Assembly: GCF_001602375.1 (NCBI RefSeq)
Contig: NZ_BCNY01000007.1
Coordinates: forward strand, 1 to 64,000
Source: Methanoculleus horonobensis
GTDB taxonomy: Archaea > Halobacteriota > Methanomicrobia > Methanomicrobiales > Methanoculleaceae
Length of the DNA stretch: 64,000 bases
Reading direction: 5' to 3'
How positions within the stretch are numbered: position 1 is the stretch's first letter; each line of letters begins with the position of its first letter. A program made the position numbers and the translations under genes. Positions 1 to 64,000 of this stretch are shown piece by piece. The notes under the pieces are model-generated. The model made no database searches and was not told the origin of the DNA. It saw only the letters and a program-made list of their open reading frames with translations.

Positions 1-148
1 GCGGTGCTCGAGCTCTGTTCCTTCGGAACGTCGCCACTCGCACCTTGCGGTGCTCGAGCTCTGTTCCTTCGGAACGTCGCCACTCGCACCTTGCGGTGCT
101 CGAGCTCTGTTCCTTCGGAACGTCGCCACTCGCACCTTGCGGTGCTCC
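1..148. repeat. Hairpin-forming 46-bp tandem repeat array A (cut by window edge)
   Basis: Three identical 46-bp units begin at 1, 47 and 93, and the first bases of a fourth at 139 run into unique sequence. Each unit holds two short inverted repeats: GCACC-TTGC-GGTGC, and GTTCC-TTC-GGAAC. Units abut with no spacers. The array starts at the window edge, so its true length is unknown. The same unit architecture recurs at 9833-10012 with different hairpin bases. Confidence 0.9.
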
Positions 149-217
149 CGCTCCGTCTCTAACGAGCCGTCGCGGTCAGAAAATTATATATCCGGATGCA
201 TGGTATTCGGGCAGCAT

Positions 218-1078
218 ATGCGCATACGGGAGAAGACCCTGACGATTCTGCTCGTTCTGTCGCTTGTCGCGAACGTCTTCCTCCTGGCCGTCGCGCTCAT
301 GCCGGCGGACGACTTCTCCCCGGCGCTCTCCAAACCCGATTATGGTGAACCGCTCCCGACCACGACCGCCGCCCCTCTCCTCCCCGCGAAGGTTGTCGAG
401 AACGGGAGTGCCGCCTCGATGCAGGTGCCGGTCATCCTCCAGAAGATCGAGGTCGACCGGGGCGGGCCGTTCTTTTATGAGGAGATGATCGAAGAGGGGG
501 CGATGGTGAACGTCTCGGTCGAGGTCGTGCCCGGGAAAGGGCGGGTGCTCGTCCAGACGACGCCCCTGATGGGGATCGTCTTTCAGGACGCCGCGAACCT
601 CGCGGTCGTCGTCGCCGCCAACCGATCCCGTGCGGATCTGACGCGGAGCGACATTATCTTCAGCATCCAGGGGCCGGAGGACATTTCCGAGATCGACGGC
701 CCCAGTGCGGGGGCGCTGATGGCCGTCCTCCTCCTCTCGGTGCTGGAGGATTTTGCGCTCAACGAGAGCGTGACCGTGACGGGAACCATCGACGAGGAGG
801 GGAGGATCGGCCCGGTCGGCGGGGTTCTCGAGAAGGCCGAGGCTGCTCGCCGCGGAGGGAAGACGCTTCTCATCATCTCGGACGAGAACGACCGGATTAT
901 CGAGTACCGGGAGGATACCCGATCGTTCGGCGGACTGAGGGTTGCGAGGCAGTTGCCGGTCATGGTGGATACGAAAGAGTATATCGAGGAGAACCTCGAG
1001 ATCCGGGTGGAGTATGCAGATACCCTCGACGACCTGCTCGTCAGTCTTCGTGCCCCCGCACCCGGCCGGGCAGCCTGA
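218..1078 (+). CDS. Membrane-anchored stand-alone Lon-type (S16) serine protease domain
   Basis: A 286-residue protein with one hydrophobic N-terminal segment (about residues 7-28), a Pro/Thr-rich linker and a Lon S16 proteolytic domain. The Ser/Lys dyad is visible as S163 in GPSAG and K206 in GGVLEKAEAA, 43 residues apart, which is the spacing in Lon. No AAA+ ATPase domain is present, so it probably acts outside the membrane on unfolded or peptide substrates without ATP (inference). I chose the ATG at 218 because a TATA-like element at 184-193 puts the transcript start close to it; an in-frame ATG at 200 is possible. Confidence 0.8.
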   Translation: MRIREKTLTILLVLSLVANVFLLAVALMPADDFSPALSKPDYGEPLPTTTAAPLLPAKVVENGSAASMQVPVILQKIEVDRGGPFFYEEMIEEGAMVNVSVEVVPGKGRVLVQTTPLMGIVFQDAANLAVVVAANRSRADLTRSDIIFSIQGPEDISEIDGPSAGALMAVLLLSVLEDFALNESVTVTGTIDEEGRIGPVGGVLEKAEAARRGGKTLLIISDENDRIIEYREDTRSFGGLRVARQLPVMVDTKEYIEENLEIRVEYADTLDDLLVSLRAPAPGRAA

Positions 1079-1121
1079 CTGAAGGGTATTTATCCTCTCC
1101 CGGGCTACATACCCGGATACT

Positions 1122-1733
1122 ATGAGACCAGAGAGACTGCTGATCGCCGGGGTCTTCGTGGTTGCCCTGGCTGTTGTCCTGGCGGTCCTGCTGCCGGGGC
1201 TCTCCTCGCCGCAACCGCCCAATCCCGGCCCGACCCAACCTCCGACCCCGGTTCCGGCTCCTACCCCGACCCCGGCGCCCGTTCCCGGGAACGGCACCTA
1301 CGTCAACACCACCTACGGGTATGCCGTCACCTGCCCGGAGGGGTGGTTCTACACCGAGTCCGGCGAGAGCGTCTGGTTCTCCTCGCCGGATAAGCACGAG
1401 GAGGTTCGCGTGAACACGAACCCGATCACGGCCCAGGGGGACGTCGATACGGAGAGTGTTCTCGAAGCGCTGAACGCGACCTACGTCGAGGATCTTCGCG
1501 CCGGGATCGGCGCCGAATGGGTATCGACGGAGAAGATCTCCCTTGACGGTGTCCCGGGATACGAGTCAGTCTTCTCCGTCCCCATCGTCGATGAAGACCG
1601 GTACACCTTCGTCGCCCGTTACGCCGTTAAAGACGGCGTCATTTACTCGGTCATGCACACGGTCTTCCCCCCCGGGTACGATGCTTACAACGCCGATGCG
1701 GCTCCGACGGCGGAGTCGTTCCGTTTCCTCTAA
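1122..1733 (+). CDS. Secreted/membrane-anchored PsbP-like domain protein
   Basis: A 203-residue protein with an N-terminal hydrophobic segment (about residues 5-24), then a Pro/Thr linker (about 28-55) typical of archaeal surface proteins, then a globular domain that opens TYGYAVTCPEGWF. That opening resembles the PsbP-like/DUF1795 fold found in many archaeal exported proteins. It lies 43 nt after the Lon-like gene on the same strand and may be co-transcribed. The function is unknown; the domain assignment rests on the opening motif and length only. Confidence 0.6.
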   Translation: MRPERLLIAGVFVVALAVVLAVLLPGLSSPQPPNPGPTQPPTPVPAPTPTPAPVPGNGTYVNTTYGYAVTCPEGWFYTESGESVWFSSPDKHEEVRVNTNPITAQGDVDTESVLEALNATYVEDLRAGIGAEWVSTEKISLDGVPGYESVFSVPIVDEDRYTFVARYAVKDGVIYSVMHTVFPPGYDAYNADAAPTAESFRFL

Positions 1734-1740
1734 TTTTTTT
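1734..1740 (+). terminator. Oligo-T terminator after the PsbP-like gene
   Basis: A run of seven T directly after the stop codon of the upstream gene, the usual archaeal termination signal. Confidence 0.6.
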
Positions 1741-2263
1741 GCCGGACGCTGATCCGGAGAGATCGGTGAGGTTATCCCGGAATGCCTCTGCCGGGAGGCG
1801 CTACGCTCGCACTTCGAAGATCTCTGTCTTCTCGAACTCCGGCTCGAAAACAGTATCTGAAAAGAAGGTGGCGGGTAAATGGGTTGTCGAGAGGCAATCA
1901 CCTTCGGCAGGACGTTTAGGGGTGTATCCCCGTCACCTCTTCTTCCCCGGCATGATATCGCGGATGACCGGAGGGGGAGGGCCATTGAAGCGAGAACATC
2001 GATCTACGATTCGATAGTCCGGCCGCATCTCAGGGCCTGTGCTGGTTCCCCTCTCTCATACGGAGGCGAATCTGCTGGACTGGTGTCATATAGTTCAATC
2101 CATTTCGTCTGCAGCGGAAGCCCGCTGCGACGTATAAGTATACTGATTTCCCAGGATAAATCCATTGTGATACGGAATTTTGGGTTTTTAGGTCTTTTAA
2201 CCCCATCGATTTTGAAAAAGTGGGTTTTTTTTGGGTGTTTTTCATCACAACGGTCAGGTGATC
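1741..2263. other. Intergenic region without a supported gene
   Basis: About 520 bases between the converging PsbP-like gene and mutL. Open frames exist on both strands but none resembles a protein family or has a ribosome binding site. A TATA-like sequence (cgtataagta, about 2131-2140) is followed roughly 90 bases later by T-rich tracts, including T8 at about 2225-2232, so a short transcript on the plus strand is conceivable. Nothing firmer can be said. Confidence 0.4.
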
Positions 2264-4021
2264 TCATCCCCGCCTGAACATCCCGTCGAGTTTGCGTCTG
2301 TCGAACGCCACGACCGTCGGCCTCCCGTGCGGGCAGGTCCAGGGGGTCTTCGTCCGGGCGAGTTGCATGAGGAGACGTTTCTGCTGCTCGGGCGTGAGGC
2401 TGGCGCCGGCCTTCACCGCCCCACGGCATGCGACGATGCAGGTGACCGCCTCGCGCCGGTCGGGGCTCCTTCGCGACTCTTCGGCAAGGAGGTCGGCGAT
2501 CGTCTCCCGGACCGTCCCGGGATCCTCGACCGCCCCGAGTGCGGCGGGCACCGCACGGACGGCGAAGGTGTCCCGGCCGAACTCCTCCACCACGAACCCG
2601 CCGTCCGCGAGGAGGGGGATCGCGTCACGGAGCGCGGCGGACTCCTTCGGGGGGAGCGAGAGGACGACCGGCATGATCAGTTCCTGCGACCCGGCCGCCG
2701 TATCGCGGTTCTCCGTGACCTGGTCGTAGAGAACCCGCTCGTGGGCTGCGTGCTGGTCGATGAGGTAGAGGGTGCCGTCGGTTCCCTCCGCCACGATGTA
2801 GGTCGCGGCCACCTGTCCGATCGGTTCCATCGCGGGGAGGAGGTTCTCTCCGCCTTTTGTCTCCGTCCGGCGGAGTTGCCTGTCGGAGAGGGTGAGTTCC
2901 CGGTGGCCGGCCGTGTAGGGCGCCCCGGCCTCGGCGACCGGCGGCGAGGACGGCGCCGGTTCGATCCCCTCCGGGACGATCTGCTGCTGCACCGGCTCGT
3001 CCGGGGTCTCGCGTGCGAGGTCGTGACCGGCGAGCGCCTCCTCGACGGCGGCCGCAATCGCCCCCGTGATCTCCCGCTCCCGGGAGAGACGAACCTCCCT
3101 TTTCGTCGGGTGGACGTTGACGTCCACAAGATTGGTGTCGATCGAAAGTTCGAGGAACGCCACCGGGTAACGGTCCTTCGGGAGGAGGGTGCCGTAGCCT
3201 TCCCGGACGGCGGCGGCGATCTGCCGGGAAGAGATGCTTCTCCCGTTGATGCTGACGGAGATCTGCGAGGGGCTTCCCCGGCTCTCCGACGGCCGGGAGA
3301 TGTAGCCGCCGATACGGAGGAACGGCAGCCGTCCTTCGACGGGGACGAGCGACCGGGTGAGTTCGGCGCCGTAGAGCCCTGCGATGGTGTTTAAGATCCC
3401 GTCCGATCGCTGGGTCGCCATCCGCTCTTTCCCATTATGCACCACCCGGAAGGCGACCTCGCCGTGGGCGAGGGCGAGACTCTCCACGACCGCGTAGATG
3501 TGGGCGAGCTCGGTGTTCCTGCTTTTTAAGAACTTCCGGCGGGCGGGGGTGTTGTAGAAGAGGCGTTCCACCGCGATCGTCGTCCCCTCCGGTGCTCCAA
3601 CCTCGCTCTTCTCCACGACCTCGCCGCCCCTGACGACGATCCGCGTCCCGGCGAGCGCTTCCCCTCCCCGGGGGCGGGTGACTATAGTCACCTCCGCGAC
3701 GGCGGCGATGCTCGCGAGCGCCTCCCCCCGGAACCCGAGGGTTCGGACAGCACAGAGATCGGCGATATCCCGGATCTTGCTCGTCGCGTGGGGAGTGAAC
3801 GCGAGGATCGCCTCCTCTCCGGTCATGCCCTCCCCGTTATCGGTCACCCGGATCTTCGTGATCCCCGTCATGTCCGAGGAGACGTCGAGAAGGATGCTCG
3901 TCGAACCCGCGTCGATCGCGTTCTCCAGAAGTTCTTTCACCACCGATGCCGGCCGCTCCACGACCTCGCCGGCGGCGATCTGGTTCACGGTGTCGGGGTC
4001 GAGGACGCGGATCTTCGTCAT
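2264..4021 (-). CDS. mutL: DNA mismatch repair protein MutL
   Basis: A 585-residue protein. The N-terminal GHKL ATPase motifs are clear: ENAIDAG, DNGEGM, TLGFRGEALASI, and the NVHPTK motif of the transducer domain. The C-terminal dimerisation domain carries DQHAAHERVLYD near residue 420, close to the metal-binding DQHA-x2-E-x4-E endonuclease motif with Asp in the last place, plus ACRGAVKAG and CPHGRPT. It therefore looks like a nicking-type MutL, as in bacteria lacking MutH. Its ATG overlaps the stop of mutS by 4 bases, so the two are translationally coupled. Confidence 0.97.
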   Translation of the reverse strand: MTKIRVLDPDTVNQIAAGEVVERPASVVKELLENAIDAGSTSILLDVSSDMTGITKIRVTDNGEGMTGEEAILAFTPHATSKIRDIADLCAVRTLGFRGEALASIAAVAEVTIVTRPRGGEALAGTRIVVRGGEVVEKSEVGAPEGTTIAVERLFYNTPARRKFLKSRNTELAHIYAVVESLALAHGEVAFRVVHNGKERMATQRSDGILNTIAGLYGAELTRSLVPVEGRLPFLRIGGYISRPSESRGSPSQISVSINGRSISSRQIAAAVREGYGTLLPKDRYPVAFLELSIDTNLVDVNVHPTKREVRLSREREITGAIAAAVEEALAGHDLARETPDEPVQQQIVPEGIEPAPSSPPVAEAGAPYTAGHRELTLSDRQLRRTETKGGENLLPAMEPIGQVAATYIVAEGTDGTLYLIDQHAAHERVLYDQVTENRDTAAGSQELIMPVVLSLPPKESAALRDAIPLLADGGFVVEEFGRDTFAVRAVPAALGAVEDPGTVRETIADLLAEESRRSPDRREAVTCIVACRGAVKAGASLTPEQQKRLLMQLARTKTPWTCPHGRPTVVAFDRRKLDGMFRRG

Positions 4022-6639
4022 CGCTCACTCCTCTCCCCGTTCGCGATCCTCTGGAGCCTGTTGAGGGCGTTCAGTGCCTCGATTGGAGTCATCTCGTTGG
4101 GGTTCATCTCTTTTAATTCTCTGACCGCCGGGTTCTCCTCTACGACTCCCTCGCCGGGGTCGACGAGGAGCATCTGGGTGTAGCGGGGAGCCCGGACCCC
4201 GGCCGGGAACTCCCGCGTCGACGCTTCCTTCAGGAGTTCCATCGCCCGGTCGGTCACCTTCTTCGGGATCCCGGCAAGGTGGGCGACGTGGACACCGTAA
4301 CTCCGGTCGGTCGCGCCGGGGATGATCTTACGGAGGAAGACGACGTCCTGCCCGGTATCCTTCACCGCGAAGTGGAAGTTCTTCACCCGTTTGAGCGATC
4401 CTTCAAGGTCGATCAGGTCGTGGAAGTGGGTTGCAAAGAGCGTCCTCGGCCCCGCGACCGCCTTCCCGTGCAGGAACTCCACCACCGCCCGGGCAATCGA
4501 GCACCCGTCGAGCGTGCTCGTTCCCCGCCCGATCTCGTCGAGGATGACGAGACTCTGCGCCGTCGCGTTGTTTAAGATGTTCGCGAGTTCCAGCATCTCG
4601 ACCATGAACGTGGACTGTCCGGAGGCGAGGTCGTCGAACGCCCCTACCCGGGTGAAGACCCTGTCCACGATCCCGACGGTGGCGTGCCGGGCCGGGACGA
4701 AACTCCCCATCTGGGCCATGATGCAGCAGAGCGCCACCGCCCGCATGTAGGTGGACTTGCCCGCCATGTTCGCCCCGGTGATGATCGTGATCTGGTCGCC
4801 GGCGGAGTCGAGCTCCGTGTCGTTTGGGACGAACGGCACCGGGAGGTGCCGCTCCACCACCGGGTGGCGGCCGTCGCGGATGACGATCCGGCCGCTCTCC
4901 TCGATCGCCGGGCGGGTGTAGCCGTAGCGGGCGGCGACCTCGGCGAGCGCCGCATAGACATCGAGGAGCCCGACCGCCCGGGCGGTCGCCTGGAGGCCGG
5001 CGACCTCCGCCGTGAGCGTCCGGACGAGTTCGGTGTAGATCTCTGCTTCGAGCGCTCCGAGCCGCTCTTCGGCGGTCGCGATCATCGCCTCCTTCTCCCG
5101 GAGGTCGGGGATCGTGTAGCGCTCGCCGTTTGCGGTCGTCTGCCGCCGCTCGTACTCCGGCGGCACCAGGTGCAGGTTCGGTCTCGTCACCTCGATGTAG
5201 TACCCAAAGACCCGGTTGTAGCCGACCTTGAGGGATTTTATTCCGGTTCTCTCCCGCTCCTGCTGCTGGAACTCCGCGATCCAGTCCTTCCCGGACGTCG
5301 CGAGGTGCCGGAGTTCGTCGAGTTTGGCGTTGAACCCTTCCCGGATCATCCCGCCCGCCAGTGCGCGTGCCGGGGGGTCGTCGACGATCGCCCGGCCGAC
5401 GAGGTCGACGACGTGAGCGTGATCGCTCATCGCGGCGAGGGCCTCGCGAACCAGGGCCGGTGCGCTGGGAGGAATGAGCGATTTTGCGTCCGGTATCGTA
5501 CAGAGAGAGTCGCGGAGCGTCGCGAGATCTCTCGGTCCGGCGTTCCCGTAGGCGATCCTTCCCGCTATCCTTTCTGTGTCGGCGAAGTCGCCGAGGGTCG
5601 CGCGAAGCGCCTGCCTCTCGAGCGCGTGCTCGAAGAACCACTCAACCGCGTCGAGCCGCGCCTCGATGGCGGCCTTCCCGAGCAGGGGGGCGATCAGGAA
5701 CGACCGCATCGTCCGGCTCCCCATCGATGTCTCCGTGGCGTCGAGCGCGGCAAGAAGGGTGTTTGCGTCGCCGACTCCCTGGATGGGCGCGGTGATCTCG
5801 AGGTTCCGGAGAGTGATCGCGTCGAGCGCCATATTCCCCGACGGCACCCGCGTCGAGAGCCCCGAGATGTGGGAGAGGGGTGACTGCTGCGTATCCTGAG
5901 CGTAACGGAGCGCCGCTCCGGCCGCGGCGATCGCGCCCGGCATCCCTGCGCACCCGTAGCCGTCGAGCGTCGTCGTCCCGAACTGCTTGCAAAGCTGCTC
6001 GCACGCCGCGTCGACCTCGAAGGCGTCGTCGCGGTAGCGGCTCACCGTCACCCCGAGGGCTTCGAGCCGGGTGGGGAGGCCGTCTGCGAGGCTCTCGGGG
6101 ACGATCACTTCTGACGGGCGGTACCTGACCGTCTCCGAGACGATCTCGGCGTAATCGCGCCCGCCGCCCCCGGAAGAGACGAAGAACTCGCCGGTCGAGA
6201 CGTCCAGGAACGCGAGGCCGAAGGTCTCTCTCCGGTCGGGGGCGACCGCCATCAGGTAGTGGGCGCCGGCCGAGGCGAGCATCGAGGAGTCGATAAGGGT
6301 TCCCGGGGTGATCACCCGGGTGACATCCCGCTTCACGATGCCTTTTGCGGTCTTCGGGTCCTCCACCTGGTCGCAGATCACCACCTTGTAGCCCCTGCCC
6401 ACCAGGCGGGCGATGTAGCCTTCGGCGGCATGATGGGGGACGCCCGCGAGCGGCATCCGGTCGCCGTTCTTGTCCCTGCCCCGGGCCGTCAGGGTGATGT
6501 CGAGTTCGCGAGCCACCACGCCGGCATCTTCGCCGAAGGTCTCGTAGAAGTCGCCCATCCTGAAGAAGAGGATGGCGTCGGGGTACCGGGCTTTCGCTGA
6601 ATAATACTGCCGCATTGCCGGGGTCGGTCCGTCGGTCAT
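4018..6639 (-). CDS. mutS: DNA mismatch recognition ATPase MutS
   Basis: An 873-residue MutS of normal bacterial length. The mismatch-reading motif is present as F31-Y32-E33 in GDFYETF, the Walker A as TGANMAGKST, and the Walker B/D-loop as LVILDEIGRGTS. It binds mispairs and recruits MutL. A good ribosome site (AAGGAG at 6646-6651 on the minus strand) precedes the ATG. The mutSL pair is patchy in archaea and is generally taken as a bacterial acquisition (established view); base composition here does not differ obviously from the neighbours. Confidence 0.97.
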   Translation of the reverse strand: MTDGPTPAMRQYYSAKARYPDAILFFRMGDFYETFGEDAGVVARELDITLTARGRDKNGDRMPLAGVPHHAAEGYIARLVGRGYKVVICDQVEDPKTAKGIVKRDVTRVITPGTLIDSSMLASAGAHYLMAVAPDRRETFGLAFLDVSTGEFFVSSGGGGRDYAEIVSETVRYRPSEVIVPESLADGLPTRLEALGVTVSRYRDDAFEVDAACEQLCKQFGTTTLDGYGCAGMPGAIAAAGAALRYAQDTQQSPLSHISGLSTRVPSGNMALDAITLRNLEITAPIQGVGDANTLLAALDATETSMGSRTMRSFLIAPLLGKAAIEARLDAVEWFFEHALERQALRATLGDFADTERIAGRIAYGNAGPRDLATLRDSLCTIPDAKSLIPPSAPALVREALAAMSDHAHVVDLVGRAIVDDPPARALAGGMIREGFNAKLDELRHLATSGKDWIAEFQQQERERTGIKSLKVGYNRVFGYYIEVTRPNLHLVPPEYERRQTTANGERYTIPDLREKEAMIATAEERLGALEAEIYTELVRTLTAEVAGLQATARAVGLLDVYAALAEVAARYGYTRPAIEESGRIVIRDGRHPVVERHLPVPFVPNDTELDSAGDQITIITGANMAGKSTYMRAVALCCIMAQMGSFVPARHATVGIVDRVFTRVGAFDDLASGQSTFMVEMLELANILNNATAQSLVILDEIGRGTSTLDGCSIARAVVEFLHGKAVAGPRTLFATHFHDLIDLEGSLKRVKNFHFAVKDTGQDVVFLRKIIPGATDRSYGVHVAHLAGIPKKVTDRAMELLKEASTREFPAGVRAPRYTQMLLVDPGEGVVEENPAVRELKEMNPNEMTPIEALNALNRLQRIANGERSER

Positions 6640-6784
6640 CGCTTCTCCTTATAGAATCCGCACGGGGCCACATAAGGGTACTGTCCCGGAAATCGGACGG
6701 AACTGGCCCCGATTAACTGCACCACTCCGGCGGCCCCGGACAAATTAAATACGTCCGGAACGCGTACCTGGAACACGATACTGT

Positions 6785-8038
6785 ATGTCGGCGACTATCG
6801 CAGAAAAGATATTTTCGCAACGGTGCGGGAGACCCGTCCGCGCGGGAGAGGTTGTGATGGCACCCGTGGATGCAGCAATGATCCACGACATCACCGGCCC
6901 GCTTGCGGTCAGGGTCTTTCGCGAGATGGGTGGAGAGCGTGTATTCGATCCCGAGCGGATCATTATGCTCTTCGACCACCAGGTACCCGCCGACTCGATA
7001 CCCGCCGCCGAGAACCACGTCTTTATGCGGCAGTTTGCTGAAGAGCAGGGGATCCACAACTACGACCTCCTCGAGGGCGTCTGCCACCAGGTCGTGATGG
7101 AGAAGGGACGGGCGGCGCCGGGTGAGATCATCGTCGGCACCGACTCCCATACCTGCACCTACGGTGCGGCGGGGGCGTTCGCGACCGGGATCGGTTCGAC
7201 CGATATGGGGTTCGTCCTGAAGTTCGGGGCGCTCTACTTCCGGGTGCCCGAGAGCGTTCTGGTCGAGGTCGAGGGTGCGTTCGGCAAAAGAGTCGGAGCA
7301 AAAGACCTCATCCTCTCCCTCGCCGGCGACATCGGCGCCGACGGGGCGACCTACATGGCGCTCGAGTTCACCGGCCGGGCGATGCGCGAGATGAGCATGG
7401 CAGGCCGGATGACCTGCGCGAATATGGCGATAGAGATGGGGGCGAAGGCCGGGATCGTCCAGCCCGATGCGGCCACCTGGGACTACGTCGCCGCCCGCCG
7501 CGATATCGAGCCGTTCGACCTCGCGGGCGATGAAGACGCCGCATACGCGGAGCGTCGCCGCTACGACGTCACCGACCTCGCCCCGCAGGTCGCCGTCCCG
7601 CACAACGTCGACAACGTCGTGGATGTGACGAAGGTCGCGGGAACGAAGGTCGACCAGGTCTTCATCGGCTCCTGCACGAACGGCCGCTACGAGGACCTCT
7701 TCGAGGCGGCGGAGGTGATGGGGGACGCCGACCGGTTCGCCGACGGCGTAAGGGTGATCGTCATCCCGGCCTCGCGGACGGAGTACTTGAAGGCCCTCCG
7801 GGCGGGACTGATCGAGCGGTTCGTCGAGGCGGGAGCCCTTGTGGAAGCGCCGTGCTGCGGCCCCTGCATGGGCGGGGCGTTCGGCCTCCTCGCCCCCGGC
7901 GAGGTCTCGCTCTCGACGTCGAACCGGAACTTCCGGGGGAGACAGGGGAGCGCCCAGGCATTGGTCTACCTCTCCTCGCCGGCGACGGCGGCGGCGAGCG
8001 CCCTCTACGGCGAGATCACCGATCCGAGGGAGGTGTGA
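6785..8038 (+). CDS. leuC: 3-isopropylmalate dehydratase / homoaconitase large subunit
   Basis: A 417-residue aconitase-family large subunit. [4Fe-4S] ligands are visible as C297 in GSCTNGR and C358/C361 in CCGPCMGG, and [11 protein letters not shown] is the usual substrate-site motif. It pairs with the small subunit starting 3 bases after its stop to hydrate/dehydrate 2-isopropylmalate (leucine) or homocitrate-type acids (coenzyme B). Methanogens carry paralogues for each, and sequence reading alone does not settle which this is. A TATA-like aaattaaata (about 6744-6753) sits about 30 bases before the expected start of the transcript. Confidence 0.85.
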
Positions 8039-8041
8039 ATC

Positions 8042-8533
8042 ATGCGAGTCTGGAAGTTCGGCAACGATATCGATACGGATGCAATCATACCCGGGCGGTT
8101 CCTCACGATCTATGATCCGGCGGAGCTCGCGAAGCACGCGTTCGAGGGAACGAGGGACGAGTTCGCGAAAGAGGTGCGGGAGGGCGACGTCGTCGTCGGC
8201 GGCAGCAACTTCGGGTGCGGCTCCTCCCGCGAGCACGCGCCGCTCGCGCTCCTCGGCGCCGGGGTGAAGGTCGTCGTCGCGAAGTCCTTTGCGCGGATCT
8301 TCTACCGGAACGCCGTGAACACGGGTCTCCTGCCCCTGGTCTCTGCCGGGGCGGAGGGCATCCGTGACGGCGATGCCGTCACGGTGAACCTCGCCGACGG
8401 CTACATCGAGGCGAACGGCAAAAGGCTCCCCATCGAGCCGGTGCCTGGGTTCATGAAGGAGATCGTCGATGCCGGTGGCCTGGTGGCCTACGCGAAGAAC
8501 CTGGACGAGGTGAAGAGATGCAGCACCGAGTAG
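8042..8533 (+). CDS. leuD: 3-isopropylmalate dehydratase / homoaconitase small subunit
   Basis: A 163-residue swivel-domain subunit with the hallmark [13 protein letters not shown] start and the [14 protein letters not shown] motif. The specificity loop after GR reads FLTI (residues 20-23). In methanogens a YLRT loop marks homoaconitase and YLV-type loops mark isopropylmalate isomerase; FLTI lacks the Arg of homoaconitase, which mildly favours the leucine pathway (inference). The gene is inside a leuC-leuD-leuB operon and its end overlaps the next start by 16 bases. Confidence 0.85.
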
Positions 8534-9639
8534 CCGCAATCGGCGGGGATGGGATCGGCCCCGAGATCGTCGCGGCGGGGAGAGAGGTCATCGACGCCGC
8601 CGGCGAGCGCTACGGGTTCGATATCGCGTGGACAGACTTCGATATCGGGGCGGAGCGCTACCTTGCGACCGGCGACCTCCTGACCGAAGAGGATATCCGG
8701 GGACTCTCGAAGTTCAACGCGATCTATTTCGGGGCGATCGGCGACGACCGGGTGAAGCCCGGGATCCTCGAGAAGGGCATCCTGCTTGCGATCCGGTTCC
8801 ACTTCGACCAGTTCATCAACCTCCGGCCGATCAAGCTCCTCGACGGCGTGGCAACGCCGCTCGCGAACAAGCGCCCGGAGGATATCGACTTCGTCGTCGT
8901 CCGGGAGAACACCGAGGACTTCTACGTCGGGATCGGTTCGCGGTTTGCGGGACGTCGCGAGCAGAAGGCCCTCGAGGTCGTCCGCGACATCTACAGCGTC
9001 AGGTTCGGCCTCGACGTCGAGACCGACGCCGACGAGCTCGCCTACCAGATCGGCGTCGTCACGCGAGAGGGTGCCGAGCGGGCGATCCGCTACGCCTTCG
9101 ACCTCGCCGTGAAAAGAGAGAATAAGGTCACGTCGGTCGACAAGGCAAACGTCCTCTCCGATATCTACGGCCTCTGGCGGGACGTCTTCACCGACGTCGC
9201 CGCCGGCTACCCCGACGTCAAGACGGAGTTCAACTTCGTCGACGCCGTCACGATGTGGTTCGTCAAGAACCCCGAGTGGTTCGACGTCGTCGTCACCCCG
9301 AACATGTTCGGCGACATCATCACCGACCTCGGTGCCATGATCCAGGGCGGGCTCGGGCTCGCCCCCGGCGGAAACATCAACCCGAAGGGCACATCGATGT
9401 TCGAGCCGATCCACGGCTCCGCGCCGAAGTACCGCGGCCAGGACGTCGTGAACCCGCTCGCCACCGTCTGGGCGGGCTCGATGCTCCTCGACCACCTCGG
9501 CGAGCACGAGGCAGCGGCGGCGGTTCTCCGGGCGATCGAGAGGAGCATCCTCGACGGATACGTCACCCGGGACATGGGCGGCGCGAAGAAGACAAGCGAG
9601 GTCGGGCAGTATCTTGCCTCGCTCGTGAAGACGGTGTAG
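8518..9639 (+). CDS. leuB: 3-isopropylmalate dehydrogenase family (beta-decarboxylating)
   Basis: A 373-residue NAD-dependent beta-hydroxyacid oxidative decarboxylase. It opens with GGDGIGPE, has the [12 protein letters not shown] phosphate-loop region, the catalytic Lys region SVDKANVL, and the metal-binding [14 protein letters not shown] followed by a GSAPK nucleotide-site motif. Likely the third step after Leu[10 protein letters not shown] rather than RENTEGLY places it in the broader IPMDH/tartrate/homoisocitrate dehydrogenase group, so the substrate is inferred from the operon. A T10 tract follows the stop. Confidence 0.85.
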
Positions 9640-9662
9640 GGCCGCCGGCCTGTCGTCTCCTG

Positions 9663-9672
9663 TTTTTTTTTT
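9663..9672 (+). terminator. Oligo-T terminator of the leuCDB operon
   Basis: Ten consecutive T about 24 bases after the leuB stop, preceded by a GC-rich segment. Confidence 0.75.
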
Positions 9673-9832
9673 GGCTTTGCTCAAGCCCCGCCTGCTTGCG
9701 CCAGACGTTTGCAACCCAGAGGAACTCTTGGGCACGACTTTCCACCGGGTTGCGCACTTGCGGTGCTCGTGCTCCGGATGTTGGTTGTGTCCATCGCATA
9801 TCGCCATGACTGCCCCCGCCCCGAGGGGCGGG
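9673..9832. other. Hairpin-rich spacer with degenerate repeat units
   Basis: No gene. It holds an imperfect inverted repeat cccagaggaactcttggg (about 9716-9733), a single diverged copy of the array-A motif (GCAC-TTGC-GGTGC, about 9757-9769), and a CCCGCCCC-GA-GGGGCGGG palindrome (about 9815-9832) that leads directly into array B. Confidence 0.6.
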
Positions 9833-10012
9833 GTGCGACGGGCCATAGGGCCGGAGTTTGAGCACCGAAGGTGCGGAGTGCGACGGGCCATAGGGCCGGA
9901 GTTTGAGCACCGAAGGTGCGGAGTGCGACGGGCCATAGGGCCGGAGTTTGAGCACCGAAGGTGCGGAGTGCGACGGGCCATAGGGCCGGAGTTTGAGCAC
10001 CGAAGGTGCGGA
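9833..10012. repeat. Hairpin-forming 45-bp tandem repeat array B
   Basis: Four identical 45-bp units start at 9833, 9878, 9923 and 9968, with a broken fifth at 10013. On the minus strand each unit contains GCACC-TTC-GGTGC and GGCC-CTAT-GGCC hairpins separated by the same short segments as in array A (1-148). The two families align over their whole length with two single-base gaps, and the second hairpin has changed on both arms while keeping the pairing. Units have no spacers, so this is not a CRISPR array. Confidence 0.9.
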
Positions 10013-10292
10013 GTGCGGCACTCCGCTAGGAGTGGAGTTGAAGCACCGTCAGGTGCGATTGAGGAGCGCGAAGCGCGGGTGGGGTGGGGTTGATGGGATG
10101 TGCGGATTGTAGCGAGGTGGAGACAGGGGAGGGGGAGACCCCCTCCCCGTCAGCCCCACCCCCAGTGGCGATAGCCACCACGGTCCACTGCATGGGAACA
10201 CGCTCGAAGAAAAAACTGATTCCAGGGACAAGCCTATTCTAGTATTAATTTCGCCAAGGTAGGGAGGATGACCCGAAAACGGTTTCAACAAA
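10013..10292. other. Hairpin-rich non-coding tail of array B
   Basis: No gene is supported. Further perfect inverted repeats follow the array: CACTCC-GCTA-GGAGTG (about 10019-10034), GCACC-GTCA-GGTGC (about 10042-10055), GCGC-GAA-GCGC (about 10067-10077), GGAGGGGG with CCCCCTCC (about 10129-10146) and GTGGC-GATA-GCCAC (about 10164-10177). Such density suggests selected secondary structure or decayed repeats. Confidence 0.6.
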
Positions 10293-10327
10293 GGAAGCCA
10301 TTTCCCTCAAGGTACTGTCTTTTATAT
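10293..10327 (+). promoter_or_regulatory. Promoter with inverted repeat before NifD/K-like gene
   Basis: GGAA-N5-TTCC at 10293-10305 lies just upstream of a TATA element (cttttatatc, about 10318-10327). The expected transcript start is near 10350, so the mRNA would be almost leaderless for the gene at 10356. The NrpR nitrogen repressor of methanogens recognises GGAA-N6-TTCC; the spacing here is one base short, so binding is only a possibility. Confidence 0.4.
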
Positions 10328-10355
10328 CCCCGCACCGCCATGATCTTGTAGAACG

Positions 10356-11525
10356 ATGCAGGAAGAGCAGCAGACACCGTGCGAGAACCCCCTCTGGCCG
10401 TGTGCGATGACCGGGGCGGTCGCCTGTCTTGCGGGATTCGAGGATATCGCCGTCATCGTCCACGGTTCGAGCGGGTGCTACTTCTACCCCGCGTCGCTCG
10501 TCGGGGTTCCCATCCACGGGACGTTCCTCGTCGAGAACGAGATCATCTTCGGGACGGAGTCCCGCCTCGCGGAGGTGCTCCGGGAGCTCGCCGGCCGCTA
10601 CGCCCGGATAGCCGTGGTCAACACCTGTGTGCCCGCGATCATGGGGGAGGATATCGGCGACCTTGCCGATGAGGGGCAGATTATCGTCGTCGACAGTCCC
10701 GGGTTCCTCGGCGATCTCGAGGCCGGCTACCGCCGTGCGCTCGACACAATAGCGCCGGTGGTCGACCCCGACGTATTCGGCGTCAACATCGACGGCGTCT
10801 GCCGCACCGACCCCTTCTGCCGGGGGAACGCCCTCGAGGCGCGGCGCCTGCTCAGCCTTGCAGGCGTTCCCATCGCCACCACCTTCTGCCTCGACCGCTA
10901 CGCCGCGACCCGCCGGGCGGCCCCGTTCACCGTCGAGACGAACCCGGATATTGCGAGCGGTGTCGGGACCGCCTGCGGCTCGCTCCTCGGCCTCGATGCG
11001 GTTCGCGAGACCTTCGAGCGGCTTGGCGCGGAGATCGACGGCGCTGATGTCCGTCCGGTCATGGATGAGATCGCGTGGGCCGATGCCCGGATCAGGAAGG
11101 CCTGCGAGAAGTACCTCCGGAGGTTCGACCCTCCCCGCGTGGCGATCGCCGGCGGCGATGCGTATGCCTCGTTTGCCGCCGACCTCCTCGACCGGTATCT
11201 CGGCGCCGAGATCGCCTGCGTCGCCGCCCGGAACGGTTCCGGTTCCTCCGGCGACGGCACCACCCGCACGACCGACTTCTCGGTCATCCGCGGGATGATC
11301 CTTGACGCCGAACCCGACCTGATCCTCGGCTCCTCCTACGAGGCGTCGATCGCTCCCGACGCCGCGTTCGTCGGGCTGACGCTGCCGCTCCGGGACAGGG
11401 TCGCTCTCTCTTCCCACGCGGTCGCCGGGGTGGAAGGGGCGCTCCGGCTGATGGAAGAGGTGCTCAACGCCTGCATCACCCGGAACCGGACAAACCGCGG
11501 CGATCCCTTCGCGCCTTCCCGGTGA
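10356..11525 (+). CDS. Nitrogenase component-1-like protein (NifD/K-type), paralogue 2
   Basis: A 389-residue member of the nitrogenase component-1 superfamily, shorter than true NifD/NifK (about 460-530). Three Cys in the positions that bind the P-cluster or [4Fe-4S] cluster are visible: C16 in WPCAMTGA, C41 in HGSSGC and C91 in NTC. The C16-C41 spacing is identical to that in the NifD-like protein encoded at 13559-14626. It does not have the HPRPSPIAA-type opening I associate with CfbD. It may partner the NifH-like protein and the other D-like protein as a D/K-type heterodimer, or work alone; substrate unknown. Confidence 0.75.
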   Translation: MQEEQQTPCENPLWPCAMTGAVACLAGFEDIAVIVHGSSGCYFYPASLVGVPIHGTFLVENEIIFGTESRLAEVLRELAGRYARIAVVNTCVPAIMGEDIGDLADEGQIIVVDSPGFLGDLEAGYRRALDTIAPVVDPDVFGVNIDGVCRTDPFCRGNALEARRLLSLAGVPIATTFCLDRYAATRRAAPFTVETNPDIASGVGTACGSLLGLDAVRETFERLGAEIDGADVRPVMDEIAWADARIRKACEKYLRRFDPPRVAIAGGDAYASFAADLLDRYLGAEIACVAARNGSGSSGDGTTRTTDFSVIRGMILDAEPDLILGSSYEASIAPDAAFVGLTLPLRDRVALSSHAVAGVEGALRLMEEVLNACITRNRTNRGDPFAPSR

Positions 11526-11619
11526 GCAGCCATACCTGCCATAAGATATTTATCAACCGGCGGATACCGGGGAACCGGTTCGTCCGCAGGGCGGGCCGGT
11601 ACGAGAGGGAGGTTTTGGC

Positions 11620-11829
11620 ATGACACATCACGGCGGATACGGCGCCCACGATATGCTTCTCATAAAGATGTACGATCTCCTCGACGAGGACGAGATGCGG
11701 CAGTTGATGGTGCGGATGATCGACTCCCGCATCAAGATGAAGGAGCAGCACGTCGAACTGATGCAGTACAAGATCGAGACCTACCGGATGGCACGGGAGA
11801 TGCTCGAGAAGGGCATAAAGAAGAAGTGA
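11620..11829 (+). CDS. Small conserved-looking helical protein, unknown function
   Basis: A 69-residue protein with a His/Gly N-terminus (MTHHGGYGAHD) followed by about 55 residues of uninterrupted amphipathic helix rich in Met, Glu, Arg and Lys, likely coiled-coil. A good ribosome site (GGGAGG) lies about 8 bases before the ATG and a TATA-like agatatttat (about 11544-11553) upstream, so it is probably expressed. It follows the NifD/K-like gene by 94 bases. I do not recognise a family. Confidence 0.6.
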   Translation: MTHHGGYGAHDMLLIKMYDLLDEDEMRQLMVRMIDSRIKMKEQHVELMQYKIETYRMAREMLEKGIKKK

Positions 11830-11897
11830 GCGCCGGGGGGGAGTCTTCCCCGCAGGGGATCGTCTCCTCTTTTTTACATCACGACATATATACCGGT

Positions 11898-12377
11898 ATG
11901 GAACCAACGATCAGGGGCTACCTTGATACGGATTTCCCGGCGGTCTGCGGCCTCGAGCGGGAGAACAGCCCGAGAGGATGCAAGCCCGAGGTCTTCATCC
12001 GGCAGGCCGGCGTCCTCTTTGCCGATACCTTTCTCGTTACAGAATGCGGCGGAGAGATCGCCGGCTACACCATCGGGGCATTCGTCCAGCACCGGCAGAC
12101 AACGGGATGGATCGTCCGACTGGTGGTGGCGGAGCGATACCGGCGCAGGGGGCTCGGGGAGAGTCTCGTTGCCGCCGTCATCGCCGGCCTCCGCGAGCGG
12201 GGAGCGTATGAGGTCTACCTCTCGGTCGCGCCGGGGAATCATGCTGCCCGGTCTCTCTACGCGAGGCACGGTTTTCTGGAGATGGATTTCTGCCCGGCCT
12301 ACTTCGGCGAGGGAAGCGATCGCTGTATCCTCCGAAGAGATCTCACCGGCCGGGAAGATTTAATCTGCTCCGATTGA
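11898..12377 (+). CDS. GNAT-family N-acetyltransferase (RimI-like)
   Basis: A 159-residue GNAT domain. The acetyl-CoA site is visible as VVAERYRRRGLGESL, and the C-terminal half has the SVAPGNHAARSLYARHGF pattern typical of RimI and other N-alpha acetyltransferases. The ATG at 11898 begins the domain (MEPTIRGYLDTDF); a longer reading frame from 11826 has no matching sequence and overlaps the preceding gene. Substrate not predictable, though protein N-terminal acetylation is plausible from RimI similarity. Confidence 0.8.
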   Translation: MEPTIRGYLDTDFPAVCGLERENSPRGCKPEVFIRQAGVLFADTFLVTECGGEIAGYTIGAFVQHRQTTGWIVRLVVAERYRRRGLGESLVAAVIAGLRERGAYEVYLSVAPGNHAARSLYARHGFLEMDFCPAYFGEGSDRCILRRDLTGREDLICSD

Positions 12378-12392
12378 GAAGAATACGATAAC

Positions 12393-12980
12393 ATGTCCAT
12401 CATCACTTTCCGCATAGGAGAATCGTTCAAACCGGTGCCGCAGTTCCGGTCTTACCTCTATGCGTCCCTGGTTCTGGCCGTCATCGTCTTCGTTCTGCCC
12501 TGGCTGGTTCCCATCATCATCTTCAGTCCGCTGCCGGTCGCTCTCGCCGTCGGCGTCCCGACGCTCGCCATCATCGTCTTCGTCGCCTACTGGATACCGC
12601 TCTACCACGAGAGCATCGTCTACCGGCTCACCGTCACCGAGGTGACCTGGCAGCGTGGGGTCTGGTTCCGGCAGACGGGGATCGTCCCCTACAACCGGAT
12701 CACGAACGTCGATATCTCCCAGGGACCCCTGATGCGGTTCTTCTCCTTCTCGGCGGTCAGGGTGCAGACCGCGGGCTACTCCGCCCAGGCGCAGGCGGAG
12801 ATCGTCATCAACGGGATAGCGGATCCGAAGGATCTCCAGGAGAAGATCATGAACTTCGTGCGGACGACCGGGCCGGTCGCCGCGACCGGAGGCGAGCCCG
12901 AAGGGGCGCCGGCTGCCGATGCGGTGGTGGAGGAACTCCGGGCGATCCGGCGGCTGCTCGAATCCCGGCAGGAGCGGTAA
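12393..12980 (+). CDS. Membrane protein with bacterial-type PH domain (YdbT/DUF304-like)
   Basis: A 195-residue protein with two transmembrane helices (about residues 24-45 and 50-70) followed by a bPH2-type domain. The diagnostic pattern is present: YRLTVTEVTWQRGVW, then PYNRITNVDISQGPLMRFF, then VRVQTAGYS. Its C-terminus ends in a charged helix. It starts 15 bases after the acetyltransferase, probably in one transcript. Family members are membrane proteins of unknown role. Confidence 0.8.
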   Translation: MSIITFRIGESFKPVPQFRSYLYASLVLAVIVFVLPWLVPIIIFSPLPVALAVGVPTLAIIVFVAYWIPLYHESIVYRLTVTEVTWQRGVWFRQTGIVPYNRITNVDISQGPLMRFFSFSAVRVQTAGYSAQAQAEIVINGIADPKDLQEKIMNFVRTTGPVAATGGEPEGAPAADAVVEELRAIRRLLESRQER

Positions 12981-13007
12981 AACTTTTTTGATACAGGGGG
13001 GTGGGGG

Positions 13008-13481
13008 CTATCTCCCACCGATCGTCTCCCGCTTGATGACCAGGACCGGCTGGCGGGCGTTCTTGATCACGTACTCCGAGACCGTCCCGAGCAGGCGGTC
13101 GCGGATGTTCGACCGGCCGTGGGAACCGATGACGATGAGCGAGGCCCCTTCCGCATCGGCTGCGGCCACGATCGCCTCTCCCGGATTGCCGGCGGGCGTC
13201 CGGACGGTCACCTTCACGCCCTGCCTCTCGAGCGCCCGGCGGGTGTCGATGATCCGGTGCTGGATCTCTTCTCGCAGTTCCTTCTGCGTCTCGGTCTCCC
13301 GATCGGGCACGGTTCCGAGGAACCCCTGTCCGCCCGAAGCGATCAGGGTGATCTCCTTTGAGTCGATGACGTGGACGAGAACCACTTCTCTGGTTCCCGC
13401 CTCGTGCAGCACGGGGATGTAGTCCAGCACCTTCATGGAAGGCGCTGAAAAGTCCGTTGGAAACAGGATGCGTTCGAACAT
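13008..13481 (-). CDS. Universal stress protein (UspA family)
   Basis: A 157-residue single Usp domain. The start MFERILFPTDFS and the ATP-binding signature GSHGR followed by a run ending GTVSEYVI are both present, so it is probably a nucleotide-binding Usp. It is convergent with the PH-domain gene and separated by only 27 bases. The role in stress response is inferred from the family. Confidence 0.92.
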   Translation of the reverse strand: MFERILFPTDFSAPSMKVLDYIPVLHEAGTREVVLVHVIDSKEITLIASGGQGFLGTVPDRETETQKELREEIQHRIIDTRRALERQGVKVTVRTPAGNPGEAIVAAADAEGASLIVIGSHGRSNIRDRLLGTVSEYVIKNARQPVLVIKRETIGGR

Positions 13482-13558
13482 ACTCTGGCACTCTCTCCGG
13501 TGAGACCATATCTATGGAGGAGGTATAAAAGAGATCGTGCGTGGGCGGGCTCCGCCCC

Positions 13559-14626
13559 TCACCGCCGCTGCTTCTCCCGGATCAGCACCCGCCACCGGTG
13601 CAGCATCCGCCGGAGGCCGGCGGTTCCGACGGGTGCCGGGTAGGGGAGCGAAATGGGAACTCCGTCCGGGTCGACGGAGAGATCGAGGGCTTCGGCGCAC
13701 TCGGTGCAGATGGCCTCCGCACCCGGATCGCTCCTGAGCATGGGGTGGGAGGACTGGAAGCATACCCGGCTCCCGGCGATATCGTCGAACCGGGAGAGCA
13801 TCTCTGCCTGGTGGGCCTGTTCCTCCTCGACGGCGGCGGTGGCGTCGACGCCGCAGATCCGGCCGATCTCTTCGAGGAACCGGCACGTCCCGGTAAGGCC
13901 CGCCGGGAACGAGTCCACGTACGGCGTGCCGAGCCTCTGTTCGAGGTCTTCGCCGACCGGCCGGAGCGCCGGTTCCCGGAGGATGTTGACGGCGGCCGAG
14001 CCGAGCCGCCCGACATCCCCTGTCCCGATCCCCCGCACGAACCGGAGGTTGACCGGTATGCCGAGCCGGGAGAGAAGGCGCACGATCTCGGCCGCGTTCT
14101 CCTCGACGCCGTACTCCAGGTTCTTCTCGCCGATCAGGTTTGCCGAGAGGGTTTTTTCGTCCGCAGGACCGGCGAGCGATGCGACGGAGGAGAGGGCGTT
14201 CCTCACCCCCGTCTCGAAGACCCCCCCGAGGAACCCGGCGGTCGGTACGGGGATGACCGGGATGCCCCGGCGTTTTGCGCAGATCGCTGCGACGTCGTCT
14301 CCGATCGTCTCGACGATGCATGTCGAGAGGACGAAGACGGAGGCGGGCGAGAGGGAGAGCGCCTGTGCGATCGTCTCCTCCAGCGCGTCTTCGCCCCCGA
14401 AGATGATGCCGTTCTCCGTTAAGCGGGTCGAGAGCAGGCGGGGGACTTCGAGCCGGTCGTTCGAGAGGTGGGTGGCGTGCAGGAGGGAGAAGTTGTGGTG
14501 GGTGCATCCTGCCGGGCCGTGGATGACAGAGACGGCGTCCCGTACTTCCGTGAGCACCGAGAGCGCCCCGGTCAGGGTACACCCCTCAAACCTGGACGAA
14601 TTCGAGGGCGAAGGATTCGAGTTCAT
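13559..14626 (-). CDS. Nitrogenase component-1-like protein (NifD/K-type), paralogue 1
   Basis: A 355-residue component-1-like protein. Cluster Cys candidates are C16 in FEGCTLTG, C41 in HGPAGC and C103 in LSTC. An internal [19 protein letters not shown] stretch and the NILREPAL region are also characteristic. A C-terminal CTEC motif is an added metal-site candidate. I chose the ATG at 14626, which overlaps the NifH-like gene by 41 bases and gives the same C16/C41 spacing as paralogue 2; upstream in-frame codons lie inside the NifH-like gene. Coupled translation indicates the two form one reductase. It does not look like CfbD or like FeMo-cofactor NifD. Confidence 0.8.
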
Positions 14627-15404
14627 CCATCTCGAGGGGTGTGGGGATGCTCGTCGTCTCGTTTCCGTAGACCGTGCGTGCGAGTTCCTGGTAGACCGCC
14701 GCCTGGTCGGACTCGGGGGCATACTCAACGACCGTCTGCTTCTGCAGTTCCGCGACCTGGACGATCCTCGAGCGGGGGATGTAGGCGATGAGCCGGGAGT
14801 TGATCCGGCGGGCGAACTCCTCCACGAGTTCCCGCTCGCCCTCGATGTTCTTTGCGTTGCAGATGACGCCCCCGAGCGTGCACCTGCTCCGCACCCGGCG
14901 CGAGAGGCGTGCTATGGCTTTTGCGATGTTGTTTGCCGCGTAAATGGACATCAACTCGCCGGAGGTGACCAGGTAGACCTCCTGGGCGTACCCCTCGCGC
15001 ATCGGCATCGCGAACCCGCCGCAGACGACGTCGCCGAGGACGTCGTAGACGATCACGTCGCCCTTGAGGGCTTCAAGGCGTTCGAGGAGCTGGAACGTCG
15101 CGATGATCCCCCGGCCGGCGCACCCGATCCCGGGCTCGGGCCCTCCCGCCTCCACGCAGCGCACCCCGTGAAAGCCCCGGTAGACCACGTCGTCGACGGT
15201 GATCGTCTCGTCTCCGCGCTCCCTGATGAGGTCGAGAACCGTCGGGATCCAGGTTCCGTGCATCAGCATGCGAGTGCTGTCGTGCTTCGGATCGCAGCCG
15301 ATCTGCAGGATATCGAGCCCCTCCCCCGCGAGTGCTGCCGATAGGTTCGCTGCAGTGGTGGATTTGCCGATTCCCCCCTTCCCGTAGAGGGCGATCTGTT
15401 TCAT
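14586..15404 (-). CDS. NifH-like nitrogenase-type reductase (MinD/ParA-fold ATPase)
   Basis: A 272-residue NifH-family protein. It has the P-loop [10 protein letters not shown], switch-region Cys in [12 protein letters not shown] and in [14 protein letters not shown] (the [4Fe-4S] ligands of the homodimer), and the [10 protein letters not shown] motif. It should pass electrons in an ATP-dependent way to the component-1-like partner encoded directly downstream. No nifE, nifN, nifB or second NifH is in the window, so it is not a standard nitrogenase operon. The ATG at 15404 begins the family N-terminus; longer readings run into the promoter. Confidence 0.88.
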
Positions 15405-15444
15405 TGGATCTACTATGCGCTTGCATGGGTAATTAGGTGTCGGA

Positions 15445-15473
15445 TGCAGTTCCTGCAATGGAAGTATATATCC
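15445..15473 (-). promoter_or_regulatory. Promoter and candidate operator of the NifH-like operon
   Basis: A TATA element (ggatatatac on the minus strand, 15464-15473) lies about 60 bases before the ATG. Just downstream of it are TTCC-N6-GGAA (15450-15463) and an overlapping TGCAG-N3-CTGCA (15445-15457), placed where a repressor would block transcription start. The half-sites are those of NrpR operators but in the opposite order, so the regulator is uncertain. Confidence 0.45.
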
Positions 15474-15582
15474 TTTGCTGCATTCCGGGCGCCGTCTCCT
15501 GGAGACTCTTCTCCCGAACAATTCGTTCTCAAGAATCTTTTTAATATTCCAACATTTATAATTCGTTTTTTAAAATCAGAAA

Positions 15583-15592
15583 AGTATATAAT
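15583..15592 (+). promoter_or_regulatory. TATA box for the lethal-factor-like gene
   Basis: agtatataat in an A/T-rich stretch, about 50 bases before the ATG at 15632; a second TATA-like sequence lies near 15554-15563. Confidence 0.55.
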
Positions 15593-15631
15593 GAGCAGTT
15601 TGAAACTCTTTGTTACGCAGAGGGAAAAAGC

Positions 15632-16252
15632 ATGGACTCAAGATTCCGATCAAGGTTGGTTGCGGCGACAATCCTCATTGCCGTTGTCTGTTCGGTCTTC
15701 TCGGTGAGCCCGGTTGCTGGTTTCCGTCTGGAGAACAGGGATGGGAGCGGCACCGAAGCGGCGTTAGCGGAGGCCCTGGTGCTGCAGCAGAGCACCAAAA
15801 TACGAGAAGAGTTTATGGAGAACCTCACCGTCTACATCGACAGCAGGAGCGAAGTCTTCAGGCGGGGAGGGGTATCCGGGGATGTGAGCGGGGTCTACGT
15901 CCCCGGGGAGAACGCTGTCTACATCCGGTCGGACAGGGATCCGGCGCGAGCCGATGAGGTCTTTGTCCAGCAGGTGGGCTACCGCGTCTACCACACGATG
16001 GGGTTTGGCGAGAGCAAGGCGTTTGCGGCGCTTGCCGAAAACCCGGGCACCTACCTGGCCCGGATCACCGCACCCGCCGGTGAGGAGAGGGAGGCGGCGA
16101 TCTTCGCTGAGGCCTTCATGCTCTACCACACCTCCCCGGGGGTTCTGAAGAAGTACGCCCCTGAGGTTCACACCTACATGGACCTGCTCGTCAAGAACGG
16201 CGGGGACCGGGCCGCGGTGGACGACCTGTTCCTTCATTACCAGCCGGAGTAA
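15632..16252 (+). CDS. Exported protein resembling an anthrax lethal factor-like zincin, degenerate
   Basis: A 206-residue protein with a signal peptide (cleavage near residue 30). The C-terminal half matches the pattern of the ATLF/gluzincin fold: GVYVPGENAVYI, then the position of HExxH, then IFAEAFMLYHTSPGVLKKYAP with the Glu that is normally the third zinc ligand. At the HExxH position the sequence is Q113-Q-V-G-Y117, so both His and the catalytic Glu are lost. It is probably not a protease; a binding or inhibitor role is possible. The fold assignment rests on motif order only. Confidence 0.5.
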   Translation: MDSRFRSRLVAATILIAVVCSVFSVSPVAGFRLENRDGSGTEAALAEALVLQQSTKIREEFMENLTVYIDSRSEVFRRGGVSGDVSGVYVPGENAVYIRSDRDPARADEVFVQQVGYRVYHTMGFGESKAFAALAENPGTYLARITAPAGEEREAAIFAEAFMLYHTSPGVLKKYAPEVHTYMDLLVKNGGDRAAVDDLFLHYQPE

Positions 16253-16263
16253 CCGGCCGGTTC

Positions 16264-16271
16264 TTTTTTTT
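16264..16271 (+). terminator. Oligo-T terminator
   Basis: T8 about 12 bases after the preceding stop codon, following a short GC-rich stretch. Confidence 0.65.
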
Positions 16272-16446
16272 ACGATCCGGGAGAGCCGGGCCGGTTGACC
16301 TGGCGGCAAGGTCCATGTCTGCAGGTCTTGTGTCGGGTGCCGAAATCAGTGAAGTACTGATCGCACAGGCGTTTCACACCATTTTAGAACCAACAAAAAC
16401 AGGGCCACCCCGGGCTCCGGTTGCCTCCCTCCCGGCAGCGACCCCC

Positions 16447-17904
16447 TCAATCGGCTCTCTTGAAGAGGCCCATGACGAGCATGATCACCGGAATGATCTC
16501 GAGACGCCCGATCCACATGATCAGGATGAAGAGGAGTTTTGCCGGATCGGCCATATCGGGCGAGACGAACCCCGTGGAGATGCCGTTGTTGCACATCGCG
16601 GTGGCGACCTCGAAGATCACGTTGCTCGAATCGAACGACGTCGGCTGCAGGTGCATCACCAGTATCGTGGCGACGAAGATGATCAGGAAGTAGAGCATGA
16701 TCGTCAGCATGTTTCGCGAGACCTCGAGGTCGGCGATGTTCTTCGGGATCACCCTGCCGTCGTACTTGAACGGCACGAGCACCTTTCCGGAGACGAACAT
16801 CCGCCGGAACCACCAGACCAGGCTCTGGAACCCGAGGACTACCCGGGAGAGTTTGATACCGCCGGCGGTGCTCCCCGACGACCCGCCGATCACGATCAGC
16901 ATCGCGAGGAAGAGGACGGTCACGCTTGCCCACTCGTTCGGGGAGGCAACCTGGAACCCGGTACTGGTGACCGCCGCGGTGGCCATGAAGAGTGCCTGAC
17001 GGACGGCCGTCGGGAGGTCGGTCGTGCTGAGCGTGACGAGATCCCAGGCGATCACGACGATCCCGAGCGCGATGAGCATGAAGAGGAGACGTGCCTGCTG
17101 GTCGCCGAAGAACCGCATGTCTTTCTGGCGGTAGAGGAGGTAGTAGAGTTTGAACGGCAGGGCGCCGGCGATCATGACCGGGACGATGAGGACTTCGAGC
17201 AGCGGATTGTTGTAGAACGGGATCCCTCCCGAGTGGACGGAGAACCCGCCGGTTGCGATGGCGACGAGGGCGATGTTCACCGCGTCCCAGACCGGTATCC
17301 CCGAGAGCAGGATGAGGCCGATCGCACCGGCGGTCAGCGCCAGGTAGATCTTCCACATCTCGAACCCCGTCGCGACGACGCTCGGCATCAGCGCTTCCGA
17401 GCGGCCTTCTGACCGGTAGAGGCGGAACTGGGTCAGCCCGGTTCTCGAGGCCATCGCGACGGTGAAAGCGACGATCCCGATGCCCCCGAGCCATTGCATC
17501 AGCGACCGCCAGAAGAGAAGTGTCCGGGGCATCTCTTCGACCGACCGCATCACCGTCAGGCCGGTGTCCGTCCACCCGGACATCGCCTCGAAGACGGCAT
17601 CGAGGTACGGGACACCGAGTCCGAGGCAGAACGGGAGTGCGCTCACCAGCGCGATGATCAGCCAGATCAGGGCGACCGCCATGAGGGCGGCGGATAGGGG
17701 CGCCTCGCGATCCTCCCGGGGCACCCGGAGAAGAAGCACCCCGAGGATAAAGAGGACGATCGGGACGGAGGCCATGGGCAGGATCATCTCCCACTCGCGG
17801 TAGATCACCGCCACGACAAGAGGCAGCGTCGTGGCGACGCTCATGTACTTGAAGATGCTGCCGATGTCCTGTGCGATGATCGAGAACAGCTCGATCCTAT
17901 CCAT
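16447..17904 (-). CDS. trkH: TrkH-type potassium uptake channel subunit
   Basis: A 485-residue integral membrane protein with the four pore-loop repeats of the SKT family: SGWTDTGLTVM, ATGGFSVHSGG, TSTGFQVA and NNGISTGF, each with a central Gly for the selectivity filter. It imports K+ and normally needs a cytosolic TrkA/RCK regulator, which is not encoded nearby. No partner gene in the vicinity suggests single-gene transcription; the 3' region is convergent with the gene at 15632. Confidence 0.95.
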   Translation of the reverse strand: MDRIELFSIIAQDIGSIFKYMSVATTLPLVVAVIYREWEMILPMASVPIVLFILGVLLLRVPREDREAPLSAALMAVALIWLIIALVSALPFCLGLGVPYLDAVFEAMSGWTDTGLTVMRSVEEMPRTLLFWRSLMQWLGGIGIVAFTVAMASRTGLTQFRLYRSEGRSEALMPSVVATGFEMWKIYLALTAGAIGLILLSGIPVWDAVNIALVAIATGGFSVHSGGIPFYNNPLLEVLIVPVMIAGALPFKLYYLLYRQKDMRFFGDQQARLLFMLIALGIVVIAWDLVTLSTTDLPTAVRQALFMATAAVTSTGFQVASPNEWASVTVLFLAMLIVIGGSSGSTAGGIKLSRVVLGFQSLVWWFRRMFVSGKVLVPFKYDGRVIPKNIADLEVSRNMLTIMLYFLIIFVATILVMHLQPTSFDSSNVIFEVATAMCNNGISTGFVSPDMADPAKLLFILIMWIGRLEIIPVIMLVMGLFKRAD

Positions 17905-17987
17905 CGTTACACGTTCTCCGGGCGCTCTTATCTATTTTCTCCTGTGCGGCCGTTCGACTTATCTGGGTCGCATTGGTTCTAGAATCC

Positions 17988-19007
17988 CTATCGGCTGCAT
18001 CTGAACCCGTTGTTTCCGGCCGCGGCCTCTCCGGCATCGGCCGCTCCCGGTGCGCTCTCGATGAAGATGCGCCGGTTGATGATCCGCCAGGCGAGGATGA
18101 GCTGGGCCATATCCCCGGCCGTCAGGTAGTCGCTGTTCTGGCTGAGATCAATCGGCTCCACCTGCGTCTGGAGTTCGATGTTGTGCTCCAGTTTTTTCGC
18201 GACGGCATCGTTCAGTTCCCCGTCGAACGTGAGCGCCCCCATCGCCTTCCCTCCGACGTCCTCGGTGGTGAACTCGACCATGAAGTCGCGCTCGGAGAGT
18301 GAGAGGAGGCCGAAGAGGTCGATCGAGAGGTCGACGTCATCGATGCTCTTATCAAGCCTGCTCTGGCAGAGGGTGACGCGGTAGACGTTGCGTTCCTCGC
18401 TCACGTCCCTGCCGTACTTCGAGAAGGCGATCCGGATGACCGCATCCGCAAACAGGCATTGCGGTGCGACGTACCGCTCGTAGTCGGGTTTGCGCTCCTC
18501 CATCTCCCGGAGGACGGTCTCGGTGGCGTAGCCTCGCCGCTCCACGTCGCGTTTGATCTTCCAGGCACGCTTGACGTCGGGGTCCGGGTCGACGTAGAGT
18601 TTGAAGTCTATCAGGTCGCGAAGCGTCCCGGTGATGAACGGGTGCAGCCCTTCGAGGATCAGGATCTTCGTGGGATTGAAGGGCACCGGGGGATCGAACT
18701 CCCCGTTGTCGTGGTTGTAGACCGGTTTCTCGATCGCCCGCCCTGCCTTCAGTTCGGCAAGGTGCTCTTCTAAGAGGTCGAACCGGTTCGCCTCGGGGAC
18801 GAGCGGGGTTATCCCGAGGACTTTGCGTTCCCGGCGGTCGTATTTGTGGTAATCGTCGATGGTGATGGTGGAGACGAGGTCGTCCCCGAAGATCTCCCGG
18901 ATCGCCCGGGTGAAGGTGGTCTTTCCGGACCCGCTGTCTCCCGCGACGCCGATAACGAAGACGTAGGGCGACTCGGCAATGACTCTCTTGAAGTCGGACG
19001 GAGGCAT
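17988..19007 (-). CDS. prk: Archaeal phosphoribulokinase
   Basis: A 339-residue kinase of the phosphoribulokinase/uridine kinase fold with P-loop GVAGDSGSGKTTF, ITIDDYHKYDRRER and the EGLHPF motif. Methanomicrobiales PRK makes ribulose-1,5-bisphosphate in the reductive hexulose-phosphate pathway, as shown for Methanospirillum hungatei. The length and the long C-terminal extension after about residue 210 fit that archaeal class. RuBisCO is not in the window, but a phosphoglycolate phosphatase is at 33541. Confidence 0.88.
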   Translation of the reverse strand: MPPSDFKRVIAESPYVFVIGVAGDSGSGKTTFTRAIREIFGDDLVSTITIDDYHKYDRRERKVLGITPLVPEANRFDLLEEHLAELKAGRAIEKPVYNHDNGEFDPPVPFNPTKILILEGLHPFITGTLRDLIDFKLYVDPDPDVKRAWKIKRDVERRGYATETVLREMEERKPDYERYVAPQCLFADAVIRIAFSKYGRDVSEERNVYRVTLCQSRLDKSIDDVDLSIDLFGLLSLSERDFMVEFTTEDVGGKAMGALTFDGELNDAVAKKLEHNIELQTQVEPIDLSQNSDYLTAGDMAQLILAWRIINRRIFIESAPGAADAGEAAAGNNGFRCSR

Positions 19008-19108
19008 AATGCAGCTCGAAGGTTGGTCGGTATTCTGGCGTGTTAAGATTTCGGTGCAGGGCGACCCGGCCCGGGAACGGGTCGGCAGCCGTGAAAATGA
19101 TGGAGAGC

Positions 19109-20299
19109 CTAGGGGGAGAGGATCCCCGCCTCCCTGTGTTTCTTTGCGATCTCGTCGGCGAGCCGGTCGAGCGCCGCGAAGTCCTCCTCCTTCGGGAGGC
19201 CTTTGACGTAGACCGGGTCGAGGAACTCGACCTTGAGCCGGCCGAGCATCTCCACGATGGTCTCGACCGTCTTTCCGCCCCAGCCGTACGACCCGATCAC
19301 CGTCGCGTAACGGGTCTTGGGGCGGAGGAGGTTTGCGAGGTAGGTGGCGTAGACCGCCTGCGGGTGCGGGCCGAAGATGACCGTCGGCGCCCCGATCACG
19401 ACCGTCGCCGCGTCCACGAGCGCCTTTGCGAGGTCGCCGGTGTCGGTCTTCGGAAGGTTGAACGGCTGAACCTCGATGCCGCGCTCCATCAGGGCGTCGA
19501 CGAAGTGTTTGACCATAGTCTCGGTGCTTCCGTGCATGGAGACGTACGGGAGCACCACGGTGTTCGTCACGGCATCGCCCGTCCAGTCCCGGTAGGCGTC
19601 GACGATGAACGCCGGATAATCGTAGACCGGGCCGTGGCTCGGTGCGATCCGGTCGATATCGCGCGTCGCGAGTTTTGCAAGGTGCGCCTTGATGCTCGAG
19701 CGGAACGGCATCATGATCTCGGCGTAGTAACGTTTCGCGGACTCGTAGATCACACCCTCGTCGGGGACGTAGAGGGTACTCGTCGCGTAGTGCGAACCGA
19801 AGAGGTCGCAGGAGAAGAGGATCCGGTCCTCCTTGAGGTAGGTCAGCATCGTCTCCGGCCAGTGAACCCAGGGAGCGATGATGAACTCGAACGTCCTCCC
19901 CCCGAGGTCGAGCGTATCACCGTCGCCGATGACGACGAACCGATCCTCGGGGACATGGAGGAGGTCGACCAGGAAGTCGCGGCACTTCTGGTTCGTCACC
20001 ACCTTCGCGTCGCCGAACCGTTCGAGCATTGCCGGTATCGAGCCCGAGTGATCCTGCTCTGCGTGGCTGGAGACGATGTAATCGATCGAGTCGACCCCGA
20101 TTGACTCCAGGTTTCTCACGAGTTCTGCGGTCTTTGTCGGGTCGACGGTGTCGATCAGCGCGGTCTTCTCGCTGCCCCGCACCAGATAACTGTTGTAGGT
20201 GGTGCCGTCGGGGAGCGGGATCAGTTCGTCGAAGAGCCGGCGGTCCCAGTCGATGGCGCCGACGGCGAAGACACCCGGCACGATCTCGCGTGCGGCCAT
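19109..20299 (-). CDS. fprA: F420H2 oxidase / A-type flavodiiron protein FprA
   Basis: A 396-residue protein with an N-terminal metallo-beta-lactamase diiron domain and a C-terminal flavodoxin domain. Iron ligands are visible in SSHAEQDHSGS, in CDLFGSH and in PSHGPVYDYP; the FMN loop is SMHGSTETM. In methanogens it reduces O2 to water with F420H2 and so protects against oxygen. GGAGG lies ten bases before the ATG. The gene stands alone, with a possible TATA near 20340-20352 on the minus strand. Confidence 0.95.
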   Translation of the reverse strand: MAAREIVPGVFAVGAIDWDRRLFDELIPLPDGTTYNSYLVRGSEKTALIDTVDPTKTAELVRNLESIGVDSIDYIVSSHAEQDHSGSIPAMLERFGDAKVVTNQKCRDFLVDLLHVPEDRFVVIGDGDTLDLGGRTFEFIIAPWVHWPETMLTYLKEDRILFSCDLFGSHYATSTLYVPDEGVIYESAKRYYAEIMMPFRSSIKAHLAKLATRDIDRIAPSHGPVYDYPAFIVDAYRDWTGDAVTNTVVLPYVSMHGSTETMVKHFVDALMERGIEVQPFNLPKTDTGDLAKALVDAATVVIGAPTVIFGPHPQAVYATYLANLLRPKTRYATVIGSYGWGGKTVETIVEMLGRLKVEFLDPVYVKGLPKEEDFAALDRLADEIAKKHREAGILSP

Positions 20300-20460
20300 T
20301 ACTCCTTCGCCTCCGTCTGGTGTGTTCCGGCTGGCATACGGTTTATCAAGGTATCCGACATGCTTCGTCCTCCTCCATAGGTTCTCGACCGTCCCGGTGA
20401 AGCCCTGCGGCGCCGGTCGGCAGACGTTTCTCCGGCGCGAACGCTGATAACGATTTCGCT

Positions 20461-21177
20461 CTACCTCACCGGGGTGGAGAGGGTGGTCTGTCTCCCCTCG
20501 CCGCTTCCCTCCCGCCGGACTTCGTTTGCAAAGAGGTGTGCCTGCCGTGTCGGTTCCGGGAGCCGGTAGCCCCGTGCGGCCGAGAGGACGAGGTCGACTG
20601 CGGCCGAGAGATCGATCCGGTGGCCCACTGAGACGTAGACGGGTTTCACCCGATCTTTCGTCCGCACCGCCATCCCGATCGTCTCGCCGTCGCGGAGTAT
20701 CGGGGCGGTCGATCCCTTCTCTGCCGCGGGCTCGGCCGCCGTGCCGACGAGGAGGCTCTTTGCGACACCGACGGTGGGGCGGTTCAGGAGGATGCCCATG
20801 TGGCTCGCGATGCCGAGCCCCCGGGGGTGGGCAATCCCCTGCCCGTCGAAGAATATGACGTCCGGCTCGGAGGTGAGTCTCCGGAACGCCTCGAGGAGGG
20901 CGGGGCCTTCCCGGAAGGTCAGGAGGCCGGGGATGTAGGGGAATGTCGTCACGGCGGTGGCGGAGACCCGCTCGACGACGGTGAGATCGGGGAAACTGAG
21001 GGCGACGGCGACCGCGTGGATGACGTCCGAACCCTTCGCGTAGGAGGCGTCGACGCCGACCACGAGGGAGACCGCCCCGGGATCGCCGGAACGGCGAACC
21101 TGCTCCCGGAGCCTCTCCTGGAGGCGGATCGCCTCCGCCGGCGTCAGGTCGAAGGGATGGGTCTCTCTGATCTCCAT
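20461..21177 (-). CDS. nfi: Endonuclease V (deaminated-base repair)
   Basis: A 238-residue endonuclease V. Catalytic acidic residues are in VGVDASY and in FFDGQGIAHPRGLGIASH; KPVYVSVGHRID is the third conserved block. It cuts one base beyond hypoxanthine in DNA. The ATG at 21177 starts the family N-terminus; a minus-strand TATA element (gcatataata, about 21224-21233) lies about 50 bases upstream, and longer readings pass through it. Confidence 0.93.
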   Translation of the reverse strand: MEIRETHPFDLTPAEAIRLQERLREQVRRSGDPGAVSLVVGVDASYAKGSDVIHAVAVALSFPDLTVVERVSATAVTTFPYIPGLLTFREGPALLEAFRRLTSEPDVIFFDGQGIAHPRGLGIASHMGILLNRPTVGVAKSLLVGTAAEPAAEKGSTAPILRDGETIGMAVRTKDRVKPVYVSVGHRIDLSAAVDLVLSAARGYRLPEPTRQAHLFANEVRREGSGEGRQTTLSTPVR

Positions 21178-21349
21178 GGTCGTTTCCCGTTGCACGGAGG
21201 TAGGTGGTATCGTATACCCGCTATTATATGCTTGGGGCAGGGGGTACTCCGCAGGTGACGATCGCCCGCGGAGATCCCCGGCCGGCGAGGCTTTTTTATA
21301 CGTGAAGATGGGGTACGGCACGGAGTGTCACTCTCGGAGCGTGGATGAT

Positions 21350-21547
21350 ATGGCACGATGGGTCTGCAGTGTCTGTGATTACGAGTATGTTGAGGAGGCG
21401 GGAGACCCGGCTACCGGGATGCCGCCGGGAACGCCCTTCGAAGATCTCCCCGGCGACTGGCGGTGCTCCCGCTGCAGCGCGGGAAAGGAGGCGTTCGTGC
21501 GGGCCGGCGAGGAAGAGGTGGAGATGAATGACGAAGACTACCTCTGA
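21350..21547 (+). CDS. Rubredoxin
   Basis: A 65-residue rubredoxin with the iron ligands C6-x2-C9 (VCSVC) and C39-x2-C42 (RCSRC) and the GTPFEDLPGDW core. A TATA element (cttttttata, about 21292-21301) precedes it. The last 12 residues (EEEVEMNDEDYL) form an acidic tail not needed for the fold. The stop lies 10 bases before the chosen start of the TPP enzyme, so the pair is one transcript and the rubredoxin may be its electron partner (inference). Confidence 0.92.
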   Translation: MARWVCSVCDYEYVEEAGDPATGMPPGTPFEDLPGDWRCSRCSAGKEAFVRAGEEEVEMNDEDYL

Positions 21548-21557
21548 AGGAGCCGCC

Positions 21558-23147
21558 ATGACCGTGGCCGACGTGCTGGTCTCGGAACTCGCGGCCTGGG
21601 GGATCACCCTCTACTTCGGCATCCCCGGCTCATCGTCGCTCCCGCTCGTGGACGCGGTCCGGAGGAATCCGGACGCACGCTACATCGTCGTCCGGCACGA
21701 GCAGACCGCGGCCCTCGCAGCCTCGGCCTACAACAAGTTCACGGGAAAGGTCGCCGTCTGCCTGACTATCGCCGGGCCGGGGGCGACGAACCTCGCCACC
21801 GGCCTCTATGACGCGAAAGAGGATCGGGCGAGCGTGCTCTCCCTGAATGGGCAGGTGCAGGCGCAGTACGCCGGCCCCGGCGGCGTCCAGGAGATCGACC
21901 AGGACGCGTTCTTCCGCCCGATCGCGGTCTTCAACAACACCGTCGCCGACCCGTCGACGGCGGTCAAACTCCTCACCCGGGCGCTCCGGTACGCGATCGT
22001 CGGCCGCGGCGTCGCCCAGCTCTCTCTTCCGAACGATATCCAGAGGGAGCCGCTCGAACCGGCCTACTGCGAACGCGAGACCTGCCTCGCGGAAGTCACG
22101 ACGGCCCCGACCGGCGAGGCCGTCCGTGCGGCGGCGGAGGCGATCGACGGCGCGGAGCGGCCGGTCATCCTCGCGGGCTTCGGCGCCATGCGTGCGGCGG
22201 AAGCGGTCATCGAGCTTGCGGAGACGATCCGGGCGCCTATCGTCACCACCTTCAGGGCGAAGGGCATCCTCCCCGACGAGAACGAGTGGGTTGCCGGGAT
22301 ACACGGGCCGCTCGGGACGCCGCACGCCCGGACGCTCGTCGAGGAGTCCGACCTCGTGATCGCCTGCGGGGCGAGTTTCTCCGACTTCACCGGGATCCCC
22401 AATGAGAAGCGGGCCGTTCACATCGATATCGATCCGCTTCAGCTCGGCAAGCACCCGCTCGCGGCAGGGGTCTATGGCGACTGCGCCGTTGCCATACCCC
22501 TGATCCGGGAACGGGTCCGGCCGCGGGAGGATACGGGGGCCGGGGAGTGGCTTATGGAACGGAAGCGGGAGTGGTTCAGCCACCTCGACCGGGAGGCCGA
22601 CCCGGAGGCGGTTCCGATCCGGCCGCCCTACATCATGAAAGTCCTCTCCGAGACCCTTCCGGAGGACGCCCTCATCTCCCTCGACGTCGGGGAGAACCAG
22701 TGGTGGTTCGGGAGGAGTTTCCGGATGAAGCGGCAGCGGTTCGCGATGTCGGGCTACCTCGGGACGATGGGGTTCGGGCTTCCCGGGGCGATTGCGGCGA
22801 AACTGGCCTACCCCGATGCGACCGTCGTCTGCATCACCGGGGACGGGGGGTTCTCGATGGTCATGGCCGACTTCGTCACGGCGGTCAGGTACGACCTTCC
22901 CATCGTCGTCGCGGTCTTGAACAACCACCAGCTTGCGATGATCCGGGAGGAGCAGCGGGAGGCGAACTATCCGCCCTACGGCGTTGAACTCACGAATCCC
23001 GACTTCGCGGCGTATGCGGAGGCCTGCGGCGGCGCCGGGATACGGGTGGCCCGGCCGCAGGATCTCGCGGATGCCGTTCTCCGGGCGGTGCGGATGGACA
23101 GGCCCGTCGTCGTCGATATCGAGACCGATCCTGTGCGCTTTGAGTAA
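21558..23147 (+). CDS. Thiamine-diphosphate enzyme (pyruvate oxidase / acetolactate synthase family)
   Basis: A 529-residue three-domain ThDP enzyme. The activating Glu is in VRHEQTAALAAS, and the ThDP/Mg motif is GDGGFSMVMADF ending in VLNN. The start at 21558 has AAGGAG eight bases upstream; an ATG at 21528 overlaps the rubredoxin. The size and the FGIPGSSSLPLVDA start fit the POX/ALS branch, but the acceptor and substrate cannot be read off. Linkage to rubredoxin suggests an oxidative decarboxylation that feeds electrons to it, rather than acetolactate synthesis (inference). Confidence 0.8.
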   Translation: MTVADVLVSELAAWGITLYFGIPGSSSLPLVDAVRRNPDARYIVVRHEQTAALAASAYNKFTGKVAVCLTIAGPGATNLATGLYDAKEDRASVLSLNGQVQAQYAGPGGVQEIDQDAFFRPIAVFNNTVADPSTAVKLLTRALRYAIVGRGVAQLSLPNDIQREPLEPAYCERETCLAEVTTAPTGEAVRAAAEAIDGAERPVILAGFGAMRAAEAVIELAETIRAPIVTTFRAKGILPDENEWVAGIHGPLGTPHARTLVEESDLVIACGASFSDFTGIPNEKRAVHIDIDPLQLGKHPLAAGVYGDCAVAIPLIRERVRPREDTGAGEWLMERKREWFSHLDREADPEAVPIRPPYIMKVLSETLPEDALISLDVGENQWWFGRSFRMKRQRFAMSGYLGTMGFGLPGAIAAKLAYPDATVVCITGDGGFSMVMADFVTAVRYDLPIVVAVLNNHQLAMIREEQREANYPPYGVELTNPDFAAYAEACGGAGIRVARPQDLADAVLRAVRMDRPVVVDIETDPVRFE

Positions 23148-23210
23148 GCCCGGGCGCTCCTCGCTCCTCACCGGGCCCCGGTGAGATGCGAGACGCCGTT
23201 CACCCGAAAT

Positions 23211-23489
23211 CTATAAGTATCCTGCAACTGTATGAAAAGCCGAGGGTAGATGTGAACATCCCGGCCATGGCCGCGCAGCCTGCGAGGGCCCTGCCGGGCA
23301 AGCGCGGATCTCCGGATGTCGATCCGGGTGGGAGCATCGGTATACCGTTCTTCGCTCCACGCTGAGGGTCCCCGGGAGCCTGTTAATCGAACGGGCGCTC
23401 GGGGTAAACTTGCGGCGAACCGGATCCGCTCCGGTTCACCGTTCTTCCGGCCGATAGTCTGCTGGACTCTTTTGGTGCTTCAAAAAGAG
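23211..23489 (+). ncRNA. Candidate structured non-coding RNA with own TATA box
   Basis: A gene-free 356-base gap between convergent genes holds a TATA element (ctataagtat, 23211-23220) followed by a chain of near-perfect hairpins: CGGC-CATG-GCCG (about 23262-23273), CCGGAT-GTCG-ATCCGG (23312-23327), GGAGC/GCTCC enclosing CGGTATACCG (23331-23358), CCCC...GGGG enclosing CCTGTT/AACGGG (23370-23404), GAACCGGA/TCCGGTTC (23417-23437) and CTCTTTT/AAAAGAG (23467-23489), which may terminate both flanking transcripts. No hallmark of SRP RNA or RNase P RNA is seen. Class unknown. Confidence 0.45.
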
Positions 23490-23503
23490 AAGGTTGAGCC
23501 GGA

Positions 23504-24247
23504 TCACTCGTCGGAGAGATAGTCGTAGAGGAACGCGGCGAGCACCGCACCGACGATGGGGCCGATGATGTAGATCGGGAAGAACTCCCAGAGGCTCTGG
23601 CCGGCAAGCAGCCAGTCCCCGAGGAAGGGGCCGAACGTACGGGCGGGGTTCAGCGACGCGCCGGTCAGGTTCCCGATCGTCGTGATGATCCCCGCGACCG
23701 TGAGACCCACCACAAGCCCGGCAAAGCCCGGCGTGGCCCGTTCGTCGACGGCGGCGCCCATGATGACGAGCATCAGAAGGAACGTCCCGACCGCTTCGAT
23801 GACGATCGCCTGCAGGTAGCCGATACCGGGGAAAGGGGCCGTTGCCCCGAGCCCACCGATGGCTACGGCGTCCGGGCCGACGGTCCAGGCGAAGAGGAGG
23901 CTTGCTGCCGCGGCGCCGACGAGCTGGGCGGCGATGTACGGGACGACGTCGCGGCCGGGGAGCCGGCGGGTTGCAAAGAGGGCTATCGTCACTGCCGGGT
24001 TGATGTGGCAGCCCGATATCCGCCCGAACGCATAGATAGATCCGGCGATGGCGATACCGAAGGCAAGCCCGATGGCGAGCCAGTCGCCGAGGCCACCGAG
24101 CACCCCGATCCCTATGTTGAAGGGGGTCGCCGGGGTGGTTCCTGCGGCAAGCATCAGCGTGACGGCCGCGGCGCCGGCACCGAAGAAGACGAGGATGAAT
24201 GTCCCGACGGCTTCGGCGACGCATCGTTTTCCAAGAGATATGGTCAT
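23504..24247 (-). CDS. aqpM: Archaeal aquaglyceroporin AqpM
   Basis: A 247-residue MIP channel with six membrane helices and the two NPA boxes, CHINPAVT and SLNPART, that meet in the pore. Methanogen AqpM passes water and some small neutral solutes. The gene has its own promoter: a minus-strand TATA-like cattaaaagg (about 24270-24279) places the transcript start at the ATG. A T7 tract upstream (24293-24299) separates it from DUF2180. Confidence 0.95.
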   Translation of the reverse strand: MTISLGKRCVAEAVGTFILVFFGAGAAAVTLMLAAGTTPATPFNIGIGVLGGLGDWLAIGLAFGIAIAGSIYAFGRISGCHINPAVTIALFATRRLPGRDVVPYIAAQLVGAAAASLLFAWTVGPDAVAIGGLGATAPFPGIGYLQAIVIEAVGTFLLMLVIMGAAVDERATPGFAGLVVGLTVAGIITTIGNLTGASLNPARTFGPFLGDWLLAGQSLWEFFPIYIIGPIVGAVLAAFLYDYLSDE

Positions 24248-24292
24248 GGTTTCACCAGTACGTAGGATACTCCTTTTAATGAACCTTAGCCC

Positions 24293-24299
24293 AAAAAAA
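24293..24299 (-). terminator. Oligo-T terminator after DUF2180
   Basis: Seven T on the minus strand, 17 bases beyond the DUF2180 stop. Confidence 0.6.
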
Positions 24300-24315
24300 G
24301 GAGTTGTGTGTGCTT

Positions 24316-24525
24316 TTATTTCGGATACAGGGCGTTATAGCACGCGGGGCAGAGGATCCGCGGCAGCGGGGCCTTCACGCGCTTGCTGGGGAGCGGGTAG
24401 CCGCCCTCCCAGACGTCGACATCCTTCCTGATGGCGTGCTCCATGCAGAGCCCCATTCCGCAGACGATGCAGATCGCCACCGCCTCGCTATCCTTCCCCT
24501 CGAGGGCACAGTAGTAACACTTCAT
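24316..24525 (-). CDS. DUF2180 small zinc-finger-like protein
   Basis: A 69-residue protein dominated by metal-ligand pairs: MKCYYC, CIVCGMGLCMEH and CPAC, in the manner of a small treble-clef or B-box-like zinc site. It matches the DUF2180 family of methanogens. The ATG at 24525 is 12 bases after the DUF2193 gene, with AAGGGA as ribosome site, so the two are one operon. Function unknown; a metallochaperone or regulator for the DUF2193 protein is possible. Confidence 0.75.
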   Translation of the reverse strand: MKCYYCALEGKDSEAVAICIVCGMGLCMEHAIRKDVDVWEGGYPLPSKRVKAPLPRILCPACYNALYPK

Positions 24526-24536
24526 GGCCGTCCCTT

Positions 24537-26036
24537 CTATACCGCCTCTTTCCACTGGCAGTAGCGCTGCCTCTGGTCGACAAGGCTCGTCGTGGCGCAG
24601 TTCTTACAGGCCCGCACCGGCGCGGCGGCGGTCGCCTTCTCGAGCGCGATGATGTTTGTCATCATCGTCGCGGTCACGGGTTCGCTCGTCAGGAGGCACG
24701 GGTAGTCGGCAAGGCGCATCAGGGCGGAGAACCGGACGGTTATGGCACAGGCCGGGTAGGCGTACCACTGCGGGTTCATCAGCACCTCGTTTTCGTGGAT
24801 GGGCGAGAGGTCGACCGGATACTTGCCGACCATCGGGGTCAGGGTCTCGTCGGCGCCGTTCCGCATCTTCCGCGCTTTGTCAATGAGCTTCCACCCGCGG
24901 TAGATCATGTCCATGAAGTCGCAGTTGTGGAGTTCGGCCGCCGCTCCCCGGGCCGGGTAGCAGACGACGTAGTTGTGGAACCGCTTCGTGAGGAGGTCGA
25001 CGACCATCGGGGCGTTGAGGGCGTCGAGCTCGAGGATGTACTCGGTGGCGGCGGCGGACGCGCCGGTCGCGACCGAGAGGACGTCCCAGTAACTCTTGTA
25101 GGCGTCGAGCGAGTTTTGTAGCGACGACTCCATCACTCCGGTGACCGCCTCGATCGTCGCCATCACGACGTCGTCCTTGCACATGTTGAAGGTCGACTGC
25201 GCGATGTGGTGCGAGACATCGCCGACGCTGTAGGCGGGAACCGTCAGGATGTTCGCGTAGTGGACGCCGTCATCGACGGCGGCTCGAACCGTCGGCTCCA
25301 TCCGCCGCCGGTACTCGGCCATGTACTTCCGCGGGTCGAACGACGACATCCCGGCGGCATCCATCAGTTCCGCCTGGGCCTCCATCGGGTCGCGGTAGAT
25401 CCTCTGCATGATCTCGACCTCTTTCGCCGTCGCCTCGCCGGGGGTGGCGCCGCCTTCGAGGGCGTGGGCGAAGACCTCCCCGAACCCGTAGGAGGTGTTC
25501 ATCCCCCACGATTTGGCGGCGAGGATCGCCCGCTTGTGCTCGACCGGGATATCGGTCTTTTTGAGCACCTGGTTCACCACATTGCTCGTGCTGCCCGGGA
25601 TCAGTGCGAAGTCGACGACACAGGTGGGGCCGTAGAACCCGCCGTAGCGCCGCACCGCCTCGATGCCGATCGTGGCCTCGGCAGCCGCGATTGCCTTCGT
25701 GAAAGCATCGACACTCTTTGCGAATGCCTCGTCCTGGCTTTTGAGGATATCGAGCACCACGGGTGTCTGGTAGTGCTCGACGAAGGGATCGTCTTCGGGG
25801 CGGACGGTTGTCGTGAGGCTCTGGAGGATCTCGGCATGTGAGATGACCGAGTTCTTGTGCAGGTCGATGACCGCCTGGCTCTGGTCGCCGATCGCCGTCA
25901 TCTTCCGCACCGCATCGACGTAGGGTTTCGTGTCGCTGAGGGCGAATTTCTGGCCGCGCTTTGCTTTTACCGTCTCCACGTCCGCCCTCTGGGCGGCCAT
26001 GGCCTCGTTTATCATCTTCTCGTAGATTTCTTTCAT
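24537..26036 (-). CDS. DUF2193 protein, methanogen-specific, function unknown
   Basis: A 499-residue soluble protein that I recognise as the DUF2193 family of methanogenic archaea. It is largely helical, has no nucleotide-binding motif, and contains several candidate ligand residues: C139 in GPTCVVDF, NMCKDD, and a C-terminal CKNC followed by YCQW, which may be one metal site. The start has AGGTGAT seven to fourteen bases upstream. It is transcribed with DUF2180 from a TATA box (26339-26346) through an unusually long structured leader. Confidence 0.7.
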   Translation of the reverse strand: MKEIYEKMINEAMAAQRADVETVKAKRGQKFALSDTKPYVDAVRKMTAIGDQSQAVIDLHKNSVISHAEILQSLTTTVRPEDDPFVEHYQTPVVLDILKSQDEAFAKSVDAFTKAIAAAEATIGIEAVRRYGGFYGPTCVVDFALIPGSTSNVVNQVLKKTDIPVEHKRAILAAKSWGMNTSYGFGEVFAHALEGGATPGEATAKEVEIMQRIYRDPMEAQAELMDAAGMSSFDPRKYMAEYRRRMEPTVRAAVDDGVHYANILTVPAYSVGDVSHHIAQSTFNMCKDDVVMATIEAVTGVMESSLQNSLDAYKSYWDVLSVATGASAAATEYILELDALNAPMVVDLLTKRFHNYVVCYPARGAAAELHNCDFMDMIYRGWKLIDKARKMRNGADETLTPMVGKYPVDLSPIHENEVLMNPQWYAYPACAITVRFSALMRLADYPCLLTSEPVTATMMTNIIALEKATAAAPVRACKNCATTSLVDQRQRYCQWKEAV

Positions 26037-26346
26037 ATCAGATCACCTGGTGATATCCTGCTGTCGGCTGAACCGGACAGCATGGTTCAGGAAGCGACTC
26101 CTGCGGCGCCCTCGTGAGGGTCGCCGCGTCCGGCGAAACGATACCGGGCTACGGAGATGGCGGAGGTCGGTGTGATCCCGCAACGAGCTGAATGAAGGGG
26201 GAACGGCAGCAAAGAGCGGCCGGTGAAACGCTTGAACGGTGGTTGGCGGGTAGAGAGAACCACTCCGGCGACTGCAGTCTCCGTATTGCTCCGATGGTTC
26301 GGTATGGGTTCTTCAGTCGGCGTATTGGGTTGCTCTTACATATATC
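26037..26346 (-). promoter_or_regulatory. Long structured 5' leader and promoter of the DUF2193-DUF2180 operon
   Basis: The best TATA element (gatatatg on the minus strand, 26339-26346) predicts a leader of about 275 bases, long for this genome. It holds a strong hairpin GCGGCG-CCCT-CGTG-AGGG-CGCCGC (26103-26127), a 7-bp hairpin CTGAACC/GGTTCAG (26068-26090), and an inverted repeat ATCACC/GGTGAT (26042-26054) that covers the ribosome binding site. A cis-acting RNA control element is plausible; no known riboswitch consensus is recognised. Confidence 0.4.
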
Positions 26347-26433
26347 TGTTGTGTCGCCTGCCCGGGGGTGTATCCGGGAGAAAATAGGGTGTTTTTTGAT
26401 CTCCAGGGCTCGTTTTGTGGTTTTTATCGGGGC

Positions 26434-27435
26434 TCAGAACCAGGCGTCGAGCGTCTTCTGTGTCGCCTTCACCGAGACCTTGGCGAGAGCGCTCCTGACC
26501 CGCTCCTCGGAGAAGTCGTAGCGGCCACAGAGCATCTCCACGACGCCCTCGACGTCCGGCGTCCTCCACTCGAGGGTGTAGTCGTCGGTGATCGGCGGGT
26601 CGAGGAAGAACTCCCGGACAGGAGCGGGATCGAAGTCGGGCTGTTTCTCGGCGATCACTCCCTCGAACTCGCCGTTCCGAACGATCTTTAAGGCCGTCTT
26701 GCCGCCGACGCCCCGGATGCCCGGGTTGAAGTCCGTGCCGACCAGGATGCCGATCTCGACGAGCTGCTCTCTCGTGACGCCGAGACGGTCGAGGAGGGAG
26801 GGGAGGACGATCCGTTCGGGGTTCACCGTGATCGTCCGGCCCCTGGTCTTTCGCCGCCCGCTGACGGTGAGGTTTCGCACCAGCACCGGGGAGCCGAAGA
26901 GGAGCGAGTCGTAGTCCTGGGAGACCGCGTAGGTGACCTTCCCCTGCCGCGCCATGTAAGCCGCCTGCGCTTCGCCCTCGCTCGGCGCCTGGATCCAGGG
27001 GATGCCGAGCAGGTCGAGGAGTTCTCGGGACGACGCGATGGTGTGGCTGTCGATGCGGGCGGATGCGCTCGCCTGCTTGTAGGCCTCCTCCATGTCGCCC
27101 TCCCGGAGCGCCGTCTTCCAGGCCTCGTCTGCCCTGGCGCGATGTTCGCGCCGCTCGTTGATCGTCTCCTGCTTGAACTCCGGCGGCTTCCCGTCGAAGA
27201 CAAAGACCGGGCGGATACCCTTCTCCAGGAAGTTTACCGTCCGAAAGAGGATGCCGGAGAGGTGCGAGGTGACCCGGCCCGCACCGTTCATCAGCGGAGT
27301 TCCGTCCGGCTGCCGGATGATGGAGAGGAACTGGTAGAGTGCGTTATGGGCGTCCAATGCGGCGATGCCGGATAGATCGTCCCACGTCAACGTCTCTTTA
27401 CTGTCTGCCAGGATATCCCGGATAGCAACGCCCAT
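26434..27435 (-). CDS. fen: Flap endonuclease FEN1
   Basis: A 333-residue FEN1. The XPG-N and XPG-I acidic clusters are present ([32 protein letters not shown]) and an H3TH region [14 protein letters not shown]. The C-terminus ends QKTLDAWF, a PIP box for the PCNA clamp. It removes 5' flaps in Okazaki-fragment maturation and repair. It is monocistronic. Confidence 0.97.
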
Positions 27436-27484
27436 GCTTACCTAGTCATGAGAGGGGGATATGCCATTAAGATGGCGATCCGGT

Positions 27485-27799
27485 TCACCGGTACATCCGC
27501 CGGGAGAGGCCGTCGACGATCTCCTCGATGTGGCTCACCGTGTTGTCGTATCTGGCGGTCATCGTCTTTCCCATCTCCTCCATATTCACACGCATGGTGC
27601 GCTCCCGCTGCACGACGCTCTGTTCAAGGCTCACGATCTTTATGCCGAGAGAGATGAGCAGTCCTCCGAGGGAGAGCATCATGAATGTCGCAGCAACCGC
27701 TATGACGAGGTCCTGCCAGAACCGCATCACCAGCACGACGGTGGAGACCACCATCACGATGGTGAGAACGATATCGCCAATGAGTTCGCGAATCTCCAT
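27485..27799 (-). CDS. Small membrane protein with C-terminal coiled coil
   Basis: A 104-residue protein with two predicted transmembrane helices (about residues 8-27 and 31-54) followed by a charged heptad-like helix ending SHIEEIVDGLSRRMYR. It is divergent from the presenilin gene, with about 57 bases between starts. I recognise no family; expression is supported only by the clean open frame and hydrophobicity pattern. Confidence 0.6.
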   Translation of the reverse strand: MEIRELIGDIVLTIVMVVSTVVLVMRFWQDLVIAVAATFMMLSLGGLLISLGIKIVSLEQSVVQRERTMRVNMEEMGKTMTARYDNTVSHIEEIVDGLSRRMYR

Positions 27800-27856
27800 A
27801 ATTTAAAGTGATAAGGATGCATTAATTAACCTACCTATAGTGAGTGGAGTTTTGTG

Positions 27857-28762
27857 ATGCAGATACGCGACTGGCTACCCCTTCTCGGAATGGCCCTGAT
27901 GCTTTTACTTGTCCAGATCATCGCCATCATCCTCGTCATGCCCATGCAGGCGGCGGGGCTTGTTGCGTTTGAAGATCCCGAATCGGTGGCGAATCCCCTG
28001 ATCTTCATAGGGATGCTGCTCGCCTTCACGCTGGTTCTGCTCTTCCTGCTCCGGACAGGCGGCCGACGGTTCATCGCCGTCTTTATCGGGTTTGCCCTCT
28101 TCATGACGTTTCTCTACATATTCGGTGCGCTCTCCCTCCTTCTCTTTGGGGCCACGACCGCTGCCGTGGCCGGAACGCTCATCGGCGCCGTAGCGGCGAC
28201 TGCGCTCCTCTACCTCTATCCGGAGTGGTATGTCATCGACATCCTCGGCGTTCTGATCTCTGCCGGGGTTGCGTCCATCTTCGGGATCTCACTCGCCGTC
28301 GTGCCGGTGCTCGTGCTGCTCGTGCTGCTTGCGATCTACGACGCCATATCGGTCTACCGGACAAAGCACATGATCACCCTCGCCGAAGGCGTCCTCGAGA
28401 CGAAGGCGCCCATCCTGGTCGTGGTCCCGAAGAGAGCGGATTACTCGTTCAGAAAAGAGGGGCTCAACATCGGTAAGGGGGAGGAGCGCGGCGCGTTCGT
28501 CATGGGCATGGGCGACCTCATCATGCCCTCTATCCTTGTCGCGTCGTCGCACGCCTTCGTGGGCGCGCCCGCGGTCATCTGGCTCCTCTCCGCCCCGACA
28601 CTCGGCGCGATGGTGGGATCGCTTGCAGGACTCGCGGTGCTCCTCTACTTCGTCAACAAGGGTAACCCCCAGGCGGGTCTCCCGCCGTTAAACGGCGGGG
28701 CTATTCTTGGGTTTCTGGTTGGGGCGGCTCTCGCAGGCTCGTTTTCGTGGCTTCCTTTCTGA
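27857..28762 (+). CDS. Presenilin/SPP-type intramembrane aspartyl protease (PSH)
   Basis: A 301-residue nine-helix membrane protease. Catalytic Asp are D162 in IYDAISVY and D220 in GMGDLIMPS, and GLPPLNGG is the PAL-type motif. As I recall, positions and sequence are nearly those of the M. marisnigri JR1 presenilin homologue used for crystal structures. It cleaves transmembrane segments of other proteins; archaeal substrates are unknown. The ATG at 27857 follows an in-frame GTG at 27854. The 3' end overlaps the NOG1-like gene by 62 bases. Confidence 0.95.
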   Translation: MQIRDWLPLLGMALMLLLVQIIAIILVMPMQAAGLVAFEDPESVANPLIFIGMLLAFTLVLLFLLRTGGRRFIAVFIGFALFMTFLYIFGALSLLLFGATTAAVAGTLIGAVAATALLYLYPEWYVIDILGVLISAGVASIFGISLAVVPVLVLLVLLAIYDAISVYRTKHMITLAEGVLETKAPILVVVPKRADYSFRKEGLNIGKGEERGAFVMGMGDLIMPSILVASSHAFVGAPAVIWLLSAPTLGAMVGSLAGLAVLLYFVNKGNPQAGLPPLNGGAILGFLVGAALAGSFSWLPF

Positions 28763-29690
28763 ATGCGAGCAAAAGACCGAGCACCTCCTCCACTCCCTCT
28801 CCCGTGAGCGTGGACATAGCCGGGTAGCCCTCGAGCCCCCGGATATCCGCCTTGTTTGCAACCGCTACCACCGGGACGTCGACGAGCCGGTGTACCTCCT
28901 CGAGGAGCCTGTTCTGATCGTCGAGCGAGTAGCCGCAGTGTTCGCTTGCGTCCAGGATGAAGAGGACGACATCGGCCGTGTTGATGATGGCGCTGACCGC
29001 CTGCCGCTCGATGGGGTTCCTCTCCTCTGCCGGGCGCTCGAGGACGCCGGGGGTATCGATGAACTGGATCCGGTCGCGCTTGCCGATCTCCCGGTGGCCG
29101 ACGACGATCCCCTTGGTGGTGAACGGGTAGGCGGCGATCTCGGGTTCCGCCGTGGAGACAAGCCGGATGAACGAGGATTTCCCCACGTTCGGGAATCCTG
29201 CCACCACCACGGTGAAGTCGTCGTCGTTCACGTGCGGGAGTTTCCGCAGGATGTTCCGGGCCTCGTTTAAGTATACGAGATCGTCTTCCACCTGGTGAAC
29301 GATCGAGGCTATGCGGGCGACGGCCTGCCGCCGTTTTGGGGGTGTGTCTACTCCGGATCGCATGCTGCGGGCGTAACCGGAGCCGATGACCCAGGTCTGG
29401 TCGGCCGCCCAGTTGACGGCGCCGAGGGATCGTTTCAGCCGGTCGAGCGAGACCAGGATGTCGGCCGCCTCCTGGTAAAAGGGCGAGAGGCGCTCGAAGC
29501 TCGGAAACGAGCTGACCACACTCTTTAATTTGTCGTGGATGGCTTTCGCGACCGCTCTTACGAACTCCTCGTTCGCGGTATCGACGTTGGTCTTCAGCTT
29601 CTTCTTGGCTGCCGCCCTGCGAAGACTGCGGTCGAGCACTTCGTCCGCCGTAGGAACGGTCGGGATGGTTTCGAATTCCACGTTACGCAC
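28701..29690 (-). CDS. NOG1-family GTPase
   Basis: A 329-residue TRAFAC GTPase with an N-terminal helical NOG1 domain and G motifs GFPNVGKSS (G1), DTPGVLERP (G3) and NKAD (G4). Eukaryotic NOG1 works in large-ribosomal-subunit assembly, and archaeal homologues are thought to do likewise. Its last 20 codons lie inside the 3' end of the presenilin gene on the other strand. It is divergent from the CBS regulator with about 40 bases between starts, so promoters overlap. Confidence 0.9.
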   Translation of the reverse strand: MRNVEFETIPTVPTADEVLDRSLRRAAAKKKLKTNVDTANEEFVRAVAKAIHDKLKSVVSSFPSFERLSPFYQEAADILVSLDRLKRSLGAVNWAADQTWVIGSGYARSMRSGVDTPPKRRQAVARIASIVHQVEDDLVYLNEARNILRKLPHVNDDDFTVVVAGFPNVGKSSFIRLVSTAEPEIAAYPFTTKGIVVGHREIGKRDRIQFIDTPGVLERPAEERNPIERQAVSAIINTADVVLFILDASEHCGYSLDDQNRLLEEVHRLVDVPVVAVANKADIRGLEGYPAMSTLTGEGVEEVLGLLLAFRKEATKTSLREPPQPETQE

Positions 29691-29729
29691 AACCTAATGT
29701 ATTTAAACAACGTATAATGACTGATAATT

Positions 29730-30611
29730 ATGGAGCTCTCTCCGATTCAGAAGGATATCCTGATAACTTTGATTACCCTATACCATCAGTCTTCCCACTC
29801 TATAAAAGGTGAGGAGATCGCAGAGGTGCTGAAGCGCAACCCCGGAACCGTCCGCAACCAGATGCAGGCCTTGAAAGCTCTCGGGCTGGTCGACGGCGTT
29901 CCCGGCCCGAAAGGAGGATACAGCCCGACCGCAGGAGCATACAGGGAGCTGAATCTCGGGGACCTCGAGCACCAGTCCGAGGTGCCGATCTACCGCGACG
30001 GCGAGAGGGTGGGAGGCGTCCGGGTCACGGAGCTCGGGTTCACCACTCTCTGCCACCCGGACCTCTGCCAGGCGATGATCCGGATCATCGGGAGCGTGAA
30101 ACTCTTCCGGATCGGGGATATGGTCTCGATCGGCCCCACCCCGGTGAATAAACTCCTCGTCCGCGGCGAGGTCTTCGGGATGGATGAGAACCTGCAGGCG
30201 CTTCTCATCAGCGTCTCCGAGATGATATCCCTCCCCAAACAGTCGATCAAGCACTATATGAGCGCTCCGCTCCTGACCCTGCCGTTCACCGCCACCCTCC
30301 GCGACGCCGCGCACCTCTTCAATACCCACCATATCCACGGCGCGCCGGTGCTGAAGGAAGGCGGCGACCTCGCGGGCATCATAACGCTGAGCGATCTCGC
30401 TCGCGCCCTGGACGAGGGCCAGACGCTGGATTCGCCCGTCGCTGAGGTCATGACGACCGATGTGGTCGAGGCGCCGTCGTCGATCCGGCTCTACGAGCTC
30501 GTGGGCCGGTTCAAGGAACGGGAGATCGGGAGGTTGATTGTGGTCGAGGACGGCAAGCCCGTCGGGATCGTTACCCAGACCGATATAATTCGGGTCTTTC
30601 CCTCACTTTGA
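29730..30611 (+). CDS. HTH-CBS domain transcriptional regulator
   Basis: A 293-residue protein: an N-terminal winged-helix domain (about 1-70, IKGEEIAEVLKRNPGTVRNQMQAL), a middle domain ending near 165, and two CBS motifs in the C-terminal 120 residues (HYMSAPLLTLPFTATLRDAA, then VMTTDVVEAPSS). CBS pairs usually sense adenylates or similar ligands. This architecture is a common methanogen regulator class; the target genes are unknown. Confidence 0.85.
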   Translation: MELSPIQKDILITLITLYHQSSHSIKGEEIAEVLKRNPGTVRNQMQALKALGLVDGVPGPKGGYSPTAGAYRELNLGDLEHQSEVPIYRDGERVGGVRVTELGFTTLCHPDLCQAMIRIIGSVKLFRIGDMVSIGPTPVNKLLVRGEVFGMDENLQALLISVSEMISLPKQSIKHYMSAPLLTLPFTATLRDAAHLFNTHHIHGAPVLKEGGDLAGIITLSDLARALDEGQTLDSPVAEVMTTDVVEAPSSIRLYELVGRFKEREIGRLIVVEDGKPVGIVTQTDIIRVFPSL

Positions 30612-30661
30612 TCCCCTCCCCGTTCGGAATTTCGTGCTTCAACCCCTCAGGAGACGGATAA

Positions 30662-30671
30662 GTATTTATAT
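30662..30671 (+). promoter_or_regulatory. TATA box of the histone gene
   Basis: gtatttatat, about 90 bases before the histone ATG, predicting a leader of about 60 bases, longer than most in the window and fitting a strongly translated mRNA. Confidence 0.6.
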
Positions 30672-30754
30672 GAGAATACCTATGGTGCTTCTGTAAAACG
30701 AGTTCTGTGTGTGAGTGCATTTCACAGAACTCAATGAAAAGGGGGAAATGGATC

Positions 30755-30964
30755 ATGACTGATATACCTCTGGCACCTGTTGGCAGAATCGTAAAGAAAT
30801 CCGGCGCGGAACGTGTGAGTTCCGATGCCAATGAAGAACTCGCGAAACTGATGGAGCAGTATGCTTCACGGATCGCGAAAGAAGCGATCAAGCTGGCGGG
30901 CCACGCGGGCAGGAAGACGGTTAAAGCAACTGACGTCCGGATGGCGGCCGAGACCGTAAAGTAA
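30755..30964 (+). CDS. Archaeal histone (HMf family)
   Basis: A 69-residue single histone fold, with the family start LAPVGRIVKKSGAERVS, the central helix and the end AGRKTVKATDVRMAAE. It wraps DNA as dimers that stack into longer hypernucleosomes. The ATG at 30755 follows a GGGGGAAATGG ribosome site. It has its own TATA box and leader. Confidence 0.97.
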   Translation: MTDIPLAPVGRIVKKSGAERVSSDANEELAKLMEQYASRIAKEAIKLAGHAGRKTVKATDVRMAAETVK

Positions 30965-31166
30965 CCCTAAAAATCTCTTTTTGGAGCGGCATTATGCCCG
31001 GAGTTCCGGTATGCACCTCTCCGGTAACGAATGTGCGCTATACCGTACTCTCTTCGGCCGTGGGCAGCGGCGGTGCATGCACTCCCGACAATAATCTGCA
31101 ACGCTCTTTTCCGTGGTTTTACGGCCTTTAGAAGATTTAAATAGTACAAACGCCCCACGGTTTTAC

Positions 31167-31418
31167 ATGAGCAAAACCTTCTGCCGTTCCCTTGCCAAGA
31201 AGAAAGTGATGAGTAACGATGGCATGCTCATCGGGATCATCAAGAATATCATCGTCGATCTCAACACGGGGCAGGTTGTCGACCTGCTCGTCAAACCGGA
31301 CGAGACGTTCAAGACCGAGGGCTACAGGACGGATGGGGACAAGATGCTCGTGCCGTTCGAGTCGGTGAAGGACATAAAAGATTACGTCGTTGTCGACCGC
31401 TACCTGTTGAAGAGATAA
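31167..31418 (+). CDS. PRC-barrel domain protein
   Basis: An 83-residue PRC-barrel protein with the pattern VMSNDGMLIGIIKNIIVDLNTGQ, then VPFESVKDIKDYVVVD. Free-standing archaeal versions are abundant small proteins, proposed to be linked to RNA processing or cell division machinery. A TATA box (gatttaaata, 31134-31143) puts the transcript start almost at the ATG, so the mRNA is leaderless. Confidence 0.88.
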   Translation: MSKTFCRSLAKKKVMSNDGMLIGIIKNIIVDLNTGQVVDLLVKPDETFKTEGYRTDGDKMLVPFESVKDIKDYVVVDRYLLKR

Positions 31419-31869
31419 GGATAATACTTTTTTGTGGCCACGCCCGGGCGCGGTAACGATACTGGTTTAGGCACCTACGGGTCTTTCGGCCCGTCAAAGG
31501 TTCATGCCACCGACTGCATCGAGACTCACATCGGGACGTTAACGATGACGATTCTGTCCTGAGCCCGGGGCTCGGGTTTTGGTTTCTGTATTGGCGGAGA
31601 TAGGCCCGGCTTCACAGAATGAACCGGGCACGGTCAGGGTTGCAGACCCTGGTCGCGCCACATTTTTTGGAGAGAAGGCGGCAGGGCAGCCCTGTACATC
31701 AGGACTCAACTCCCCTGTATCGTGCGTGGTTGATCGGTCTCTGTAGCGAATTGCTCCTCGTTCTGGTTCGGTGACTGCTCGCAAACATATATATCCACAA
31801 GCATGTATTCACAGCCAAATATATACGTGGCTGAATTTGTGGAAACACGAGCCAAATGGGGTTATAATC
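31419..31869. other. Intergenic region with a cluster of hairpins, no gene found
   Basis: After a T6 tract (about 31428-31433) come strong inverted repeats: ACGGGTC-TTTC-GGCCCGT (31477-31494), GAGCC-CGG-GGCTC (31561-31573), GCCCGG(C)TTCA-CAGAA-TGAACCGGGC (31604-31629) and CAGGGT-TGCAG-ACCCTG (31635-31651), then T6 at 31663-31668. A non-coding RNA is possible but no promoter for it is evident. Two TATA elements near 31785-31794 and 31817-31826 belong to the downstream surface protein. Confidence 0.45.
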
Positions 31870-33348
31870 ATGAAACAATCAGAAATCGTCGTTGGAATCG
31901 TTATCACTCTCGCTCTGGCTGTAGGCATTGTTTACGCCGCTGGCGGGTTTGAAACCGGGGGATTGAACACTTCGACGGAGATGAATTCTGTTATCGTGAA
32001 AGACGCGATTGTCTCGCGGACTATTGATAACACGACGAATGGAGCCGAGAATAAGACAATTAGAACCGCGAGTGAACCGGGACCGGGAATCGTGAATACA
32101 ATTATCGGGATATTTTCAAATGTGGTTGAAACAAGCAGTTCTGGCGGTTCGGCACGGTCTTCGTCATCATCTGAAGGAAGTAGCAGCAGTAGCAGTTCTT
32201 CTGGAGGAGCACCGGTTACTCCAATGGCAACGGAGACGCCCTGTCCGACGACCGAGCCAACAACGACCTCAACGGTGAAGGTGACCGCAACCCCGACTAC
32301 GAATGAGACGGCGACTCCCACCCCAACTACGAGCCCAACCGCAACCCCGACCCCAACACCCACTGCGACCACAACACCCGTTCCTGCGGCGACCACGGAG
32401 CCTGCACTGGATTCTACACCAACGGTATCCCCGACGATTGACCCGACACCGACGCCAACGCCGACAACGGAGGTTACTATCGAGACCTGGACGGGAACGG
32501 CGGGCGTTGCCCGCACCTATTATTACATCGTCGATCATGCTACAGAAACAACAAGTGTCATCGTTGAATCGGAGTTTCCCCCGGAATTAGCCGGTATGAT
32601 GAGCATGGAACTGCACGACTACGTTTACTACTTCAGCAACGTTGAACTGAAAAACATCTATTTACACTTCTATAACCGGAACGCCGGGCCGAACGGTGAG
32701 AATTACGGTGGCCCGACCATCGAAACCCGCTTTGGTTACTATGATTGGCTTATGGAATGGGATTACCCGCTCACGGAGTCAGTAATTCTCATTTACTCGG
32801 AGGATGTCCCGGTGTATGTGATAAGCACGGTGGATTTCAGCCAATACTCATTTATGAGAAACTCCTATACGGGCGAATATGACTACATCCCACGGAAATA
32901 CTATGCCAAGAAAGCGGTAATGCCGGAGAAGCAGCCCGGTATACCAAGGTATTATGATCTCCCGGTTTCTGCGCCAATACGGCTGTTTCGCGAAGGAATG
33001 CCTGATAATCCCTATTTGCCGGCCACACCGGCGCCCACCGAAGAAACCACGCCTACACCTGCTCCCGAAGCGACCATGACTCCACTCCCGCTGTATACGG
33101 CTCCAACGCCCACAGAGCCTGCCTCAAATGTCATTCCAACGCCGATCTCCTGGGGCGAAGATCCTGAGCGGGTAGCGATAACCACTCCGCCACCTGAGCC
33201 GTGGGGTGGAGTTGTGACCGTTGAGCCGACTGAGATCCCGGCTGGGATCCCCACACTGGAACGTTATACCCCATCTGGAGAGAATTCGGTGATCCCTACG
33301 CTGGAACCCGTTGAAATGGAAGATCCTGCCTCTATTCCGCAAGAATGA
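31870..33348 (+). CDS. Secreted Ser/Thr/Pro-rich surface protein, unknown
   Basis: A 492-residue protein: N-terminal hydrophobic segment (about 5-24), a poly-Ser patch (about 95-115), a long Thr/Pro low-complexity stalk, a globular domain rich in Tyr and aromatic residues (about 230-395), and a second Pro/Thr tail. The stalks look like cell-wall spanning, probably glycosylated segments. The DNA is visibly richer in A/T at third positions than its neighbours, suggesting recent acquisition. I recognise no domain. It has two close TATA elements upstream. Confidence 0.65.
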   Translation: MKQSEIVVGIVITLALAVGIVYAAGGFETGGLNTSTEMNSVIVKDAIVSRTIDNTTNGAENKTIRTASEPGPGIVNTIIGIFSNVVETSSSGGSARSSSSSEGSSSSSSSSGGAPVTPMATETPCPTTEPTTTSTVKVTATPTTNETATPTPTTSPTATPTPTPTATTTPVPAATTEPALDSTPTVSPTIDPTPTPTPTTEVTIETWTGTAGVARTYYYIVDHATETTSVIVESEFPPELAGMMSMELHDYVYYFSNVELKNIYLHFYNRNAGPNGENYGGPTIETRFGYYDWLMEWDYPLTESVILIYSEDVPVYVISTVDFSQYSFMRNSYTGEYDYIPRKYYAKKAVMPEKQPGIPRYYDLPVSAPIRLFREGMPDNPYLPATPAPTEETTPTPAPEATMTPLPLYTAPTPTEPASNVIPTPISWGEDPERVAITTPPPEPWGGVVTVEPTEIPAGIPTLERYTPSGENSVIPTLEPVEMEDPASIPQE

Positions 33349-33540
33349 CTGAAGGCATCATGACAACTTCCTATCTTTTTCTCATAGTCACACATTACGC
33401 AGGAATATGGATTGAGATGCCCTGAGGTTGCAATCCGGCTGTATGGCAGCCCCTGGCAAAATCACCGATATGGTGCTGCGGTGGATACAGTCCTGATCTT
33501 CAATCAAAAACGATCAACGCCGGCCGGACTAATTTTGCCT

Positions 33541-34245
33541 TTACCGTACCTCAAGATCATCAAAGTACTTTTTTACCGCTTCCACGAACCCGTCCCCGTA
33601 GGCTTCTTCGGTGACCCGGTCCGCCGCCGATCGGGTCCGGGCAGGGGCGTTTGCAACAGCGACGCCGAAGCCCGCGGCTTCGAGCATCTCGGTGTCGTTC
33701 TCGGAGTCGCCGATGGCCATCATCTCCGAGGGGGAAAGCCCCATCTCGCGGGCAAGTTCCACGAGCGCCGTTCCTTTGTTGACGCCGGGGGTCTGGAGAT
33801 GGATTGCAAACCCGGTATCGAGCACCTGGACGGAGAAGTCGTGGTCGCGAATGACTGCTCTTGCCTCGTCGGGGTCGATATTCCGGGCGAAGGCAACGTC
33901 GGCGAACCGGTACTGCGCACTGTAGAGTTCGAGTTCGATGCCCCTCCCGGCAAAATAGTCTTTGAGAACCTCGAATGCCGCGAGGCAGGCGTTCTTGTCG
34001 CCGGGGATGCGGAGGGTGCCTGAAAACCCCCTCCGGTAGACGCCGCCGTTCTCGCCGATGATCGTCCCGTCCGTCCCGACCATCTTGCAGAGACCGTCCA
34101 TGAAGCAGACGGTGTTGCCGCTCGCGAGCACCACTTCGATCCCGGCGTCGACGAGGGTTCGGACGGCCTCGACGGCGGCGGTGTTGATCCGCCGCCGCCG
34201 GTCGGTGATGGTGCCGTCGACGTCCGTTACGAGCGCCTTCAGCAC
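33541..34245 (-). CDS. Phosphoglycolate phosphatase (archaeal HAD family)
   Basis: A 234-residue HAD phosphatase with the nucleophile motif [10 protein letters not shown], the ASGN motif, and [10 protein letters not shown] near the C-terminus. It matches the archaeal phosphoglycolate phosphatase branch. With phosphoribulokinase in the same window, clearing 2-phosphoglycolate from RuBisCO oxygenation is a plausible role. Its start overlaps the 3' end of radA by 7 bases, so it is co-transcribed with a recombinase for no obvious functional reason. Confidence 0.85.
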
Positions 34246-35213
34246 GGCTTGAGCCCTGCCTGCTCGACCATGAACGCCGCCTCGCCCTCGGGGAGGTTCG
34301 GGCTGTCCACGAGACGGGCGACTCTCTTGCCGCCCTTGCTTTTTCTGAGGTAGAGCCGGAAGGTTGCCGTGTGGCCGACGATGTTGCCGCCGATCGGTTT
34401 CGTGGGGTCGCCGAAGAGGACGCCGGGGTTCGACATCACCTGGTTGGTCACCAGGCCGACGGCGTTGTGGTCGTCGATCAACTTCAGGAGGTCGTGCATG
34501 TGCCGGTTCAGTTTCTGCTGCCGTGGGGCAAGGGTGCCCCGTCCCGCATACTCCGAACGGAAGAGCGACGTCAACGAGTCGATGACGAAGAGCCTGACCG
34601 GGTAGTCGGAGTTCCGCAGGTCGTTTGAAAGTTCCCGTGCGGTATCGAGGAGGAGCATCTGGTGGTCGGAGCTGTGCGCCCGCGCGACGTGGATCCGTTC
34701 GAGGACCTCGTCGATATCCCCGATCTCCGCCTCTTCGGGGAGGCCGTTCAGCATCTGTTCGATCCGCTCCGGCCGGAAGGTGTTCTCGGTGTCTACGTAG
34801 ATGACCCCGCCGGCGAGGCCGCCGAGTTCTTCGGGGAGCTGGGCGTTGACGGCCATCTGGTGGACGAGCTGGCTCTTACCCGACCCGAACTCACCGTAAA
34901 CCTCCGTTATTGCCTGCGTCTCGAGGCCGCCGCCGACCAGTTCGTCGAACTCGGGCACCAGCGTCTTCAGTTTCTTGATATCCTTCCTCTTATCGAGGAT
35001 ATCCCTGCCTGTCTTGAAACCGCCGATATCCGCCATCTTCCGTGCGGCGAGGATCACCTTCTTTGCGGTGGCCTCGCCGATCTCTGCCGCCTCGGCGAGA
35101 TCCGACGTGGTGGCCGTCGCAACGCTCTCGACGGTTCCGTATCCGGCTTCGCGGAGCTTGTCGGCAGTGGTCGCTCCGACGCCGGGTAAATCTTCAAGAT
35201 CAATCTCTGACAT
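34239..35213 (-). CDS. radA: DNA repair and recombination protein RadA
   Basis: A 324-residue archaeal recombinase. An N-terminal HhH domain ([14 protein letters not shown]) is followed by the RecA core with Walker [10 protein letters not shown], Walker [10 protein letters not shown] and the L2 region [12 protein letters not shown]. It forms filaments on ssDNA for strand exchange. The ATG at 35213 ([11 protein letters not shown]) is preferred over 35225. Nested inverted repeats lie just upstream (35231-35268). Confidence 0.97.
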
Positions 35214-35230
35214 CTTATTCCTCACTTGAT

Positions 35231-35268
35231 CTCTAGGTGTGTTTGCTATGCTACACTAGAGTCTCTAG
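35231..35268 (-). promoter_or_regulatory. Nested inverted repeats in the radA upstream region
   Basis: CTCTA(G)GTGT - 12 bases - ACACTAGAG spans 35231-35261, and CTAGAG-T-CTCTAG spans 35256-35268, sharing one arm. They lie 18 to 55 bases before the radA ATG, where a repressor of the gene would bind. No known archaeal operator consensus is matched. Confidence 0.4.
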
Positions 35269-35312
35269 CCGGAGAGATAAAGGTCGCTTGCCGTGCGGGG
35301 TGAAAGTGAAGA

Positions 35313-36602
35313 TCAGGATCGGGGTTGCCCGGAGAACCGATCCAGGCGGCGTTGCAGGTCGTCGGGATCGGGTTGTACTGCCTTGAGACTGCTCGGGCTG
35401 ATCACGCCCCTGTGCACCGTGCCACGCGCGCGCACGATGTATCCGACGGGCAGCGGTTCACGGAGGAGGTAGCAGGCGTCGCCGGTGTCGAGGGCGGTTC
35501 CCTGCCGGGTGGGGACGACTGTTCCCGTCACCTCGATCTCCTCCTCCTCCTCGGCGAGGACGACGAGTGCGCTCCCCCACGAGAGGTGCACCTCAAGATC
35601 GCCGTACCGCCCCCGCCGTGCGGTCGCGTTGTAGGCCAGGAGCCGGTCGCCGGGCACCAGGTGTTCGTCCGCCTTCTCGCCCCAGACGACGATCGGAACC
35701 TCGCCGGTCGGATCGGCGATGACCAGGTTCCTGACCGAGGACTGCCGCCCGTTCCGCGTGACGAACGAGTGGGGGGGCTGGACGGAGCGAACCGTCCCGG
35801 CAAGCGAGTACGTCCCGCCCTCCTCGACCTCGGCGATGGTGTTCATGGGGAGATCGATCTCGGTGTCGGAGTGGATCACGGAGGCGGATTCGCCGAGGCT
35901 GTACTCGATCCCCCGGTCGCTCTCGCGGGCGACCGCCCCGCGGATGACGACGTTCTCTCCCGGCTCCACCCCGAGGAGGACGTCCGGCGCCCAGGCGACG
36001 AGCCGGAAGACGCCGTCCTCGTTCCCGATCACTGCTTCGACCATCTCACCGGGTGTTCCGTCGCGACGGGTGAACGTCCGGGGGCTCTCGATCGAGAGCA
36101 GTCTGACCTCGAGATCCCCTGCCGGTCCGGGCCCTCCGGAAGTCGCGGTCTCCTCGCAGGTTATCTCGCACGCCGCCTCCTGTACCGCGACGGCGGTGAC
36201 GTCGGGGACCTTTCCTTTGCCCTTCGGCCGGCCGAGGATCTCGAGGACGTCGCCCGCCTCTATCTCCGCGACCGCGGCGGCCTTCTCGTCCCAGAGAGTC
36301 AGCCTGGCCCTCCCGGTCTCGTCGCCCACCGTCACGTTCGCGACGATCCCGGGAGTGCCGTCGGGCCGCTCGAACTCCCGCGGCTCCTCGATGGAGAGCA
36401 CCTTCGCAAAGAAGCACGCGAGGCTCGGGGCCGCCGCGAGGTCGCGGATACGGATGTGCGCCCGTCCGAGATCCCTGACGACCAGCATCGCCGCCGTCCG
36501 TTCGTCCAGGAGGTCGCCCGACTCCGCCACCTTCTCCTCCACCTGCCGCTCGAACTCCTCCTTTCCGAGGAGGTCATCGACCAGGAGGTAGTGGAACTTC
36601 AC
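35313..36602 (-). CDS. Replication protein A-like ssDNA-binding protein (three OB folds)
   Basis: A 429-residue protein with three recognisable OB-fold cores marked by VTVGDETGRARLTLWDE, VIGNEDGVFRLVAWAP and VIADPTGEVPIVVWGE. That repeat arrangement is typical of euryarchaeal RPA-like proteins that coat ssDNA in replication and repair. No C4 zinc finger is evident. It lies 7 bases after lysA on the same strand and so may share the dapL-lysA transcript, while radA follows with its own promoter region. Confidence 0.88.
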   Translation of the reverse strand: MKFHYLLVDDLLGKEEFERQVEEKVAESGDLLDERTAAMLVVRDLGRAHIRIRDLAAAPSLACFFAKVLSIEEPREFERPDGTPGIVANVTVGDETGRARLTLWDEKAAAVAEIEAGDVLEILGRPKGKGKVPDVTAVAVQEAACEITCEETATSGGPGPAGDLEVRLLSIESPRTFTRRDGTPGEMVEAVIGNEDGVFRLVAWAPDVLLGVEPGENVVIRGAVARESDRGIEYSLGESASVIHSDTEIDLPMNTIAEVEEGGTYSLAGTVRSVQPPHSFVTRNGRQSSVRNLVIADPTGEVPIVVWGEKADEHLVPGDRLLAYNATARRGRYGDLEVHLSWGSALVVLAEEEEEIEVTGTVVPTRQGTALDTGDACYLLREPLPVGYIVRARGTVHRGVISPSSLKAVQPDPDDLQRRLDRFSGQPRS

Positions 36603-36609
36603 GGTGATC

Positions 36610-37902
36610 TCATTCCTGCCAGGGCACCGTCACCATGGGGGCGGTCAGGTCGTCGATCGTCTCCGCCCGGCGCATCAGGGCAGCCTTCTCGCCCGCGAGG
36701 AGCACCTCGGCGCACCGGGGGCGGCTGTTGTACTGCGACGACATCGCAAACCCGTATGCCCCGGCGTCCAGCACCGCGATGAGATCGCCTGCTTCGAGAT
36801 CGGGGAGCATCCGGTCTTTCGCGAGGATGTCGCCGGTCTCGCAGATCGGCCCCGTGACGGAGTACTTCTGCACGGCGGGCGCATCGGCCTTGTTCGCCGC
36901 AACGACCTCGTGGTAGGAGTCATACATCGTCGGCCGGATGAGGAGATTGAACCCGGCGTCAACGTTCGCAAACGCCGCATGAGCGGTCTTGACGGAGTTG
37001 ACCCGTGTCAGAAGAAGCGTCGAGTCGGCGACGAGCCACCGGCCGGGCTCGACCCAGAGTTCGGGCTCGATCCCGAGGTCTTTGATGCCGCGGAGGAAGA
37101 CCGGCATGACTGCTCCCGCGTACTCCTCCGGCGTCGGGGCGCGATCGGTCTCCCGACGGTAGGGGATGCCGAGGCCGCCTCCGATGTCGATGAACTTCGG
37201 CTCAACGCCGATATCGATCAGGTCCCGGGCGACGTCGATCAGCACCCCGACCTCGCGGGCGAACGGCTCTACGGCGAGGATCTGCGAGCCGATGTGGCAG
37301 TGGATCCCGACCGGGTTTACGTGTTCGAGCGCGAGCGCTTCCCTGTAGGCATCCAGGATCTGCCCGGCAGGGATGCCGAACTTGCTTGTGGCAAGCCCCG
37401 TCGCGATCTTCGGGTGGGTGGGGACTTCGATCGCCGGGTTGACCCGGAAGGCGATATCGACGGTCTTGCCCGCTTCGCCGGCCGCGCGGTCGAGCTGCCG
37501 GAGTTCGTCGGGCGAGTCCACGGAGACGCGGATGCCTTTCTCGACCGCGAGGGCGAGGTCGGCGGAGGTCTTCGAGCTCCCGTTGAAGAGGAGCGACTCC
37601 GGGCGCATCCCGGCGGCAAGGGCGAGCGCGACCTCACCTGCGGAGAAGACGTCGGCCCCGGCGCCCATGGATGCGAGCGTCTTGAAGACCGCGAGGTTGC
37701 CGTTCGCCTTCGCGGCGTAGAGGGTGCGGATTTTGGGGTAATGGGCGGTGAGTGCGCCGGAGAGACGCCCGAAGTTCTCGCGGATCCTATCCTCGCTCGT
37801 GACGTAGAGCGGGGTGCCGAACCGTTCCGCGAGATCCACCGTGTCGTGCTCCCCGATCCGGAGACGGCTGTCCCTGACCGAGAGGTGAGAGGGGAGGATC
37901 AC
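36610..37902 (-). CDS. lysA: Diaminopimelate decarboxylase
   Basis: A 430-residue fold-III PLP enzyme. The PLP Lys is in LYAAKANGN; the [17 protein letters not shown] and GPICETGD motifs are present. It makes lysine from meso-diaminopimelate, the last step. Its start overlaps the end of dapL by 4 bases, which couples the two lysine-pathway genes. Confidence 0.96.
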
Positions 37903-39050
37903 AGGCCAATCCCCCGCATCCGCTCTACGGCCTCGTCGATCCGGTCGATCGACCGGGTGATCGCGAACCGGACGAACCCTTCGCCGTTCCTGCCGAACCC
38001 GACGCCGGGGGTCGCGACGATGCCCGCCTGATCGAGGAGTTTCGCGGAGAACGCCATGCAGTCGTCGACCGGCGCCCAGACATAGAAGGTCGCCTTCGGC
38101 GCCTTGACGTCGAGCCCGATCTCGGTGAGACCCTTCACGAGAACGTCACGCCGCTCCTGGTAGATCGAGCAGGCCTCCGTGACACAGTCCTGGGGGCCGG
38201 TCAGCGCCGCTATCGCGGCGTGCTGGATGGCGTCGAAGGCGCCCGAGTCGACGTTGGTCTTGACCCGGCCGAGCCCTGCGACGATCTCGGGGTTGCCGCA
38301 GGCCATCCCGATCCGCCACCCGGTCATGTTGTAGGTCTTCGAGAGCGAGTGCATCTCGACCCCGACCTCCATCGCGCCGTCGACCTCGAGGAACGAGGGT
38401 GCCTTGTAGCCGTCGAAGGTGATCTCGGAGTAGGCGTTGTCGTGGACGACGACGATGTTATGCTCCCGCGCGAACTCGACGACCTCCTCGAAGAACGAGA
38501 GGGGGGCTATGGCCGCGGTGGGGTTGTTCGGGTAGTTGATAAACATCAACTTCGCCTGCTTCACGACGTCGGCGGGGATATCCTCGAGCACCGGGAGGAA
38601 GTCGTTCTCGGCGCGGATGGGCAGCTCGTGGACTTTCCCTTCGGCAAAGAGCGTCGAGGTCTTGTAGACCGGGTAGCCCGGGTCGGCCGCGAGGACGACT
38701 TCGCCGGGGTTGACGAAGGCCTCGGCGATGTGCGCGATGCCTTCTTTCGAGCCGATGAGCGCGAGGGTCTCCTTCTTCGCATCGAGGTCGACCCCGAACC
38801 GCGTCCGGTACCACTCCGCCACCGCCTCGCGGTAGGCGAGCATGCCGGTGTAGGAGGGGTAGTGGTGGTTCTTCGGGTCGCGGGCTGCGGCGCAGAGAGC
38901 CTCCACGATATGCGGGGGGGTGGGGAGGTCGGGGTCGCCGACCCCGAGGTCGATGACGTCGACACCCTGACGCCGCTTTTCCTCTTTCATCTCGTCGATG
39001 CGTGCAAAAAGGTAGGGGGGGAGGTGATCCATGCGTCTCGAATACATCAT
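37899..39050 (-). CDS. dapL: LL-diaminopimelate aminotransferase
   Basis: A 383-residue fold-I aminotransferase. PLP-site motifs are [15 protein letters not shown] (Lys) and NYPNNPTAA. The sequence and its lysA partner indicate the DapL shortcut from tetrahydrodipicolinate to LL-DAP, the route used by methanogens. ATG codons at 39050, 39047 and 39032 compete; a TATA-like aaaataaata upstream favours a leaderless start at 39050. Confidence 0.88.
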
Positions 39051-39160
39051 CAGGTATTGCGCACGGGACCCTATTTATTTTCTCACTCATATTTCCGGGC
39101 CCCCGGCCGCCCCGCGACCGGTAACGCTGATACGCTCCCGGAGCCAACGATGTACCGGAC

Positions 39161-40363
39161 ATGAACGACCTGGAAGAGCGTCCCGTGTATATGGATCATG
39201 CGGCGACGACATTCATGAAGCCCGAGGTCGTCGCGGCGATGGTTCCGTACTTCTCGGAGCACTTCGGCAACCCCTCGTCCCTCTACCGGTTCTCCAGCGA
39301 GTCCCGGAGCGGCGTCGAGGGTGCGCGGGGGCAGGTTGCGGCGGCCGTCGGCGCGAGCGCCGGCGAGATCTTCTTCACCGCGAGCGGCACGGAGGCCGAC
39401 AACTGGGCGATCAAAGGAGTCGCTCTCGCGAACCGTGAGCGGGGCAACCATATCGTCACCTCCGCGATCGAGCACCACGCCGTCCTCCACACCTGCGAGT
39501 GGCTGGAGCGGCAGGGGTTCTCGGTCACCTACCTCCCGGTCGATGAGTTCGGGCGGGTGGAGCCGGCGGCGGTCGAAGCGGCGATCACGGATGAGACGAT
39601 CCTCGTCTCGGTGATGACCGCGAACAACGAGATCGGGACAGTCCAGCCGGTCGCGGAGATCGGCAGGATAGCGCACGACCACGGCGTTCTCTTCCATACC
39701 GACGCCGTCCAGGCGATCGGGGCGGTGCCGATCGACGTCGAGGCGATGAGTATCGACCTCCTCTCGCTCTCCGGGCACAAGTTCTACGGTCCGAAGGGGA
39801 CGGGAGCGCTCTACATCCGGCGGGGAACCCGGGTCGAGACCCTGATCCACGGCGGCGGGCAGGAGTGGGGCCGTCGGGCCGGGACCGAGAACGTCCCCGG
39901 CATCGTCGGGCTCGGGCGGGCGATCGAACTTGCGACCGCCGATATCGAGGGGCACAACCGCCGGATTGGTGCGATGCGCGACCGGCTGGTCAGCGGCATC
40001 CTCGACGCAATCCCGGACTCGCGGCTGAACGGCCACCCGACCGAGCGCCTCCCGAACAACGCGAACTTCAGTTTCCGCTACGTCGAGGGGGAGTCGATCC
40101 TCCTGCTCCTCGACGGACGCGGGATCTGCGCCTCCACGGGAAGCGCCTGCTCCTCGGGCTCGTCGGAACCGTCGCACGTCCTGCTCGCGACGGGGCTTCC
40201 CCGCGAGGAGGCGCACGGGTCGCTCCGGCTGACGCTCGGCGATGCGAACACGGAAGACGATGTCGATTATCTCCTTGAGGTGCTGCCGGAGGTGATCGGG
40301 CGGCTGCGGCGTATATCGCCGCTGACGCCGCCCACCACTCCCCGGGTACCGGAGGCCGAATGA
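39161..40363 (+). CDS. nifS: Cysteine desulfurase (NifS/IscS family)
   Basis: A 400-residue class-I desulfurase: PLP Lys in SLSGHKFYGPKG, His in SAIEHHAVLH, and the persulfide Cys in GSACSSGSSEPS. It supplies sulfur for Fe-S clusters and, through FdhD in the same operon, perhaps for the Mo/W cofactor of formate dehydrogenase. It opens a six-gene run in which most neighbours overlap. Confidence 0.96.
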   Translation: MNDLEERPVYMDHAATTFMKPEVVAAMVPYFSEHFGNPSSLYRFSSESRSGVEGARGQVAAAVGASAGEIFFTASGTEADNWAIKGVALANRERGNHIVTSAIEHHAVLHTCEWLERQGFSVTYLPVDEFGRVEPAAVEAAITDETILVSVMTANNEIGTVQPVAEIGRIAHDHGVLFHTDAVQAIGAVPIDVEAMSIDLLSLSGHKFYGPKGTGALYIRRGTRVETLIHGGGQEWGRRAGTENVPGIVGLGRAIELATADIEGHNRRIGAMRDRLVSGILDAIPDSRLNGHPTERLPNNANFSFRYVEGESILLLLDGRGICASTGSACSSGSSEPSHVLLATGLPREEAHGSLRLTLGDANTEDDVDYLLEVLPEVIGRLRRISPLTPPTTPRVPEAE

Positions 40364-40806
40364 TGTATACCGAGAAAGTGATTGAAGAGTTCACGAACCC
40401 CGAGAACGTGGGCGAACTGGCCGACGCAGACGCCGTCGGCGAGGCGGGGAGCCCGACCTGCGGGGATATCATGAAGATCTACCTGAAAGTCGAGGGCGAC
40501 CTGATCGTTGACGCCCGGTTCCAGACCTTCGGGTGCGCGGCGGCGATCGCCTCGAGTTCGATGGCAACCCGGATGATCCTGGGGATGACCCTCACAGAGG
40601 CATGGAACCTCTCGAACGCCGACGTGGTGGACGCCCTCGGCGGCCTCCCGGAACCGAAGGTGCACTGCTCGCTCCTCGCCCGCGACGCCATCCGGGCGGC
40701 TATAGACGACTTCCAGACCCGTCGCGGGCTCGAGCCCCTGGAGAGGGGATCCGGCTGCTGCTGCTCCGAGGAGGGCGGCTGCGGTTCCTGCCCCGGGAAC
40801 GATTAA
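40360..40806 (+). CDS. nifU: Fe-S scaffold protein NifU/IscU with Cys-rich tail
   Basis: A 148-residue IscU-type scaffold with the three cluster Cys C34 (PTCGD), C59 (TFGCAAA) and C103 (VHCSLL), plus D36. It overlaps nifS by 4 bases, and the two proteins should interact. Unusual is the tail after residue 130, with CCC at 133-135 and C-x2-C at 141-144, which standard IscU lacks; it may hold a second metal. Confidence 0.93.
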   Translation: MMYTEKVIEEFTNPENVGELADADAVGEAGSPTCGDIMKIYLKVEGDLIVDARFQTFGCAAAIASSSMATRMILGMTLTEAWNLSNADVVDALGGLPEPKVHCSLLARDAIRAAIDDFQTRRGLEPLERGSGCCCSEEGGCGSCPGND

Positions 40807-40831
40807 ATAAGGGCGGGGGTGAAGGTAAACC

Positions 40832-41149
40832 ATGGTTCTCCCGGAATTTGTCGTGGCCCTCTGCACCGCCCCCGCCGGCGAAGCGGAAGACCTCGCAAGA
40901 GCGCTTGTCGATGCACGCCTCGCCGCATGCGTGAACGTTGCCGACGTGCAGTCCTGCTTCCGGTGGGAAGGCGCGGTCACGAGCGAGGCCGAGCGGCTTC
41001 TTGTCGTGAAGACGCAGCACCGCCTGCTCGATCCGCTCATGGAACGGATCAGGGAACTCCATAGTTACGAGACCCCCGAGATCATCGCCCTCCCCATCGT
41101 CGGCGGCTACGCCCCGTACCTCGACTGGGTACGGGAGGAGACGGCCTGA
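40832..41149 (+). CDS. cutA: CutA1 family divalent-cation tolerance protein
   Basis: A 105-residue CutA1 with the conserved LAACVNV, the FRWEG strand and the HSYETPEI segment of the trimeric ferredoxin-like fold. Metal tolerance is the historical role; the true function is unclear. It shares its last base with the first base of fdhD, so translation is coupled. Confidence 0.95.
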   Translation: MVLPEFVVALCTAPAGEAEDLARALVDARLAACVNVADVQSCFRWEGAVTSEAERLLVVKTQHRLLDPLMERIRELHSYETPEIIALPIVGGYAPYLDWVREETA

Positions 41150-41898
41150 TGGAGATCGTCTGCCGTGCCGGCATCCAGGTGACAGGTGACGGCGCGCGCG
41201 AGGTTCATGACGACATCATCGTCGAGGACCGCGTCCGGCTCTTCCTGAACGGGGAGCTCCTGACGACCCTGGTGGCGAGCCGCGACCGTCTCGACGAACT
41301 CGGTGCCGGGTTCGTCATCAGCGAGGGACTCGTCGATGAGGTCGATTCGGTGAACGTCTCGGGAAACGACGTCCACATCACCGCCCCGGCCCGGAGGGAT
41401 GTCGAGCTCGCGACGGAGTCGTCCGGGGGCTCCTGCGCGCTCTGCGAGCCGAGATCGGTCGAGTCGTCGATCACCACCACGGTGGAGACGATCCGTGCGG
41501 TCACGGCATCGATCGAGTCCGAGGTCTGGCGGAAGACCGGGGCAGTCCACTGCTCGGTTCTCTTCTGCAACGGCGAGTTCGTCACCCGGGCCTGCGATGT
41601 CGGGAGGCACAACACCGTCGACAAGGTCGTGGGCCATGCGGCCCTCCGCGGGCTCGACCGGTCGACCTGCATCCTCGGGTGCACGGGGAGACAGCCGGCG
41701 GGGATGGTGGCGAAGGCTGCGAACGCTGGCATCCCGATCGTCGTCTCCCGCGCTGCATCGACCGACCGCGGCATCCTGACGGCGAAGGAGGCGGGCCTCA
41801 CCCTGGTCTGCTTCTCGCGGGGGGAGCGGTTCACCATCTATACGCACCCCGAACGGGTGCCTGAAGTCCTTGAAGAACTGGGGAAGACTCAAAAATGA
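41149..41898 (+). CDS. fdhD: Formate dehydrogenase accessory sulfurtransferase FdhD
   Basis: A 249-residue FdhD. The sulfur-carrier pair is C-A-L-C in GGSCALCEP, and the later motifs DVGRHNTVDKVVG and GCTGRQPAGMV bind the bis-MGD cofactor. In E. coli FdhD takes sulfur from IscS and sulfurates the cofactor of formate dehydrogenase. The co-transcribed nifS is thus a fitting donor. Methanomicrobiales grow on formate with Mo/W formate dehydrogenases. Confidence 0.95.
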   Translation: MEIVCRAGIQVTGDGAREVHDDIIVEDRVRLFLNGELLTTLVASRDRLDELGAGFVISEGLVDEVDSVNVSGNDVHITAPARRDVELATESSGGSCALCEPRSVESSITTTVETIRAVTASIESEVWRKTGAVHCSVLFCNGEFVTRACDVGRHNTVDKVVGHAALRGLDRSTCILGCTGRQPAGMVAKAANAGIPIVVSRAASTDRGILTAKEAGLTLVCFSRGERFTIYTHPERVPEVLEELGKTQK

Positions 41899-42368
41899 CG
41901 GAGAACGACGAAAAAACCGCGCTGATCCTGCTCGGGTGCCCGCAGGTCCCCGTCCAGACGAGCATGGCGCTCTACCTGATCCACGGGTTAAAGGAGCACG
42001 GTATCCGGCCGGTGATCGCCGGGACGGTGGCCGCGCGAAAACTGATGGAGGTCGCCGACCCGGGCCGGCACTACCTGGAGGAGATGACCGACCTCGACGA
42101 TGCGATCGACGAGATCACGGGGAAGCAGCGGGACTTCGACCTCTGCTTCGTCTTCATCCACAACGATTCCGGGATCGCCTATGCGGGGACGATGGCCTAC
42201 ATATCGAGAGCACGGCTGTATACGCTCATCTTCGGGGAGCACGCGGAAGAACTCGCCGGCGAGATCGAGTTCCCCTGCGAGGTCGTCGCGGCGAAGGCCG
42301 TCCACAACCCGATGCCGCTGAAGCGCAAACTCGACGAGGTGATGCAATGGGCTGTCTCGAAGCGCTGA
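41895..42368 (+). CDS. DUF1890 methanogen protein
   Basis: A 157-residue protein with an alternating alpha/beta pattern (ALILLGCPQVPVQTSMALYLIHGL), matching the methanogen-restricted DUF1890 family. It overlaps fdhD by 4 bases and its partner DUF1894 by 22 bases. A role linked to formate dehydrogenase or cofactor sulfuration is inferred from context only. Confidence 0.8.
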   Translation: MTENDEKTALILLGCPQVPVQTSMALYLIHGLKEHGIRPVIAGTVAARKLMEVADPGRHYLEEMTDLDDAIDEITGKQRDFDLCFVFIHNDSGIAYAGTMAYISRARLYTLIFGEHAEELAGEIEFPCEVVAAKAVHNPMPLKRKLDEVMQWAVSKR

Positions 42369-42625
42369 AACCCGAGGTCATTCTCTCGCAGGCATCCTTC
42401 AAGGAGGCGCGGGAGTACATCAAGAAGAACGTCCGGGAGTACCATGAGGTCGAGCCGGGCTACAAGATCCATGATGTCCATATCATCGGTGTGCCGCCGC
42501 TCTATGTCGGCATCGAGGGAGAGAACCTGATCTTCCCCTACACCAAGCCCTGCCACGGGACGTTCGTGGTGAAGGTCGCCGGCGGCGAGGAGATCGCACG
42601 GCTGCGGGCGCGGAAGGGGAAATAA
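42347..42625 (+). CDS. DUF1894 methanogen protein
   Basis: A 92-residue protein matching the DUF1894 family, with C3, a central IHDVHIIGVPPLYVG and C69 in KPCHGTF. Starts inside the end of DUF1890, so the two are translationally coupled and likely form a complex. Ends the operon. Confidence 0.8.
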   Translation: MGCLEALKPEVILSQASFKEAREYIKKNVREYHEVEPGYKIHDVHIIGVPPLYVGIEGENLIFPYTKPCHGTFVVKVAGGEEIARLRARKGK

Positions 42626-42676
42626 TCCTTTCTCATTTATCGGGGCACGCAAAAGCGGCGGGTGTTGTCGGGAATA

Positions 42677-43228
42677 TTAACTCTGTGCCTGGCTGTTTTC
42701 CGTGACCTGCTCTGCCGGCCCCGTGTAGATTCCGGAGCCGAGCCACCAGTCCTCGTCCACCTTCATCACGTATCCCAGTTTTGATTCGACCGTCCGGTTG
42801 TGTGCGGGGTTGACATAGTAGAACCGGACGAACCCGGAGCCGTTCTCCGCCGCGTCGATGAACTGCCGGGTGTAGGGGTTGCCGAAGGCGTCGAGCTCGT
42901 CCATCCGGTTCACGCCGATCTTGTCGGGGTCGAACGGGTGGGCGAGGGCGACGTTGTTGAAGTCGTAGGCATAGATGTAGAGTTCACCCCTGACGAACGA
43001 CCCGTTCGGGTCGGAGAACTCGGCGAGGGCCTTTTCTTTGCCGTTGACTCTCGCGTACTCGACCGCGCTCTCGACGAAGGCGACGAGCGTTTCATTGGAG
43101 GTGTAGTTGGGTTCGGGGCTTCCCGGCGTCGAGGCGTTGCTATCCGGCTCGCTCTGCGTGCATCCGGCGGCCATGAGGAGCAGGCCGAGGACGCAGAGGC
43201 ACAGGAATGAGGTTGGCGAGATTCTCAT
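42677..43228 (-). CDS. Lipoprotein with cache-type sensor domain
   Basis: A 183-residue lipoprotein: a signal peptide ending in the lipobox LMAAGC, a short Ser/Pro linker, then a single cache domain (ESAVEYARVNGKEKALAEF, LYIYAYDFNNVALAHPF, and a C-terminal GSGIYTG). Free-standing cache lipoproteins probably bind small ligands outside the cell and may pass them to a sensor kinase. Confidence 0.82.
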   Translation of the reverse strand: MRISPTSFLCLCVLGLLLMAAGCTQSEPDSNASTPGSPEPNYTSNETLVAFVESAVEYARVNGKEKALAEFSDPNGSFVRGELYIYAYDFNNVALAHPFDPDKIGVNRMDELDAFGNPYTRQFIDAAENGSGFVRFYYVNPAHNRTVESKLGYVMKVDEDWWLGSGIYTGPAEQVTENSQAQS

Positions 43229-43339
43229 GCCATTGATTCGGTTTTCCTTCTCATAAAATAGTCTATTGCATGATAGAGACTCCTGGGAATCCCTCAGAAA
43301 AATGGAGGGGCGATCTGCCCCGTCTCATCGATCCCGGAG

Positions 43340-45315
43340 TCAATCGTATTTCTGGAAGAGCGCCGGGTTCTGCCGTATGATCCACCAGCGGCGAACCAGG
43401 TAGCCGGCCCCGGCGAGCACCAGGACGATCCCGGCGACAAGGGCGACCGTTCCGAGCGGGAACTCAGGCGCCGCCCCGCCGGCCGGAGCGCCCGTGGTCT
43501 CTGTCGCGGTGGGTTCTGCGACCGCACGCGCAGTGGTCTGTGCCGCTGTCGGGGTCGTCACGGCCTCGGCCTGCTCGACCCCGCTGATCGCAAAGAGCGA
43601 GAACCCGGGGGTCGCCGCCCTGAAGGTGACCGTCGTCCCGGCGGCATCCACGACCCACGTCGGGAGGGCCTCCCATGCCGTGCCGTTGTAGTGGTACATC
43701 ACGATCTCACCCGGGGTGAACCCGTGCTCCGCGAGCCACGTCTGCGGGACGGAGAAGGTGATGTTCGCGCCGGTGATCGTCTCGAATCGGGCCGGCACCA
43801 GGTCGACGTACTGGTAAACAATGGGCGGCGCCGGGGGAATCCCGGCTCCCGGGGAGGACTGCTTCCAGCCGGTGATGATGAACGTCTTGAGCCCGGTTCC
43901 GGTGACGGCGACCTTGCTCACGGCGGAGTCGCCGCCCACGTTATAGCCGCCGTCCGGCCCGGCCGTCGAGCCGCCGCCACCACCGCCGCCGCTGTAGACC
44001 GGCCTGCTGGTCGGGGTCGGTGCAGGTGCGGCCGTGACCATGATGTAGTCGATCCGTTGTGTGCTGTCGTAGCCGTCGGCGTTGAACGCCTGCAGCGTTG
44101 GCGAATAGGTGCCCGGAGCGGTATAGGTGTGTGTGGGGTTCTGGAGCGACGATCCGGCGGGCTGGAGCTGCCAGGTGTCGTTCAGGCGGTTGGTGCCGTT
44201 ATTACCGCCCATGATTACGATGCTGCCGTCCGGCAGCGCGACGCTGGTGTGGGCGTGTCTCGCCGTCCATAGGTCCCCCGGGTCTTGCGGAGTGATATTC
44301 GTCCAGTGAGCGCCGCCATCGATCGACCGCCAGACGTCATTCATAGGAGTGATGGGGGAGTCCGAGCCACCCATGAGCACGATGCTGCCATCCGGGAGCG
44401 CGACGCTGGTGTGCATGTCCCTTGCCGTCCACCCGGAACTCCCGTTCACCTCCGTCCAGGTTGCTCCGCCATCGGTCGACCGCCACACGTCGTTCCGGAA
44501 GCCAACGCTGTCATCCATCCCGCCCATGACTACAATGCTTCCGTCCGGCAGTGCGACGCTGCTGTGCCCGAGCCGTGCCGACCACCCGGCATCGCCCCGG
44601 GTGTGGCGGTCTGGTTCGTCCATGTGGCTCCACCATCGGTCGACTGCCAGGTGTCGTTCAGCCAGCCACGACTATCCCAGCCGCCCATGAGCACGATGCT
44701 TCCATCCGGCAGTGCGACGCTGGTGTGGCCCCATCTTGCCGTCCATAGGTCCCCCGGGTCTTGGGGAGTGATATTCGTCCAGGTTGCGCCGCCATCCGTT
44801 GACCGCCAGGTGTCGTTGAAATAGGTGGTGCCGTTATAACCGCCCATGAGCACGATGCTCCCGTTCGGCAGTGCGACGCTGGTATGCATCTGTCTTGCCG
44901 TCCACCCGGCACTCGCGTTCACTTCCGTCCAGGTTGCACCGCCATCGGTCGACCGCCAGGTGTCGTTCAGCCGGCCGCTCTCATCCTCGCCGCCCATGAG
45001 CACGATGCTTCCGTCCGGCATCGCGACGCTGGTATGCATCTGTCTTGCCGACCACCCGGCATCGGCCCCGGGTGTGGCGGTCTGGTTCGTCCACGGCTCA
45101 TCATACGTCTCGTCGCCGAAGAACCACGCCCACCCGGTCGGACCCCCGGTCGAGGCGTCGGTGAAGGCGACGGTCAGGGGTGCGGTGCCGGACGTCGGGA
45201 TGCCGCTGAACGCCGCGTCAGGTGCGGCAGCACTTGCGGTGCCGACAAGCAGCAAAAGAGTTATAGTAATCAAGTAAAACATCGCCAGAGATACTTTCTT
45301 CGGGCAATCACACAT
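43340..45315 (-). pseudogene. Kelch-repeat surface protein with internal frameshift
   Basis: Two reading frames encode one protein. The first (45315 to about 44594) has a signal peptide, a PKD-like domain and kelch-type repeats of the form MHTSVALPDGSIVLMGG; the second (about 44594 to 43340) has three more repeats, a poly-Gly linker, a PGF-pre-PGF-like domain and a C-terminal membrane helix before RRWW. A parallel repeat at 45061-45072 reads GGGGCC (minus strand) where 44593-44599 reads GGGGC, so one base is lost. If restored, a single protein of about 650 residues results. Real mutation, phase switch or sequencing error cannot be told apart. Confidence 0.8.
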
Positions 45316-45691
45316 TTGTGGATGAACAGTTCATTAAGGCATAAGCATTGCGTTTTCTTATAGGCGATCTTCTGAAGGCTCTGGCGGAATATCCGGCTCC
45401 GGGACGATCGTTGCCGCCGTACCCCTCCCCCACTCGAGTATCCTCTCCCGGAGCACGGGGAGCCGACTCCCGACCCCTACGGCATCCACACTCAAAGAAT
45501 GAGGTATAAATTCCCCGAAGGCAGTACTACAGTAGTGAGAACCCGGCCGCGTGCGGTCAGACCCCTGCGAGGGGAGCGGCGAGCAGCCCCGCGCCGGGAT
45601 GTCCCCGGATGCGGCGGCAGCCGTTCCCGGCCGGATTACCCGAGTTTACGACCGGTACCGGGGGTGCCGGGCCCTGCATACGAGTGAGACC

Positions 45692-47680
45692 ATGAGCGAA
45701 TCGTTGAGAGTGATCTTGATCGGGGAGAATCCCGGCGACGCCCCGGATATCCGGGAGATGCTTGGAGGGTGCGGGCGCGAGGTTGAATTGCTGTACTGCG
45801 AGCGCCCCGAAGACGGGCTTACTCCCGTGCTGGAAGGCGGGGTCGGGGTGGTCCTCCTCGACCTCGACTTCCCGGACGGCCGGGGAATGGGAATCTTCGA
45901 CCGCCTGCGCCGGACGGCCCCCGACGTCCCGGTCATCGTGCTCACCGCGGCGGGAGAAGACCCCGCCGCGCTCCACGCGATGCAGAACGGCGCGCAGGAT
46001 TACCTGGTCAAGGAAAAGACCGACGGGGAACTGCTCTGCCGGGCTGTGCGGTACGCAGAGGAACGGACGCGGGTGGAGGCCGCGCTCCGGCACTCGGAGA
46101 CGATGTACCGGAGGCTCGTCGAGAACCTCAACGAGGGCGTCATCGCCGTCGACGAGACCGGTTACATCACCTTCGCAAACCCCCGCATGGGGGAGATCCT
46201 CGGCTGCCCCGCGGAACGCCTGGTCGGCTCGCCGGTCGCCGGGTTCTTCGACGCTCCCGGCCGGGCGGGCTTTGCTCCCGCGAATCCCTTCTGCCGGGAG
46301 ACCGATGAGAGGCAGGAGTTCGAACTGGATCTCCTCCACTGCGACGGCGGACACGTCCACGCGCTCGTGGTCACGTCGCCGGTCACCGACGAGTCAGGCA
46401 GGTTCCGGGGCTCGATCGCCGGTATCATGGATATCACCGAGCGCAAGCGCGCCGAAGAGGAACTCCGGATCCGGAACGAGCACCTCACGATGCTCAACCA
46501 GGTCATCGGCGTCACGGCCGCCTCCCTCTCTCTTGCCGGGCTCCTGGAGGAGTCGCTCGAGAAGACGCTCGAACTGATGAGGCTCGACGTCGGCATCGTC
46601 TACATGCTCGACTCCGAACGAAAACGGGCGCTGCTGCAGCACCAGAACGGACTCCCCGGAAAGGCCCTGGCCCGGCACCGCCTGATCAAGGTCCACCACT
46701 GGCCGTTCAACTTCATCTTCATCGCCGGCCAGCCCCGCTACATCGAGCAGCAGGCCGACCCGAGCTCCATCGAGATGAGCATACTCCGGGAACTCGAGGT
46801 CTCCGCGCTCGCCTGCATCCCCCTCGTCGCGGAATCGGTCGTCGTCGGCGCGGTATACGCCGGCAGCCGGACGAAGACGTCCTTCTCCCGGGATGAGAGG
46901 GAACTTCTCGAGACGATAGGCCAGGAGATCGGGTCGGGGATCCTGAAAGGGATGCTGCACAAGAAACTCGAGGCGGCCAACCGGGAGGCGAACCTCTACC
47001 TCGACATCATGACGCACGACATCAAGAACGCCGAGAACGTCTCGAACCTCTACACTGACCTCCTCCTCGAGATACTGGAAGGAGAGGCCGCGCTCTACGC
47101 GAGAAAGATCCGGAGCAGCATCGAGAGGAGCGCCGAGATCCTCGGCAACGTCACCACGATCCGCCGCATCCACCACGACTCGCCCGACGCCGGGCAGATC
47201 GACCTCGCCACCGTCATCAGGGAGGGGGTCGCCGCCTTCCCCGACGTCGCGATCGAGGTTGCAGGGGGCACCTCCGCCCGGGTCTGGGCTGACGACCTGC
47301 TCTGTGAGGTCTTCACGAACCTCATCCGGAACGCCGTCAAGTTCGGCGGCGGGGACGTCCGGATCGCCATCCGCGTGGAGGATTACGATGGCGAGAGCGT
47401 GCTGGTCTCGGTCGAGGATACCGGGCCGGGGATACCCGATCCCATGAAGGAGTCGATCTTTCACCGGTTTGAGCGGGGATGGGTCGGGGGATACGGCGAC
47501 GGCCTCGGCCTCTTCATCGTCCGGACGCTGGTGGAGAGGTACGGCGGCACCATCCGGGTGGAGGATCGGGTGGAGGGGCGGCCGGATCTCGGTACGGCGT
47601 TCCGGTTCACCCTCCGCGAGGTTCTCCCCGCCGGTGACGACGAGGGCGATGACTTCCCGGACGAAGAGGACTGCGAGTAA
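45692..47680 (+). CDS. Hybrid sensor histidine kinase (REC-PAS-GAF-HisKA-HATPase)
   Basis: A 662-residue kinase: receiver domain (about 1-120, phosphoacceptor Asp in LLDLDFPD), PAS (about 135-255), GAF (about 275-420), a dimerisation region with phospho-His in MTHDIKN, then HATPase with N box NLIRNAVKFGG and G boxes GPGIPD and GYGDGLGLF. No membrane segment, so cytoplasmic. I chose the ATG at 45692; a GTG at 45551 would add 47 unconserved residues. A TATA (ggtataaatt, about 45503-45512) is upstream. Confidence 0.88.
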   Translation: MSESLRVILIGENPGDAPDIREMLGGCGREVELLYCERPEDGLTPVLEGGVGVVLLDLDFPDGRGMGIFDRLRRTAPDVPVIVLTAAGEDPAALHAMQNGAQDYLVKEKTDGELLCRAVRYAEERTRVEAALRHSETMYRRLVENLNEGVIAVDETGYITFANPRMGEILGCPAERLVGSPVAGFFDAPGRAGFAPANPFCRETDERQEFELDLLHCDGGHVHALVVTSPVTDESGRFRGSIAGIMDITERKRAEEELRIRNEHLTMLNQVIGVTAASLSLAGLLEESLEKTLELMRLDVGIVYMLDSERKRALLQHQNGLPGKALARHRLIKVHHWPFNFIFIAGQPRYIEQQADPSSIEMSILRELEVSALACIPLVAESVVVGAVYAGSRTKTSFSRDERELLETIGQEIGSGILKGMLHKKLEAANREANLYLDIMTHDIKNAENVSNLYTDLLLEILEGEAALYARKIRSSIERSAEILGNVTTIRRIHHDSPDAGQIDLATVIREGVAAFPDVAIEVAGGTSARVWADDLLCEVFTNLIRNAVKFGGGDVRIAIRVEDYDGESVLVSVEDTGPGIPDPMKESIFHRFERGWVGGYGDGLGLFIVRTLVERYGGTIRVEDRVEGRPDLGTAFRFTLREVLPAGDDEGDDFPDEEDCE

Positions 47681-47787
47681 AATTTCGTGTTGAGATCGGT
47701 GCGCCGTCGGCGTTTCGTCGGAGCCCGGGCTGACGATTGCTACCGGGATCAAAAGGCTTAAGAACGCGGAAAACATCATTCCCCATC

Positions 47788-48273
47788 GTGACACCAACCT
47801 ACGTCCGAATCATCCAGTTCGTCGTGGCGGTAGGGGTCAGTCTCGCAGCCGGGTGGATCGGTTCGATCTTCACGATGTCGGCGATCTCCACCTGGTATGC
47901 CGGTCTTGTAAAACCCGAATTGAATCCACCGTCATGGGTCTTCGGCCCTGTCTGGACGGTGCTCTACATCCTCATGGGCATCGCGCTCTATCTGGTCTGG
48001 AGCAAGGGATGGGGGCACAAGAACGTGCAGGTCGCGACGGCAATCTTCGGCGTGCAACTGGTCTTGAACGTCCTCTGGTCGTATCTCTTCTTCGGGATAC
48101 AGGCCCCGTTCCTGGCGTTTGTCGAGATCGTCATCCTCTGGATCGCAATCCTCATGACGATTGCCGCCTTCTACCGCGTCTCGGTCCCCGCGGCGATCCT
48201 GCTCGTCCCTTACTTCCTCTGGGTGAGTTTCGCGGCCTACCTCAACTACGGCATCTACGTCCTCAACCCATAG
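47788..48273 (+). CDS. tspO: TspO/MBR family membrane protein
   Basis: A 161-residue five-helix membrane protein with WYAGLVKPELNPPSWVFGPVWTVLY, the TspO signature. Family members bind porphyrins and related tetrapyrroles. Start is a GTG at 47788, with a TATA-like element about 30 bases upstream implying a leaderless mRNA. Length fits the family exactly. Confidence 0.93.
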   Translation: MTPTYVRIIQFVVAVGVSLAAGWIGSIFTMSAISTWYAGLVKPELNPPSWVFGPVWTVLYILMGIALYLVWSKGWGHKNVQVATAIFGVQLVLNVLWSYLFFGIQAPFLAFVEIVILWIAILMTIAAFYRVSVPAAILLVPYFLWVSFAAYLNYGIYVLNP

Positions 48274-48391
48274 AGGACGCGCTCATCCGGATCGTCGGGT
48301 GCAAAGGCAGGTTCGCGCCGATGCACCTGCACCCCCCGGAGAGTGGCAGCCGTGCTCCCGCGTGGAGACACAAAAAGAATCGAGAGAATTT

Positions 48392-48994
48392 TTACTGCTT
48401 TTCTATCTGCCGCCAGACATGGGCGAACCGCTGGAACGCGGTATAGTGCCCCAGGAAACCGAATATGACGAGGAGCCACCCGAGGTAGTTCAGGCCGTAG
48501 ACCTCTCCCGGTATCAGCACCGTGAGGGCGCCTGCGATGATGATCAGCACCAGCCGATCCGCCCGGCCGAGGATCCCGCCGTAGAACCTCCCCACCCCGA
48601 CGGCCTGCGCCTGGGTGCCGAGGTAGGAGGACATCAGCACGCCGGTCAGCGCGAAGACGCCGATCTGCCAGGGTGCGGCCCCGCCTGCAAATATCCCGGT
48701 GATGATGAATATATCGGCGTAGCGGTCGATGACGTGGTCGAGGAAGTCCCCGCGGATGCCGGCGATCCCCATATCGCGTGCGAGCGCCCCGTCGAGGGCG
48801 TCGAAGACGGCGTTGAACGCGACCATGATGGTGCCGAAGACGACTCCCCCGGCATAGAAGGCGATACCCGCAAGCGCCGAGACGAGGAACGACGCAATCG
48901 TCAGCGCGTTCGGGGTGACTCCGATCCTGCGCATCAGGTTCACCACGGGCTGGATGATCCCCTGCACATGCGGCCGGAACTGGTCGAGCGTCAT
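48392..48994 (-). CDS. CDP-alcohol phosphatidyltransferase (archaetidylinositol phosphate synthase type)
   Basis: A 200-residue membrane enzyme with the CDP-alcohol signature DALDGALAR-x8-G-x3-D-x3-D and about five further hydrophobic helices. The methanogen version joins CDP-archaeol and inositol-1-phosphate in polar lipid synthesis. The 4-base overlap with the AK6-like gene puts it at the end of a long minus-strand operon. Confidence 0.85.
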   Translation of the reverse strand: MTLDQFRPHVQGIIQPVVNLMRRIGVTPNALTIASFLVSALAGIAFYAGGVVFGTIMVAFNAVFDALDGALARDMGIAGIRGDFLDHVIDRYADIFIITGIFAGGAAPWQIGVFALTGVLMSSYLGTQAQAVGVGRFYGGILGRADRLVLIIIAGALTVLIPGEVYGLNYLGWLLVIFGFLGHYTAFQRFAHVWRQIEKQ

Positions 48995-49503
48995 CTCCCG
49001 ACCTCCAGGTAGTCCGACCAGTCGATGGAGCCGTAGGACGGCGAGAGTTCTCCCCGGACGAACCGCTCGATCCGGTCGGCACAGTCGCCGACGGCAAGAT
49101 CGGTCGTGTCCACTTCGAGAACGTGCTCGTCCGGATGCTCCTCGAGCGTCTCGACCAGGATGACGTCGAGCGCCTCCGCCTCGACGTTCTCCGCGACCTT
49201 CTCCTCCGGGTAGTCCCTCGGGGCGAGGCGCGCGGCGAGGACGTCCGGCCGGCACCGGAGCACCACCACCCGGTCGCAGGGGAGGAGGTGGGCGAGGTGG
49301 CCTTCGACAAACCCGTCGACGGGCTCGAACTCCTCCACCCACCGGTCGACATCCACCACCAGCGTCTGGCGGCGAGAGTCCTCTTCGATGACGTAGGGGC
49401 GCACCGTATCCGTCAGCCGGACGACCGTATGGCCGCGCCGTTCGAGTTCGGCCGCGATGGATGTCTTCCCGGTTCCCGGCGTGCCGGTGATGCCCGTCAT
49501 CAT
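48991..49503 (-). CDS. AK6/Fap7-type adenylate kinase
   Basis: A 170-residue P-loop kinase (GTPGTGKTS) with the short NMP- and LID-like segments of the archaeal/eukaryotic AK6 family (DRVVVLRCRPDVLAARL, and PEEKVAENVEAEALDVIL). AK6 in eukaryotes aids small-subunit ribosome maturation as well as having AMP kinase activity; archaeal function is less clear. It overlaps hisC by 4 bases. Confidence 0.88.
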   Translation of the reverse strand: MMTGITGTPGTGKTSIAAELERRGHTVVRLTDTVRPYVIEEDSRRQTLVVDVDRWVEEFEPVDGFVEGHLAHLLPCDRVVVLRCRPDVLAARLAPRDYPEEKVAENVEAEALDVILVETLEEHPDEHVLEVDTTDLAVGDCADRIERFVRGELSPSYGSIDWSDYLEVGR

Positions 49504-50558
49504 ATCTTCTTTACCGCCTCGAGGAATCGAATGTTCTCCCAGTCTTCACCGATGCTGACCCTGATGAAATGATCCCCGAGTCCGGGGAAACTGGTGCAGG
49601 ATCGGACGAGGACGCCCTTCGCCGCGAGGCGTTCCGTTGCCTCGTCCCCGGTCCGGGGGTCGACGTCGATCATGACAAAGTTTGCGTCCGAGGGGTATAC
49701 CCTGAACGGTATCTCTTCGGCGAACCGCCGCCGCCACTCGCGGACGTGGTCACGGGTCTCCCTCACCCGGCCGGTCTCGGCGAGCGCTCCCGCTGCCGCG
49801 GCCGCCGAGACCGAGTTCAGCGCGAACGGGGTTGCCGCCCTCTGGTAGAACGGCTCAAGCCAGGCGGGGACGAACGCGTAGCCGATCCGGAGCCCTGCAA
49901 GAGCGAAGATCTTCGACATCGTCCGCCCGATGACCAGGTTCTCGTACCGCCGCACGAGAGGCCGGTAGTCGATATCCGCAAAATCGACGTAGGCGTTGTC
50001 GAGGAAGAGCAGTCCGTCCATTCCTTCCAGGATTGCCTCGACATCCTCCGGCGGAACCGAGTTCCCCGTGGGGTTGTTCGGAGTGCAGAGGAAGGCGAGT
50101 TTTGCCCCCCGCGAGGCTTCAATGAACGCTGCCGGATCGACCGAGAAGTCGTCTCTCCGGGGGACATTCACGACCCGCGCACCGTGCGCCGCGGCCGCGA
50201 TCCCGTAGAACGAGAAGGTCGGGGTCGAGACGGCCACCTTCTCGCCGGGCTCGACGACCGTCCGGATCACCGTCTCGATGACGCCGTCCATCCCCGCGCC
50301 GGTCACGAACCGGTAGTCGCCGTGGTAGCGGCGGAGGGCTTCGACGAGCGCAGATGCCCGCTCGTCCGGGTAGCGGTTAGTCTCCCGGAGAGCAGTTGCT
50401 GCCGCCTCCAGTACGTCGGCCGAGGCCGGCCGGGGGTTCTCGTTGCTCGCGAGACGGGCCACCCGGTCGAAGCCGTGCTCCCGTGCGACGTCGTCGGCCT
50501 TCTTCGCGTAGGAGTAGCCGCCCGCACCTGTATAACACGCTCTAATCAAGCGCCGCAT
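49500..50558 (-). CDS. hisC: Histidinol-phosphate aminotransferase
   Basis: A 352-residue fold-I aminotransferase with ASNENPRPAS, PNNPTGN and the PLP Lys region GRTMSKIFALAGLRIGY. It catalyses the seventh step of histidine synthesis. Its start overlaps argD by 17 bases. No other his gene is near. Confidence 0.93.
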   Translation of the reverse strand: MRRLIRACYTGAGGYSYAKKADDVAREHGFDRVARLASNENPRPASADVLEAAATALRETNRYPDERASALVEALRRYHGDYRFVTGAGMDGVIETVIRTVVEPGEKVAVSTPTFSFYGIAAAAHGARVVNVPRRDDFSVDPAAFIEASRGAKLAFLCTPNNPTGNSVPPEDVEAILEGMDGLLFLDNAYVDFADIDYRPLVRRYENLVIGRTMSKIFALAGLRIGYAFVPAWLEPFYQRAATPFALNSVSAAAAAGALAETGRVRETRDHVREWRRRFAEEIPFRVYPSDANFVMIDVDPRTGDEATERLAAKGVLVRSCTSFPGLGDHFIRVSIGEDWENIRFLEAVKKI

Positions 50559-51666
50559 TGATCACACCGAGAGCACAGTCGATCTCGTTGTCCGTGATCA
50601 CGAGCGGCGGGATCAGCCGGAGGTTCCCATCGGCGGCGCAGTTCACGAGCACCCCGTTTGCGGCGCAGGTCTGCTGGACCTCCGCGCACCGATCGCCGAT
50701 CGACATACCGATGATCAGGCCGCGGCCACGGGGGTTGTGGCGCGCGAGGCCCTTCTTGAACCGCTCGCCCTTCCGGGTCACGTCGGGGAGGATCTCCTCG
50801 ATGACGCCGATCGTCGCGAGCGCCGTCGCGCAGGCGAGCGGGCCGCCGGCAAAGGTGCTCCCGTGCTCGCCCTTCTTGAACTCGAGCCCCTCGCGGGCGA
50901 CGAGCGCGCCGATGGGGAATCCGCTCGCAAGCCCTTTTGCGGTCGTGACGATGTCGGGAAGAATACCCGCGTGCTGGAAGGCGAACCACTTCCCGGTCCG
51001 GCCCATCCCGGTCTGCACCTCGTCGACGATCATCAGCGCGCCGGTATCGTCGCAGATATCCCGGACGCCCCGGAGGAACTCGTCGGGCGGTATCAGGACG
51101 CCTGCTTCGCCCTGGATCGGCTCGACGAAGACCCCGGCGGTATCCTTATTGACGGCTTTTGCGAGCGCGTCGAGGTCGCCGTAGTCGACGAAGGTGCAGG
51201 GGGTCGAGAGCGGTTCGAACGGCTCCCTTATGGCAGGTTTGTGGGTGACGGCGAGCGACCCGCAGGTCCGGCCGTGGAACCCGTGGGTGAACGCGACGAA
51301 GTTCTTCCGTCCCGTCCGGACACGGGCGAGTTTTATCGCGCCGTCGTTCGCCTCCGCGCCGGAGTTCGAGAAGAACGCCTTCGAAAGCCCCGTGATCCCG
51401 ACGAGTTTCTCCGCGAGTTCTGCCTGGTTCGGGATGTAGTAGAGGTTCGAGCAGTGGATCAGCTCTTTTGCCTGGTTGCAGAGCGCCTCCACTACCAACG
51501 GGTGGCAGTGGCCGGTGCTGCAGACCGCGATACCTGCCACGCAGTCGAGGTATTGCCGTCCCCGGTCGTCCCAGACGCGCGATCCCGCGCCGCGGACGAT
51601 CTTCATCGTCCGGCTAAACGCGGGCATATAGTAGCGTGCATCAAGCACGCGTGAATCTTCTGCCAT
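50542..51666 (-). CDS. argD: Acetylornithine aminotransferase
   Basis: A 374-residue class-III aminotransferase. The PLP Asp is in IVDEVQTGMGRTGK and the Lys in TTAKGLASGFPIG; SNSGAEANDGA and HGRTCGS motifs are those of ArgD. It acts in arginine and possibly lysine synthesis. It is 7 bases after guaAB, within the same operon. Confidence 0.95.
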   Translation of the reverse strand: MAEDSRVLDARYYMPAFSRTMKIVRGAGSRVWDDRGRQYLDCVAGIAVCSTGHCHPLVVEALCNQAKELIHCSNLYYIPNQAELAEKLVGITGLSKAFFSNSGAEANDGAIKLARVRTGRKNFVAFTHGFHGRTCGSLAVTHKPAIREPFEPLSTPCTFVDYGDLDALAKAVNKDTAGVFVEPIQGEAGVLIPPDEFLRGVRDICDDTGALMIVDEVQTGMGRTGKWFAFQHAGILPDIVTTAKGLASGFPIGALVAREGLEFKKGEHGSTFAGGPLACATALATIGVIEEILPDVTRKGERFKKGLARHNPRGRGLIIGMSIGDRCAEVQQTCAANGVLVNCAADGNLRLIPPLVITDNEIDCALGVINAALD

Positions 51667-51673
51667 GATTATC

Positions 51674-52591
51674 TCACTCGTATTCGATCGTCGCCGGGGG
51701 TTTGGGGGTGACGTCGTAGACGACCCGGGCGACGCCGGGGATCTCGGCGGTGATCCGGGTTGCCATCCGCGAGAGCGTCTCGTAGGGGAGGAGCAGCGGG
51801 TCGGCGGTCATCCCGTCCCGTGACCCGACGGCCCGGACGGCGACGATCCAGCCGTGGAGCCGGACGTCTCCCTTGACCCCGGTTCCAAGGCCGATCAGCG
51901 CCGCGAAGCACTGCCAGGGGTGGTACTCCTCCACCAGGCACTCCTCGACGATGGCGTTCGCCTCGCGGACGATCGCGATCTTCTCCTTCGTCACCTCGCC
52001 GAGCACCCGGACGGCGAGCCCCGGGCCCGGGAAGGGCATCCGGTGCTGGATCTCCGCCGGGAGCCCGAGCCCGCCGGCGACCTCGCGGACCTCGTCCTTG
52101 TAGAGGTCGGCAAGCGGTTCGATGACGCCCTTAAACTTGATATCGAGGGGCATGCCGCCGACGTTGTGGTGGCTCTTGATGCCCCCCTCGCTCTCGATGC
52201 GGTCGGGGTATATCGTCCCCTGCAGGAGCATCGTCGCTCCCGTCCGCTTCGCTTCCCGCTCGAAGATCCTGATGAACTTCTCACCGATGGCCTTGCGCTT
52301 CTCTTCGGGGTCGACAATGCCCGCGAGAGCCTCGAAGAACTCGTCCGCAGCATCCACGACGCGGAGGTTCGCGTCGGCAAAGAGCGACCGAATCCGTCCG
52401 GTCTCTCCCTTCCGCATGAGGCCTGTGTCCACGTATATCGGGACGAGGCGGTCGCCTATCGCGCGGGTCGCGAGCGCCGCGCAGACCGACGAGTCCACGC
52501 CGCCGGAGAGTGCCATCACGACCTTTTCTTCGCCGGCAGCATCGCGTATCTCGCCGACTGCCCGGTCGATAAACTTCTCGACGTTTACCAT
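51674..52591 (-). CDS. guaAB: GMP synthase subunit B (ATP-pyrophosphatase)
   Basis: A 305-residue ATP-PPase plus dimerisation domain, with the PP-loop ALSGGVDSS and the end KPPATIEYE. As in most archaea the glutaminase is a separate protein, which is not encoded here. It makes GMP from XMP. It sits 9 bases after pyrG. Confidence 0.95.
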
Positions 52592-52600
52592 GCTCTCATT

Positions 52601-54190
52601 TCACCTGATCTCTGATCTTGATTTATTCTTCTTGCATGCCTCTACAAAGCCGATGTAGGGTGGGGAGGGGTTTGTCGGGCTCGATTTGAACTCGGGGTGG
52701 AACTGCGTCGCGAGGTAGAAGGGGTGATCCGGGATCTCGCAGACCTCCATCCGCGGCCCGCAGGTCCCCGAGAAGACAAGCCCGGCGCCTTTGAGATCGG
52801 CGATGAACTCCGGGTTCACCTCGTAGCGGTGGCGGTGTCGTTCCACGATTGCCGTCTTGCCGTAAAGACCGGCAACATTCGTCCCTTCCTTGAGAGTGAC
52901 GTCGCAGTTCCCGAGGCGCATCGTGCCCCCGAGGTCGCTGACGTCCTCCTGCTCGGGGAGGATGGCGATGACGTGCGTCCCCTCTCCCATCTCCTCGCTC
53001 GTGGCGTTCTCGATGCCGAGAACATGCCGGGCATACTCGATCACCGAGAGCTGGAACCCGAGGCAGAGGCCGAGGTAGGGCTTGTTGTTCTCGCGGGCAT
53101 ACTGGATCGCCCGGATCTTCCCCTCGATGCCGCGCTTCCCGAACCCGCCCGGGATCAGGATGCCGTCGACGTCGGCGAGATCACGGGGCTCGAACGTCTC
53201 CGCGTCCAGCCAGCGGATGTTCACCTCGGTGGAGAGCGCTCTCCCGGCATGCTTGAGCGACTCCTTGATGGACATGTAAACGTCCTCGATCCCGTACTTG
53301 CTGACGATGGCGACCGTCACCCGGTTCGTATACTCCTGCGAGACGACCCGGTACCACGCGGTATCCGGTTCCCGGTTCTCGAGGGAGAGGTAACTGCAGA
53401 CGACGTCCGCGAGCCCTTCCTTCTCCAGTTCCATCGGGATCTGGTAGATGTCCGGGGCGTCCTTTGCGGAGACGACGGCTTTTACCGGGACATCGGTGAA
53501 GGTGGATATCTTCTTCTTCGTCTGCGGCCCGATCACGTCGCTGCTCCTCGCGACGATGATGTCGGGCTGCAGCCCGAGTTCACGGAGCGCCTTCACCGAG
53601 TGCTGCGTGGGTTTGGTCTTGAAGTCCCCCATCGTGTCCATCGGGACCAGGGTGACATGCACGAGGAGCATATCCTCCGGTGCGAGTTCGCCGTGCATCT
53701 GCCGGACGGCCTCGAGAAACGGCATGCTCTCGATATCGCCGACAGTCCCGCCGACCTCGACCATGCAGATGTCCGCAACCCTGCCGCCGTTTGCCTCCTC
53801 ATTGGCCGCGCGGCTGATGCAGTGCCTGATCTCGTCGGTGATGTGGGGGATGATCTGGACGGTCGCGCCGAGGAAATCCCCGCGCCGCTCCTTCTCGATG
53901 ACGTTCCGGTAGACCTTGCCCGTCGTGATGTTGTGGATCGATTTCAGGTTGATGTCTAAGAACCGCTCGTAGTTGCCCAGGTCGAGGTCGACTTCCCCTC
54001 CGTCGGAGAGGACGAAGACTTCACCGTGCTGGGCGGGGTTCATGGTGCCGGCGTCGATGTTCAGGTACGGATCGATCTTCACCGCCGTTACCAGGTAGCC
54101 GCGGTTTTTCAAGAGGCGGCCGATGGATGCGGTGGTGATGCCTTTTCCGAGCCCGCTCATGACGCCGCCGGTTACAACGATATACTTCAA
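52601..54190 (-). CDS. pyrG: CTP synthase
   Basis: A 529-residue CTP synthase with the synthetase domain ([31 protein letters not shown]) and a class-I glutaminase domain (LGLCLGFQ Cys, and HPEF with the His/Glu pair). It forms CTP from UTP and Gln. The family begins MKYIVVTGG; here that Met codon is TTG at 54190, with GGAGGGG ten bases upstream. The gene leads the operon pyrG-guaAB-argD-hisC-AK6-AIP synthase. Confidence 0.95.
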
Positions 54191-54327
54191 GCTCTCGTTC
54201 CCCTCCGGTTGTGCCGGATGCTCTATCTTATGTATGTGATCTCGGGTATTGAGAATGTATTGTTCCGGCGGTCCCGGGGGAATCCCCGCGGGCGCAAAGA
54301 GGGCTTCGCCGGACGGGCGTTTCGGCG

Positions 54328-54738
54328 TTATCCCTCGATGACTGCGAACGATGTCGATGTCCGGGAAAGAAGCGCATCGTCCGCCGCGTTCCTGACCTCT
54401 CCGTCTGCAAACGCCACCCGGCGGCCTTTGCGGACGACCCTCCCGGTGGCGACGATCGTCCCCGTGCTGACACCCTTTATGAAACTGGTGTGCTCGTCGA
54501 TCGTGGCGATCCTCTCGTTCTCGGAGAGAAGGGTATAGAGTGCAAGCGCAATCGCCTCGTCGGCGAGCGCCACGTAGACCCCGCCCTGGAGCCACCCGGC
54601 GCCGTTTAGCATATCCGGCCGGACCTCCATGCTGAGGCGGGCGCGCCCGTCGCCGTACTCGTCCACATCTATCCCCATCAGTTTGAAGAAAGGATTCGCG
54701 TCCCTGCCTACCCGTTTCAGTTCGTCAATGTAGCCCAC
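54328..54738 (-). CDS. PaaI-type hotdog-fold thioesterase
   Basis: A 136-residue single hotdog domain with [22 protein letters not shown], the PaaI pattern with its acidic catalytic residue, and a C-terminal [17 protein letters not shown]-type strand. Start is taken as GTG at 54738 because GGAGGTG sits nine bases upstream; a longer frame to 54774 has no matching sequence. Substrate acyl-CoA unknown. Confidence 0.8.
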
Positions 54739-55001
54739 GCGACCACACCTCCCTCCCGGAGGATTTGGGGCCAATCGGGATAAACGTTATGAGTACCAGT
54801 GCCGGATACGAGATCCGGTGCGTTTAACCTCCCGTTTTTCCGGCGGCAGGATCCGCTGCCGCGTCACTGTCCTGAGATGCCCTTTTTAGAAGAGGTCATC
54901 CTTTCGCGCGGCATATAGTGGATCGATTGACCTCTCCCGGCCTGGGTGGGCCGGAGAAGATATAACAACAAATATCTCTTCGCCTCTCCACCAATAGTGG
55001 T

Positions 55002-56177
55002 ATGGAAGAAGCGTGGCAGCCCGAAGCGCTCCGCAACAGGCGACTCGAGCAGCTCCGGGCTACCATGGATGATTATATCGCGAAGAATACCGGACAGGTC
55101 GAGGGGAACCTCCCGGTCTTCTTCGGTCACGTCGCCGCCACGCTCGACAAGACGTTTCCCGAGCTCGACGACAGGACATATGACGACTTCATCGATGCGA
55201 CCGCATCCGCACTTCTCAACGTCACGCGCGAGGCTCCTACCCCGGAGTTTCTCGAGAAGGTTCTGCGGCACGCCATGGGGAACAAGCGGCGTCGAAAGGG
55301 ACGGGCAACACTCGACGTGATTGTGGGCCTGAAGTTGATCGACTCCGGCAACTACTACCAGGCGATCGAGTATCTTACTCCTCACAAGGGTTACGACGGT
55401 CGCATCAACGCTGCAATCGCCTACTGTTACTATGCCCTCTCCCTCGCGAAGAACCAGAAGTCGAGGGTTCGCCCCGACGACCTGGAACTGCACGCCCGCG
55501 AGGAGATCCTGAACATCTCGCGTGTCCGCGCCCCGCTCAACCGTCTCGGGCTCTTCAATCGGAAAGACAGCCGGCTGAACACGATCTTCTGGTTCATGCT
55601 GGACCTGGCGTTCGGCTGGTTCCCGAGCGAGCCGGAGTTCTACCGCATGGGCATCACGAAAACGAAGGACGACGGCGAGATCGAGCGCCGCAACCTCCTC
55701 CTTACCCATGCAACGGAGCGCTTCTCGGATGACAGGTTCTTCCTTGCGGAGGCGTTCAACACCCATGTGGAGTTGCGCAACGGGAGCGGTGCCGCCGCCG
55801 TCGTCAAACAGATGATGCAGCAGTATCCCGACGATCTCGAACCGCTCTATTACGGGATGAAACTCGCGATCCTCGGAGCTCAGTCAAGGTCCTACGCGAG
55901 TTTCCGGAAACTGGCGATCTTAAAGGAGTTCCCCCGGTACCTGCTTCTGGCGCTCGATACCGTCTTCGAAGTCATGTGCAACCACAAATCGGAGAGTTAC
56001 TTCTGCTTCGAGGAGGCAAAGAAGGCTTCTCCCGGGCGGGACTACTACATCATGACGCTGGAATACATCCTCCGTGACTTCATCGAAGGGGACGAAGAGC
56101 GGGCGAAACGCGCAAGGTCCACGCTCTTCACGTCCGTGGATCAGTACTGTATGCAGGTCCTGAAGATAAGGGGGTGA
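55002..56177 (+). CDS. Helical repeat-like protein, function unknown
   Basis: A 391-residue soluble protein, mostly alpha-helical with TPR-like pairs (SGNYYQAIEYLTPHKGYDGRI..., LAEAFNTHVELRNGSGAAAVV). No signal peptide or catalytic motif. The TATA-like aacaaatatc about 25 bases upstream suggests a short leader. I do not recognise a named family; a protein-protein scaffold role is the only inference. Confidence 0.6.
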   Translation: MEEAWQPEALRNRRLEQLRATMDDYIAKNTGQVEGNLPVFFGHVAATLDKTFPELDDRTYDDFIDATASALLNVTREAPTPEFLEKVLRHAMGNKRRRKGRATLDVIVGLKLIDSGNYYQAIEYLTPHKGYDGRINAAIAYCYYALSLAKNQKSRVRPDDLELHAREEILNISRVRAPLNRLGLFNRKDSRLNTIFWFMLDLAFGWFPSEPEFYRMGITKTKDDGEIERRNLLLTHATERFSDDRFFLAEAFNTHVELRNGSGAAAVVKQMMQQYPDDLEPLYYGMKLAILGAQSRSYASFRKLAILKEFPRYLLLALDTVFEVMCNHKSESYFCFEEAKKASPGRDYYIMTLEYILRDFIEGDEERAKRARSTLFTSVDQYCMQVLKIRG

Positions 56178-56428
56178 TGGAGGATGGTTGTTATGCTGCA
56201 AAGTCTCTCTCCCCGGCGGGGGATCCTGTGTTCCGCATTCTGGTCGCGTATGGCTTCAAGCAGGCGCCGCTATGCTGGAGTTTCTCTGGATTATCGGTTA
56301 AATGACCCCTTTTCTAAAATAACGGGGAGAGACAGAACGATGCATATATCTATCTCAAAGGGCAAAATCTCCTGTGAGCGGCGCTTTCAGGCCCGAATAA
56401 CCAGATATGCCGTGGAGGATCGGTTACG

Positions 56429-57688
56429 ATGACGGGAAATAAGACAACCCGGGACGGCGCCCGTGAACCGCCGGACCTTGGAGCGAATACCTGCCTCTCG
56501 ATCCTCCGTGAAATGCCGGACGGCCTCGTTCTGGTGGACGGTGAGGGCAGATGCCGGTACCTGAACCCGGCGTTCACCCGGATAACCGGGTATACCCTGG
56601 AAGATGTCCCGACACTCGCTCGATGGTTCGAGCGTGCCCACCCGAACCCGGCGTACCGTCAGAAGGTGCAGGGGCCGGGAGAGGAACTGTTTTCGGGCGG
56701 CCGGGAGATCCTGGTTGCCGGCGTGGTCTGCCGGGACGGTAGAGTGCGCGATATCGAACTCCGGCGGGCGGCGGTCGATGGCGGTTATGTCCTGATCGCC
56801 GTCCGGGACGTCACCGAGCGGGCCCTGAACGAGGAGAACCTCAGGCAGGCGACGTCTGAGTTGACCGCGGTGATCGAGGCGTTTCCCGATCTCTTCATCC
56901 GGTTGAATGCCGACGGAACGATCCTCGACGTCAGGGCGGGGAGGCTCGCGGAGGCCCCGTTCCTCTCCCGGGCGCACCTCGGGCGGCGGGTGCAGGATCT
57001 CCTCCCCGCCGGGGTGAGCGAGGCGCTTTCAGGTGCGCTGCAGGAGGCCGCCAGGTCGAATACCCCCGCACCGCCCCTGGAGTTCAGCCGCGCGGAAGCC
57101 GGAGAGATCCGGCACTTCGAAGCCCGCGTCATGCCGCTCCAGGAGATGCACCTGATGGTCATCATCAGGGAGATCACGAAGCGCAGGATGGCGGAAGAGG
57201 AGTTGCACCGCCACCGCGAGCACCTGGAGGAACTCGTTACCGAGCGGACCGCCGAACTCGAGCGTGCGAACAAGCAGCTCGAGCAGTTGCTGTACTACAT
57301 CGAGATGACCGAGCGCAAAGCCGCGGAGGATTGGCTGGACTCTCCGGTCGAACTGGACGCTCCCGGGTCGGCCGAACCCAGGGAGGCGAGGATCACCACC
57401 GATGCCGCCGGAATGGTCGTCATCGTGGACATGGTGGCCGAACGCCTCACCGGCTACGCGGGGGACGAACTGGCCGGGAAGTCGGTCTGGTCGCTCTTTC
57501 CAGGCGCCGGGCTCCGGGAACTTCTCTCCGGGGAGGTGCTGGGAGAGGGCCGATCGGCGGAGTACGGAGAGGTCGCGGAACTCGTGAGAAAAGACGGGTC
57601 GAACGAGACCGTCCACGTCTCCGGCGACCCGATCGCCGATGGCTCCGGCACCGTGATCGGGATGGTCTGCACCTTTTACAGGGCGTGA
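56429..57688 (+). CDS. PAS-domain sensor protein without kinase domain
   Basis: A 419-residue protein with three PAS domains (about 22-135, 142-255, 315-418). A coiled-coil rich in Glu/Arg links the second to the third (RMAEEELHRHREHLEELVT). It ends after the third PAS with no histidine kinase, receiver or other output domain, unlike most archaeal PAS proteins. A TATA box (gcatatatct, about 56341-56350) lies upstream. It could be a partner that feeds a separate kinase. Confidence 0.8.
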   Translation: MTGNKTTRDGAREPPDLGANTCLSILREMPDGLVLVDGEGRCRYLNPAFTRITGYTLEDVPTLARWFERAHPNPAYRQKVQGPGEELFSGGREILVAGVVCRDGRVRDIELRRAAVDGGYVLIAVRDVTERALNEENLRQATSELTAVIEAFPDLFIRLNADGTILDVRAGRLAEAPFLSRAHLGRRVQDLLPAGVSEALSGALQEAARSNTPAPPLEFSRAEAGEIRHFEARVMPLQEMHLMVIIREITKRRMAEEELHRHREHLEELVTERTAELERANKQLEQLLYYIEMTERKAAEDWLDSPVELDAPGSAEPREARITTDAAGMVVIVDMVAERLTGYAGDELAGKSVWSLFPGAGLRELLSGEVLGEGRSAEYGEVAELVRKDGSNETVHVSGDPIADGSGTVIGMVCTFYRA

Positions 57689-57691
57689 CCC

Positions 57692-58477
57692 TCAGAGCCG
57701 GAAACCGTAGGACTCCGGGTGCACCGCTCCCGGGTCCTGCGGCGCCACGGCGACCCCGACCTGGTCGGAGTAGAGCCCGAGCCCTTCGAGGGCGGAGAGG
57801 AGCACTTTTTCGGGCGTGTTGTTGATCTCGCTTACGTGGGCGAGCATCGCCATGTGGATGCGGTCGGCGAGCCTCTGCAGGCACCGGGCGGCGTCGGGGT
57901 TGGAGAGGTGCCCGCGTTTCGACCGTATCCGGCTCTTTAAGTAGGCGGGATACGGGCCGTTTTCGAGCATGTTCGGGCAGTGGTTGCTCTCGAGCAGGAC
58001 GGCGTCGCATGATGCAAGCGTATCGAACATCGAGGTGGTGACGGTCCCGGTATCGGTGCAGCACCCGACACGGAGATCGCCTTCGGCGACAGAGAACCCG
58101 CAGGGTTCCCGGGCATCGTGGGAGGCGGCGAACGGCTCGATCGAGAAGTCGCCGACGGAGAAGGTCTCGCCGCACCGGCACCGCCGAACCTCCGCAGACG
58201 TCTTCCCGCATTTCGCATCGAATGCCTCGAGCGTTCCGCCGGTCGCGTAGACCGGCACCCCGAGCCTCCGTGCCAGGACGTCGACGCCCCGGATATGGTC
58301 GATGTGCTCGTGCGTGACGAGTATCGCCTCGACGAGCGTTGCGTCCCCGCCGGCGGCTTCGAGGCGCCGGAGGGTCTCGCGAGCGGAGAGCCCCGCGTCG
58401 ATGAGCAGCGCACCCCGCTCCCCCCGGAGGTAGGTGCAGTTTCCTTTGCTCCCGCTGGCGAGGACTGTCAGTTGCAT
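57692..58477 (-). CDS. Metallo-beta-lactamase-fold hydrolase (YycJ/WalJ-like)
   Basis: A 261-residue MBL hydrolase with SGSKGNCTYL start, THEHIDHIRG metal site, SHD and a C-terminal LAHVSEINN. It matches the YycJ/WalJ-type nuclease-like branch. It is convergent with the PAS gene, with only 3 bases between them. Confidence 0.85.
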   Translation of the reverse strand: MQLTVLASGSKGNCTYLRGERGALLIDAGLSARETLRRLEAAGGDATLVEAILVTHEHIDHIRGVDVLARRLGVPVYATGGTLEAFDAKCGKTSAEVRRCRCGETFSVGDFSIEPFAASHDAREPCGFSVAEGDLRVGCCTDTGTVTTSMFDTLASCDAVLLESNHCPNMLENGPYPAYLKSRIRSKRGHLSNPDAARCLQRLADRIHMAMLAHVSEINNTPEKVLLSALEGLGLYSDQVGVAVAPQDPGAVHPESYGFRL

Positions 58478-58650
58478 TGTAGAAATTGTGGGTTGTGCGG
58501 CTATTTAAGATCAGGGACGGCTGCGTGCAGAATGAAGACCGGGATCGGGGTTCCAATCCCCGGTGAGAGCGGGTGAGCACGACGGAGGAGTCCCGGCAGG
58601 GGGTCGTCGGCCGGATCGTCCCGGGTGAGGATGAGACCTCTCGTCGAGAC

Positions 58651-59748
58651 CTACCCGCGCCCTGAACCCCGGTGGTTCACCCCGCGGACGACGTGAACCG
58701 ACTCCGGCGCAAACGAGACCGAGACCCGGCTCCCCTCCCGGATCTCGAGGACGTCCACCGCCTTCCAGGAGAGGACGGATGAGAGCGGGACCCCGCAGTC
58801 GACCGTCACCCTGCTGAACGGCCCGCGCGGCACGATGGAGGTCACGGTGCCGGGGAGGCTGTTCCTGCCGGGTGTATCCATCGACGGCGCGGCGATCCGG
58901 AGATCCTCTGAGCGGATGCAGAGGGTGACCCGCTCTCCCGTCGATGCCGGCGAACGTGCCCGGACGCGGACACCCCCGGCATCGACGACGGCGGTGCCGT
59001 CTTCCCCCTCGACGACGCCGCCCTCGACGATGTTCTCGATCCCGACGAACCGGGCGACCTCCCGGCTTGCCGGGAGGGTGAAGACCTCCCGCGGCGTCCC
59101 CACCTGCGAGAAGACCCCGTCCATCAGCACCCCGATCCGGTGGGCGAGCCGCTGGCCCTGGTACATGTCGTGGGTCGAGAAGACGATCGTCGTCCCGAGG
59201 TCGCGGTTGATCCGCACCACCAGGTCCTCGATCATCGCCACCGAGACCGGGTCGAGGTTCGCGGTCGGCTCGTCGAGGAGGAGGATCTCGGGCTCGATCA
59301 CCATCGCCCGGGCGAGCGCCACCCGCTGCATCTCCCCGCCCGAGAGCGTCCTGGCCCGCCGCTCCCCGTAACCGGAAAGACCGACCATATCGAGGGCTTC
59401 TCCGATCCGGGCATCGATCTCGCTCTTGCCCGTGCCCCGGAACCGGAGGCCGACGGCGATGTTCTCCGCGACCGTCGTGTTGAAGACGGCGGGTTTCTGA
59501 AAGACCATCCCCATCATTCTGCGGATGGAGAGGCTCTTTTCGCGCTCCGCGTGGATATCGGTGCCGCCGATTCGGATGGCCCCTCCTGTCGGGGCGTCGA
59601 GGAGGTCGATGAGGCGCAGCAGGGTCGACTTCCCGGCCCCGGAGGGGCCGATGACGGCGAAGATCTCGCCCCGGTTCACCTCGCCGGTGATGCCGTCGAG
59701 CACCCTGGTATCGCCGAAGTTTTTGGAGACGTTCTCGAGTTCGATCAT
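58651..59748 (-). CDS. tupC: Tungstate ABC transporter ATP-binding protein TupC
   Basis: A 365-residue ABC ATPase with Walker A GPSGAGKST, signature LSGGEMQR and Walker B ILLLDEPTANLD, plus a C-terminal TOBE-like domain (about 250-350) that may bind the anion for feedback. It is 4 bases after tupB. The Tup identity follows from TupA; a molybdate substrate is not excluded. Confidence 0.9.
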   Translation of the reverse strand: MIELENVSKNFGDTRVLDGITGEVNRGEIFAVIGPSGAGKSTLLRLIDLLDAPTGGAIRIGGTDIHAEREKSLSIRRMMGMVFQKPAVFNTTVAENIAVGLRFRGTGKSEIDARIGEALDMVGLSGYGERRARTLSGGEMQRVALARAMVIEPEILLLDEPTANLDPVSVAMIEDLVVRINRDLGTTIVFSTHDMYQGQRLAHRIGVLMDGVFSQVGTPREVFTLPASREVARFVGIENIVEGGVVEGEDGTAVVDAGGVRVRARSPASTGERVTLCIRSEDLRIAAPSMDTPGRNSLPGTVTSIVPRGPFSRVTVDCGVPLSSVLSWKAVDVLEIREGSRVSVSFAPESVHVVRGVNHRGSGRG

Positions 59749-59752
59749 GGTA

Positions 59753-60454
59753 TCACCGGTGCTGCACCGTGGTTATGGCGAGATTCACGCCGAGGGCGAT
59801 TGCAAGGAGGACGATCCCGAGCGCGATGGACTGAGAGATGTTCCCCATCGAGGTCTCGAGCGATATCGCGGTCGTCAGGACCCGGGTCGAACTCGCGAAC
59901 GACGAAGCCGCGATGTTGCCGCCGACCAGGATCGCCGCCCCGACCTCGGATATCGCCCGCCCGAACCCGACCGCGACGGTCGCGAGGATCGCGAACCGGG
60001 CTTCTTTCAAGATGTTTGTCAGGAACTGGAGCCGGGTTGCCCCGAGCGAACGGAGGGTATCCCTGATCACCGGATCGATCCCCGAGAGCGCGGAGATCGT
60101 GAGGCCGGTCATGATCGGCAGGATGAGCACCGTCTGTGCGACGATCATCGCGGTCGGGGTGAAGAGCAGCCGCATGAACCCGAACGGCCCCACGCGGGAG
60201 ATGAGCAGGAATATCAGCAGCCCGACGATGACCGTCGGGAGGGAGTAGAGCGTCTGGATCAGGTTGATGAGACTCCTTCTTCCCGGGAACGTCCCGAAGT
60301 TGATCGCGGCCCCGAGCGGGACGGCAAACAGCGTGGCGATGATCGTTGCGGTGAGCGATATGGCGATGCTTCGTGCGGCGATGGCCATCACATCGGGATC
60401 AAGCGTGATGATGAGCCTGACCGCCTCCAGGAATCCCTCGATGATCTCGTACAT
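59753..60454 (-). CDS. tupB: Tungstate ABC transporter permease TupB
   Basis: A 233-residue permease with about six helices and the cytoplasmic EAA-like loop DTLRSLGATRLQFLTNILKEAR. Start taken at the ATG 60454, with CAGGTG eight bases upstream. It sits between the T8 tract after tupA and tupC. Confidence 0.9.
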   Translation of the reverse strand: MYEIIEGFLEAVRLIITLDPDVMAIAARSIAISLTATIIATLFAVPLGAAINFGTFPGRRSLINLIQTLYSLPTVIVGLLIFLLISRVGPFGFMRLLFTPTAMIVAQTVLILPIMTGLTISALSGIDPVIRDTLRSLGATRLQFLTNILKEARFAILATVAVGFGRAISEVGAAILVGGNIAASSFASSTRVLTTAISLETSMGNISQSIALGIVLLAIALGVNLAITTVQHR

Positions 60455-60485
60455 GCTCTGCACCTGACTATACTCTGCCGGAAGC

Positions 60486-60493
60486 AAAAAAAA
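60486..60493 (-). terminator. T8 tract between tupA and tupB
   Basis: Eight T on the coding strand, 20 bases after the tupA stop and ahead of tupB. It could terminate part of the transcripts, giving more binding protein than permease and ATPase. Confidence 0.5.
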
Positions 60494-60512
60494 GGTGGGA
60501 TTTCGAGCCCGT

Positions 60513-61439
60513 TCAGGCGATCGGGTCCTTCACTTCAGCCTGGGGGACGCCGATCTTCTCCCAGTCGTCCTGGGCCGCGTAGAAGAGCGGCTGGCCGTAC
60601 TGGTCGAGACCGAAGGAGGCGATCTCGCCCTGCACCTCGTCGGAGATCATGAAGTTGACCCAGTCCTTCGCGACGGTGGTGTTGATCTCGGGGTACTTCG
60701 CGGGGTTGATCTGCATCGCGCAGTAGACGTTGAGCAGGATATCGCCCTCGTCGACGAGCGTCACGAGGTCGAGGTCGCCCTTGTAGGCGAGATACGTCCC
60801 GATGTCGGAGAGGGTGTATGCCTGCTTCTCGTTCGTCATCTCAAGGGTCGCACCCATGCCCGTTCCGGCCTCCTGGTACCAGTCGCCGGAGCCCTGTACG
60901 TCGGTCGAGTAGTTGAATCCGGCTGCCTTCCAGATTGCCTTCTCCTTGGAGTGCGTGCCCGATGCATCGCCGCGCGAGACGAAGGTCACGCTCGCGTTGC
61001 CGGCCATGCCGGTCTCGCGGATGGCGGTGAACGCTTGCTCAGGAGTCATGCCGTTGATGCCTGCCGGATCGGCTTCGGGCCCGACGAGGACGAAGTAGTT
61101 GTAGGCGAAGACGCGCCGGTTGATGCCGTAGCCGTCGGCGAGGAAAGCGTCTTCACGCGCACGGTCGTGCACCATCAGGACGTCCACGTCACCCCGCTGG
61201 CCGTACTCGATCGCCTTGCCGGTCCCGGCGGAGACGATCAGCACCTCGGCGTTGTACTTCTCCTCGAAGATCGGTGTGAGGTGGTCGAGGAGCTTGGTGT
61301 CGTAGAGACTCGTCGTCGTGGCGATACGGAGTTGCTGCTTCTCTACGGGCGTCGGGTCGGTTGTCGTCCCGGTGCAGCCGCAGATCAGCATGAGGGCGAC
61401 CATGACGGCCGCAACGGCAAAAATGGTTCGTCTATGCAT
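60513..61439 (-). CDS. tupA: Tungstate-binding lipoprotein TupA
   Basis: A 308-residue periplasmic-type binding protein with a lipobox (LMLICGC), then RIATTTSLYDTKLLDHL, the TTTS motif being characteristic of TupA tungstate binders, and later SRGDASGTHSKE. Tungsten is needed for formate dehydrogenase and formylmethanofuran dehydrogenase. The ATG at 61439 fits a leaderless mRNA from the TATA box at 61471-61480. Confidence 0.93.
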   Translation of the reverse strand: MHRRTIFAVAAVMVALMLICGCTGTTTDPTPVEKQQLRIATTTSLYDTKLLDHLTPIFEEKYNAEVLIVSAGTGKAIEYGQRGDVDVLMVHDRAREDAFLADGYGINRRVFAYNYFVLVGPEADPAGINGMTPEQAFTAIRETGMAGNASVTFVSRGDASGTHSKEKAIWKAAGFNYSTDVQGSGDWYQEAGTGMGATLEMTNEKQAYTLSDIGTYLAYKGDLDLVTLVDEGDILLNVYCAMQINPAKYPEINTTVAKDWVNFMISDEVQGEIASFGLDQYGQPLFYAAQDDWEKIGVPQAEVKDPIA

Positions 61440-61470
61440 AGTTATCAGACAGATGTATCGCAATACATGC

Positions 61471-61480
61471 ATTTAAATAA
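61471..61480 (-). promoter_or_regulatory. TATA box of the tupABC operon
   Basis: TTATTTAAAT on the minus strand, about 32 bases before the tupA ATG, in an A/T-rich patch. Confidence 0.65.
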
Positions 61481-61564
61481 ATGTGTTTTGGGTTAATGTA
61501 AATCGGGTGTGGTTAATAAATTTTACATTTTGGGGTGATAAATGGGATATTGTTGATATCTCCC

Positions 61565-62263
61565 TCAGCCCGTCATGATGTCGCGGTAGGCATCCCCGTC
61601 CGCCTCGACGTAGAGGATCGCCCTCCCGCCGATGAACGCGGGCTTCGGGAACTTTCTGAGTGCGATGGTGCCTTCCCCGACCACCGCGCCGTCCCGGGTC
61701 ATCACCCGGTCGACGCCGGAGGCGAGGATTGCGGCGACCGTCTGGGTTCCGCGGAGGTCGCGGGTCGTCCCCTTCTGGACGAACCGGCCGTCGTTCCCCG
61801 ACGCCGCAAGCCCGACCCCGGCAAGCGCGCCGATCACGCCGTCTTCTGTGCCGCCGAGCCCTTTGAGGAGGATTCCGGCCTCATGGGCAAGCGAGCGCGC
61901 CTGATCCTGCGTCACGACGCTCGTCTTCGCGGAGAAGCCGAAGCGGGTGAGATCGCCGTTGATGTTCCGGTCGGCGGCGACGCAGATCCCGGGGTCGCTC
62001 CCCTCGATGAAGTCGGCGAGCATCAGTTCCTTTGCCGCCGCGAAGACGTCGGCCGCGATCCCGTTCCCGGCATCCTGGATGTGGATGACCGCGGAGCTGT
62101 TATGGGAGGTATAGGGAACAGCCGGATGGACAAAGAGCTGGTGGCGGGTTACCCCGGTCACCGTGTACGACCGGGCGAGTTCTGCTGCAATTGTGCGGGC
62201 GAGCCGCCCGGTTCCCCGGGACTCGCGTGTGTCGGTGTCGTCAATGCCAAGGTAGAGGGTCAT
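61565..62263 (-). CDS. TiaS-like protein, short form
   Basis: A 232-residue protein that starts LYLGIDDTDTRES, like the NTP-binding domain of the tRNA-Ile2 agmatinylcytidine synthetase TiaS, and continues LFVHPAVPYTSHNSSAVI. TiaS is about 420 residues with an OB fold and zinc ribbon; those C-terminal parts are absent. It may be a separate paralogue that modifies a different substrate. Confidence 0.65.
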   Translation of the reverse strand: MTLYLGIDDTDTRESRGTGRLARTIAAELARSYTVTGVTRHQLFVHPAVPYTSHNSSAVIHIQDAGNGIAADVFAAAKELMLADFIEGSDPGICVAADRNINGDLTRFGFSAKTSVVTQDQARSLAHEAGILLKGLGGTEDGVIGALAGVGLAASGNDGRFVQKGTTRDLRGTQTVAAILASGVDRVMTRDGAVVGEGTIALRKFPKPAFIGGRAILYVEADGDAYRDIMTG

Positions 62264-62345
62264 GGAATCGCTCTGTACAAATCCGCACCGCGAGAAAATG
62301 AAGACTTCTCCGGGGTTAATGGAAAGTAGTTGACCCCGGAGGCCG

Positions 62346-63152
62346 TCAGGCCCTGATGATGGTACCGACCCGCTCCCCGTTGACGGCTTTCGTGATGTTG
62401 CCCGGGACGTGGGCGTTCACGATCTTGATCTCTTTCACGTGGAAGGCGTCCCGGAGGAGTTCGACGGCTTTGGGTTCGAGCACCATATCCTCCATCTCCA
62501 TCTCGATGAGTTCGTCGGCCGTGATCTCAGGGATGAACTCGGCGTCGGGGTTCACGAACGGGTTCTCGGTAAAGAGGCCGTCCACATTCTTCCCGAGGAT
62601 GCAGTTCTTCGCGCCGACCACCTCAGCCATCAAAAACGCCCCGGTGTCCGTCCGGTGCGGCGGGATGCTCCCGATCTTCGGCGGATGCTCATACAGCCCG
62701 TAGGGCGGGGTGCCCTGCACGACCGGCAGCATCCCGAGGGATATGAGCGAGGGGAGGTTTAAGAGATCGTCGGTGTGGATCCGGGTGCCGTTGTACTTCG
62801 AGAAGAGGAGCGAGATCATGATCGCGTTCTGCTCGCTGATCTTGCCCGCCAGCTCCGCAAGCACGCCCGTCGGCATCCCGAGGTCGATGCCGACGTCGAG
62901 GATGTGCCGCACCCGGACGCCGCCGCCGGTGGCGACCAGAACCTTGTTGTTGCGGGAGAGTTCCCCGATCTCCTCGACCAGGGGATAGATGACGTCCCGC
63001 CCGTAGTCGATGACCCCGTGGCCGCCGATCTTGATCACGTTCAGGTCGGGCATGATCCTGACCTGCCGCCCGGTTCGGGTCTCGCGGAGCAGGCCGCGCC
63101 GAACCAGACTCTCGCCGCGGAACTTTGATTCCATCTCAAACCGTTCTGCCAT
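62346..63152 (-). CDS. Molybdenum storage protein-like amino-acid-kinase-fold protein
   Basis: A 268-residue AAK-fold protein. It matches the Azotobacter MoSto subunits in several blocks: MPDLNVIKIGGHGVID, YPLVEEI, IPPHRTDTGAFLMAE, and VNAHVPGNITKAVNGE. MoSto stores Mo or W oxoanions as polyoxometalates with ATP. Whether this homologue stores metal or acts as a nucleotide kinase is unknown. It is encoded near tupABC. Confidence 0.75.
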   Translation of the reverse strand: MAERFEMESKFRGESLVRRGLLRETRTGRQVRIMPDLNVIKIGGHGVIDYGRDVIYPLVEEIGELSRNNKVLVATGGGVRVRHILDVGIDLGMPTGVLAELAGKISEQNAIMISLLFSKYNGTRIHTDDLLNLPSLISLGMLPVVQGTPPYGLYEHPPKIGSIPPHRTDTGAFLMAEVVGAKNCILGKNVDGLFTENPFVNPDAEFIPEITADELIEMEMEDMVLEPKAVELLRDAFHVKEIKIVNAHVPGNITKAVNGERVGTIIRA

Positions 63153-63243
63153 GATAACAACCTTACCTCATATATGATAGAAAAAGTTAAGTGTCTTTGG
63201 TGTATATCTGCTGATATACCAACTGGTATGGGATGGGAATACG

Positions 63244-63480
63244 ATGAAGATCTATGTAAGAGAACGTCAGAAAGTCGGCACCGGCGTGAAGCAACCCCGC
63301 TTCCGCGTCGTCGCCGTCGTCGAAGAGCAGAGCGAATCGAAGCACCTGAAGGTGGAAGGGACGCATTTCCGGAAGGTAGAACTCGAACAGATTGCAAAGG
63401 ACATCGGGGCGGAGATCGTCTACCTCGAAGAGATGCCCGACGAAGAGCGGGGCGAGATGAAGGCGGCGGAAGCGGCGTAA
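63244..63480 (+). CDS. Small conserved-looking protein, function unknown
   Basis: A 78-residue protein (KIYVRERQKVGTGVKQPRFR start) with a basic N-terminal half and acidic C-terminus, a beta-beta-alpha-like pattern, and no Cys. A TATA-like tgtatatctg (about 63200-63209) precedes it. I recognise no family. Confidence 0.65.
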   Translation: MKIYVRERQKVGTGVKQPRFRVVAVVEEQSESKHLKVEGTHFRKVELEQIAKDIGAEIVYLEEMPDEERGEMKAAEAA

Positions 63481-63529
63481 CCAGACCGACCTCCTTTTTT
63501 GCGCCGGACGCGAGTACTGTTACGATCGG

Positions 63530-63901
63530 ATGTCCACACACGAACACGACGACATAATCGATGCGGCCGTCCGGATCCTCCTCGAGGAGGACCGGTGTAT
63601 CACCGTCGGCTTTTCCCCGGACGGCATCTCGCTGCGGTTCCCGACGACGCGGAAACTTGCCGAGCATCTCGGGATCCCGCACTACTACGTCCTTCCCCGG
63701 TTCGGGGAGATGGAGCGGGACGGGCTGATTCGCCGGGCCGAGCGGGTCGGCATCTCCACCACGGCCGCGGGAACCGAGCGTCTCCTCGCGGTCATGGCGG
63801 AGCGGCACGGCGAGCGCGCGGAAGAGGTCCTGGGTGCCGGGGTTCTGCGGGCGCTCGAGATCCGCGCCGCTCAGGCCTCTTCCTCTTCGCCCGAAGGATA
63901 G
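63530..63901 (+). CDS. Winged-helix-like DNA-binding protein
   Basis: A 123-residue protein with an HTH-type segment (TTRKLAEHLGIPHYYVLPRFGEMERDGLI) typical of winged-helix regulators and a C-terminal helical tail. It may regulate the neighbouring metal-transport genes (inference). Its last 31 bases overlap the end of the Mo/W-type ATPase gene on the other strand. Confidence 0.6.
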   Translation: MSTHEHDDIIDAAVRILLEEDRCITVGFSPDGISLRFPTTRKLAEHLGIPHYYVLPRFGEMERDGLIRRAERVGISTTAAGTERLLAVMAERHGERAEEVLGAGVLRALEIRAAQASSSSPEG

Positions 63902-64000
63902 ACATGGGCGGCTGAAGGCCGGAAGGCGAGGTGGACTGCGTCGCCGGGTGCGACGCCCGCCTCCTCGAATCCCTGGCGGGTCAGCGTCACCTTGAACCGA
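63871..64000 (-). CDS. C-terminal end of a Mo/W-type ABC transporter ATPase (partial)
   Basis: Reading in from the window edge on the minus strand gives 42 residues ending VHLAFRPSAAHVYPSGEEEEA, the pattern of the last strand of a TOBE domain in ModC/WtpC-like ATPases (FRPSAAHVY resembles the SFAPESVHVV end of TupC in this window). The rest is outside the window. It would be a second oxoanion transporter beside tupABC. Confidence 0.55.
   Translation of the reverse strand, partial: RFKVTLTRQGFEEAGVAPGDAVHLAFRPSAAHVYPSGEEEEA

Follow-up and report, generated by a model that had tools for sequence, protein, structure and literature searches.

The intergenic region between a TPP-dependent enzyme gene and the convergent gene aqpM in Methanoculleus horonobensis probably holds a stand-alone, single-copy gene for a structured non-coding RNA, about 233 nt long and with its own promoter, whose product would act in trans as a regulatory small RNA (sRNA). 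Genome comparison supports conservation of the structure, strand and promoter of this RNA, and its vertical inheritance at one locus with repeated loss. The gene is previously undescribed. Cataloging of archaeal non-coding RNAs is poor beyond the universal classes, and Methanoculleus species are hydrogenotrophic methanogens that are common in anaerobic digesters and sediments. A sequence-only reading of the window (the whole stretch of 64,000 nucleotides analyzed here) had proposed a new structured RNA at this position (Table 1); conserved, covarying stems in 23 genomes, together with the lack of any matching Rfam family, bear this out.

Table 1. Features of the RNA locus and its flanks, as positions in the window
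Feature	Position	Strand	Remarks
TPP-dependent enzyme gene, upstream neighbor	21528-23147	+	Pfam PF02775, PF02776, PF00205
Archaeal promoter, BRE CCGAAA and TATA box CTATAAGTA (TATA 23211-23219)	23204-23219	+	
Non-coding RNA gene, ~233 nt, predicted ends	23241-23474	+	TATA spacing, start of conservation, T-run
Unpaired 5' leader CGAGGGUAGAUGUGAAC	23241-23257	+	GAGGG and GTGAA invariant in 23/23
Hairpin I, arms 23260-23272 / 23287-23298	23260-23298	+	Compensatory changes at 6/12 pairs
Hairpin II, CCGGAU-GUCG-AUCCGG	23312-23327	+	97% of cells paired
Hairpin III, outer GUGGGAGC/GCUCCACGC, inner CGG/CCG	23328-23362	+	97% of outer cells paired
Hairpin IV	23371-23403	+	Compensatory changes at 5-8/13 pairs
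Hairpin V, GCGGCGAACCGGA/UCCGGUUCACCGU	23412-23442	+	96-98% of cells paired
3' tail, GC-rich hairpin (several homologs), then T-run 23470-23473	23445-23473	+	Probable terminator
Probable aqpM terminator T-run (AAAAAGAG on +), outside the RNA	23481-23489	-	Similar tract in RNA-less genomes
aqpM (MIP channel), convergent downstream neighbor	23504-24247	-	Pfam PF00230

The TATA box CTATAAGTA named in the sequence-only reading is present at 23211-23219 and belongs to a promoter that accompanies the RNA throughout: CCGAAA-N2-TATAWR lies 5' of it in 23/23 homologs, with a CCGGAA variant in one, and the distance from promoter to the invariant GAGGG of the RNA is 37-38 nt in each. Within the window, CCGAAANNTATAWRT has a single exact match, with 0.00 expected by chance. 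We place the 5' end near 23241 on the basis of TATA spacing and the onset of sequence conservation, which is where archaeal promoter spacing leads one to expect the start, and the 3' end near 23474 because of the T-run. The extent first proposed, 23211-23489, does contain an RNA and needs trimming at both ends; the RNA itself occupies about 23241-23474, and 23204-23219 is its promoter.

The fixed promoter spacing across all homologs points to transcription of the plus strand from the RNA's own promoter. The plus strand is also favored by base pairing in the alignment, where G-U cells outnumber C-A cells (113 versus 31). Folding energy was discarded as a strand criterion. The plus strand folds at -121 kcal/mol (z -3.3, below 200/200 dinucleotide shuffles) and the minus strand has a z of -1.7, but across the 23 homologs the mean z values are similar for the two strands (-3.5 on plus, -3.2 on minus) and hence uninformative.

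At the 3' end, a T-run follows hairpin V near the expected terminus in 18/23 homologs, with none found in 5; runs of 4-7 T residues occur 199-223 nt after the GTG in 17/23 and at 184 in L021. A strong hairpin with a U-run is present in L012 and L014 and absent from some homologs, and a stricter terminator scan of the window found none. The complementary segments CTCTTTT/AAAAGAG (23467-23489), originally taken for a last stem, are probably two convergent T-run terminators instead, the T-run of the RNA facing that of aqpM itself, because RNA-less genomes retain a similar tract beside aqpM. In those genomes, hardly any sequence separates the TPP stop codon from AAAAAAAGAG or a comparable A-rich tract, beyond which lies aqpM.

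Homologs of the RNA are confined to one genus. Searches with blastn recovered the region in 21/61 genomes, every one Methanoculleus, and a covariance model (R1), run against 232 genomes of the order, returned 23 matches, two of them divergent (L046 and L047). An improved model (R2) recovered the same 23 genomes. The carriers thus comprise 23/35 genomes of the genus, which named records identify as Methanoculleus; M. chikugoensis, M. sediminis and several Methanoculleus isolates are among them. Each carrier has one full-length copy, and the models found no homolog in the remaining 197 genomes from the order. Laxer filters applied to 24 negative genomes gave weak matches only. The two best of these, L085 (20.1 bits) and L086 (15.3 bits), both from outside the genus, were read by eye; they lack the promoter and core motifs, look coding, and were set aside as chance. 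A mobile element was ruled out, given the single full-length copy at one site in 23/23 genomes and the absence of any match to viral contigs and plasmids.

The stems proposed from the sequence proved to be both conserved and covarying when tested across these 23 genomes, with 16-19 compensatory pairs. In a plain MAFFT alignment, which is made from sequence only, compensatory changes occur at 16 pairs, against 8.8 in shuffles (0/500 reach 16), and 91.9% of cells pair, compared with 31-46% when partners are slid. The covariance model alignment of the same 23 sequences, which favors the structure by construction, shows compensatory changes at 19 pairs with 93.3% of cells paired, and again 0/500 shuffles reach 19. 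A tree-aware null, simulated along the phylogeny, yields 4.3 pairs, and 0/600 simulations reach 19, a margin somewhat flattered because the simulated columns are somewhat less variable than those observed. Hairpins I and IV and the inner helix of III show the strongest covariation. In hairpins II, outer III and V, the sequence is conserved to a degree that leaves little covariation; this is compatible with the structure but less informative.

At least five hairpins had been proposed; all are present at the positions in Table 1, and five are common to the homologs. Two of the perfect stems singled out in that proposal were likewise located, GAACCGGA/TCCGGTTC at 23417-23424/23430-23437 and CCGGAT/ATCCGG at 23312-23317/23322-23327. 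Among relatives, a single bulge base is gained or lost in hairpin I with the helix kept, and hairpin II is near-invariant, so that it is conserved without covariation. The inner helix of hairpin III covaries, reading CAG/CUG in L046 and L047 by eye. Hairpin IV is nearly all absent in L019 and shorter in L021, and in L047 a different perfect stem, GAUGGA/UCCAUC, stands in place of hairpin V. A helix joining the leader GAGGG to a 3' UCUUC was considered; its sides are near-invariant and it is broken in L046, leaving it unsupported.

Two further sequence relationships were noticed inside the RNA. Positions 23338-23353 and 23432-23447 form an imperfect direct repeat (CGGTATACCGTTCTTC / CGGTTCACCGTTCTTC) that is alike in one clade and not in every homolog. 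GTGAAC in the leader (23252-23257) and GTTCAC in hairpin V (23434-23439) are exact reverse complements. By eye, this GUGAAC/GUUCAC pairing could be maintained through U-A or U-G in 21 homologs, while L046 and L047 differ on both sides; it is possible that the two segments constitute a refolding switch.

A trans-acting regulatory sRNA is the most likely function by analogy with known archaeal RNAs. The plus-strand RNA would be transcribed from its own BRE/TATA promoter and end at the T-run before aqpM, and the mature molecule would comprise the five hairpins, the conserved linkers between them and a 5' leader that hardly varies. Those conserved parts that stay unpaired, the leader GAGGGUANAUGUGAAC and the linkers, would probably pair in trans with one mRNA or a few, and the hairpins would supply stability and presentation, as has been reported for the intergenic sRNAs of Methanosarcina mazei.

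An unlikely alternative, and the one that survives best, is that the RNA serves a ribonucleoprotein (RNP) as its scaffold or guide, in a structural rather than a base-pairing role, and has been lost in some species. Five hairpins with highly conserved linkers, near-invariance of hairpins II and III, a single copy and an independent promoter would all suit such a role, and so elaborate a multi-hairpin architecture is also typical of RNP RNAs. Yet no partner gene adjoins the RNA, and the TPP gene and aqpM stay adjacent in several RNA-less genomes. The TROVE/Ro60 gene is absent from 35/35 Methanoculleus genomes, which rules out a Y RNA of that system. Nor were C/D or H/ACA boxes recognized when the alignment was read by eye: no ACA follows any hairpin, no RUGAUGA is present, and the D-box-like CUGA at 23362-23365 is not conserved among homologs. 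The more specific notion of a new functional class, a genus-specific multi-hairpin RNP scaffold lost with its partner in several lineages, strikes us as quite improbable.

We also doubt strongly that the element acts in cis, as a 3' UTR or as an insulator or terminator of convergent transcription between the TPP gene and aqpM. All 23 copies do occupy that one site, with the TPP gene 5' of the RNA in 23/23 carriers (the L019 match is a fragment only) and aqpM convergent with it in 23/23 (L010 and L011 matches are partial only), and T-runs lie terminally on both strands. Against a role in cis, the RNA has its own promoter at fixed spacing in every carrier, and about 270-590 nt separate it from aqpM in L015, L018, L019, L021 and L046. 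A riboswitch or leader was ruled out because aqpM, the next gene downstream, is convergent.

Nine Methanoculleus genomes have the TPP locus without the RNA; 3 further genomes of the genus without a covariance model match fall outside this count. Four of the nine are clean empty sites by aqpM (G007, G009, G010 and G019), in which TPP-aqpM adjacency is kept with a short A/T tract alone between the genes, which also speaks against a function in cis. The other five have different sequence downstream of the TPP gene. In four of them, L058, L061, L063 and L065, an apparent archaeal histone gene, judged by eye and on the opposite strand, takes the place of aqpM after the TPP gene. On a tree of the TPP enzyme, presence and absence of the RNA need six changes, of which only three are forced by well-supported branches, the tree having weak forks. 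Most simply, this distribution suggests a single gain at the root of the genus, whose ancestor probably carried the RNA, followed by about five losses. Because related species live without the RNA, the locus is accessory.

Two observations concern the TPP gene itself. A 16-nt inverted repeat (CTCGCTCCTCACCGGG/CCCGGTGAGATGCGAG, 23160-23192) between its stop codon and the RNA promoter is perhaps part of its 3' end, and a tRNA-SeC called by ARAGORN at 22541-22631, inside its reading frame, is most likely a false positive.

It is very improbable that the conserved element is instead a small protein gene, running for 37 codons from a GTG at 23252 to a TGA at 23365 (VNIPAMAAQPARALPGKRGSPDVDPGGSIGIPFFAPR) behind an RBS-like GAGGG. 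This GAGGG and the GTGAA at the start are invariant, and the frame is open to an identical stop in 11/23 homologs. However, parsimony in this intact set distributes changes evenly over codon positions (29/31/32), the synonymous fraction is not above that of the two other frames, 1- or 2-base indels or stops break the frame in most of the remaining homologs, and strong conservation runs beyond the stop into hairpin V. Of the ORFs listed over the region, the sole one tested, this GTG frame, is not conserved coding sequence. Chance palindromes can be dismissed almost entirely: the region is GC-rich and high GC makes short perfect stems common, but conservation and compensatory change over 23 genomes refute that reading.

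For this RNA family, a covariance model, a promoter, named hosts and natural presence/absence pairs, such as G017 (with) and G010 (without), together make function directly testable.

Among known RNA classes, Rfam 15 gave 0 matches in the window at the gathering threshold, chance-level matches only at the locus (E 2.4 and 8.8), and 0 matches up to E 0.5 at eight homologous loci. Two long, structured archaeal RNAs had been set aside from the sequence, and both are encoded elsewhere in the genome with strong scores: archaeal SRP RNA (RF01857) at G000:C15:353658-353967 (175.9 bits) and the multi-hairpin archaeal RNase P RNA (RF00373) at G000:C13:125850-126192 (211.8 bits), neither of which matches this locus. 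We found no study of Methanoculleus sRNAs in the open-access literature.

Archaeal intergenic sRNAs range from 50 to 500 nt (PMC5867862); the RNA described here, taken between its predicted ends, falls in that range, and is intergenic, non-coding and equipped with its own promoter, as are intergenic trans-acting sRNAs of archaea. Like sRNA154, sRNA41 and sRNA162, the intergenic trans-acting sRNAs of M. mazei, it resides between genes of a methanogenic archaeon (PMC5867862), and with sRNA154 it also shares genus-level conservation and stable hairpins (PMC5867862). Unlike the M. mazei sRNAs, it is accessory within its genus, sequences having been compared via Rfam only. The archaeal intergenic sRNAs are the closest known kind.
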